This document shows, in pieces, positions 1 through 32,228 of a stretch of 32,228 nt of DNA. The notes below the pieces were generated by a model. That model was given only the letters and a program-made list of their open reading frames with translations, had not been told where the DNA came from and ran no database searches. This stretch comes from a virus: the IMG/VR virus record IMGVR_UViG_3300030450_000558, positions 1-32,228 of that record, one strand, 5' to 3'. Positions within the stretch are counted from its first letter, which is position 1; every line of letters starts with the position of its first letter. The translations under genes were made by a program, and so were the position numbers.

Positions 1-38
1 GTTCTCTGCAATTTTGATGTATAAGTTGGAACTTTCAT
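1..38 (-). CDS. N-terminus of an internal virion/ejection protein (cut by window edge)
   Basis: An ATG at 38-36 overlaps the TAA stop of the upstream gene (TAATG) and opens a frame reading MKVPTYTSKLQR to the left edge with no stop. The tight coupling to the gp14-like gene shows it is a real start. In T7-like gene order the next gene would be a large internal virion protein (gp15-like), and this N-terminus resembles such proteins in other podophages from memory. Only 12 codons are visible, so function rests on position. Confidence 0.55.
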   Translation of the reverse strand, partial: MKVPTYTSKLQR

Positions 39-508
39 TATTCTACACTCGCCATACTTGTTGCAAATTTACCGAAAGCCGCCATACGAATTGCTTTTGC
101 TTGTGCTTTGGCTTCATACCTGGCTAACACGCCTTGTAGTCTTAAATTTTCAGCTTGATCTCTTAAATCACCAGCTTCTGCCCTGGCGTTATATTCAAGC
201 GTTGCAATATCATCATCCATTTCTTCTGCTGATTTCATGGCAACTTCTAATGCAGATCCAGTTCCAACCATCATGCCGCCTTTGGCATATTCTGTTGTTT
301 GCTGACCTAATAAACCATCATAAGCTTCTCTAAATTTAACGGCATCTTGTTCCGCTCTAAATTCTTTTAACTTTCCTTTTTGTGTCGCTACAGCTGCATT
401 TCTATTAGCTACTTGCTGATTATATTTACCAGCTGCACTAACTGCTTTTGCTGAGTTCATAGAACCCATGAAGGATAGACCAGCTCCAGCTACCATTAAT
501 TGCCACAT
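38..508 (-). CDS. Internal virion protein, T7 gp14-like
   Basis: 156 residues. The N-terminus is hydrophobic and Gly/Ala-rich (WQLMVAGAGLSFMGSM), followed by a long Ala/Gln/Glu-rich, probably coiled-coil region with a central Gly-rich break (KGGMMVGTGSALEV) and a second helical stretch. This architecture matches the small ejection protein gp14 of T7-like podophages, which is ejected with the DNA and inserts into the host outer membrane. It follows the gp13-like gene with no gap (TAG at 511-509 next to ATG at 508) and overlaps the next start, so it lies in the tail and ejection operon. The assignment rests on architecture and gene order; no catalytic motif is expected. Confidence 0.65.
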   Translation of the reverse strand: MWQLMVAGAGLSFMGSMNSAKAVSAAGKYNQQVANRNAAVATQKGKLKEFRAEQDAVKFREAYDGLLGQQTTEYAKGGMMVGTGSALEVAMKSAEEMDDDIATLEYNARAEAGDLRDQAENLRLQGVLARYEAKAQAKAIRMAAFGKFATSMASVE

Positions 509-946
509 CTAAATCACCTTTGCCCATCTAATAAAGTTTCGCCCATCTCGGCAATATTTATTCATAATCCCCTCTTCTTTCATGTTTAAAAACTTCATCC
601 ATCGTTTTAAATCGTTTTCACTTTCCAAGGTCATGGCTTGAACACGATGTAAATTAAAATCTTTCATAATAGAATTTAAATGTCTTTTAACAGATTTTAC
701 TGCTTCTATAGGACTGGAGAGTAAATTATTAGACCCTAAAAACCATGCTTCTCCCACACCTTCCCATATAAGGTATATGCCACCAGCTGCTATCAAATCT
801 CTATTTTCTGTGACGCAAGTAAAACTCATATCTGGTACAACCATATCTTCTACAAACTGACTAACTTCTATGTTTGGTCTTAGACTTTCATTATTTGAAT
901 TTTCCAGCAGCTCATAAGCATGGGAACTTTCAAAAGGTATAATCAT
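509..946 (-). CDS. GNAT-like internal core protein (DUF2833/T7 gp13-like)
   Basis: 145 residues. The pattern of a central strand (DLIAAGGIYLIWEGVGEAWFLGSN), a helix (EAVKSVKRHLNSIMKDFNLHRVQAMTLESENDLKRWMKFLNM) and a final strand resembles the acetyltransferase-like fold of T7 gp13 and DUF2833 phage proteins. These sit next to the nozzle gene and help virion core assembly. A canonical acetyl-CoA loop (Q/RxxGxG/A) is not evident, so enzymatic activity is doubtful. The start overlaps the nozzle stop (ATGA at 946-943), indicating translational coupling. An unrelated small GNAT enzyme is the alternative, but position between gp12-like and gp14-like genes argues for the structural role. Confidence 0.65.
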   Translation of the reverse strand: MIIPFESSHAYELLENSNNESLRPNIEVSQFVEDMVVPDMSFTCVTENRDLIAAGGIYLIWEGVGEAWFLGSNNLLSSPIEAVKSVKRHLNSIMKDFNLHRVQAMTLESENDLKRWMKFLNMKEEGIMNKYCRDGRNFIRWAKVI

Positions 947-3525
947 TTTTCAAATACATCTAATGTTGGAAAGATAGCAAGAATTGTCATTGGCAGCGGC
1001 AATTCCTGGACAATTGATATTGTTGCATCTTCATCATATCCACCATTAAATTCTATTTTTTTATCACCGCTGAAAAGACTTAAAGCTGAATCCATGCCAT
1101 CTGCACTAGATCTAAAAGGAACAGTATCTAAATTCGTTGAACTTGTGCCAACCTTTAAACCAACAGTTCTAAAAAGCCTTACAGTTACTTCATTTATTCT
1201 TTTGTTTTTACCCTGGGATGTACCTTGTACTGCCCCAGCATCAATTCTTAATGTTTCTACTTTGCTGCTATACTGCAAGCCTATATGAGCTTTGGTAACA
1301 GAACGATCTAATGTAACAGCTCCAGATGATACTGTTTTGTCAGCATGAGCTGCTCCATCAGCTAATATTGAAACACTTTGTCCTTCTAAATGAGATAGAC
1401 CAGAAATAGATGTTGCCGCTGATCCGCTATAGCTTAAACCACTATCAACAAAAAAAGCATCATTAACATCGCTGCCAAAATCAAAATTAGATAAATATTC
1501 TATGTATCTTTTAGTTGAACCATTAATTGTTCTTTTAACAATAAGCCAAACTTGATCCTCATCAAGATCACCTGGTATTGTTGCAACACTTTCTACAACA
1601 GCTTGACCTTCATCTGTTGTTGTCAGCCTTGTTGTATCAGAGCTAACACACTTTAAAAAACCAGAACTTTTGTGATTAGTTTCTGTTATCGTTACAACAG
1701 CTGCGGATGGATTAGCTACAGTAAAATCTGCATGAGCATTAATAGCGGTATAAATATTATCTGCGGTTGTGTCGTTGTCTGTATTTGGTCTAAAGCCTAA
1801 AGAACTTGATGGACTGCTTGAACCAGCCGTTTCACTTGTAAATGTAACAGTTGTTCCATCGGACTTTGTAAATGTTAATGTTGTACCAGCTGCTATATTT
1901 GCATAATCAGAAACTGTTACAGTACACTCACCAAAACGACCCCCTAATATGTGTCTATGCCAGGCAACAACTTGCTCTTCTCTTCTAAATGTCATGCAAG
2001 CCAAAGTTCCATCAGCTCTTACAGTCCATGCCACACTATCTGGCTCTTGCTGATATGCCATTTCTTCTAAACCACTATCTGTAATATGCTCCGCCAGAAT
2101 AGTCATGTCTGGTGCTACATAAGAATTGGATTCATTAGAAAAGGTTAGTTCCCTTAATTTTCTTTTTGCCCTTTGAATAAATAAAGTTGAATTTCCTACT
2201 AATAATGGTTGAACGCTAGAAGATCCAAAAGTTGTCTGTTGTTTAATCTGGGTATTTGTAGGTGTTAATGGCTCATCAAAACCAGAAGCTCTTACAACAA
2301 ATTCACCGCCGCTTGTACCTACAACCAGCTGCGAACCACTTACCAGGTATTTAATAACATTAACTTCATTTGATCCAATAGTATATTGCAGACCATCATC
2401 AGCATTGGTGCCTATCTCAAAGTTTTCAAAATCACCAGACTGGCTAAAAAATATTGTTTGTGGCTGGTTTGATGTTCCAGCTAGTGCCAGGCGTTGTTCA
2501 TAAAATGCAACTGTTGATGGATAAGAGCCTACATAAAAAGCACCTAATCTCCATTTTGTTGAAGCTATTAATGAACCAACTAATGTGCAAGAATCTCCAG
2601 CTGCTTCAGCTGTAAGATCATGCCCTGGAGCAAACAGCATTGTCGTATCAGTTACAGTTACAATTAAAAAATCTGTGAAGTTATTACTGGTTGATCCAGT
2701 TAACGACACTTTCATGCCAACTTTAAAACCCTCATCTATAAAACCACCAGCTGTATCTTGTATTCTGTCGTTATGTTCTAAACCAGTAGAATCTGGATCT
2801 CCTTCATGAAAAGAAATTGTACTAGCCGCATAAGTCGGCATTAATTCTGTTCTGCCATCTTCTAATTCCTGGACAGCTGCTACAGCTACTGTTGCACTTG
2901 TAATAGAAGAAATTTTAGCAAAACCTTCATGCAACTGAACTAAACGCCCTACATCATCAGATGTAAACAAACTGGTTGATGCTGTTATATTTACATTACC
3001 AGTTCTACCATTTGCAATTAATGTTGTTGTCGTAGCATTTTCATCCAGCATGGCACCACGCTTGAGAACAACATCAGCTATTGTCCAGGATGTATGACTG
3101 CTTCTGGTCAGCTTTCTTGGTGGATGGGATGGATGCACGATATACATAACATCAGCTGTCTGGGCAAATTTAAGATCTGGTATTTCTGCCGTTGTATAAC
3201 TAGTTGATATTTCTACCGCACTACCACTATCTACTATTTGTCCGCCATCCTTATAAAACCTCATGTAATTGTTGCCAATTTCAATAATGTAACTTTGTTC
3301 TACATTAAACTGAAATCTTATAAGCCTTGTTTTGGCACTACTGCTTTTAACCTCTGCAACATATTTTGTGCCTGGTCTTCTGGTTAGTCCGCCATGAGGC
3401 TGAATAAGAAAATTCTCAACTGTCGTTGCCCCATTATCATAACGACCTAAATCTGTACGACCATATAACCTGGGAGATAATTCTCCAGCAGTAAAATTTT
3501 GTTTGGCTGTTGAAACTTTCGCCAT
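943..3525 (-). CDS. Tail nozzle / tail tubular protein B (T7 gp12-like)
   Basis: 860 residues. The N-terminus (NFTAGELSPRLYGRTDLGRY, then VENFLIQPHGGLTRRPGTKYV) is the hallmark of podophage nozzle proteins, which form the hexameric distal tail tube. The conserved body includes residues ~335-380 (YPSTVAFYEQRLALAGT... SQSGDFENF) and ~515-530 (HRHILGG). Two segments look like inserted beta domains: ~238-316, a common phage structural insert, and ~530-643, an Ala/Thr-rich module lying between HRHILGG and VESVATIPGDLDEDQVWLIV, which are normally adjacent. It starts 3 nt after the adaptor gene stop and overlaps the next gene (ATGA). Expected length without inserts is ~700-800, so the size fits. Confidence 0.88.
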   Translation of the reverse strand: MAKVSTAKQNFTAGELSPRLYGRTDLGRYDNGATTVENFLIQPHGGLTRRPGTKYVAEVKSSSAKTRLIRFQFNVEQSYIIEIGNNYMRFYKDGGQIVDSGSAVEISTSYTTAEIPDLKFAQTADVMYIVHPSHPPRKLTRSSHTSWTIADVVLKRGAMLDENATTTTLIANGRTGNVNITASTSLFTSDDVGRLVQLHEGFAKISSITSATVAVAAVQELEDGRTELMPTYAASTISFHEGDPDSTGLEHNDRIQDTAGGFIDEGFKVGMKVSLTGSTSNNFTDFLIVTVTDTTMLFAPGHDLTAEAAGDSCTLVGSLIASTKWRLGAFYVGSYPSTVAFYEQRLALAGTSNQPQTIFFSQSGDFENFEIGTNADDGLQYTIGSNEVNVIKYLVSGSQLVVGTSGGEFVVRASGFDEPLTPTNTQIKQQTTFGSSSVQPLLVGNSTLFIQRAKRKLRELTFSNESNSYVAPDMTILAEHITDSGLEEMAYQQEPDSVAWTVRADGTLACMTFRREEQVVAWHRHILGGRFGECTVTVSDYANIAAGTTLTFTKSDGTTVTFTSETAGSSSPSSSLGFRPNTDNDTTADNIYTAINAHADFTVANPSAAVVTITETNHKSSGFLKCVSSDTTRLTTTDEGQAVVESVATIPGDLDEDQVWLIVKRTINGSTKRYIEYLSNFDFGSDVNDAFFVDSGLSYSGSAATSISGLSHLEGQSVSILADGAAHADKTVSSGAVTLDRSVTKAHIGLQYSSKVETLRIDAGAVQGTSQGKNKRINEVTVRLFRTVGLKVGTSSTNLDTVPFRSSADGMDSALSLFSGDKKIEFNGGYDEDATISIVQELPLPMTILAIFPTLDVFEK

Positions 3526-3528
3526 GAA

Positions 3529-4119
3529 TTAAAACCTACTGGCAATAAATATATCACCTTCCGCATAAGTCCTTTGATCCTGGTTTGTAATGTTTTCTGG
3601 TGTACCTTCTGTGGCATCAACAAACCTGGCTTCACGAATTTTTGTGTTAAATTGTTGCTCCATCATCTGGGTTAAAGCTGTGCTATTAACAAGAGAATAG
3701 GAAATTTCCATTGCAATTCTTGAAGATAAAGCTTCAATTAATAGCTGATCATATTGGTTTGGATCGGTAATTCTTCCAAGGTAAATCATCTCAATTGAAG
3801 ATTCATCTGTTAAAAGTTTACGACCTTCAATTTTATGAACAGTATCTGGATCTTGGAGCCTTAAAACTCTAAGACAATAAGGATCAGTTGGGAGTGTATA
3901 TTGATAAGAATAATCAAAAGATGGTGTGTCGCTGTCTGGTGAAAGTTTAACTCTTTGAATTAAACAGTTCCAGGGATGAGATCTAAAAACAGCATCTCTG
4001 ACAAGAGCATATCTCTGGTTGCAAATACGACCAGCTTTGCTGTCTTCATTTAATGAAATAATGTTACTTGCCCCAATCATATTGAGAGCAGAGTTACAGA
4101 TGTCTACTTCAGATGCCAT
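3529..4119 (-). CDS. Head-tail adaptor / tail tubular protein A (T7 gp11-like)
   Basis: 196 residues, the usual size for gp11-like adaptors, which form the ring joining portal to nozzle. The N-terminus (EVDICNSALNMIGASNIISL... RICNQRYALVRDAVFRSHPWNC) is the family signature: an N-terminal helix, a 'CNQRY.lVRDavLrshPWnc' helix and a hydrophobic core. It sits directly upstream of the nozzle gene as in T7-like phages. The ATG is preceded by an AGGA ribosome site about 8 nt upstream. A strong hairpin (4136-4176) separates it from the upstream head genes, which may lower its expression relative to capsid. Confidence 0.88.
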   Translation of the reverse strand: MASEVDICNSALNMIGASNIISLNEDSKAGRICNQRYALVRDAVFRSHPWNCLIQRVKLSPDSDTPSFDYSYQYTLPTDPYCLRVLRLQDPDTVHKIEGRKLLTDESSIEMIYLGRITDPNQYDQLLIEALSSRIAMEISYSLVNSTALTQMMEQQFNTKIREARFVDATEGTPENITNQDQRTYAEGDIFIASRF

Positions 4120-4130
4120 AATAAATTCCT

Positions 4131-4176
4131 AAAAATGAGGGCGGCTTAACAAGGGGAGGATACCTCACCGCCCTCA
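4131..4176 (-). terminator. Hairpin terminator between head and tail genes
   Basis: TGAGGGCGG at 4136-4144 pairs perfectly with CCGCCCTCA at 4168-4176 (9 bp, GC-rich). A small inner hairpin (GAGG-ATA-CCTC) lies in the loop. On the minus strand the stem is followed by ATTTTT (4135-4131), as in an intrinsic terminator. It lies after the decoration-like gene and 12 nt before the adaptor start, so it probably attenuates transcription between abundant head proteins and low-copy tail proteins. Confidence 0.72.
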
Positions 4177-4184
4177 AGATTTAA

Positions 4185-4667
4185 CTAGTTAACAACATAG
4201 TGAATGATAAAACTCATATCACCTAGCGTACCACCAGTTGCAGCAAATGTTGCAGCTACATAATAGTAGCCACCTGGGTCTGCGGATGCACCAGCATCCT
4301 CCCATAATTGCTGACCAATTGTGGTAATATTGGCTGCTTCAGTACGAACATCAGCAACAGCTGTTGTTCCATCAGCTACGGCTGAAGCGTAGACATCTTC
4401 ATCTACAACAGTTCCGTCTGTCTGATACAGTCCAACATTAAATGTGCAACTGCCACCAAGAGCATCAGAAGCTACCCATAACTGAGTTATGGAAGCATTA
4501 CTTGGTATTGGTGCAAGCATAACGATATCATCGTCTGTGCTATCACCAGCGGCTAATGCAACAGTTCCTTGAGCAACACGCAAAACGCCATGTAACTCGT
4601 GGGCATCACTTGCAACTACTGGACTAGCTTCAAAGTTACTTACAAGTGTTGTATTTTTAGTAGTCAT
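4185..4667 (-). CDS. Small structural protein downstream of capsid (possible decoration protein)
   Basis: 160 residues, Ala/Thr/Val/Asp-rich, predicted mostly beta. It has no transmembrane segment or enzyme motif. Segments such as GTVALAAGDSTDDDIVMLAPIPSNASITQLWVASD look like a soluble virion surface or head protein. It begins 14 nt downstream of the major capsid stop and is followed by a strong terminator hairpin, so it shares the capsid transcript and is probably abundant. Many phages carry a head decoration protein in this slot. I do not recognise a specific family, so this role is inferred from position and composition. Confidence 0.6.
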   Translation of the reverse strand: MTTKNTTLVSNFEASPVVASDAHELHGVLRVAQGTVALAAGDSTDDDIVMLAPIPSNASITQLWVASDALGGSCTFNVGLYQTDGTVVDEDVYASAVADGTTAVADVRTEAANITTIGQQLWEDAGASADPGGYYYVAATFAATGGTLGDMSFIIHYVVN

Positions 4668-4681
4668 TATTCACTCTCCCT

Positions 4682-5545
4682 TTAAGCTGATTCGTCACAA
4701 GAAATTTGGACAACTTTGTCCTCTTCCATTCTTGTGGCACCAAATGTTGCACAATAGAAAACTTGAGTAGCGTATGATTTATCAGCACGCCTTTCAATTT
4801 CCGCCATAATGTCTTTCCCAACTGCCAATTTAATTCCATCTTCAGCCCATGCAAAACAAGTTCTGATGTTGGATGCAACAGTTAATCTAGTTGACACGAT
4901 GAATTTAAAACCCATGAATGTGTCCACTTGACCAGTAGCCAGAGCTTTAACTGTATTAAAGTCACTACTTGTTACTTGTGTAGTACCTAATAAAGCCTCA
5001 ATCTGTGCTGGTGCAACGGCAAGGTATCTTGGGATTGATGGATCTACATCATTATCGTCAAAAAGTTTTTTTGCAGATAACAATTTAGCAATTGTTAAAT
5101 CAGCAGAACCATGAGCTATTTGCTGCCCAGCTGGTAGAGTTGTTGAAGTTCCACCAGAAGCACCAGTTTTACTTGTTCCAGTTGCTGCTGTTATAATTGC
5201 ATCATCCATCGCCCTACCCATCGCAGCTGCTGCCGCTCTTGCATAAGTTGATGTTGGATCAATTAACATTCTGACCTTATCGGCATCGTCAATAAGATCT
5301 GCCCACTCATAGGTATCTATGCTAACCATTCTACGGCTATGTGGGGTATCCATTGTAGGTGTATCACCATGACGGCTTGTTTTCTTAACCGCCGCAGCTG
5401 ATCCCACCTGGTCGAAAAAAGCTTTCTCACCAGTAACAGATTCTTCCGAAACTGCTGTTCTCATTCTGCTACCCATTTGCTGTGACAAAAGACTAACATT
5501 AGAAGAAAACTGGTTAACAAAAGCTGTCGTAATATTTATAGACAT
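4682..5545 (-). CDS. Major capsid protein
   Basis: 287 residues, size and layout of HK97-fold coat proteins of podophages. An N-terminal arm (VNQFSSNVSLLSQQMGSRMRTAV) is followed by a flexible loop region and a spine helix with YEWADLIDDADKVRML and ARAAAAAMGRAMDDAIITAATG, a pattern common to this coat family. The C-terminal half (AEDGIKLAVGKDIMAEIERRADKSYATQVFYCATFGATRMEEDKVVQI) matches the A-domain/P-domain strand region. It follows the scaffold gene and an intervening small gene, and has a clear GGAGA site upstream of the ATG (minus-strand leader near 5555). The 100-nt leader contains a hairpin (5572-5602). Confidence 0.88.
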   Translation of the reverse strand: MSINITTAFVNQFSSNVSLLSQQMGSRMRTAVSEESVTGEKAFFDQVGSAAAVKKTSRHGDTPTMDTPHSRRMVSIDTYEWADLIDDADKVRMLIDPTSTYARAAAAAMGRAMDDAIITAATGTSKTGASGGTSTTLPAGQQIAHGSADLTIAKLLSAKKLFDDNDVDPSIPRYLAVAPAQIEALLGTTQVTSSDFNTVKALATGQVDTFMGFKFIVSTRLTVASNIRTCFAWAEDGIKLAVGKDIMAEIERRADKSYATQVFYCATFGATRMEEDKVVQISCDESA

Positions 5546-5571
5546 AACTTTTCTCCAAGTTAAAAATTAAG

Positions 5572-5602
5572 CCTTGTCTGGATTATTCCAGGGGCAATAA
5601 GG
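5572..5602 (-). promoter_or_regulatory. Stem-loop in the capsid gene leader
   Basis: CTGGATTATTCCAG (5578-5591) is a perfect 5-bp hairpin with a 4-nt loop. It is extended by outer CCTT (5572-5575) and AAGG (5599-5602). It lies 27 nt before the capsid start in the ~100-nt gap 5546-5645, the longest gap in the head block. On the minus strand a TTTTT tract follows some nucleotides later, so it could be a weak attenuator or a 5' mRNA stabilising or processing element for capsid message. No convincing sigma-70 promoter is seen in this gap. Confidence 0.4.
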
Positions 5603-5645
5603 TTAAAATTAAATTTGCGAGGGCGGTTGCTTATCTCGACTTATC

Positions 5646-5828
5646 TTATGTTTTTGGAGCGTTTTTTGTGCTGACTTTGGGGGCAGCTGTCGTAGCTGGC
5701 TTGTCCTCTTTCATACACCATTCCAAAAATTTATCTGCACGATCCATTGGATCATCTACAGTTCTTCCAGACCCAGTTTCTAAAGTCATCTTTAAAACCT
5801 GGAACCTAAACTCTTTATTACTGCTCAT
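5646..5828 (-). CDS. Small phage protein between scaffold and capsid
   Basis: 60 residues. The first half (EFRFQVLKMTLETGSGRTVDDPMDRADKFLEWCMKE) looks like one or two helices around a polar turn. The tail is Lys/Ala/Pro-rich and disordered (TTAAPKVSTKNAPKT). The start overlaps the scaffold stop (ATGA at 5828-5825), strong evidence for a translated, coupled gene. I do not recognise a family with certainty. The position suggests a head-assembly accessory protein. Confidence 0.65.
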   Translation of the reverse strand: MSSNKEFRFQVLKMTLETGSGRTVDDPMDRADKFLEWCMKEDKPATTAAPKVSTKNAPKT

Positions 5829-6634
5829 GTAATTAACTCCCTATATCTCATTGCTTCTTGTACATAATTGTCATGCTCTGGGTGCTTGGCATCCCAATAT
5901 GGCGATCCTTTCGCTGTGAGCCTGGCAATCTCTGTTGTAATATCAGATGCACTCATATTCGGCTCTGAATCTCTGCCACTAAATTTATCTTCCCCAAGCT
6001 TTTCTGCCATGAAGCCTCCAATAGAATGAAACAATTTTATAACCTCTGGATGATCACCCAGCTTTTTGCCATCTGCCATCGGCATTTCAGTAAGTTCTGA
6101 AAAACCAAACTCATCTAAAACATTGTTGGCTTGTTTCATATTATTTTCAAACTGTTCACCCCATTCTTTTTTGAGGTCTGTTTCCAGGGCAACACGATGC
6201 CGTTCCAAATCCGCATCACTTGTACCAGTATTTTCATTCATCTTTAAACCATAAGCATCTAATAGCTTTGTGGCTTGTTGCTGGCTTAAACCTAGATCAT
6301 GTGCTGTACTTCTAAACCATTCGGCATTGTCTTCACCAACAGTTTTAAATGACAACTCGTAACCATCAGCTGTTTCTGGTCTTCCAAGCTTGCCATAAAC
6401 TTGCTGCCAGTCATCTTCTGTTGCCGAACTGCCTGGCACAACAATCTTGTCAGCACCAACCATTCTCTGGGCATTGATTAATGACTTTGCCATGCCATTA
6501 ATATCTTTATATGTTTTTAATGATGGATCGTTTCGTATTCCCTCATCAATATGTTCTCTAAAATCAAATGATTTCTCTTCAGACGGCACTTGTCCAGTTT
6601 CTTCTGGGGCAGCCGCTACCTGGGCATCATCCAT
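5825..6634 (-). CDS. Scaffolding / capsid assembly protein
   Basis: 269 residues, strongly acidic. An N-terminal disordered part (AAAPEETGQVPSEEKSF) leads to a conserved segment (FREHIDEGIRNDPSLKTYKDINGMAKSLINAQRMVGADKIVVPG), then the W..vY.kLGRPE..dgYel motif typical of podophage scaffold proteins. Long helices follow to the C-terminus. Scaffold proteins direct coat polymerisation and leave before DNA packaging. It lies between the Bbp19-like gene and the capsid gene, 3 nt downstream of the former and overlapping the next by ATGA. Confidence 0.82.
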   Translation of the reverse strand: MDDAQVAAAPEETGQVPSEEKSFDFREHIDEGIRNDPSLKTYKDINGMAKSLINAQRMVGADKIVVPGSSATEDDWQQVYGKLGRPETADGYELSFKTVGEDNAEWFRSTAHDLGLSQQQATKLLDAYGLKMNENTGTSDADLERHRVALETDLKKEWGEQFENNMKQANNVLDEFGFSELTEMPMADGKKLGDHPEVIKLFHSIGGFMAEKLGEDKFSGRDSEPNMSASDITTEIARLTAKGSPYWDAKHPEHDNYVQEAMRYRELIT

Positions 6635-6637
6635 TGT

Positions 6638-6853
6638 TTACTCCTTTTCTGGTAGTTTCTGGTTAATAAAATTGTGAATAAAAACTAAAACAGATCGTTG
6701 TCCTTCTCTGTAAACTGTTTCATCGCTGTTTGGTGTGTAGGTTGATGTATTCATGGAAAAGCGTTTTCCTAAATCTTCCATAACCTTTTGACCGCTATCG
6801 GATGTAAAAATCTCTTTATACAAGATTTGCAATTGATCTGGCGTTAATAACAT
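6638..6853 (-). CDS. Bbp19-like small phage protein
   Basis: 71 residues. The pattern 'l..iF.s..Gq.Vl.dL...f......y......t..REGqRsVvlfI...' is recognisable here as YKEIFTSDSGQKVMEDLGKRF and VYREGQRSVLVFIHNFIN. This resembles the small Bbp19-like family encoded between portal and scaffold in short-tailed phages. Biochemical function is not established to my knowledge; position suggests a virion or assembly role. It starts 3 nt after the portal stop and ends 3 nt before the scaffold start. Confidence 0.72.
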   Translation of the reverse strand: MLLTPDQLQILYKEIFTSDSGQKVMEDLGKRFSMNTSTYTPNSDETVYREGQRSVLVFIHNFINQKLPEKE

Positions 6854-6856
6854 AAA

Positions 6857-8557
6857 TTAACCACCTAACTGATTATTTAAAACTTCACCCAGACCTTCTT
6901 GTGTTTCTGGACTAACCTCATCAACCGCCCTTAATGCTGGAGCAGTATTCTTAGCTGCTTCTGCCAATTGCATTGTTTCTGCCATCTGTGCTTGTTGCTG
7001 CTCTTGTGCAGCTCTTTGTTCTCTTAATGAATTAACTTCATCTGTTCCTCTTACAACTGTAGCTGGAACATTGGTAACCTTAATAATGTGCTGTGCCAGA
7101 CCATCTACATCAAGATAATCAACCACCGATGGATCAATATTAAGTAGAGGCTGCAAGAATTGAAACAACTGCATAGCACTTTGAACTTCACCAGATCTTT
7201 GTGCTTTAGCTAATGGCGATACATATTCAATATCAACATTACCATTTTGCATAAATTCTGGCGGTGCTTCAAAAGATTTACTTCTGGAAAGCAAAGCAAA
7301 AATTCTATTAATTAATGGATGTAGTAACTCAGACTGCAATCTACCTAAAGATGGAGCAAGCAATCTCATTTTCTCTTCTGTTTTCTGGATCACTTCTGTT
7401 GCTGTCATATTTGGACTATTGCCCAGGATAAGCTGATCAACATAAAATGAAGCTCTTATTGATTGTCTTCTTTGCTCCAGCTGTTCTTGCCCAATAGGAT
7501 TATTACCGCCAATATTTAAAGGCTCAATTCGATCCCTGGAACCAGAACGATAAAAGTTTAGTCCACCAGGAATAGTTCTAACTGGCATATGAAAGCCATC
7601 ATCTGGAACCATTAAAGGTGGATGAATATGCAGTTGTGCCGCCCTAATGACAACTTCTGACATCTTGTTAACCATTTTGACATCTGCAAGGGCATTCATG
7701 GCTACAGAACGACCATAAGAATTTTCAAATGAACTTTTTAAATACCTGGGGCAAACATAACTAAATTCATGATAACCGCTTTCTGATAAAATAATCTTTT
7801 CATCTGGCTCAAGATAAATAGAAGCATAAGGAAGATTCTTATTATCAATCTTTATAGTATCTCTTTTATCTCTTGGCATAACCACATGAACCAGAGATAC
7901 CATTTCATTGGGGTCATCTTTAAATGCCTTGGCAATTTTCTTGCCGACATTTTCAAGTCCAAACTGATTAACAGCAGACTTTGCCGTTATTTTAAATTCA
8001 CGAAAAACAGTATCAACACGACCTTTTTCATCTTCAGAAAGATAACATTCTGCAATATGCCTGGTGCTAAATCTTAAACCGCCATCTTTATCGGTATCAA
8101 CAAACATAACAGCCGTACCAAAGCAAACCAGATCTGTATATAATTCATGGATCGCCTCATGGAAATTTGACCTGGCTATTTCACGATACATCACCTCTGT
8201 TGCACCCTGGAGCCATTCATTAGCCTCATCATCTTCTAAAAACTGTTCATCGGTATATCGAAGAGCAAACCAGGGCGTAGAAGCATTAGTCAGCATCCCA
8301 TGAAGAGAAGCCGACATAAGTTCTGCTGCATGAATAGCTGTACCATCAAAAATAAGATCCGTTCTTTTGTCACCACTTGTTCTTTTCTTGGTCACATCAG
8401 CTTTTCTTGGAATAATATAATCGGCAATTTCTTGCCAATGACTTTCCCAGTTGGATCTTTGTTTCTGAAGAGTAGACAGCCTCTTCATTAACATAGCACC
8501 ACGCTTGTCTTCACCAGCACTAAAAGTGTCCATTCTGCCGTTATAACTATCAGCCAT
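6857..8557 (-). CDS. Portal protein (head-to-tail connector family)
   Basis: 566 residues, the standard size for the T7-type head-to-tail connecting protein. Signatures are the N-terminal RLSTLQKQRSNWESHWQEIADYIIPRK, LIFDGTAIHAAELMSASLHGML, TPWFALR and SFENSYGRSVAMNALADVKMVNKM, then a wing/stem region and a C-terminal Gln/Ala-rich helix (REQRAAQEQQQAQMAETMQLAEAAK). Twelve copies form the channel for DNA packaging and bind the adaptor. It lies between the Pro-rich gene and the Bbp19-like gene with 4-nt and 3-nt gaps, so it is part of the packaging and head operon. Confidence 0.92.
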   Translation of the reverse strand: MADSYNGRMDTFSAGEDKRGAMLMKRLSTLQKQRSNWESHWQEIADYIIPRKADVTKKRTSGDKRTDLIFDGTAIHAAELMSASLHGMLTNASTPWFALRYTDEQFLEDDEANEWLQGATEVMYREIARSNFHEAIHELYTDLVCFGTAVMFVDTDKDGGLRFSTRHIAECYLSEDEKGRVDTVFREFKITAKSAVNQFGLENVGKKIAKAFKDDPNEMVSLVHVVMPRDKRDTIKIDNKNLPYASIYLEPDEKIILSESGYHEFSYVCPRYLKSSFENSYGRSVAMNALADVKMVNKMSEVVIRAAQLHIHPPLMVPDDGFHMPVRTIPGGLNFYRSGSRDRIEPLNIGGNNPIGQEQLEQRRQSIRASFYVDQLILGNSPNMTATEVIQKTEEKMRLLAPSLGRLQSELLHPLINRIFALLSRSKSFEAPPEFMQNGNVDIEYVSPLAKAQRSGEVQSAMQLFQFLQPLLNIDPSVVDYLDVDGLAQHIIKVTNVPATVVRGTDEVNSLREQRAAQEQQQAQMAETMQLAEAAKNTAPALRAVDEVSPETQEGLGEVLNNQLGG

Positions 8558-8561
8558 AAAA

Positions 8562-8780
8562 TTATGTCATCTTGTTCTGACCAAGTAAACTTGGTTTTGT
8601 TGTTGGTGCTTCAGCCATCAGACCTTGACCGCCAGTTACATTTGCAGATGCTTGACCTCTTTTTCTCTTTTGAATAGCCGTAGCTCTCTGCTGGGTTTTT
8701 ACCTTTGTAGGCGTAACCGCTGGCTCTGGAGGAGGCGGAGGTGGCGGCGGCGGCGGTGGTGGTGGTTTTAAAAAACTCAT
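8562..8780 (-). CDS. Small protein with a run of 13 prolines
   Basis: 72 residues. After MSFLK come 13 consecutive prolines (codons CCA, CCG and CCT mixed, 8730-8768), then a basic, low-complexity tail rich in Gln/Lys/Arg (KVKTQQRATAIQKRKRGQ) and a Gly/Ala segment. Small proteins with an N-terminal Pro run and a basic tail occur between terminase and portal in several podophages; their role is unclear. Such a Pro run stalls ribosomes without EF-P, so its synthesis, and possibly that of the coupled portal gene 4 nt downstream, would depend on host EF-P. Start and terL stop share position 8780. Confidence 0.65.
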   Translation of the reverse strand: MSFLKPPPPPPPPPPPPPEPAVTPTKVKTQQRATAIQKRKRGQASANVTGGQGLMAEAPTTKPSLLGQNKMT

Positions 8781-10066
8781 TACATTGCTCCTATTTTTCC
8801 AAATGGATTATAATCATTAACAGCCATCATTTGCGGCGGTTTCCCTTCTTTGACTGTTTCGTTGATGGCGATTGAGGCATAACGCCAACTGTCCGCAAAA
8901 TGCGAAGACCAGTCATGTACTGGCGAATTACGAAAGCTTCTAGTCCTTTCATTATACGCCCTATGGTATTGACGAAGAGCATCCAGAAGCGGCTTACACT
9001 TGTCCGCATCAAAGTAACACCTCGGTATAAGCATTTGTGCAGCATGAATCCCATCCTCTACTGGCAGTTTCGGCACGACCCTAAAATTAATTCCCAATGA
9101 ATAGGCAATCTCTCTTCTACTTTTTCCAGTAGACAGTTCCCTAACCTCAATATCATGGGGTGCATAATGTTCACCATACAAATACCTCTTCCTTTGAAGT
9201 ACCTCTACATAATGCGGCAAACCCTCATTTCTATTCTCATAACAGTCAATAACATGAATACTTCTTCCCACCAGCTGCAAAAATACAATGGCGGTGCTAT
9301 CACCAATACCCAGATCCCAAAAAGTCATTACTTTTGCCGATGGATCATATGGCACTTTACAAATTCTTTTTTCTTCTAACGATGCCTGGATCTCTTTTCC
9401 ATAAATACTGCCAGGCACATTCGCAACCCACGAACATTCATACTCCTGGGCAAACTGATCCGCAGTCATCGTTTCCTTGGCACTCTCCAGCTCTTCTTCA
9501 TCAATAATTCCAGTTTCACTCGACTTATGAATAGCTGTTAACCAGTCATCACTTTGAACACCCTTTTCATACATTTCAAAAAAAGCGTTCTGCCCTCTAG
9601 GGGTTCCTACAAAATAACAAAATCCTTTCCTATCTGACAGAGCTGGTCTTATAATCTCTGGAAAGACACTCTCTGGCATATCCGCTACCTCATCCATGAA
9701 ACATCCATCTAGGTATATTCCACGAAGGCTGTCTGGGTTTTCAGCTCCCAGCAAGCTTATTCTCGCTCCATTAGGCAAGTCACACCTAAGTTCTGTTTCA
9801 TGAAACTTAACTGTCGGTATCTTCTCAGCAAACTGCTTTAAATAATCCCAGGCAACTGCCTTGGCTTGCCTATAAGTAGGTGCCAGGTAAGCATACCTTG
9901 GATTAGGCTTTTCACATAATACAGCAGACCTTAACAAATGGTTTATAGCCATAACAGTCTTGCCCATTCTACGATGGCAAACAATAACGCCCCAGCGTAC
10001 TTTGTCCAAGTCCTGGTGCAGTTTAGCTTGCAGAGTTCTCGGTGTGTATGGAATAGTAATGTGCAT
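8780..10066 (-). CDS. terL: Terminase large subunit
   Basis: 428 residues. The ATPase domain has a Walker A variant CHRRMGKT (30-37), a Walker B hydrophobic strand ending in DE (LDGCFMDE, 119-126) and a coupling motif GTPRG (154-158). The nuclease domain begins around FWDLGIGDSTAI (D251), with PHD at 303-305 and a C-terminal HFADSWRY carrying a likely third metal-binding acid. The protein pumps DNA into the prohead using ATP and cuts the concatemer. Its start follows a 270-nt non-coding stretch (10067-10336), unusual inside such a packed operon. No strong ribosome site is visible before this ATG. Confidence 0.92.
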   Translation of the reverse strand: MHITIPYTPRTLQAKLHQDLDKVRWGVIVCHRRMGKTVMAINHLLRSAVLCEKPNPRYAYLAPTYRQAKAVAWDYLKQFAEKIPTVKFHETELRCDLPNGARISLLGAENPDSLRGIYLDGCFMDEVADMPESVFPEIIRPALSDRKGFCYFVGTPRGQNAFFEMYEKGVQSDDWLTAIHKSSETGIIDEEELESAKETMTADQFAQEYECSWVANVPGSIYGKEIQASLEEKRICKVPYDPSAKVMTFWDLGIGDSTAIVFLQLVGRSIHVIDCYENRNEGLPHYVEVLQRKRYLYGEHYAPHDIEVRELSTGKSRREIAYSLGINFRVVPKLPVEDGIHAAQMLIPRCYFDADKCKPLLDALRQYHRAYNERTRSFRNSPVHDWSSHFADSWRYASIAINETVKEGKPPQMMAVNDYNPFGKIGAM

Positions 10067-10336
10067 GAGTGTGTGAAGCTACCATAAGCCTAAGTATATA
10101 TACGATATAGATAGGTGCCAGAGTTCTGGGGGGTATAGGGGGTCAGATAAAATAATTCAGCTGTAAAAATGTACCCACATTGTACCCAATTAATTATGTC
10201 TGATCCTCTATCCCTTATTAACTCTAGGTTAAAGCTTAAAAGGTCACCGCCCTATTAAGACGAAACTTTAAAGCCAGGGGTATGCCATCCATCTCGTGCG
10301 TGTAGTTAAGACAGACAGCGTGTTATATATATACAT
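10067..10336. other. Non-coding interval between HNH gene and terL with inverted repeat and TGTACCCA pair
   Basis: No credible gene. An imperfect ~27-bp inverted repeat lies at 10131-10157 and 10188-10214 (shared core GGG-ATAG-GG-TCAGA-A--AATT). Between the arms are two TGTACCCA octamers (10170-10177, 10181-10188), 11 bp apart, the same unit and spacing as around attP. A second palindrome, TTAAC-TCTAG-GTTAA, lies at 10218-10232. The site adjoins HNH and terminase genes, so a packaging site (cos/pac) is possible. An origin or a remote integrase-binding site are alternatives. Confidence 0.5.
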
Positions 10337-10579
10337 CTAATGCTTAGATCTATTCTTACTCCTTCCCATCATACTTAGATTACTTTGCTTGTTATCCTTT
10401 GGATTACCATTACGATGATCGACATCCTTACCATCAAATGGTCTAGCTCTACCGAGCTTTACCATCTTCCTTCTAGCTCTCTTCCTAGCAGCATTGTCAT
10501 CTCTATGAGCTGCTGAATACTTCCTTTGATAAACAGATCTAGCTTTGGCATTGCTACTATAATCTCCTAAAGCTGGCAT
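10337..10579 (-). CDS. HNH endonuclease-like protein next to terminase
   Basis: 80 residues, very basic. The C-terminal half has DVDHRNGNPKDNKQSNLSMM followed by GRSKNRSK, the compact HNH motif of small phage nucleases (DH... N-G-N...N...NL...NR). In many phages such a protein adjoins the terminase genes and helps cut DNA during packaging. The N-terminal part (SNAKARSVYQRKYSAAHRDDNAARKRARRKMVKLGRARPF) is a basic DNA-contacting helix region. The start overlaps the previous stop by one base (TAATG). The downstream 270-nt non-coding interval may be its or the terminase's target. Confidence 0.72.
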   Translation of the reverse strand: MPALGDYSSNAKARSVYQRKYSAAHRDDNAARKRARRKMVKLGRARPFDGKDVDHRNGNPKDNKQSNLSMMGRSKNRSKH

Positions 10580-10935
10580 TAAGTACTCCTATCTAACCCA
10601 CGCTTATTTCTTTTCATTGCTGATCTAAACTGTCTTGCATCAGCCTCTATAACTTTGTGAAGCTTTCTTGCTGCAACATTACTAGCTTTGCCAGTATTAT
10701 AAGATGGATAATTACTAAACCCTATCTTAGCTGCTCTATCTCTAGCTTCTTTGTCAGTCAGTCTTTTACCTTTATCATAACCTGGTACATTATAAATCTT
10801 ACCATCATCACCAGTTACACCAGTTATGTTTATAGTTGTTAAGCCTTCTTTATCATCTAAATACTCTTCGTTCTTTAACTTAGCTCTATGATATTTCAGC
10901 AATGACAGTTCTTTTTTATTAAACTGTTCTGTCAC
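10579..10935 (-). CDS. Hypothetical basic phage protein (GTG start)
   Basis: 118 residues, Lys/Arg-rich. It has a predicted charged N-terminal helix, a central segment with ITGVTGDDGKIYNVPGYDKGKRLTDKEARDRAAKIGFSNYPSYNTGKAS and a basic C-terminal helix (VAARKLHKVIEADARQFRSAMKRNKRG). I do not recognise a family. The GTG start at 10935 overlaps the TGA of an 11-codon Lys-rich ORF (GTGA), which supports this start by coupling. It lies between terS and the HNH gene, so a packaging or DNA-binding accessory role is possible but unproven. Confidence 0.6.
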   Translation of the reverse strand: MTEQFNKKELSLLKYHRAKLKNEEYLDDKEGLTTINITGVTGDDGKIYNVPGYDKGKRLTDKEARDRAAKIGFSNYPSYNTGKASNVAARKLHKVIEADARQFRSAMKRNKRGLDRST

Positions 10936-10967
10936 TTCTTCTTCTTCTTATACTTGTACTTACCCAT
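10932..10967 (-). CDS. 11-codon Lys-rich mini-ORF (MGKYKYKKKKK)
   Basis: ATG at 10967-10965 opens a frame coding MGKYKYKKKKK and ends in TGA at 10934-10932, which overlaps the GTG start of the next gene (GTGA). A purine-rich AAGAAGAAAG lies 8 nt upstream as a possible ribosome site. It fills the only gap (48 nt) between terS and the following gene. It may be a coupling leader peptide or a tiny basic protein; it is too short for homology. The overlap is the main evidence. Confidence 0.4.
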   Translation of the reverse strand: MGKYKYKKKKK

Positions 10968-10983
10968 GACAGATACTTTCTTC

Positions 10984-11406
10984 TTACTGTTGCTCAACTG
11001 TGACATCTCCCTGGTTCCAACTTAAAGTTATGCTACCATTATTAACATTAGCATCTTCCTTCTTATCTCTAAGACCATAAGGCTGTATCCTGGCAAATGT
11101 CCATTTAAGCGTATCAATTTCTAACCGCCTTCTTTGTACCTCTGCATTGAGTAATCTATTGTCTACATCACCACCAGTAGGCAATGGCATTACAGCTAAA
11201 TCATTTATATGATCTGCATAATACTCAGCTTGCAATACTCTACCTCTACGATAGATCTCATACAAATCATCGTCAGCTGCTACAGCTCTGCTGATTGTTC
11301 TGTATTCTGGCAAGGCTGGATCTTTGCAAATCGTAAGCAAGCTTTCACCCATAGCTAAACGATCTGCAATACCTTGCATCATTTTCTTCGTAACTAATTT
11401 TGCCAT
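10984..11406 (-). CDS. terS: Terminase small subunit (Sf6-like)
   Basis: 140 residues, typical of Sf6/P22-like small terminases. The N-terminal DNA-binding helix-turn-helix is visible as IADRLAMGESLLTICKDPALPEYRTISRAVAADDDLYEIYRRGR. The AEYYADHINDLA helix and NAEVQRRRLEIDTLKWTFARIQPYGLRDKK helix form the oligomerisation part, followed by a short C-terminal tail. It recognises the packaging site and regulates TerL. It heads the late packaging operon. The leader 11407-11460 folds into a nested hairpin whose outer arm abuts the AGGA ribosome site. It is separated from the early operon by a terminator-like hairpin at 11491-11506. Confidence 0.85.
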   Translation of the reverse strand: MAKLVTKKMMQGIADRLAMGESLLTICKDPALPEYRTISRAVAADDDLYEIYRRGRVLQAEYYADHINDLAVMPLPTGGDVDNRLLNAEVQRRRLEIDTLKWTFARIQPYGLRDKKEDANVNNGSITLSWNQGDVTVEQQ

Positions 11407-11412
11407 GTTATC

Positions 11413-11460
11413 CTAATTGGTTTGTAAGCTGAACTAAGGCATAATTCAGCTCACAATTAG
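11413..11460 (-). promoter_or_regulatory. Nested inverted repeats in the terS leader
   Basis: Outer arms CTAATTG (11413-11419) and CAATTAG (11454-11460) enclose inner arms AGCTGAA (11427-11433) and TTCAGCT (11445-11451). In minus-strand RNA the inner stem extends to about 10 bp (GUGAGCUGAA with UUCAGCUUAC, one G-U). The outer arm ends at the AGGA ribosome site of terS, 4 nt before ATG. It could control terS translation, or act as a DNA site for terminase or a regulator. No T-tract follows, so it is not an obvious terminator. Confidence 0.5.
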
Positions 11461-11481
11461 TTTTAGTAGAGGAATACTATT

Positions 11482-11507
11482 AAAAGAAAAACACTACATC
11501 TAGTGTC
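11482..11507 (-). terminator. Terminator-like hairpin after the early operon
   Basis: ACACTA (11491-11496) and TAGTGT (11501-11506) form a 6-bp stem with a 4-nt loop (7 bp with a G-U). On the minus strand TTTTTCTTTT follows. It lies between the DUF6362-like gene and terS. The stem is AT-rich and therefore weak. It begins exactly 15 nt after a 20-bp motif that recurs, also 15 nt before a hairpin, at 29920-29974. Confidence 0.55.
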
Positions 11508-11521
11508 ATTCTAACATAAAC

Positions 11522-11541
11522 ATACCAAATTTAAGGTCATT
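11522..11541 (-). promoter_or_regulatory. Late-control motif, copy 1
   Basis: On the minus strand this 20-bp element differs by one base from copy 2 at 29955-29974 (consensus AATGACCTWAAATTTGGTAT). It begins 6 nt after the stop of the last early gene and stands at the head of the packaging, head and tail block. A hairpin follows after 15 nt. It does not parse cleanly as a sigma-70 promoter. It may be a promoter for a modified polymerase, an activator site or an antitermination site. Confidence 0.5.
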
Positions 11542-11547
11542 CGTAAA

Positions 11548-11874
11548 TTATTGTTTATAATACAACTTAACCAAAGCATCCTTATATCTTCTTCTAACAA
11601 TCCTTGGATCATGAAGAGATAACATCCTGGCAATCTTTGTCCATTGAACACCTCGATCTCTATAAGCAGCTGAATGAGCTACTGCCCACACCAGTTTACG
11701 ATCTTCTTCTTCCATCTTAAAAACCATATCTAAAGCTTCATCATACAAGCTAATCTGCCTGGCTGATGGAACTAATCTAACATGACCATTTTGCTGTGAC
11801 CAACCATAATTCTGCCAATCTGTCGGATAATCTACCCAGAAACTTAACTTGGCTTTTCTTATAGCTGGTGGCAA
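11548..11874 (-). CDS. DUF6362-like protein (start probably further upstream, at 11937)
   Basis: The conservative TTG start gives 108 residues. The core (KLSFWVDYPTDWQNYGW ... EALDMVFKMEEEDRKLVWAVAHSAAYRDRGVQWTKIARMLSLHDPRIVRRRYKDAL) ends in a helix-turn-helix resembling sigma-70 region 4, typical of DUF6362 proteins of alphaproteobacterial phages. Role unknown; DNA binding is likely. The same frame is open to 11952 and reads ITELHDLFLEAAETEQRLPPA before the TTG, which looks like the family's normal N-terminal helix. No ATG, GTG or TTG occurs there, but an ATT at 11937-11935 has GGAG 7 nt upstream, giving about 129 residues. The gene would then overlap its neighbour by 29 nt. Confidence 0.72.
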   Translation of the reverse strand: MPPAIRKAKLSFWVDYPTDWQNYGWSQQNGHVRLVPSARQISLYDEALDMVFKMEEEDRKLVWAVAHSAAYRDRGVQWTKIARMLSLHDPRIVRRRYKDALVKLYYKQ

Positions 11875-11908
11875 TCGTTGTTCTGTTTCTGCTGCTTCTA
11901 AAAAAAGA

Positions 11909-12349
11909 TCATGAAGTTCTGTTATGCTTCTTAAAATAAACCCTCTCCATTTTTAATATAAAATCTAACCTCTCGAAATGAGAAGCCTTTTGAATAGCTC
12001 TGACAACATCCATGTATCCATCAGATGAATAATGGGGTCGCATCTTTCTTAGCAACCTATTCAATCTGAACTGTTGATCATCACGCTTTCTCTGATTAAT
12101 GGCATTGACATAATTGTAGCTAGTAAACTTTGCAGCTTTACTTACCAATTGATTAATTTCTTTTGAAAAATCTTTTCGAGGCTCTTCTTTACAGCTAGCT
12201 GTATAGCTTGCTGTATAGCTAGCTTTATCTTTATCAATGTTTATTTTATTAGTGGATGGTACAAGCTGTAAAGCTTTCTGTATAGCTAGCTGTATAGCTA
12301 GACTGACTTCGTCAATTTTATCCGCAGATTTATCCTTGTCAACTGTCAT
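11909..12349 (-). CDS. Hypothetical protein with two 12-bp repeat blocks (possible replication initiator)
   Basis: About 146 residues from the ATG at 12349, which overlaps the upstream stop by 11 nt; a longer in-frame start at 12391 would overlap by 53 nt and is less likely. The N-terminal third is encoded by 12-bp DNA repeats (TGTATAGCTAGC-like) read in two frames: as LAIQLAIQKALQL and as ASYTASYTASC. The C-terminal part is basic and helical (QRKRDDQQFRLNRLLRKMRPHYSSDGYMDVVRAIQKASHFERLDFILKM). No known domain is recognised. Repeats inside a basic early protein gene recall the lambda O arrangement (origin inside the initiator gene); this is speculative. Confidence 0.6.
   Translation of the reverse strand: MTVDKDKSADKIDEVSLAIQLAIQKALQLVPSTNKINIDKDKASYTASYTASCKEEPRKDFSKEINQLVSKAAKFTSYNYVNAINQRKRDDQQFRLNRLLRKMRPHYSSDGYMDVVRAIQKASHFERLDFILKMERVYFKKHNRTS
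12194..12302. repeat. Two clusters of a 12-bp repeat (TGTATAGCTAGC)
   Basis: Cluster 1 at 12194-12223 and cluster 2 at 12264-12302 contain about five copies, some degenerate, of TGTATAGCTAGC or close variants (TGTATAGCTTGC, TGTAAAGCTTTC), in the same DNA orientation with 12-bp period. Each unit includes the palindrome AGCT or AGCTAGCT. The clusters lie in the same gene but in reading frames shifted by one base, so DNA rather than protein sequence is repeated. Confidence 0.75.
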
Positions 12350-12629
12350 TTTCGTACAACGCTCCAGTAATAAATCCATAATTCCCACCATCTATAACAT
12401 GATCCCTTTTGTACCCACCTACATCCATCCTAGCGTATTTCATCTCGCCAATTATTTTTGCTGCTTGCCAGGCTTTTGCTGGTTCTTTTAATTGATCTCC
12501 GAAAGTTAAATTGATTCGCACCGCAAAGTTTCTGTATAGCTCTTCGTAATCTCCAAGCTCCTCGCCTCGCTGTGACAAGATCAATTCTGCCTCTTTTAAT
12601 ACCTCTAGCGGAGTAATTTTTTTTTTCAT
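12339..12629 (-). CDS. DUF6378-like protein (MazG-like helical fold suspected)
   Basis: 96 residues. The layout 'L.eA..i...RG...GDYee...nfa...n......k.p..a....a..Ki.r......Kr.h.iDg..Y' (RGEELGDYEELYRNFA ... AWQAAKIIGEMKYARMDVGGYKRDHVIDGGNYGF) resembles DUF6378 phage proteins, thought to be related to all-alpha NTP pyrophosphohydrolases. The conserved E, D and K residues are partly present, but catalytic assignment is not possible by eye. The start overlaps the zinc-ribbon mini-gene stop (ATGA at 12629-12626), with an AGGGGAAAG site upstream. It might influence nucleotide pools during infection. Confidence 0.6.
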   Translation of the reverse strand: MKKKITPLEVLKEAELILSQRGEELGDYEELYRNFAVRINLTFGDQLKEPAKAWQAAKIIGEMKYARMDVGGYKRDHVIDGGNYGFITGALYENDS

Positions 12630-12703
12630 TCTTCTTTCCCCTTACATACTGGACACACATTATTTTTATCCAGGGCAACCTTGCACCTTTCACACAACTT
12701 CAT
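12626..12703 (-). CDS. 25-residue zinc-ribbon mini-protein
   Basis: ATG at 12703-12701 to TGA at 12628-12626. The peptide begins MKLCERCKVALDKNN and continues VCPVCKGKEE. It has two CxxC knuckles (C4-C7 and C17-C20), a complete minimal zinc ribbon. The start overlaps the upstream stop (ATGA at 12703-12700) and the stop overlaps the downstream start (ATGA at 12629-12626), so the gene is coupled on both sides. It would be missed by length cutoffs. Probably a nucleic-acid- or protein-binding accessory factor; partner unknown. Confidence 0.72.
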   Translation of the reverse strand: MKLCERCKVALDKNNVCPVCKGKEE

Positions 12704-12927
12704 AATTGAAATTCCATTTCTATTTGCGATGGATCGTTTTTTAAATCTTTATAAACTTTGTTAATTGTTTTCTGATCCACACATTCAACACGCCAATTAT
12801 TAACCCTATGAATGTCCGCCATCATCTGACCAAAAAAAACTGGATGTTTTTTCTTTGTGTTCATCATCAATTCATAAAAAATTGGATGCTCTACCTTCAG
12901 CCTTGCAAACCATTCTTCATCCGTCAT
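12700..12927 (-). CDS. Hypothetical small acidic/helical protein
   Basis: 75 residues. There is an apparent internal duplication, HPIFYELMM and HPVFFGQMM (about residues 14-34), followed by a charged C-terminal half (ECVDQKTINKVYKDLKNDPSQIEMEFQ). No transmembrane helix or enzymatic motif is seen and no family is recognised. Start and stop overlap both neighbours by ATGA, supporting expression as part of the early operon with the NrdR-like and zinc-ribbon genes. Confidence 0.6.
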   Translation of the reverse strand: MTDEEWFARLKVEHPIFYELMMNTKKKHPVFFGQMMADIHRVNNWRVECVDQKTINKVYKDLKNDPSQIEMEFQL

Positions 12928-13226
12928 TTCAAACCCAGATCTCTTAATGTTAAATCTCTGTCTTCTTCATGCAGAGCTTCCCATTCATTAGTCCTTGGCT
13001 TTGGTTTAATGCCTGGTTGTTTAAATGTTTTCGTCACAGTTTTTTGCTGCTCTTCTGGCTCTTGAATAGGCTTACTCTTGAGCCTGGTATATTCCGCATA
13101 CATAATTTCAATGCTGAAAAAACCTTGCTTACAATGATTGCAATATCTTCTTCTTCTAATGGTATTGCCTTCATACTTTCTGCTGTCTTTTACCTGGGTT
13201 CCTCGATGACATTTATAACATTTCAT
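12924..13226 (-). CDS. NrdR-like zinc-ribbon protein without ATP-cone
   Basis: 100 residues. The first 40 match the zinc-ribbon of the ribonucleotide reductase repressor NrdR: two CxxC pairs (C3-C6, C29-C32) around VKDSRKYEGNTIRRRRYC, the NrdR signature 'V.DSR....gn.IRRRR.C..C'. The ATP-cone domain that senses dATP/ATP in NrdR is absent; instead a Pro/Lys/Gln-rich linker leads to an acidic C-terminal helix (EWEALHEEDRDLTLRDL). It may bind NrdR boxes or another DNA site without nucleotide sensing. It overlaps the VRR-NUC gene (13223-13226) and the next gene by ATGA. Confidence 0.7.
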   Translation of the reverse strand: MKCYKCHRGTQVKDSRKYEGNTIRRRRYCNHCKQGFFSIEIMYAEYTRLKSKPIQEPEEQQKTVTKTFKQPGIKPKPRTNEWEALHEEDRDLTLRDLGLK

Positions 13227-13657
13227 AACCCCCCCAAGGCATCAGCATGACGCTCTATTAAAAGTGTTTTATGATTTTCTTTAATCTCAATTAAATTGCT
13301 TAAAAACATTTTAACTTTAGATAATGAATTGACTGTTGCTACAGCTGCTCCAGTTTCTAATAACTGCTGCTGTATTACCTTTTGACTATCGGTAATTCTT
13401 CCGCCTTTAGGCTTCTTTAATTCAATAAATATTGGGCATGGTAACCCATCCCAGAAATATCGCCTTGGCACAAAAAGACACAGATCTGGAAAACCAGTTT
13501 TCATTCCTAAAGTTTTTAATTTAACATTATAAGAAATATGCCTTTTACCCTCATTAGGTGAGTGATGGAAAAAACATCCCTTTGGCAGAGCTGCATCTAG
13601 CCATTGGACTACCAGCTTTTGTAATTCGTATTCAGACACGCTTAAAATAAAAATCAT
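13223..13657 (-). CDS. VRR-NUC domain nuclease
   Basis: 144 residues. The PD-(D/E)XK-type VRR-NUC pattern is clear: an N-terminal helix (SEYELQKLVVQWLDA), HHSPNEGKR, LGMKTGFPDLCLFVP (catalytic D), PIFIELKKPKGG (catalytic E-x-K) and a following helix with DSQKVIQQQLLETGAAVATV. Family members act on branched or structured DNA (Holliday junction and flap-like substrates). Phages often use them in recombination or resolution of replication intermediates. The ATG start at 13657 overlaps the Cro-like gene by 26 nt; a GTG at 13639 is an alternative start. Neither has a good ribosome site, so coupling is likely. Confidence 0.82.
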   Translation of the reverse strand: MIFILSVSEYELQKLVVQWLDAALPKGCFFHHSPNEGKRHISYNVKLKTLGMKTGFPDLCLFVPRRYFWDGLPCPIFIELKKPKGGRITDSQKVIQQQLLETGAAVATVNSLSKVKMFLSNLIEIKENHKTLLIERHADALGGL

Positions 13658-13844
13658 TAGGGGTCACAGCAGAATTGGTTACCTCAATGATCTTTGCCAT
13701 GTTCTTAGCTGATGGTACTTGAGCCTGGTTATGCTCCCTTGGCAAACACCAACGCCTTGCCATCGTAGCTTCTTTAAAACCAAGTAATATTGCTAACGCT
13801 CTGTAACTTAAATTGTTTTCTCGTCTATATTGATCAAGTGTCAT
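13632..13844 (-). CDS. Cro-like helix-turn-helix regulator
   Basis: 70 residues from the ATG at 13844, preferred over an upstream ATG at 13913 because TAGGA lies about 10 nt before it and the extension lacks a conserved pattern. The helix-turn-helix covers MTLDQYRRENNLSYRALAILLGFKEATMARRWC, then a basic stretch and VPSAKNMAKIIEVTNSAVTPNDF, a normal Cro/C1 tail ('P.....kI...T.g.V.pndf'). It heads the early minus operon and is divergent from the repressor, so it is probably the lytic switch protein binding the palindromes in 13845-14020. Confidence 0.78.
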   Translation of the reverse strand: MTLDQYRRENNLSYRALAILLGFKEATMARRWCLPREHNQAQVPSAKNMAKIIEVTNSAVTPNDFYFKRV

Positions 13845-13895
13845 GATCTTAATTTTCCTATATTTGTATATATACTTGGCGTTTAAAGTAGCTTT

Positions 13896-14015
13896 ATTGT
13901 CAATATTCGTCAATAAAATAAATATATCTTTACAAGGTGACTTTTATCGTCATACTAATAGAGTATGAAATCAATTGCTTCAACATATAGTTTCTTATTG
14001 AGATCTATTCTCAAT
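13896..14015. promoter_or_regulatory. Divergent switch region with operator-like palindromes
   Basis: Three dyads lie between the cro-like and repressor genes. ATTGAGATCTATTCTCAAT (13997-14015) is a perfect 7-5-7 palindrome. ATTGTCAATATTCGTCAAT (13896-13914) has the same length and ATTG...CAAT ends but is imperfect inside. CATACT-AATAG-AGTATG (13951-13967) is a perfect 6-5-6 palindrome. A plus-strand promoter candidate TTTACA-18-TACTAA (13929-13958) has its -10 inside the third dyad. A weaker minus-strand candidate is TTGACG-17-TACTTT, overlapping the second dyad. The layout fits autoregulated Cro and repressor binding. Confidence 0.6.
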
Positions 14016-14044
14016 ATGTTGTGGTTTTGCAAGAGGAGGAAAAG

Positions 14045-14740
14045 TTGACACCATTACAAATAAGCATTAATGATTCTCTTAGGGGAACAGTTCATATGCC
14101 AAACAACTTAGCGACAATGATCGCCAAAAGCGGAATGTTAAAAAGAGATGTTGCGAAAGCTAAAGGCGTGGTTCCAGAAACAATATCAAGACATTGTAAT
14201 GGTCAGCTGCAATTTACATTAAGAGATGCAGAAGACTATGCAAAAATACTTGATTGCACTCCACAAGATATTTTATTTGCTCAAACAGCCACACAAGTTT
14301 TTGGTTATATGGATGAAGGCGTAGTAACAGCATTGACAGTAGAAAATGCTGAAAGTTACTATTGCCCCTGGGTTAAGGTTGTTAATAACATAATAATTTG
14401 CAACCATTCTCACCCAGACAAGCAGTTTTTAAATGGAACTTTTTATTTATTTAATGACGAATCAATTAAAAAAAGAGAAGTAAACCAAGGTTGTTTTATG
14501 AAGTTATCATTATGTAAATTTAAAAATGAAAATAAAATTGTAGTTAGAGTTGTTTATCCAGAGCCTGGCGGAACTTATACACTAGCTCCTATGATGCTAA
14601 ACAAAGATGGTCAAGCTCCTATGAAAGATCAAACTTTACCAGAAAGATCGATTCTTAATAAAATTGAATTAACTTGGGCAACTCCAATATTGTCAGCAGT
14701 ATATCAACCAGAGCTATTTGGAGTAGTTAAAGCAACCTAG
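14045..14740 (+). CDS. Phage repressor, XRE-type HTH with unrecognised C-terminal domain
   Basis: 231 residues from a TTG at 14045, chosen because GAGGAGG (14033-14039) lies 5 nt upstream; an in-frame GTG at 14021 lacks a site. The N-terminal helix-turn-helix (NLATMIAKSGMLKRDVAKAKGVVPETISRHCNGQLQFTLRDAEDYAKILDCTPQDILF) is a standard XRE domain. The C-terminal ~130 residues are beta-rich (VNQGCFMKLSLCKFKNENKIVVRVVYPEPGG) and end LTWATPILSAVYQPELFGVV. I see no Ser-Lys S24/LexA peptidase motif, so RecA-driven self-cleavage is doubtful. Position and orientation make it the lysogeny repressor. Confidence 0.78.
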   Translation: MTPLQISINDSLRGTVHMPNNLATMIAKSGMLKRDVAKAKGVVPETISRHCNGQLQFTLRDAEDYAKILDCTPQDILFAQTATQVFGYMDEGVVTALTVENAESYYCPWVKVVNNIIICNHSHPDKQFLNGTFYLFNDESIKKREVNQGCFMKLSLCKFKNENKIVVRVVYPEPGGTYTLAPMMLNKDGQAPMKDQTLPERSILNKIELTWATPILSAVYQPELFGVVKAT

Positions 14741-14762
14741 TTGATTGAATAAATATATGTGC

Positions 14763-14817
14763 TTGACTTTTAAAGTCGTATAGGATTACAATCCCTCTCA
14801 AAGAGATTAAGAGGGAT
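14763..14817 (+). promoter_or_regulatory. Recombination-operon promoter with operator and leader inverted repeat
   Basis: A strong sigma-70 match, TTGACT (14763-14768), 18-bp spacer, TACAAT (14787-14792). The palindrome GACTTT-T-AAAGTC (14765-14777) overlaps the -35 and is a likely operator. ATCCCTCT (14791-14798) and AGAGGGAT (14810-14817) form a perfect 8-bp inverted repeat whose right arm holds the GAGGGA ribosome site, 4 nt before ATG. The predicted start of transcription (~14799) would exclude the left arm, so the hairpin would form only in read-through RNA from the repressor gene. Confidence 0.7.
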
Positions 14818-14820
14818 ACA

Positions 14821-15744
14821 ATGACATTTCCAACAACGCCCCAATGGGCATCAAATAAAAATTACTTATGGCATAGCAATCCAGAATCAAGACCAATATG
14901 CCGTACTTATTTTGATAAATGTGTAATCAGACCCAAGGTTAATCTTTGCTGGTCTGTTTTAAAAGATGAGGCTAAAGGCGATAAGCAGTTAGCGTCACAG
15001 CAAATTGAACTTTATAATAATGATGCAGCAAAAATGTTTGCTGGTAGAACCATCCAAACATTAGCTGATGATCTTTTAATTGGATCTGCTGATACAATGG
15101 AAGATGCCATTGAAGCTGGTGCAGAGTTATTTTCAGAATATAAACCTAGAACCTGGGATGAAGGCAAAGATGAACGGCAGCATGAATTAAATAGAGATAG
15201 TTTTAGCCTGGTTCTTAAAAACGCTGTAAATGGGATTAAAGAAGCTCAGACCCAATTAAAATTAAATAGATTAACTGGCGAGAAAGAAATATTTGCCAAT
15301 GTTCCTGGACTAGCTTTGCCCTTTAATGGCAGACCAGATTATTCCAGCTCGATAGAATTAAAAACAACCTGGGCAAGTGTTGCCAATACCAAATCTGGTA
15401 AAAGATCAGCAAGCTTGCCATCAAAACCCAGCTGGTCACATATATGCCAGGTAAGTGGTTATTGGTATCATACAAAACGCCCTCAAGCGATTGTGTATGC
15501 CAATGAAAGTGATTACCGCATATTTACAGCAGAAAACTGCGACAAGCTTACTGAGGAAGGTTTAATCGCCACCTTTAACTGGGTTGTAGCTAAATGTCGC
15601 ATTAGAGAATACCAACTTAAAAACTCTGAAAATGTCCAGGATCTTATTCAAGGAATTGAACCAGATTTTTCACATATGTGGGCATGGGATATTCATCCAG
15701 ATGTTTTAAAAGAAGCCAAAAAATTATGGGGGTTTATACAATGA
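14821..15744 (+). CDS. PD-(D/E)XK nuclease, recombination exonuclease
   Basis: 307 residues. The RecB/Cas4-like nuclease core is visible as GLALPFNGRPDYSSSIELKTTW (~residues 159-180): GRPD supplies the catalytic Asp and IELKT the E-x-K. A helix with HICQVSGYWYHTKRPQAIVYAN follows, the 'Q...Y.......a.l.y' motif of this family. The N-terminal ~150 residues are helical. Paired with the annealing protein two genes on, it is the expected 5'-3' exonuclease partner of a Red-like system, making ssDNA for annealing. It is the first gene of the operon and overlaps the next by ATGA. Confidence 0.78.
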   Translation: MTFPTTPQWASNKNYLWHSNPESRPICRTYFDKCVIRPKVNLCWSVLKDEAKGDKQLASQQIELYNNDAAKMFAGRTIQTLADDLLIGSADTMEDAIEAGAELFSEYKPRTWDEGKDERQHELNRDSFSLVLKNAVNGIKEAQTQLKLNRLTGEKEIFANVPGLALPFNGRPDYSSSIELKTTWASVANTKSGKRSASLPSKPSWSHICQVSGYWYHTKRPQAIVYANESDYRIFTAENCDKLTEEGLIATFNWVVAKCRIREYQLKNSENVQDLIQGIEPDFSHMWAWDIHPDVLKEAKKLWGFIQ

Positions 15745-15908
15745 ATCATAAATATTTAAAGATCCATTTAGAAAGAACTAATAGTGATCTAAAAAAAATT
15801 AACTGGCGTTTTATTAAAAAAGCGGTTGTAGAGTGTTTAACCTTTATGGGTTTAATGTTTAGCCTCTACTGCCTTTATCTACTTTTATATGGCTGGGGGT
15901 TCTACTAA
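15741..15908 (+). CDS. Small single-pass membrane protein
   Basis: 55 residues from the ATG at 15741 overlapping the exonuclease stop (ATGA); an upstream ATG at 15678 would run 67 nt into the previous gene. The N-terminal half is basic (HKYLKIHLERTNSDLKKINWRFIKKA). The C-terminal half is one hydrophobic helix (ECLTFMGLMFSLYCLYLLLYGW). A positive cytoplasmic N-terminus and a terminal anchor suggest an inner-membrane protein. A membrane protein inside a recombination operon may be a host-modifying or exclusion factor; no family recognised. It overlaps the next start by one base. Confidence 0.65.
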   Translation: MNHKYLKIHLERTNSDLKKINWRFIKKAVVECLTFMGLMFSLYCLYLLLYGWGFY

Positions 15909-16243
15909 TGCAGATTAATATGTTTACTGCATTAGATGTTCCTCGAAATGCAAGAGAAGCTAGGTTTGTAAAATTTCATCAAGAGCATCCGATTGTTTAT
16001 AATTTGTGGGATAGATTTACCAGGGAAGCTATGAACAGAGGCATGAAGAAAATAGGAGCTGCTCTTATCATGGAGCGGATTAGATGGGAAACAAGTATAA
16101 CCATTGAAGATGCCAGACCAGATGGAAAGAAATTAAAATTAAATGATCATCACAAGGCGTATTATTCACGACTATGGATGAAGAACAACCCAGAGCATAA
16201 GGGTATTTTTAACACAAGGGGAGTAGAGGGAGATAATGACTGA
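15908..16243 (+). CDS. Conserved phage hypothetical protein
   Basis: 111 residues. It has the pattern of a widespread phage protein: 'ar..kFh.ehP.vy.lf.rf..ea...G.kk....li..rirWe' (ARFVKFHQEHPIVYNLWDRFTREAMNRGMKKIGAALIMERIRWETSITIED), then KLKLNDHHKAYYSRLWMKNNPEHKGIF. It is predicted helical and soluble. Members are commonly encoded in phage recombination/replication regions; function unknown. The start shares a base with the previous stop (TAATG) and the end overlaps the annealing-protein start by 8 nt. Confidence 0.65.
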   Translation: MQINMFTALDVPRNAREARFVKFHQEHPIVYNLWDRFTREAMNRGMKKIGAALIMERIRWETSITIEDARPDGKKLKLNDHHKAYYSRLWMKNNPEHKGIFNTRGVEGDND

Positions 16244-16871
16244 CATAGAAAAACTTATGAGTGCCGTTAATGATTTAAATAAATCACATGGCGTTACTCA
16301 AAAAGGCGGCAAGCAATATACAGAGGTTGCAAAAAGAGTAGAGGTTTTTAGGAAACATTTAGGATTCAAATATAGCATTAATACAAACATCATTTTAGAT
16401 AATGAAAAAAGAGTAGTAATGAAAGCACAAATATTTGACCTGGCAAATACTGCATTGCCTATTGGCGAGGGTTATGCTGAAGAGATTAGAGGCAGCTCAT
16501 TAGTAAATAAAACTTCACCTATAGAGAATTGTGAAACATCTGCTATTGGTCGTGCATTAGCTTCTCTTGGCTTGCATGGCGGTCAATATGCCTCGGTAAA
16601 TGAAATAGAAAAAGCTGAAAACAATGAAAAGAATATAGATGAGAACAAAAAAGAAATTCCAAAGGCTGAAGAAAAAAAGACAGACTGGGTTCAATATGTT
16701 TCTCAGCAAACTCAAAATATAAAAAATATGAAGACACTATCTGCTTTGTCTAGCTGGGCAAATAGTGAAGGAGCAAATTTAAAAGTTTTAGCAGAAGCTG
16801 ACAATGCTAAATGGAAAGCACTTTTTAACACCTGGTCAGCAAGAAATGAGGAGATAAAAGAAGATGGGTAA
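16236..16871 (+). CDS. Single-strand annealing protein (ERF/Rad52-like)
   Basis: 211 residues. The conserved core is GGKQYTEVAKRVEVFRKHLG ... INTNIILDNEKRVVMKAQIFD ... GEGYAEEIRGSSLVNKTSPIENCETSAIGRALASLGL-HGGQYAS (about residues 24-127), typical of phage annealing proteins of the ERF/Rad52-like group. The C-terminal third is Lys/Glu-rich with two helices ending in an acidic tail, likely for partner binding. With the upstream exonuclease it forms a recombination pair. It overlaps the next gene by 8 nt. The exact subfamily cannot be fixed by eye. Confidence 0.7.
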   Translation: MTDIEKLMSAVNDLNKSHGVTQKGGKQYTEVAKRVEVFRKHLGFKYSINTNIILDNEKRVVMKAQIFDLANTALPIGEGYAEEIRGSSLVNKTSPIENCETSAIGRALASLGLHGGQYASVNEIEKAENNEKNIDENKKEIPKAEEKKTDWVQYVSQQTQNIKNMKTLSALSSWANSEGANLKVLAEADNAKWKALFNTWSARNEEIKEDG

Positions 16872-17232
16872 ACCACAATTTAAAAACAGCTCAATGAGAT
16901 TAAATTCTGATATAGCAATTACTGATAAAGTAAGTGTTAGTTTCTGGTTTAATATTGACGATGAGAAGCTAGTAGAACAGCTGGAGCGATATTATGTAAT
17001 GACTGGCAATAAGCCTAATTTACAATATCAAAGAAAAGATGGTGATCGATATACTGTCGTTGCCACCAGCAGTTTATTTATTCCAGATGAAAGAGCGGAT
17101 GAGTTAAGAGCATCAGCTCCACCAAAAGAGGAAGAGCCGTCACAGCAAAATTCAATAACACAAGAAGAAGACCAAGGTCTTCCAGAACAAATAGATGGAG
17201 ATAGTTATAATGGTTTCCCTGGATCAAATTGA
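16864..17232 (+). CDS. Hypothetical protein, possible ssDNA-binding accessory
   Basis: 122 residues. The first ~80 look beta-rich (DKVSVSFWFNIDDEKLVEQLERYYVMTGNKPNLQYQRKDGDRYTVVATSSLFIP). The last 40 are Pro/Glu/Gln-rich and acidic, ending GDSYNGFPGSN. A globular N-terminus with a disordered acidic tail recalls phage ssDNA-binding proteins, and it follows the annealing protein, but no OB-fold signature is certain. It overlaps both neighbours (8 nt upstream; 23 nt with the next gene's preferred start). Confidence 0.5.
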   Translation: MGKPQFKNSSMRLNSDIAITDKVSVSFWFNIDDEKLVEQLERYYVMTGNKPNLQYQRKDGDRYTVVATSSLFIPDERADELRASAPPKEEEPSQQNSITQEEDQGLPEQIDGDSYNGFPGSN

Positions 17233-17461
17233 ATTTTTAAACACGCCTAAAGCGACTGCAATAATTTTGTGGGGCAGCTGGAACGATACCACTAGAAAAA
17301 GAATTTATAGATGGATCACTTCTGGAAAATTAAAAGCTGAAAAAGATGGAAAAAGATATTGGGTTCCGCATAAAGAAATCATGAAATATATTTCTATTGA
17401 AAATAATTTGCCAGCAGAAGAAGAAATTGTGCCAAGCGATATGAATTTCGGAAATGGCTAA
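17210..17461 (+). CDS. xis: Excisionase / MerR-type HTH protein
   Basis: 83 residues from the ATG at 17210; GGAG at 17197-17200 precedes it at a good distance, while the ATG at 17195 overlaps that site. The winged-helix pattern of phage excisionases is present: FLNTPKATAIILWGSWNDTTRKRIYRWITSGKLKAEKDGKRYWVPHKEIMKYI ('...lgvs..ti.rwi..G.L.a...g.r.wv....i'). As Xis it would bend DNA at att and steer integrase to excision. It is last in the recombination operon, convergent with integrase across a shared terminator, so it is expressed with lytic genes, opposite to integrase. Confidence 0.68.
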   Translation: MVSLDQIEFLNTPKATAIILWGSWNDTTRKRIYRWITSGKLKAEKDGKRYWVPHKEIMKYISIENNLPAEEEIVPSDMNFGNG

Positions 17462-17488
17462 AAAACGCCTTGATTTAAGAAGCATATA

Positions 17489-17509
17489 AGGGGCATAAAG
17501 ATGCCCCCT
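17489..17509. terminator. Shared terminator between convergent recombination operon and integrase
   Basis: GGGGCAT (17490-17496), loop AAAG, ATGCCCC (17501-17507) form a perfect 7-bp GC-rich stem, extendable by AA/TT past one unpaired C. It sits in the 79-nt gap between two convergent genes, as expected for a bidirectional terminator. T-tracts on either side are short. Confidence 0.68.
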
Positions 17510-17540
17510 TGTATGATTAGACCTTGGGAAACTAAGATCT

Positions 17541-18698
17541 CTAGTTGCCGTACATAGCCGCCGCAGAAGCTGATCTAGCTTTTTCTTGCTTGGCTTCGTT
17601 CTTTACATAGTGACCATACTGCTGATAAGTAAAATTTGGCTTGGCATGACCCATTAAAGAAGCTACCTCTGCCCAATCTTCACCTAAACCAGAAAGTTGA
17701 GATGATGCAAAGAAATGTCTAAAGTCACCCCACCTAATTAAATCTACTCCAGCATCTTCACATAAAAGTTTTGTAATTGGGTTAAATCTTTTTTGACCTA
17801 TAACTGTTCCTAATTTATTTGGAAAAACAAGATCTGAACTTTTGCTATATTTAGATTTCATCTTCCATTCTTTTAAAACAGACATTGTTTTTACATCTAT
17901 TGGTATTACTCTTAAACCTCTTTTTGTTTTTGGCTCACCAATAATTAATGTGGAATGTTTTACTGCTCCAATAACTTTTACCTGGTTAGCATCAAAATCT
18001 ATTTCACTCCATTTGACAGCTCTTAATTCGCCTTGCCTCATTCCAGATGCTATCGCCAATAAAACCATAGATCTAATTTTTAACTTTTGTTTTGGTAAAG
18101 CATCTCTAATTATTTTTTGAATAATCTCTGGTTGTATTTTTACAGATTTATCAGATATGTCAGATGAAGATCCAAATGTAAATTTATCTAATGGGTTGTA
18201 GCTAATCCATCTTTTTAAAGAACAATAATTAAAAAATGATTTTAAATGTTTCAATCTTTTTTCAGCAGTAGCTTTAGATTTATTTTCACCTAAAAAATGT
18301 TTTTTAAAATCTTGTACTAAATCATCCTGGTTAATTGGCTTAACTAATTGTCCAAGAAAATGGTTTTCAAATAATTTACCATCAATCTTATATTTTAAAA
18401 TAAAATTTAAGCTGCCTTTAATATCAGCAAAATGGCTTTTAGAAATTTCGTTATTTGATTTTCTATTATCCTGGTGAACCATAAACTGATCAAAAGCATC
18501 TTTAACTTTAATGTCTTTGACCTCTTCTTTAACAACCATGCCTAAAGTAAATTTAGCTAGTAATTCTTTAGCCTCTTTTTCAGCTTCTACTTTTGTAGCA
18601 TAGTTTCCATAGTTAGGAGTATTAATACCAATTCTTCTTGTATCAATAACATACACTCCTGGTCTATCTGTTCTTTCTTTTACATTTAATGCCTTCAT
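17541..18698 (-). CDS. int: Tyrosine-type integrase
   Basis: 385 residues from the ATG at 18698, chosen because AAGGGGA precedes it; the frame is open to 18773 but crosses the promoter. The N-terminal arm-binding part (PGVYVIDTRRIGINTPNYGNYATKVEAEKEAKELLAKF), core-binding domain (~60-175) and catalytic domain are complete. Catalytic residues: R221 (SGMRQGEL), K257 or K259 (PKTKRGL), R327 and H328 (GDFRHFF), H351 (MGHAK) and nucleophile Y361 (QQYGHY). The first His of the usual HxxR is Gly (G324). It catalyses recombination between attP and host tRNA-Asp. It is transcribed away from attP from its own promoter. Confidence 0.93.
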   Translation of the reverse strand: MKALNVKERTDRPGVYVIDTRRIGINTPNYGNYATKVEAEKEAKELLAKFTLGMVVKEEVKDIKVKDAFDQFMVHQDNRKSNNEISKSHFADIKGSLNFILKYKIDGKLFENHFLGQLVKPINQDDLVQDFKKHFLGENKSKATAEKRLKHLKSFFNYCSLKRWISYNPLDKFTFGSSSDISDKSVKIQPEIIQKIIRDALPKQKLKIRSMVLLAIASGMRQGELRAVKWSEIDFDANQVKVIGAVKHSTLIIGEPKTKRGLRVIPIDVKTMSVLKEWKMKSKYSKSSDLVFPNKLGTVIGQKRFNPITKLLCEDAGVDLIRWGDFRHFFASSQLSGLGEDWAEVASLMGHAKPNFTYQQYGHYVKNEAKQEKARSASAAAMYGN

Positions 18699-18723
18699 TT
18701 TAGTTTCCCCTTTGTTCTGTTTT

Positions 18724-18742
18724 TGATTCTTTTTGCGAATCA
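18724..18742. promoter_or_regulatory. Palindrome in the integrase leader
   Basis: TGATTC and GAATCA arms flank a 7-nt TTTTTGC spacer, between the -10 and the start codon of integrase. It may be an operator or a leader hairpin. No functional evidence beyond position. Confidence 0.4.
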
Positions 18743-18751
18743 CTTGATTTA

Positions 18752-18781
18752 AATATACACCGAAATGACACACAAAGTCAA
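18752..18781 (-). promoter_or_regulatory. Integrase promoter
   Basis: On the minus strand TTGACT (18781-18776), 18-bp spacer, TATATT (18757-18752), about 53 nt before the integrase ATG. The two TGTACCCA repeats at 18788-18806 lie just upstream of the -35, so integrase binding to its arm sites could regulate its own promoter. Confidence 0.72.
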
Positions 18782-18787
18782 ATAAAT

Positions 18788-18806
18788 TGTACCCAAAATG
18801 TACCCA
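18788..18806. repeat. attP-proximal TGTACCCA pair (left arm)
   Basis: TGTACCCA at 18788-18795 and 18799-18806, exactly 11 bp apart, in a TTGTACCCAAAATGTACCC context. Direct octamers at helical spacing beside an integrase gene are the normal form of integrase arm-type sites. Confidence 0.7.
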
Positions 18807-18876
18807 AGGAGATTTTTGGCGGCAAGATAAGTTAGCTACAATCGTGCTAACCTATTGATATTGTTGAGAAAAGAGA

Positions 18877-18921
18877 TGGCGAGAGTGAAGGGACTCGAAC
18901 CCTCGACCTCCGGCGTGACAG
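18877..18921 (-). other. attP core: 3' half of a tRNA-Asp(GTC) gene
   Basis: Read on the minus strand, 18921-18877 gives anticodon loop CTGTCAC (anticodon GTC, 18919-18917), the 3' anticodon stem GCCGG, variable loop, T-arm GAGGG-TTCGAGT-CCCTT, acceptor strand CACTCTC, discriminator G73 and CCA. The 5' half is absent: upstream bases (GTCGTA) cannot pair with GCCGG. G73 and GTC identify tRNA-Asp. This is the phage copy of the host tRNA 3' end, the usual core that restores the tRNA after integration. Crossover probably occurs in or near the anticodon loop. Confidence 0.88.
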
Positions 18922-19007
18922 TACGACATTTTGGGGTAATGGGTTCCCATGTTTGGCAGAAAACAGTCATTTAGTATAATGGCTTGCCATGTGTTCCCAC
19001 ACAAAAC

Positions 19008-19037
19008 TGTACCCAGATTGTACCCAAAATGTACCCA
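19008..19037. repeat. TGTACCCA triplet (right arm of attP)
   Basis: TGTACCCA at 19008-19015, 19019-19026 and 19030-19037, each 11 bp apart. They are in the same orientation as the pair on the other side of the core. Between core and triplet lie related GTTCCCA elements (near 18952 and 18993) that might bind excisionase. The rest of 18922-19077 holds no gene. Confidence 0.7.
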
Positions 19038-19077
19038 AATATTGCATACATTTATGATTTATACTTTTAAAGAAAAG

Positions 19078-19539
19078 TCAAGTTATTAATCCTTGTCTAT
19101 AACCATTAGTTCTATCGTAAGTTAATAATTGTTTTCTTGGATCTGGTGAAATTGAACAATGAACCCACCCAGTATTTCCACCAGTATAACATTCTAAAAT
19201 GAGCTGATCGAAATCTAGGTTCTCATTTATAAAATGACAGAGATCAATATTTGGTATTCCAGGAACTTCAAAATCTACAGCAGCAACATCTTTTTCTTTG
19301 CAACAATGCTGTGACTTCAATGGATCTGATCCGATGGCAATACATAACTCACTACTCCTAAATCCAGAACTAGGAGTAAATGGTATTTCGTAATGATCTC
19401 TAACTGGCTGCAATATTTTTTCAGCAATTAATTTGAGATTTTGTTCTTGTAGTTTATTAGGATTATTTGGGATTCCTCTTCTTTCCGCTGTCTGCGATTT
19501 TGTTAATTCTAATAGACTAAAATTTTCTGTCAGTTTCAT
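19078..19539 (-). CDS. Endolysin, peptidase M15A-type
   Basis: 153 residues, a single-domain enzyme of the expected size. Family motifs: FSLLELTKSQTAERRGIPN, LQPVRDHYEIPFTPSSGFRSSELCIAIGS, SQHCCKEKDVAAVDFE and GWVHCSISPDPR. The zinc ligands are H of SQH, D of AVDFE and H of WVH. It cleaves peptidoglycan peptide cross-links. No signal peptide is seen, so release depends on the holin encoded 88 nt upstream. The ATG has AGGAAG about 8 nt before it. It is the last gene of the lysis/fibre operon and ends next to attP. Confidence 0.83.
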   Translation of the reverse strand: MKLTENFSLLELTKSQTAERRGIPNNPNKLQEQNLKLIAEKILQPVRDHYEIPFTPSSGFRSSELCIAIGSDPLKSQHCCKEKDVAAVDFEVPGIPNIDLCHFINENLDFDQLILECYTGGNTGWVHCSISPDPRKQLLTYDRTNGYRQGLIT

Positions 19540-19627
19540 TTTCTTCTTCCTAAACTATTGCAATGTTTCATGTAAAAGTAGTTACTTATTTTGTTAAAAA
19601 AATTTGAAATCTTTAAATAGAACATTG

Positions 19628-20035
19628 TCATTTCTTCATGTTCTCCCTTGCTACACCTTTTGTTTTTTCCCATGACCTCATTCCAGATAATCCTAATAAA
19701 CTCATGGTCAATCCTATTAACCCATCGGTTGGTATGTTAATCATAGGTATATCAGAACCAGTAACTAGAATTGTCCATGTTGCAATAGGTTTTAAAAAAA
19801 ATTCCCATAATAAACCCAGACTGCAAATCCACATTATGGCTGGTCTTGCACCAGCTACAAATAAAGAGGGATGTTTGGCTTGTTCTACATTAGCTTGTAT
19901 TTGACCTTTAGCTAATTCTTGAGCATGGCGTTCTGCCATTGTAGCTAGATCATGTGCGAGTTTATTTTTTACATCCTTATCTTCAATAAACTTTCCGAGA
20001 AGTTTACTTACTGGATTTATTAGAGCTGTTAGCAT
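19628..20035 (-). CDS. Holin, GTA-type (3TM family)
   Basis: 135 residues from the ATG at 20035, selected for the ideal AAGGAG 6 nt upstream; a longer frame to 20074 lacks a site. The signature HPSLFVAGARPAIMWICSLGLLWEFFLKPI matches the holin family found in gene transfer agents and marine phages. An N-terminal amphipathic/coiled region (KLAHDLATMAERHAQELAKGQIQANVEQAK) precedes two clear membrane helices (~62-90 and ~103-118). It permeabilises the inner membrane to release endolysin. It overlaps the preceding gene by 32 nt. Confidence 0.8.
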   Translation of the reverse strand: MLTALINPVSKLLGKFIEDKDVKNKLAHDLATMAERHAQELAKGQIQANVEQAKHPSLFVAGARPAIMWICSLGLLWEFFLKPIATWTILVTGSDIPMINIPTDGLIGLTMSLLGLSGMRSWEKTKGVARENMKK

Positions 20036-20246
20036 TGCTATCTCCTTTATGTTCGTGACCCATCCATATTCCAAATACTCCAGTCATTACTCCCATAACA
20101 ACTGAAACAAAACTTGCCGCTTGTGTGGTCTGATCTTCTGGCGGTAAATTCATAAACCATTCAGCACATCTCCAAGACATTACTGTACTTGCTAACATCA
20201 TGAATCGTGGTAAAATTTTCCATCTTAAAAAAGCATCAACATTCAT
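20004..20246 (-). CDS. Small membrane protein of the lysis cassette
   Basis: 80 residues with two hydrophobic segments (LPRFMMLASTVMSWRCAEWFM and ASFVSVVMGVMTGVFGIWM) and a hydrophilic Ser/Asn/Lys tail. The pattern 'pR.mml..tv.s.r..eW.m.lp..t.qqa..vs.v.g..tg.fgiwm' occurs in marine podophages near lysis genes. It may be a second holin or antiholin. The start shares a 4-nt ATGA overlap with the preceding gene, and the end overlaps the holin start. Confidence 0.65.
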   Translation of the reverse strand: MNVDAFLRWKILPRFMMLASTVMSWRCAEWFMNLPPEDQTTQAASFVSVVMGVMTGVFGIWMGHEHKGDSNANSSNKSSK

Positions 20247-20452
20247 TTAAAAACCTCATTTAATCCAAAAACTTCAAGCATCATAAATGTAAAAAATAAA
20301 AGCAGAACTCCACCAGCTATTAACTTGCCAGAGAAATTTGTAGACCCTATTTTTATTGCTACAAATTCATTGCCTAAAATTCTTAATATTAATTCAAAAG
20401 AATTTTCACCAACTTTTAAATCAACTGATTTTTTCTTTTCTTCATTTACCAT
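20243..20452 (-). CDS. Small single-pass membrane protein, lysis region
   Basis: 69 residues. The N-terminal cytoplasmic-type part is charged (NEEKKKSVDLKVGENSFELILRILGNEFVAIKIGS). One membrane helix (KLIAGGVLLLFFTFMMLEVFGL) follows near the C-terminus. The segment 'LILRILGNEFVAIKIGS' recalls a conserved phage protein family of unknown function. It overlaps its upstream neighbour by 7 nt and the next gene by ATGA, so it is co-translated with lysis proteins. Confidence 0.6.
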   Translation of the reverse strand: MVNEEKKKSVDLKVGENSFELILRILGNEFVAIKIGSTNFSGKLIAGGVLLLFFTFMMLEVFGLNEVFK

Positions 20453-20661
20453 AATCTCACATCTTTATTTACATTGATTAATTTACATATACATTCATAT
20501 TTTTTGACAGATATTTTGCCATCGTTGTCTTTCATACTAACTGATTGCTTCGTCAGATAATCTCGGAAATAAATACAATTATTAATGCTAGATAGCATCA
20601 TCATGGAATTTTTTTCTGGAACACCTCCCCACAGACAAAACAATAAAAATGCTGGCTTCAC
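20446..20661 (-). CDS. Small exported Cys-containing protein (GTG start)
   Basis: 71 residues from a GTG at 20661-20659 that overlaps the preceding TGA (GTGA); a longer frame to 20832 lies wholly inside the neighbour. The N-terminus KPAFLLFCLWGGVPEKN looks like a short signal or anchor. The mature part has a C..YFRDYL and YECICKLINV pattern with three Cys, suggesting a disulphide-bonded periplasmic protein. Similar small proteins occur in the lysis regions of marine phages. A spanin role is possible but no lipobox is certain. Confidence 0.55.
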   Translation of the reverse strand: MKPAFLLFCLWGGVPEKNSMMMLSSINNCIYFRDYLTKQSVSMKDNDGKISVKKYECICKLINVNKDVRLW

Positions 20662-21110
20662 AATGTTCCTTTTAAATACTTTGTAAAATAAAAAAGAATT
20701 ACACCACCTATCGTAAGTACTATTATAATTACACCAGTTTTTATGAACATATCTCTTTGCCTGGCTTGTTCTTCTAATATTTTTTTCTGCTCCGCTCTCC
20801 CCCTGGCGATACTTGCTTGAAGCCTCTCCCATTGCCCTGGTGATCCATGTAATAAAAACAAAGACCTTAACTGATCGTGCATCCTTTTTCGTTCTTCTTC
20901 TCTAAAATGCTGATCTATTGCAGAATCCATAACTCCGCCAAAAATAGATTTTTTTTTTCTTTCTTTTCCAAAAGCTAACTGTGCTTCACCCTTGGCATAA
21001 TTACGAACAGCGGTTTCTGCTGATGATAAATCTCTGCCCATCTCTACACATTTTTTTATTGTCGCATGGGCGGTGGTTATCAACCCCCAGGCAGATACTG
21101 GATCTATCAA
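20658..21110 (-). CDS. Phage protein with coiled coil and C-terminal membrane anchor
   Basis: 150 residues from a TTG at 21110 with AAGGA 9 nt upstream. N-terminal IDPVSAWGLITTAHATIKKCVEMGRDLSSAETAVRNYAKGEAQL is a helical module known from marine phages near lysis genes. A central Arg/Glu/Gln-rich coiled coil (REEERKRMHDQLRSLFLLHGSPGQWERLQASIARGRAEQKKILEEQARQ) follows, then one membrane helix (TGVIIIVLTIGGVILFYF). The anchored coiled coil resembles an inner-membrane spanin-like topology, but function is unknown. It is coupled to the next gene by GTGA. Confidence 0.62.
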   Translation of the reverse strand: MIDPVSAWGLITTAHATIKKCVEMGRDLSSAETAVRNYAKGEAQLAFGKERKKKSIFGGVMDSAIDQHFREEERKRMHDQLRSLFLLHGSPGQWERLQASIARGRAEQKKILEEQARQRDMFIKTGVIIIVLTIGGVILFYFTKYLKGTL

Positions 21111-21125
21111 TAAGTGTTCCTTTAT

Positions 21126-21317
21126 TTATTTTAGAATTATTCCGATAAGCAGCATGATTGTTGCAGCTGCTGATCCAATCACGATACTTTCTAATTTTTG
21201 CAATCGTTTATTAAGATTTATATATCTTTCTTCACAGACAGCTTCATGTGTGTCAACTTGTGCCTTTACTTCTTGTATGGTTAATTTAGGCATATATTCT
21301 ATTATTCTTCCTATCAT
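21126..21317 (-). CDS. Small tail-anchored membrane protein
   Basis: 63 residues (55 if the second Met at 21293 is used; neither start has a strong ribosome site). The segment LTIQEVKAQVDTHEAVCEERYINLNKRLQKLESIV is a helix/coiled coil with the 'HE..C..Ry..l..rl..lE' pattern of small phage proteins. The C-terminal AAATIMLLIGIILK is a membrane anchor. It lies between the fibre-chaperone-like gene and the lysis cassette. A holin accessory or spanin component are possible roles. Confidence 0.58.
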   Translation of the reverse strand: MIGRIIEYMPKLTIQEVKAQVDTHEAVCEERYINLNKRLQKLESIVIGSAAATIMLLIGIILK

Positions 21318-21337
21318 GTTGAGGGGTCACAGTTTTT

Positions 21338-21883
21338 TTATTCTTTAGGAAAATCATATATAGGTGCATTGCCAGTTACAACACCATCACTATCTTTTGG
21401 TACATCAAACAATGCTTTAAATGCAGTAAGGTTTGCACAATCATTAATCTTTGTTTCTATTGTGTTACAAGCAGTTCGCACTTTATCTCTGAAAGTAGTA
21501 GTTGCTGATGCAATAGCAGTTCCCTTTTCAGATTTGCGAGTAACTTCCCAATCTGTTTTAGCTAACATATCGTTTGCTCTTTGTTTTGTTTGCCTAACCC
21601 AAATTGTTTTAAGTCCATAGTTGATAACTTGATTGCCATCAGCATCTTTTATTTTACTTCCACTTTCATCAGTAGCATCAGAATCAACTAAAGCTTTTTC
21701 AATACCTTTGCTCCAGTAAAATCTATCATCAAAACTTATATCTGGGTCATCTTCCCATGCCACACCCCAGTCTTTTTTGTTCTGGTCAGTCCAGGCTGTT
21801 GCCCAATTATAAGGGTGTTTATAAGTTCCATCTGTCCACGATTTACCGACAGTTAAGTTTTTTCCGTCATGTTTCCAAACCAT
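21338..21883 (-). CDS. Tail fibre assembly/chaperone-like protein
   Basis: 181 residues. The C-terminal half has the fibre-assembly pattern 'R..Ra..LL..TDW...r....g..i......fR...R' seen as RQTKQRANDMLAKTDWEVTRKSEKGTAIASATTTFRDKVRTACNTIETKI, ending in LTAFKALFDVP. The N-terminal part is Trp/Asp-rich (YNWATAWTDQNKKDWGVAWEDDPDISFDDRFYWSK), probably the fibre-contacting module. It directly follows the two fibre genes, the normal position of a fibre chaperone. Function is inferred from this pattern and context. Confidence 0.6.
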   Translation of the reverse strand: MVWKHDGKNLTVGKSWTDGTYKHPYNWATAWTDQNKKDWGVAWEDDPDISFDDRFYWSKGIEKALVDSDATDESGSKIKDADGNQVINYGLKTIWVRQTKQRANDMLAKTDWEVTRKSEKGTAIASATTTFRDKVRTACNTIETKINDCANLTAFKALFDVPKDSDGVVTGNAPIYDFPKE

Positions 21884-21895
21884 TATCTTCTCCTA

Positions 21896-24421
21896 TTAAA
21901 AAGCTAAACTATATTTTTCAGGCATTTTTGCCCATGCCATATAAATTACAGTCGCACCACTAGTATTAAAACTGCTATGATTAGACCTTAATTTAAATCC
22001 ATTGCTTAAAATATCAATTTGTCCTTGATTTCCACTGGCGTGTTCTTCAGCAGAACTAGTGTTTGCCCTAACAACTGGCAATCCATTCACATGATTGTGT
22101 GTTTGTCTAGTCGTGTCTATCATATTCCAGTCTCCAGTAGCTGAAGATTGTTTAATTATGACAAGAGATGGCTGAAAACCACAATGTACATAAGCTCCAT
22201 CAGCACTTCCACTGGCTGTAAATTTACCAAACTTTGAAAAATTTTCAACTTCTGCCCACAGATATGCCACATAATCAACACCACTTTCATTTACAGTTAC
22301 ATGACTTCCTACAGAAAACACAGTTGAAGTTGGTGCAGTATCATTAAAAATTGTATCAGAGTCATCTGTTGCAGCAGTTGTGCTTAAATATAAATAATCA
22401 GTTTCAGGTGCAGAAGTGTTTTGTGCATGATAACAAATCCAGTTATGAGGTCCACTACCACCTGATTCTAAACCTTTTATAAACATAAGTTTTGGTATTG
22501 CACCAAGACCATGAGCAATAGTTCCATTACTACTTCCAGTTCCAGTATAAGTTACGATTGAGAAATCTGAAGTTGTGTTAGCTTGGTAAACACTATCAAT
22601 GCTACCAACACCAGTAGAACTTGCATCATTTGTGGTCGTAGTTCCAGCATTAGCTTTCCAAAAATAATTAATATAAGTTCCAGTATTATAGTTTAGTAAA
22701 TCTCCAGCCGAACCATCTGTTGTTGTATTATATCCATCAGAAGTAAACCCATTAAATACATCATGTGTACTTTCTATTGCAGTAGAATTTGAAAATACAC
22801 CTTTGTCATTACCCCTTGTGCTATCATATAATCTATGGCTAAAACCTTGATTTCTTGCTTTACTCCATAAAAGATCAGGTTGCAGATTTAATCCACTTAT
22901 TGTTCTTGTAGCACTTGAATTACCAGTAAAAATAAGTGTTTCAAAAAAGTCATCGGGCTGCTCATCTGAATTAGGTCCCAATGTTGGCTCTGGTAGATTG
23001 GCAGAAGTTAGTAAACTGTAACCAGAAGGTTTTGTACCAGTAAAAGAAGATTGTCCAAAATTAGCAGACCATGTCATTGCACCTCCACCATTACCACTCC
23101 AGAAAGGAATGTAAGTTGAGTCAGTATTTGGGGATGCTACTTTATTTGTGCCATCTGAAAAAGTAGGTGTACCATTTATATAAGTGCCATTTACATGAAC
23201 CCATAAATGACCATTATCCATGTCAACTGCAAACCCCACTACTGCACCAGTTTGATTGCCAATACTTCCAGTATAATCTGTAGAACTTGTAGCTATTTTT
23301 ATTGAATTATTATGAGTGTAATAAGTAATAAAATCGCCACCAGAATTAATAAAATTATCACTAATACCAAGAGCTAAAGTGTCATCATCATAAATTCCAC
23401 AATAAGGTGCTTGTGAGCCATCAGTTGCTGCACCAGTAAAAGTTTGTTCCCAGTACCACTTTCCCTCTTTAGGTAAAGCAAAAGTACATCCATGATGTGT
23501 ATCGTCAGTATCACTTGTAAAAGAGGAATTTAAATTACCTTCTGTAAAAGTTATTGTATCAGTTCCTTTATGCAAGGGATTCATGGTCGGATAATTATCT
23601 TCTGGATTGTCAGGAAACACATTAGCTGCTGCAATGTTTGTAGTAGTCCAATGGTTATTCTGACCACTTGTATCTGCTCCAACAGTTGTAGAGGATGCTG
23701 TGCCTACACCAGTTCCACTAGCAAATGCTAATCGAAAACCACCATTTCCATAAGTAACTGATGGGTTTTTGGGTATTAAAGCACCTTCTTTGACCTCGCA
23801 AAAATCTGTGGGTAAATATTTATGACCATCTGTGTAAGTAAATAAAGCTAATAAACAAGCTGGAGAATAACCATAATTATAATAATCTCCAATAGTCCAT
23901 GCACCAGCTTTAAATCCAGTCATTTCTGAATAACTACTTCTATTGTCTGTTGCATAAGAAGCTTCAACATTATTAATATATATTTTTAATTTTTCACTTG
24001 CAGTTCCATTATCTAAATCGCCACGAATATGTATATTGTACCAAGCAGTTGTATCTCTTAATAAATTGGTTGTTCCTAAAATTCTTGCACCTGAATTAGT
24101 ATGAGTAACGCAAAGACTATCTCCATCTCCCCATGTGCCATGCTCACCAAATTGAACTTCATTTAAAGCAGTACCACTTGTGCCATCTCTAAAGGTCAAA
24201 ATAGTCATAGGATAAGAGGTATTTCTTGAATTTAATAAATCAGACCTTTTAACCCAAAAATTAATAGAGAAATCTGTTGCACTATCAACAGTACCCATAG
24301 TCCTTGTTAATCTTTCATTATCTGAACCAGTGGAATGTTGTGTAAATTTTAATGACTTTGTAGATACACCATTGTAGAAACCACTTGAAGTATTTGCTAA
24401 CAATATTTCTGAACTAAACAT
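21896..24421 (-). CDS. Receptor-binding fibre/spike: LamG-like plus SPRY-like domains
   Basis: 841 residues. Residues ~20-215 form a concanavalin/LamG-like jelly roll (LKFTQHSTGS... FSINFWVKRS... WYNIHIRGD... LKIYINNVEASY ... AWTIGDYYNYGYSPACLLALFTYTDG). Residues ~285-470 resemble a SPRY/B30.2 fold (KWYWEQTFTG, GFAVDMDNGHLWVHVNGTYINGTP, YIPFWSG, NFGQSSFTG). The rest carries a repeated 'G-l-.PDLlWsK.R' module (LQPDLLWSKARNQGFSHRLYDSTRG) common in phage fibres. Such proteins bind host surface glycans or proteins and set host range. It follows the T7-type fibre gene by 4 nt. Confidence 0.72.
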   Translation of the reverse strand: MFSSEILLANTSSGFYNGVSTKSLKFTQHSTGSDNERLTRTMGTVDSATDFSINFWVKRSDLLNSRNTSYPMTILTFRDGTSGTALNEVQFGEHGTWGDGDSLCVTHTNSGARILGTTNLLRDTTAWYNIHIRGDLDNGTASEKLKIYINNVEASYATDNRSSYSEMTGFKAGAWTIGDYYNYGYSPACLLALFTYTDGHKYLPTDFCEVKEGALIPKNPSVTYGNGGFRLAFASGTGVGTASSTTVGADTSGQNNHWTTTNIAAANVFPDNPEDNYPTMNPLHKGTDTITFTEGNLNSSFTSDTDDTHHGCTFALPKEGKWYWEQTFTGAATDGSQAPYCGIYDDDTLALGISDNFINSGGDFITYYTHNNSIKIATSSTDYTGSIGNQTGAVVGFAVDMDNGHLWVHVNGTYINGTPTFSDGTNKVASPNTDSTYIPFWSGNGGGAMTWSANFGQSSFTGTKPSGYSLLTSANLPEPTLGPNSDEQPDDFFETLIFTGNSSATRTISGLNLQPDLLWSKARNQGFSHRLYDSTRGNDKGVFSNSTAIESTHDVFNGFTSDGYNTTTDGSAGDLLNYNTGTYINYFWKANAGTTTTNDASSTGVGSIDSVYQANTTSDFSIVTYTGTGSSNGTIAHGLGAIPKLMFIKGLESGGSGPHNWICYHAQNTSAPETDYLYLSTTAATDDSDTIFNDTAPTSTVFSVGSHVTVNESGVDYVAYLWAEVENFSKFGKFTASGSADGAYVHCGFQPSLVIIKQSSATGDWNMIDTTRQTHNHVNGLPVVRANTSSAEEHASGNQGQIDILSNGFKLRSNHSSFNTSGATVIYMAWAKMPEKYSLAF

Positions 24422-24425
24422 CTAA

Positions 24426-26747
24426 TTACCCAAAGTTTAATGTTGCTGGCATAAGTAAAATTGAGTTATCGGCTTTCACTACATATCCCAATAAATCATA
24501 ATCGTTATTCCCAGAAGATAGTGTTATCCCAGCTGCCTCACTTGTCTCGTAATCACCATTAAGGCTCAACGTACCCTGGCTGCTTGAACTTGGCTGGATA
24601 AAACAAATAAACCCAGTCTGCCCTACTTGTGAAGCTTCTGTAGTTGGAGCTGCTAAAGTATTACTTCCAGATGCCAGGGTTATGAAAAAATTTTGATAGG
24701 TATCAAAGTCCAGCACGCCAGAGGTTGCCGATAGAGCTGCTGTATATGTGCTTGGCAATTGTGCTTTAGTAAATGTATTTTGAGCATTAGTAGCTACAAT
24801 ATTAGCACCAGCTAATGTAGTCGCTCCAGTTCCACCATTTGCTAATGGCAATGTACCAGTTACTTCAGCAGTTAAATTAACACCAGCATCTTTAATTGTT
24901 ACAGCTCCACTTGATACTGCAAAATTGTCTGATGAAAAACTAGCTGCACCTTTTGCTGATGTACTTGCATCTGCCAGGTTTAATGTCACTCCACCAGATG
25001 TACCGCCGCCAGACAAGTTTGTTCCAGCAGTAACACCAGTTATATCTCCAGAGCCATCTGCACCAGATTGAACAAATTGTACGCCCACTCCATCAGTATT
25101 AGAAAATGAACCATTTGATACGACATGAGTTACAGCAACTTTGGTATATCCGCTTGCATCAGTAACAGCACCACTTACTTTAAATGTAGCATAAGTTGCT
25201 GGAGTACCTTCTTTTGTTACAGTTACAAAACCACGACTAGCAGCATTACTTACATCATCCCATGATTGGACAAAACCAGAAATGTCTACGCCAGCATCAT
25301 CTGCATCATCTACATATAAAACAGAAACACTTGATACTGTTCCATTGTTAAAGGCAATCTTACCAGATCCTGGATCTGCATCTGATGTTGAATTACTCCA
25401 GGTCATTGCTAGACCAGCTACGCCAGATGCCCCAGTTGCACCAGTTGAACCAGTATCGCCTTTATCACCAGTTCTAGTAAAATGTACTGACAGCTCATCT
25501 GCTGCACTAAAAGTATTATTTGAAGCTAGGTGGGTCACAGCCAATTTGTTATAACCGCTTGCATCTGTTGCAGCTCCAGTTATAGAAAACCTGGCATAAG
25601 TAGATGAATCATTTATATCTACTATATGTAAAAAGCCTTTAACACTAGAAGTACTATCATCCCAGGCTATTGTATCAGCTTGTGTTGTTACGCCATTAGC
25701 ATCCGCATCATCTATATATATAGCTGTTACACTTGCATAAGTTCCATTATTAAAAGCTATTTCTCCAGCACCTGGGTCAGCATCAGAGGTGCCACTATCA
25801 AACTTATAATAATAACCTGGAATAGCTCCATCTTCACCACTAGCTACAAATGATAGAAACACTTTGTCATCATTTGCAAATGTTCCAGCACCATCAATAT
25901 ATATTAAAACTAATTTAGAATAACCAGAAGCATCGGTAACGGCTCCAGATACTTTCCAAACTGCCCAGGTGTCCAGGGTGTTTGATTTGGACATTCTAAT
26001 TCTGCCTCGGTTTGTGGCATTACCAGTAACATCATCAAAACTTTGTACCCATGCAGAAACATCTGTTCCATTTATCTCTGCATCATCTACATAAGCAGCT
26101 GTAGCTGAAGCTAAAGTAGCATTATTAAATCTTATATAACCAGAACCAGGGTCTGCATCTGCTGTTGTTGTAGAATATTTAAATTGAGCAGAATCTCCAC
26201 CAGCTGGTAAAAAGTCAGCAACAACTGTTAAATCTCCAGAACTATCAAACCCTAATGTTTTAGATGCTCTATCTGATGCACCATCAGTAAATTCTGAAGA
26301 TGTAATAGAGTTTGTTTTTGAAACTTTAAATGCTCTATCTGCTTCTTCCTGGAGAGCTTGTGTAATAAATGTTAATCTGTCCAGGGCATCTTCATGTGAG
26401 GTACTTGGAAAGGTATCATTTTCAATATAATCAGTTCCCTGGGTAAGAGCTATATTTCTTCTAATTAATACTGTTTCACCACTAGCTGGTCTATAATCAG
26501 ATGTTGAATAATGAGCATCTGAACTTGTGCCAGTATTAAATTTAAATAAAACATTACCGCCGCTATCTGTTCCAGCGTTTGTTACAACATAATGAGTATC
26601 AAGAGTTTTTGTAGTTTCAGTTCCAGTTGATGATCTAATAATTACTTCAAGATCGGCATTTGCAAATATCTTAAACCCATAAGCAAAACTATGGGTGCTG
26701 CCATCCCCAGAATATGAATTTTTATTGGTGGTGCTGCTTACTGTCAT
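24426..26747 (-). CDS. Tail fibre with T7-type N-terminus, three repeat modules and a collagen-like segment
   Basis: 773 residues. Residues 1-~140 match the T7 gp17-type N-terminal tail-attachment domain (NSYSGDGSTHSFAYGFKIF, GETVLIRRNIALTQGTDYIE, ALDRLTFITQALQEEADRAFKVS). Three homologous modules follow at ~187-307, ~312-428 and ~446-565, each opening with DADPGSG.I.FNN and closing with VSGAVTDASGY.K. A collagen-like GxY stretch (427-445, GDKGDTGSTGATGASG) joins modules 2 and 3. The C-terminus has LANGGTGATT, typical of trimeric fibres. It attaches to the tail and presents the receptor-binding part, perhaps with the LamG/SPRY protein. Its start overlaps the preceding stop (ATGA). Confidence 0.85.
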   Translation of the reverse strand: MTVSSTTNKNSYSGDGSTHSFAYGFKIFANADLEVIIRSSTGTETTKTLDTHYVVTNAGTDSGGNVLFKFNTGTSSDAHYSTSDYRPASGETVLIRRNIALTQGTDYIENDTFPSTSHEDALDRLTFITQALQEEADRAFKVSKTNSITSSEFTDGASDRASKTLGFDSSGDLTVVADFLPAGGDSAQFKYSTTTADADPGSGYIRFNNATLASATAAYVDDAEINGTDVSAWVQSFDDVTGNATNRGRIRMSKSNTLDTWAVWKVSGAVTDASGYSKLVLIYIDGAGTFANDDKVFLSFVASGEDGAIPGYYYKFDSGTSDADPGAGEIAFNNGTYASVTAIYIDDADANGVTTQADTIAWDDSTSSVKGFLHIVDINDSSTYARFSITGAATDASGYNKLAVTHLASNNTFSAADELSVHFTRTGDKGDTGSTGATGASGVAGLAMTWSNSTSDADPGSGKIAFNNGTVSSVSVLYVDDADDAGVDISGFVQSWDDVSNAASRGFVTVTKEGTPATYATFKVSGAVTDASGYTKVAVTHVVSNGSFSNTDGVGVQFVQSGADGSGDITGVTAGTNLSGGGTSGGVTLNLADASTSAKGAASFSSDNFAVSSGAVTIKDAGVNLTAEVTGTLPLANGGTGATTLAGANIVATNAQNTFTKAQLPSTYTAALSATSGVLDFDTYQNFFITLASGSNTLAAPTTEASQVGQTGFICFIQPSSSSQGTLSLNGDYETSEAAGITLSSGNNDYDLLGYVVKADNSILLMPATLNFG

Positions 26748-29700
26748 TTCCTTGCTCCTTGTATATATCCTTCAGCTCTTACTCTGTCATCATAAGCTGT
26801 TTTAAGATCACTATTTTCTGGTAAGGCAAGCATTAACATAAATGCTTTTTCATAAAATAGATCCTCTATTCTTTGAATTTGTAATATTTTGTCTTCTCTA
26901 GCTGCATTTACATATTCAAATGTCTTCATATGCTCCTCGATATATTTCTGAAAAGGCAAAGCTTTGGATCCTGGCATAACTGGTAATTTTATAGCATTTG
27001 GATTTTTGGGATCTTTTGCATAAAAATTTAATTGCCCTTTCCTTGCATTGCTTAATTCAATGCTTTTCATTGAATTTTTTTCCTCAACTAGCGGCATACC
27101 TATTCTTACTAATTCTTTGTGCCATTCTTCTAATTCTTCAGAGCTTGAAACAGAAAAAGGTGTTGCCTGGTTCCAATAAGCTCTTTGTGGATTTACACTT
27201 GCTGGTTCACCTAAAGTCATTTTGTCACCTAATACTGTGTACCTAAACTGGAAATTTTCCATTTGCTTTTCCCACCAAGGGTTGTTTTTCATTTGATCTT
27301 TAAAGATAAAGACTGTGTTATTCCAATACTCTTTCATTGCACTGTCTTCTTTAATAGTTCCAACCAATTCGTATGGCACTTCATTCATTGGCTTGTCTGT
27401 TTCTTGAGAATCGTTAAACATTTTATGCACATCTTCTTCTGTGTAATAAGTTAATGCTTTTGAAGACTTATAAAGCTGTGGATCTTTTAATTTTTTTATT
27501 GACCTAACAGTAGAGCTAAAAGGAACTGGGAAGACACCTATTAAATTAGATACTGGGTTTTTAACCAAAATTAATGGATCATCATATTCTATTGCATAAA
27601 AGAAACCACTCATCCCTTGCAAAAAAGGTATGTTTTTAAAATAATTAACAGTTGCTGCCGTACAAGCCGATGCCCAATGTTCACGCTCTGCTTCATGACG
27701 AACTCTCCTCATCCGCTCTGCACAATCTGCCCCAATACCAATAAAAGCAGATACTGGCTCTAAACCAGCATAACTAACATATTTTAGTTTTCCATTTGGG
27801 TTGCCATATTTGTCGTAAATTGGCAAAGGTTCGCCGTCAGCATCTACTGGAAAATTATCACCCCTAAAAACAACTGAATATGGCTGCCAACCAGGAGGAA
27901 GCATTGCTCTAATTTTTGCATCTCTTGGCATTGCTCCAGTTAATCTGCCTTGATCAGAATATTGAAACATTGTATACATTGTCATTGAGCCAAGAGCCAT
28001 TCTACTCAAAGCTTGTTGTTTAGCTTGTCCGCCATTTTTACCAAGAAGATCATCTCTTACTTTTTTGCTAGCCAAAGCCATTAAGGGATGACCTTCAGCA
28101 ACCATCCTAATTCCATTTGTCGGAGCTTTTGCAAATGGAACAATAAATCTACCAGCAAAGTTGTTTTGAAAAGATTTTGTTAATTGACCAATGTTTCCAG
28201 AAAGATCTTCTGTTAATAACATTCTGTTTCCAGCAAATTCAATTTCACCTTTAACAGCACCTGGGTCTATTAAAATCATGTGAGCGTTATCTAATGCTTC
28301 TTTTTCTGATCCGCCTTTAGCTAATGTAGCTCTATACGCTTTGTGAGCCTCTTCATACAAAGCTCCTCTTTGTATTATAACTCGCCAAAAATCATCCGTT
28401 GATTGAAGAGCTGCTCCTGGAACACGAATAACTCTTCCAAGAAAATCAACAGCTTTTCCTAAAGTACCATTAACACCTAAAGTTTCTGCATCTATTGCAT
28501 TAAAGTTTTCTAGCTTGGTTGTTCTTGAAGCTGGAATTTCTGTGTTTAAAGTTTTCCAAGCAATTATCCAGGCATCTTTAAAAGCAGTTGTCATGCCCCA
28601 GTTTCTTGCAACAATGTCACCAAAAAACAACCCATCCTGGTTAATTTCTTTGCCCATTATTTTTTTACCAGATCTTATTGCTGTCATTGCTGTTGCACCA
28701 AGAAGATCAGCCATCTGGTTATAAACAGTAAATACTGGCGTAGCTAAACCATTTTTTAAAATTGTTTTTGTGCTTGCTAAAAGACCATTAATATAAACTT
28801 CATGGAAAACTCTTTTTAATTTACTGCCCCAGGCTTTTAAAGCTGTTTCTGCGGCTTTTGTTTTGCCACCATTTTTTAAGGCTTTGTCATAAGCTTTTAC
28901 TAAATTTAAAGCGTGGTCAGATCCACCACTTTCATTTAATAATTCTTGTATAACATCCCCTTTTACTTGAGGACTTCTTAAACCAGCTGGTATATTAAAA
29001 GCTTGCAATGCTCTTGCTATTTCTGTCGTTGCTCCTTTAGCTCTCATTTGCAGTCCAGCATGAATAGCCATTAATCTTCTAAACTTTAAAAGATTTTCTC
29101 CACTATCTGCTCCACCAATTATATCACGAGAAAGTTTTGCTAATTTATCAGCAGAAGCATTTAATAAAAGCCTTAATGCTGTCATTTGAGAAGCATTAAG
29201 AGTTGTTCCTACTTTTTTCTTTAAAATCTCTTTTGTAAATGCAGTTTCATTTGCAAGTAATGCTGTGGCTTCATCTAATGTTTGCTGGTTAGATACAACG
29301 CCTCTTTTAAATTGATTAGTACCTTTAGCGATCATTTCGCTGGTAATGTTTAAAACCTCGTTTATAGCTTCGCCAGTATCTAACCTATCAAAATTAAAAT
29401 CTATTCCTTGATCTGTTTTAATAATGCCTTTTGTTTTTGTTTCTAAAAACTCTTCAGCTTCTGCTTCTGAAACTAAACCTTTTTTTTGCCCAAGTTCTGC
29501 TGCTTTAGCATTATCAGCAATTTCTGTTGCTACACCAAATTCATCATCAGCAATTTGTGTTAGATCTTCTGTAGGCGTTTCTAATATCTGTTTATAGCTT
29601 TGAGCTTTGTTGCCTTGTTCTGCAAATCTTTCACCGCCCTCTAATGACAACATATCTGGCACTAATTTCTGTTGTGTTTGGGAAGCAGTTTGATCCCCTG

Positions 29701-29902
29701 GCAACAATTTTCTTTCTATTTCTAAAGGTACTTTGCTTCCCTTAGTTACACTTCCAGATTGCCCTTTTGCAAAGCCTTTAAAAAAAGCTGATCCCAGACC
29801 AGCTAACTGCAAATACTGTTCGCTATTAGGCTTTTTATCAGCTGGTTCCAATACTCCCCCTTTACGAGAAGCATCTAGTGCTTGTTCATTAGGTAATGCC
29901 AT
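26744..29902 (-). CDS. Large internal virion / DNA ejection protein
   Basis: 1052 residues. The N-terminal ~350 are helical and polar. Then come a membrane-interacting region (INGLLASTKTILKNGLATPVFTVYNQMADLLGATAMTAIRS), long helices (RVPGAALQSTDDFWRVIIQRGALYEEAHKAYRATL) and a segment rich in Gly/Pro/aromatics (AMPRDAKIRAMLPPGWQPYSVVFRGDNFPVD, LKYVSYAGLEPVSAFIGIGADCAERM). These resemble large polyvalent ejection proteins of podophages (gp16-like). No lytic transglycosylase motif is seen. It lies between the other large ejection protein and the fibre. A terminator-like hairpin sits 17 nt before its start and GGA precedes the ATG. Confidence 0.68.
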   Translation of the reverse strand: MALPNEQALDASRKGGVLEPADKKPNSEQYLQLAGLGSAFFKGFAKGQSGSVTKGSKVPLEIERKLLPGDQTASQTQQKLVPDMLSLEGGERFAEQGNKAQSYKQILETPTEDLTQIADDEFGVATEIADNAKAAELGQKKGLVSEAEAEEFLETKTKGIIKTDQGIDFNFDRLDTGEAINEVLNITSEMIAKGTNQFKRGVVSNQQTLDEATALLANETAFTKEILKKKVGTTLNASQMTALRLLLNASADKLAKLSRDIIGGADSGENLLKFRRLMAIHAGLQMRAKGATTEIARALQAFNIPAGLRSPQVKGDVIQELLNESGGSDHALNLVKAYDKALKNGGKTKAAETALKAWGSKLKRVFHEVYINGLLASTKTILKNGLATPVFTVYNQMADLLGATAMTAIRSGKKIMGKEINQDGLFFGDIVARNWGMTTAFKDAWIIAWKTLNTEIPASRTTKLENFNAIDAETLGVNGTLGKAVDFLGRVIRVPGAALQSTDDFWRVIIQRGALYEEAHKAYRATLAKGGSEKEALDNAHMILIDPGAVKGEIEFAGNRMLLTEDLSGNIGQLTKSFQNNFAGRFIVPFAKAPTNGIRMVAEGHPLMALASKKVRDDLLGKNGGQAKQQALSRMALGSMTMYTMFQYSDQGRLTGAMPRDAKIRAMLPPGWQPYSVVFRGDNFPVDADGEPLPIYDKYGNPNGKLKYVSYAGLEPVSAFIGIGADCAERMRRVRHEAEREHWASACTAATVNYFKNIPFLQGMSGFFYAIEYDDPLILVKNPVSNLIGVFPVPFSSTVRSIKKLKDPQLYKSSKALTYYTEEDVHKMFNDSQETDKPMNEVPYELVGTIKEDSAMKEYWNNTVFIFKDQMKNNPWWEKQMENFQFRYTVLGDKMTLGEPASVNPQRAYWNQATPFSVSSSEELEEWHKELVRIGMPLVEEKNSMKSIELSNARKGQLNFYAKDPKNPNAIKLPVMPGSKALPFQKYIEEHMKTFEYVNAAREDKILQIQRIEDLFYEKAFMLMLALPENSDLKTAYDDRVRAEGYIQGARK

Positions 29903-29913
29903 AATTTTTCCAT

Positions 29914-29939
29914 AAAAAAAGGGTGCTACAATGCACCCT
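29914..29939 (-). terminator. Intrinsic terminator/attenuator before the 1052-residue ejection gene
   Basis: AGGGTGC (29920-29926), loop TACAAT, GCACCCT (29933-29939): a perfect 7-bp GC-rich stem. On the minus strand it is followed by seven T (29920-29914). It is a classical Rho-independent terminator, yet the next gene starts 17 nt later with no room for a promoter after it, so read-through or antitermination must occur. Confidence 0.8.
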
Positions 29940-29954
29940 AACTATATCTTGTTA

Positions 29955-29974
29955 ATACCAAATTTTAGGTCATT
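29955..29974 (-). promoter_or_regulatory. Late-control motif, copy 2
   Basis: Nineteen of 20 bases match copy 1 at 11522-11541 in the same orientation. It starts 28 nt after the stop of the 730-codon gene and ends 15 nt before the terminator hairpin. Adjacent bases extend it into a GGTCA-TT-TGACC palindrome (29968-29979) absent at copy 1. It heads the ejection, fibre and lysis block. Confidence 0.5.
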
Positions 29975-30002
29975 TGACCATTATTTATTTAAACTTTTAT
30001 CT

Positions 30003-32228
30003 TCAGTCTTTACCTTTTTTTGCTCTTTCTTCTTTGATAAGGTTTGAGAAGTATTCCTCAAGTTCTGCCCCATCAATATCGAGGTCTGACCCCCCTCCAC
30101 TTGATTCAGTTGTTCTGGTTTTGTCACCAAAATGCTCTCTGTAACTCTCCCCATTTGGATTCTCCTTCCAATCATTTCTAAGTTTGGTTAAGTCTACTTC
30201 ATGTATAGCAGTTTTTACATCATAATTCAAGTTTCTAAGAATTTCATTAAGACCACCATTCGCTCCAACAAACTTCTGAATATATTCTAGAGCTTGTGCT
30301 TTTGTTAGCGGAGATTGTTTAATTGCATCTGAATCTATAATTATTCTAATACCAGGCTTACCATCTACAATAATAGGCTGATATCCTCTAAACAATCCAT
30401 TTGTATCTTTTGCAATTATTGCCTTAAAAAGTTCTTTTAAAGTATCTGAATTTCTTAAACTACTGCTCCCCCCATCTTCAAGAAGATCAACTCCAAAATG
30501 CTTTACACCTTTAGTAATTTCTTTTGATGTATTAACCCATACCTCAGTTTGATTAAGCATATGTCCTAATCTTGCAGCAGCTTTAATGGTTGATTCTTTA
30601 GAAGCTATAGCTTGAGAAACAGTTGAAGCATTTTGAAATAATTCCCAGCCACCAGTTCCATGTACAGTTGTTGTTAAATTAAGACCTTCTTTTTTATTAA
30701 CTAAATCAATAGCTTTAGCTGTTACTTTATTGTTTATTTCAAATTTAGAACTATCAGCTAAATCATTATAATCTTTTCCATATTTAATGCTCCAAGGAGA
30801 GCCGTCACCTGGGTCAACCTCCATAGATATATTTCTAGTGTTTCTAGAAAATGCGGATTTTACATTGCCGCTAGTGCCTAATTGACCAGTTAATTTAGTT
30901 AAATTCATCCATCCAATGGCTTGTATTTCTGTTGGTGTCCAATTAGATTTTCCTAACCAATTAATATTGTTAAGGTGCTTTGTTAACTCTTGACCAAATA
31001 AAGCTCTGTTTTCATACATAGTGCCTTTAATGCCACCACCAGAATGATCTATAATTAAATTTTTTGGAACATTATAACCTAATCTTTTTAAATGATTTAT
31101 AAATTCTTGATCTACTAACCCAGTATCTCTGCCAGTATGAACGTCAACAACAAAAGGGTGACCTCCTTCTGGCTTATTATTCATAATAGATCTTACAATT
31201 TTACCATGACCACTATCTATAAAATCAGATATTTTTTGACCAGCTCCACTAGTTACTTCCTTTCCAAAAATAATATCTGTTGCTATTTTATTTGCAGAAG
31301 GCAAACCTTTTCCTTTAATATCTTCAATAGCAACTCCTCTTTTAAATTGTTCAAATATAAATAGTACATTTGTTAATGCTGTAGATGGAGTTTCATTTTG
31401 TTGTGCGGATAACCATGCTTCTCCAAGTTTTTTCATTTCATTTTTGTTGCCACCAGATACATTTCTAAATTCTGTAAAAACTTCTTCGTACCACTTACTA
31501 GCCTCAAAAATTTCATCTTTATTCATTAAAAATTCTACACGATTTTTCCAATCATCAAAGGTTATATTCCCAACAACTATATCTGGTTTTGTTTTGTCAG
31601 AGTTAGTTATTACAATTCTTTTATTTTTTGGATTTCCTGGATAAGAAATATTTTTTTCTTTCATCTCCGCAATTCTTTTTAGATGCAATCGTAAATTATT
31701 TTCTCCAACTTCTGGAGCAAATTTAATACCTTTTTTTGCAGCACCTTTAAGAACGGCTGATAAAGGATTGGCTTCTGCATCATTGCTAAAAGTTACACCG
31801 CTACCAGCTGCTACTATTGGGGTCACAGTTTTTGCAAGTTGTTGCCAGGGAACCATTTTAGCTCCTTTAAGTATGCCTTTAATAAGAAACTCTACTGATC
31901 CACCAATTATGCCGCCTTCAAGCATATTTTTTAAACGCTGTGTAGTTTCTCCATCGGTGTCATGTTTTTCTATTAAACTAATTGCATTTTTTGCCCAAGG
32001 TTCAAACTCATCTTTATTAATTTCAAAATATGCCATTAAGGTAGTTGCAATAAGCGGATCTTCTGGGTTGATTGCCATATAATCAGCAATACCACCCCAA
32101 GTTACGCCCCTTAATATTTTATTTGGATGTTGTGTAAGACCAACAATTTTTGCAGCTGGAATAGCTGTTATTCCAAATTTAGCTATCTCTTCCATAATTG
32201 TGCCGTAAATCGGACTGTCATATGGCTG
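30003..32228 (-). CDS. Large virion-associated ejection protein, N-terminus beyond window
   Basis: The frame is open from the right edge: it reads QPYDSPIYGTI before the internal Met at 32195, so the true start lies outside; at least 741 residues are present. Visible parts are an N-terminal hydrophobic/helical region (GGIADYMAIN... GGIIGGSVEFLIKGILKGAK), a central segment WLSAQQNETPSTALTNVLFIFEQFKRG ... GAGQKISDFIDSGHG ... GHPFVVDVHTGRDTGLVDQEFINHLKRLGYN shared with large internal proteins of marine podophages, and an acidic C-terminus with Ser/Gly linker. It is probably a capsid-internal protein ejected with DNA. No peptidoglycan hydrolase motif is visible here. Confidence 0.65.
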   Translation of the reverse strand, partial: QPYDSPIYGTIMEEIAKFGITAIPAAKIVGLTQHPNKILRGVTWGGIADYMAINPEDPLIATTLMAYFEINKDEFEPWAKNAISLIEKHDTDGETTQRLKNMLEGGIIGGSVEFLIKGILKGAKMVPWQQLAKTVTPIVAAGSGVTFSNDAEANPLSAVLKGAAKKGIKFAPEVGENNLRLHLKRIAEMKEKNISYPGNPKNKRIVITNSDKTKPDIVVGNITFDDWKNRVEFLMNKDEIFEASKWYEEVFTEFRNVSGGNKNEMKKLGEAWLSAQQNETPSTALTNVLFIFEQFKRGVAIEDIKGKGLPSANKIATDIIFGKEVTSGAGQKISDFIDSGHGKIVRSIMNNKPEGGHPFVVDVHTGRDTGLVDQEFINHLKRLGYNVPKNLIIDHSGGGIKGTMYENRALFGQELTKHLNNINWLGKSNWTPTEIQAIGWMNLTKLTGQLGTSGNVKSAFSRNTRNISMEVDPGDGSPWSIKYGKDYNDLADSSKFEINNKVTAKAIDLVNKKEGLNLTTTVHGTGGWELFQNASTVSQAIASKESTIKAAARLGHMLNQTEVWVNTSKEITKGVKHFGVDLLEDGGSSSLRNSDTLKELFKAIIAKDTNGLFRGYQPIIVDGKPGIRIIIDSDAIKQSPLTKAQALEYIQKFVGANGGLNEILRNLNYDVKTAIHEVDLTKLRNDWKENPNGESYREHFGDKTRTTESSGGGSDLDIDGAELEEYFSNLIKEERAKKGKD

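Follow-up and report, generated by a model that had tools for sequence, protein, structure and literature searches.

The integrase of Tn916 reportedly binds the oriT of its own element, and Hinerfeld and Churchward are said to have proposed in 2001 that this binding stops transfer starting before excision. Excision is linked with transfer also in ICEMlSymR7A, where RdfS binds attP and a second regulatory site (PMC11963761). How temperate phages keep integrated DNA out of their capsids is a standing question, and in situ packaging is described for P22 and some staphylococcal prophages (PMC8575938).

The window analysed here, which is the whole stretch of 32,228 nucleotides, derives from a 32.2 kb virus contig and belongs to a temperate relative of the HTVC010P-type pelagiphages, whose TerL proteins (57-58% identity) are those of the closest isolates. 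It contains an octamer pair in the gap between terS and terL which repeats the arms of a distant attP, and the features discussed below are as follows:

8780-10066, - strand: terL, terminase large subunit (PHROG, Pfam)
10067-10336: non-coding gap of 270 nt between terL and the HNH gene, downstream of terS
10095-10143, - strand: element B, from ACCCCCTATACCCCCC (10128-10143) to TATCGTATATATA (10095-10107); contigs of relatives end at its edge
10131-10214: imperfect inverted arms of ~27 bp around the remote pair (about 10131-10157 and 10188-10214)
10170-10188, + strand: remote pair TGTACCCA-cat-TGTACCCA (on the terL strand TGGGTACA), the variable slot
10293-10331, - strand: element A, from TATATATAA (10323-10331) to CTACACGCACGAG (10293-10305); contigs of relatives begin or end at its edge
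10337-10579, - strand: small HNH endonuclease gene
10984-11406, - strand: terS, terminase small subunit (Sf6-like)
17541-18773, - strand: tyrosine integrase gene (int); the conserved protein start is the ATG at 18698
18788-18806, + strand: attP arm adjoining int, a TGTACCCA pair starting at 18788 and 18799
18877-18922, - strand: attP core region, the 3' portion of a tRNA that resembles tRNA-Asp on inspection
19008-19037, + strand: other attP arm, three TGTACCCA copies starting at 19008, 19019 and 19030 (11-bp spacing)

The gene region upstream of terS also contains two direct repeats with a 12-bp period at 12198-12301 (GCTGTATAGCTT and CTGTATAGCTAG), and similar AGCTATA repeats are present in several relatives. 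One contig filed as a Euryarchaeota MAG (L419, PAOW01000004.1) codes for a TerL which shares 67% identity with the query; it probably comes from a phage and was misbinned.

The octamer pair and its surroundings in the window

Exact counting of TGTACCCA gave nine copies on the + strand and none on the - strand, where 0.59 were expected, and not one of 100 shuffled windows contained at least nine; the octamer is thus not frequent genome-wide, and the high frequency which the preliminary description had named as speaking against a special site is not seen. Five of the copies, in two blocks, flank the 3' part of the tRNA just upstream of the tyrosine integrase gene, and ARAGORN found no complete tRNA in this core region. 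Two more start at 10170 and 10181, with 11 bp from one start to the next. They lie 104 bp before the start of terL and 8.6 kb from attP, and these exact copies confirm the earlier observation that the attP unit and its 11-bp spacing recur in the 270-nt gap. The 8-3-8 pair is confined to the remote site and the two attP arms, and is absent from the backward control. The copies at 12410 and 26044 are taken as chance copies, since both are unpaired and lie within genes; the former had been noticed before as the single further copy on this strand, whereas the latter had been missed.

While the two attP blocks enclose a core, no tRNA-like core was found at the remote slot, nor any tRNA with ARAGORN, and the slot consists of arms only. 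With the core missing, the slot was rejected as a second attP, which also leaves the earlier suggestion of a second recombination target unsupported, and no support was obtained for an origin of replication.

The inverted arms which had been noted around the pair exceed chance in the window, both when the flanks are aligned and compared with shuffles (p = 0.003) and in the single-strand DNA fold of the region (z -2.9). Arms above chance were seen in 0/14 other slots, so that the arms, though real in the window, are specific to its lineage and outside the conserved feature; a conserved hairpin or cruciform was rejected, the arms being confined to the window. No intrinsic terminator was found.

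Slots, attP arms and integrases in related phages

In relatives from IMG/VR, the place upstream of terL, between terS and terL, carries a direct octamer pair with ~11-bp spacing, and the octamer varies between phages (TGGGTACA, TTAGTCCA, TGTACACA, TGTTTGCA, TGTTAACA, GTGGACAA and others). In G001 (98.5% identical over 10.6 kb) the same G-to-A change is found in both slot repeats, and in L081 and L082 the orientation of the pair relative to terL is reversed. For a contig-wide search, attP arm motifs were first derived de novo from the neighbourhood of int, as 7-mers with at least three copies and a pairing distance of 10-12 bp, and each contig was then scanned for distant pairs of its own motif. 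A remote pair was found in 12 records, at one place in each and upstream of terL in all of them (12/12, at 98 to 1496 bp), with about ten different octamers represented among these 12.

The slot and the arms change together. In a matrix of slots against integrase-upstream regions, 13 of the 17 phages showed a match with their own partner, compared with 11% off the diagonal, and 0/200,000 permutations reached 13, with the reservation that the records are mutually related and such p-values are optimistic. The slots of G118, G120 and G124 had been located via attP, and so are not independent; leaving these out, the own match is 10/14. Further matches between slot and attP were found in G162, G165, G174, G175 and G176. 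Where the slot was recorded first and attP fetched afterwards, a match of at least two copies was present in all eight phages with the attP region on the contig (8/8), a set which contains some close relatives and leaves out G178 (slot string incomplete), G131 and G199 (no attP on the contig). The copy excess in the window, the single remote place and the own-match permutations together led us to reject a chance origin of the octamer pairs.

The correspondence is imperfect in several phages. G132 lacks the match between slot and attP, and in G114 the slot was not found. In G017 the attP arms read TGTACCCA/TGTACTCA and the slot TGTACACA, a one-base mismatch which perhaps reflects a recent change of integrase or a tolerated base. 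Two phages, G019 (L151) and G034 (L158), have an intact integrase and terL slot pair, a single arm copy upstream of int and no tRNA core seen there, and their attP region is possibly degenerate or rearranged.

Presence of the pair also follows presence of the integrase. On contigs 31 kb or longer it was found in 22/23 with a tyrosine-integrase match and in 0/9 without (Fisher 4e-7, based on counts assembled by hand and ignoring relatedness), while some contigs below 31 kb have the pair and lack the integrase in the recovered part. HTVC010P and HTVC035P gave no tyrosine integrase, and no pair was found within the 580-700 bp preceding their terL. The pair is therefore not universal among terL relatives, as the group with 57% TerL identity is mostly without it. 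GTDB proviral relatives (TerL about 50%) had no repeated pair upstream of terL, and are weak controls because no integrase was found in their flanks either. One member of the 57% group, L138 (terL match at 688), carries the octamer pair AATTAAGGCACAATTAAGGCA ahead of terL, and may be a temperate phage in a group that mostly lacks the integrase.

The N-terminal domain of the integrase is predicted to consist of three strands and a helix, as do the arm-binding domains of lambda- and Tn916-type integrases, and a Foldseek search with the whole integrase model matched the Tn1549 and lambda integrases. Within one clade, an Arg at a fixed position before the third strand goes with arms containing G (GGCA..., n=6) and a Gln with arms containing T (TCAC..., n=11), with exceptions in 0/17, and wherever the slot is known in this clade its base is that of the attP arm (G or T). 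Arg-guanine and Gln-adenine contacts are textbook examples, which makes a direct contact of this residue with the tracked base plausible. G024 (L154) and G023 (L152) have similar integrases with the arm octamers TGTACACA and TGTTAACA, respectively, and their N-terminal loops between strands 2 and 3 read ARRVGYSVNYGN and ARLVGLNNRYGN.

In the window and its relatives the motif of the remote pair is that of the repeats flanking the attP core. Given this shared motif, and the co-variation of the pair with both attP and the integrase's N-terminal domain, the sequence at 10170-10188 can very probably be regarded as an arm-type site of the integrase in a remote position. The ligand of the octamers is likely to be the integrase itself, since the pair tracks the integrase and the N-terminal residue tracks the base in attP and slot.

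The presumptive packaging region and the proposed role of the pair

In the relatives the slot is always flanked by element A (GCTACGCGCGCGAG or TCGCGCGCACGAG) on one side and by element B (ACCCCC-ACC-CCCC ... TATACGTATA) on the other, no matter if the start of terL is 98 bp or 1.5 kb away, and A and B are retained between terS and terL in lineages without integrase. Among contigs beginning within 1,950 bp upstream of terL, 8/70 start in a single 11-bp bin at the terS-side edge of A (p = 1e-8, about 2e-6 corrected for bins), and on the terS side contigs end near this same edge of A and at the far edge of B. The 37,378-bp contig G162 both starts and ends at the A edge, and its relative G187 (L503) is continuous across it. 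As contigs break at the edges of A and B, the A-B region is strongly suggested to be the presumptive terminase cut region, although breaks in assemblies are an indirect sign; breaks at both edges are an imperfect fit to a single cos cut and to a terminal repeat alike. Inspection of the record ends of HTVC010P and HTVC035P showed no obvious shared terminal sequence. In G023 and G115 there are terminal overlaps of about 99 bp which could pass for terminal repeats, and which are probably assembly k-mer overlaps of circular graphs.

The reading we favour, tentatively, is that 10170-10188 may well be an integrase arm-type pair within the terminase cut region, at which bound integrase gates packaging. 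The integrase would bind the remote pair via its N-terminal domain, and would hinder the terminase in recognising or cutting A-B during integration, or during excision before packaging. Integrated DNA, and DNA on the point of integrating, would thereby escape packaging, whereas late in the lytic cycle, with little integrase present, packaging could go ahead. The flipped orientation and variable terL distance fit simple occupancy of A-B better than they fit promoter geometry or a fixed synapse, though they do not settle the matter. The preliminary description had listed a remote integrase site and a cos/pac site as separate guesses, and in our reading these merge, with Xis becoming less likely as the ligand; the looping with attP which it also suggested is conceivable.

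Transcriptional control of terL is the main rival to such a packaging gate. Integrase at the pair would then repress or activate a promoter in the terS-terL gap, keeping expression of terL and the structural operon low during integrase synthesis, and the nearness of the packaging site would be incidental. In its favour, the pair lies in a non-coding gap, 104 bp before terL starts, there is a TATA-like sequence in element B, directionality factors, RdfS among them, bind a promoter in addition to attP (PMC11963761), and promoter control would fit the co-variation equally well. Promoter-like sites are not clearly above chance, however (4 found, 2.0 expected), the orientation to terL flips between relatives, and terL may be as near as 98 bp or as far as 1496 bp although the pair keeps its place between A and B, and we consider this explanation rather unlikely.

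We think it improbable that the role of the pair is architectural, with integrase joining the remote pair to attP, or one genome end to the other should A-B be a terminal repeat, and thus aiding circularisation or sensing an intact circle before recombination. Arm-binding integrases are bivalent and able to bridge DNA, as is established for lambda Int. The contig ends at the edges of A and B are what a direct terminal repeat might give, and P. skadi, of the HTVC010P type, is reported to have such a repeat of 125 bp (PMC10504331), but the flipped orientation in relatives argues against a fixed synapse and the slot is without a core site. Reading of the octamers at both places by a recombination directionality factor (Xis-, Cox- or Apl-like) rather than by the integrase appears very improbable: Cox- and Apl-type proteins do bind direct repeats at attP and promoters, as in P2 and 186, but the copies here lie on both sides of the core in the fashion of Int arms, the 11-bp pair of P2 is an Int arm with the Cox sites being different, and it is the N-terminal residue of the integrase which tracks the base. 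A slot without function, a relic or decoy that arose as a copy of attP, for which the one-base difference between the G017 slot and its own arms could be cited, is hardly credible given the repeated co-variation across many lineages and the absence of the pair without integrase.

Returning to the packaging gate, the signature is repeated across phages and ties the integrase to the packaging region, with the integrase-free lineages without the pair as a natural control. Since a remote tag in the apparent packaging region changes in step with the integrase, this suggests that a widespread marine phage group links integration to packaging. It is possible, though we propose it with some hesitation, that in this marine temperate phage family the recombinase marks or blocks the packaging site until excision, and that the operator is rewritten with each change of integrase specificity. 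A one-residue specificity code would predict binding and aid the prediction of integrase specificity from sequence, and control of excision before packaging becomes directly testable in relatives of abundant ocean phages.

Comparison with known systems

Arm-type sites are already known, and their separate placement at the packaging region would be the new part, for which a limited search of open-licence papers found no phage precedent. The Int P' arm annotated in P2 consists of two repeats spaced by 11 bp (TGTGGACAcTGTGTGGACA) and is distinct from the Cox sites, the same architecture as in the phages studied here, and no remote arm pair was found elsewhere in the genomes of P2 and HP1, which served as controls; HTVC008M was left out of the controls. 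HP1 resembles the window in having Int sites near the packaging site (attP annotated at 251-694, cosL at 1-9), but there it is attP itself that lies near cos, whereas in the window a core-less arm pair lies at the packaging region with attP 8.6 kb off. Unlike the window, the HTVC010P-type pelagiphages HTVC010P and HTVC035P, of the type closest to it by TerL, have no tyrosine integrase and no pair in the stretch covered upstream of terL. RdfS differs in being a directionality factor of the winged-helix type that acts at its own promoter; in the window the integrase is the likely ligand, and the site lies between terS and terL.

By analogy, Tn916 Int at oriT would be the closest functional precedent. 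In both, a tyrosine recombinase with an N-terminal arm-binding domain would sit where the DNA of its element is processed, at a distance from the attachment site, although Tn916 is a conjugative element with a relaxase site and the phages have a terminase region instead. The Tn916 sites were reportedly shown by binding assays and the phage slot is known from sequence alone. The co-variation of the site across a whole family is new in these phages relative to Tn916.
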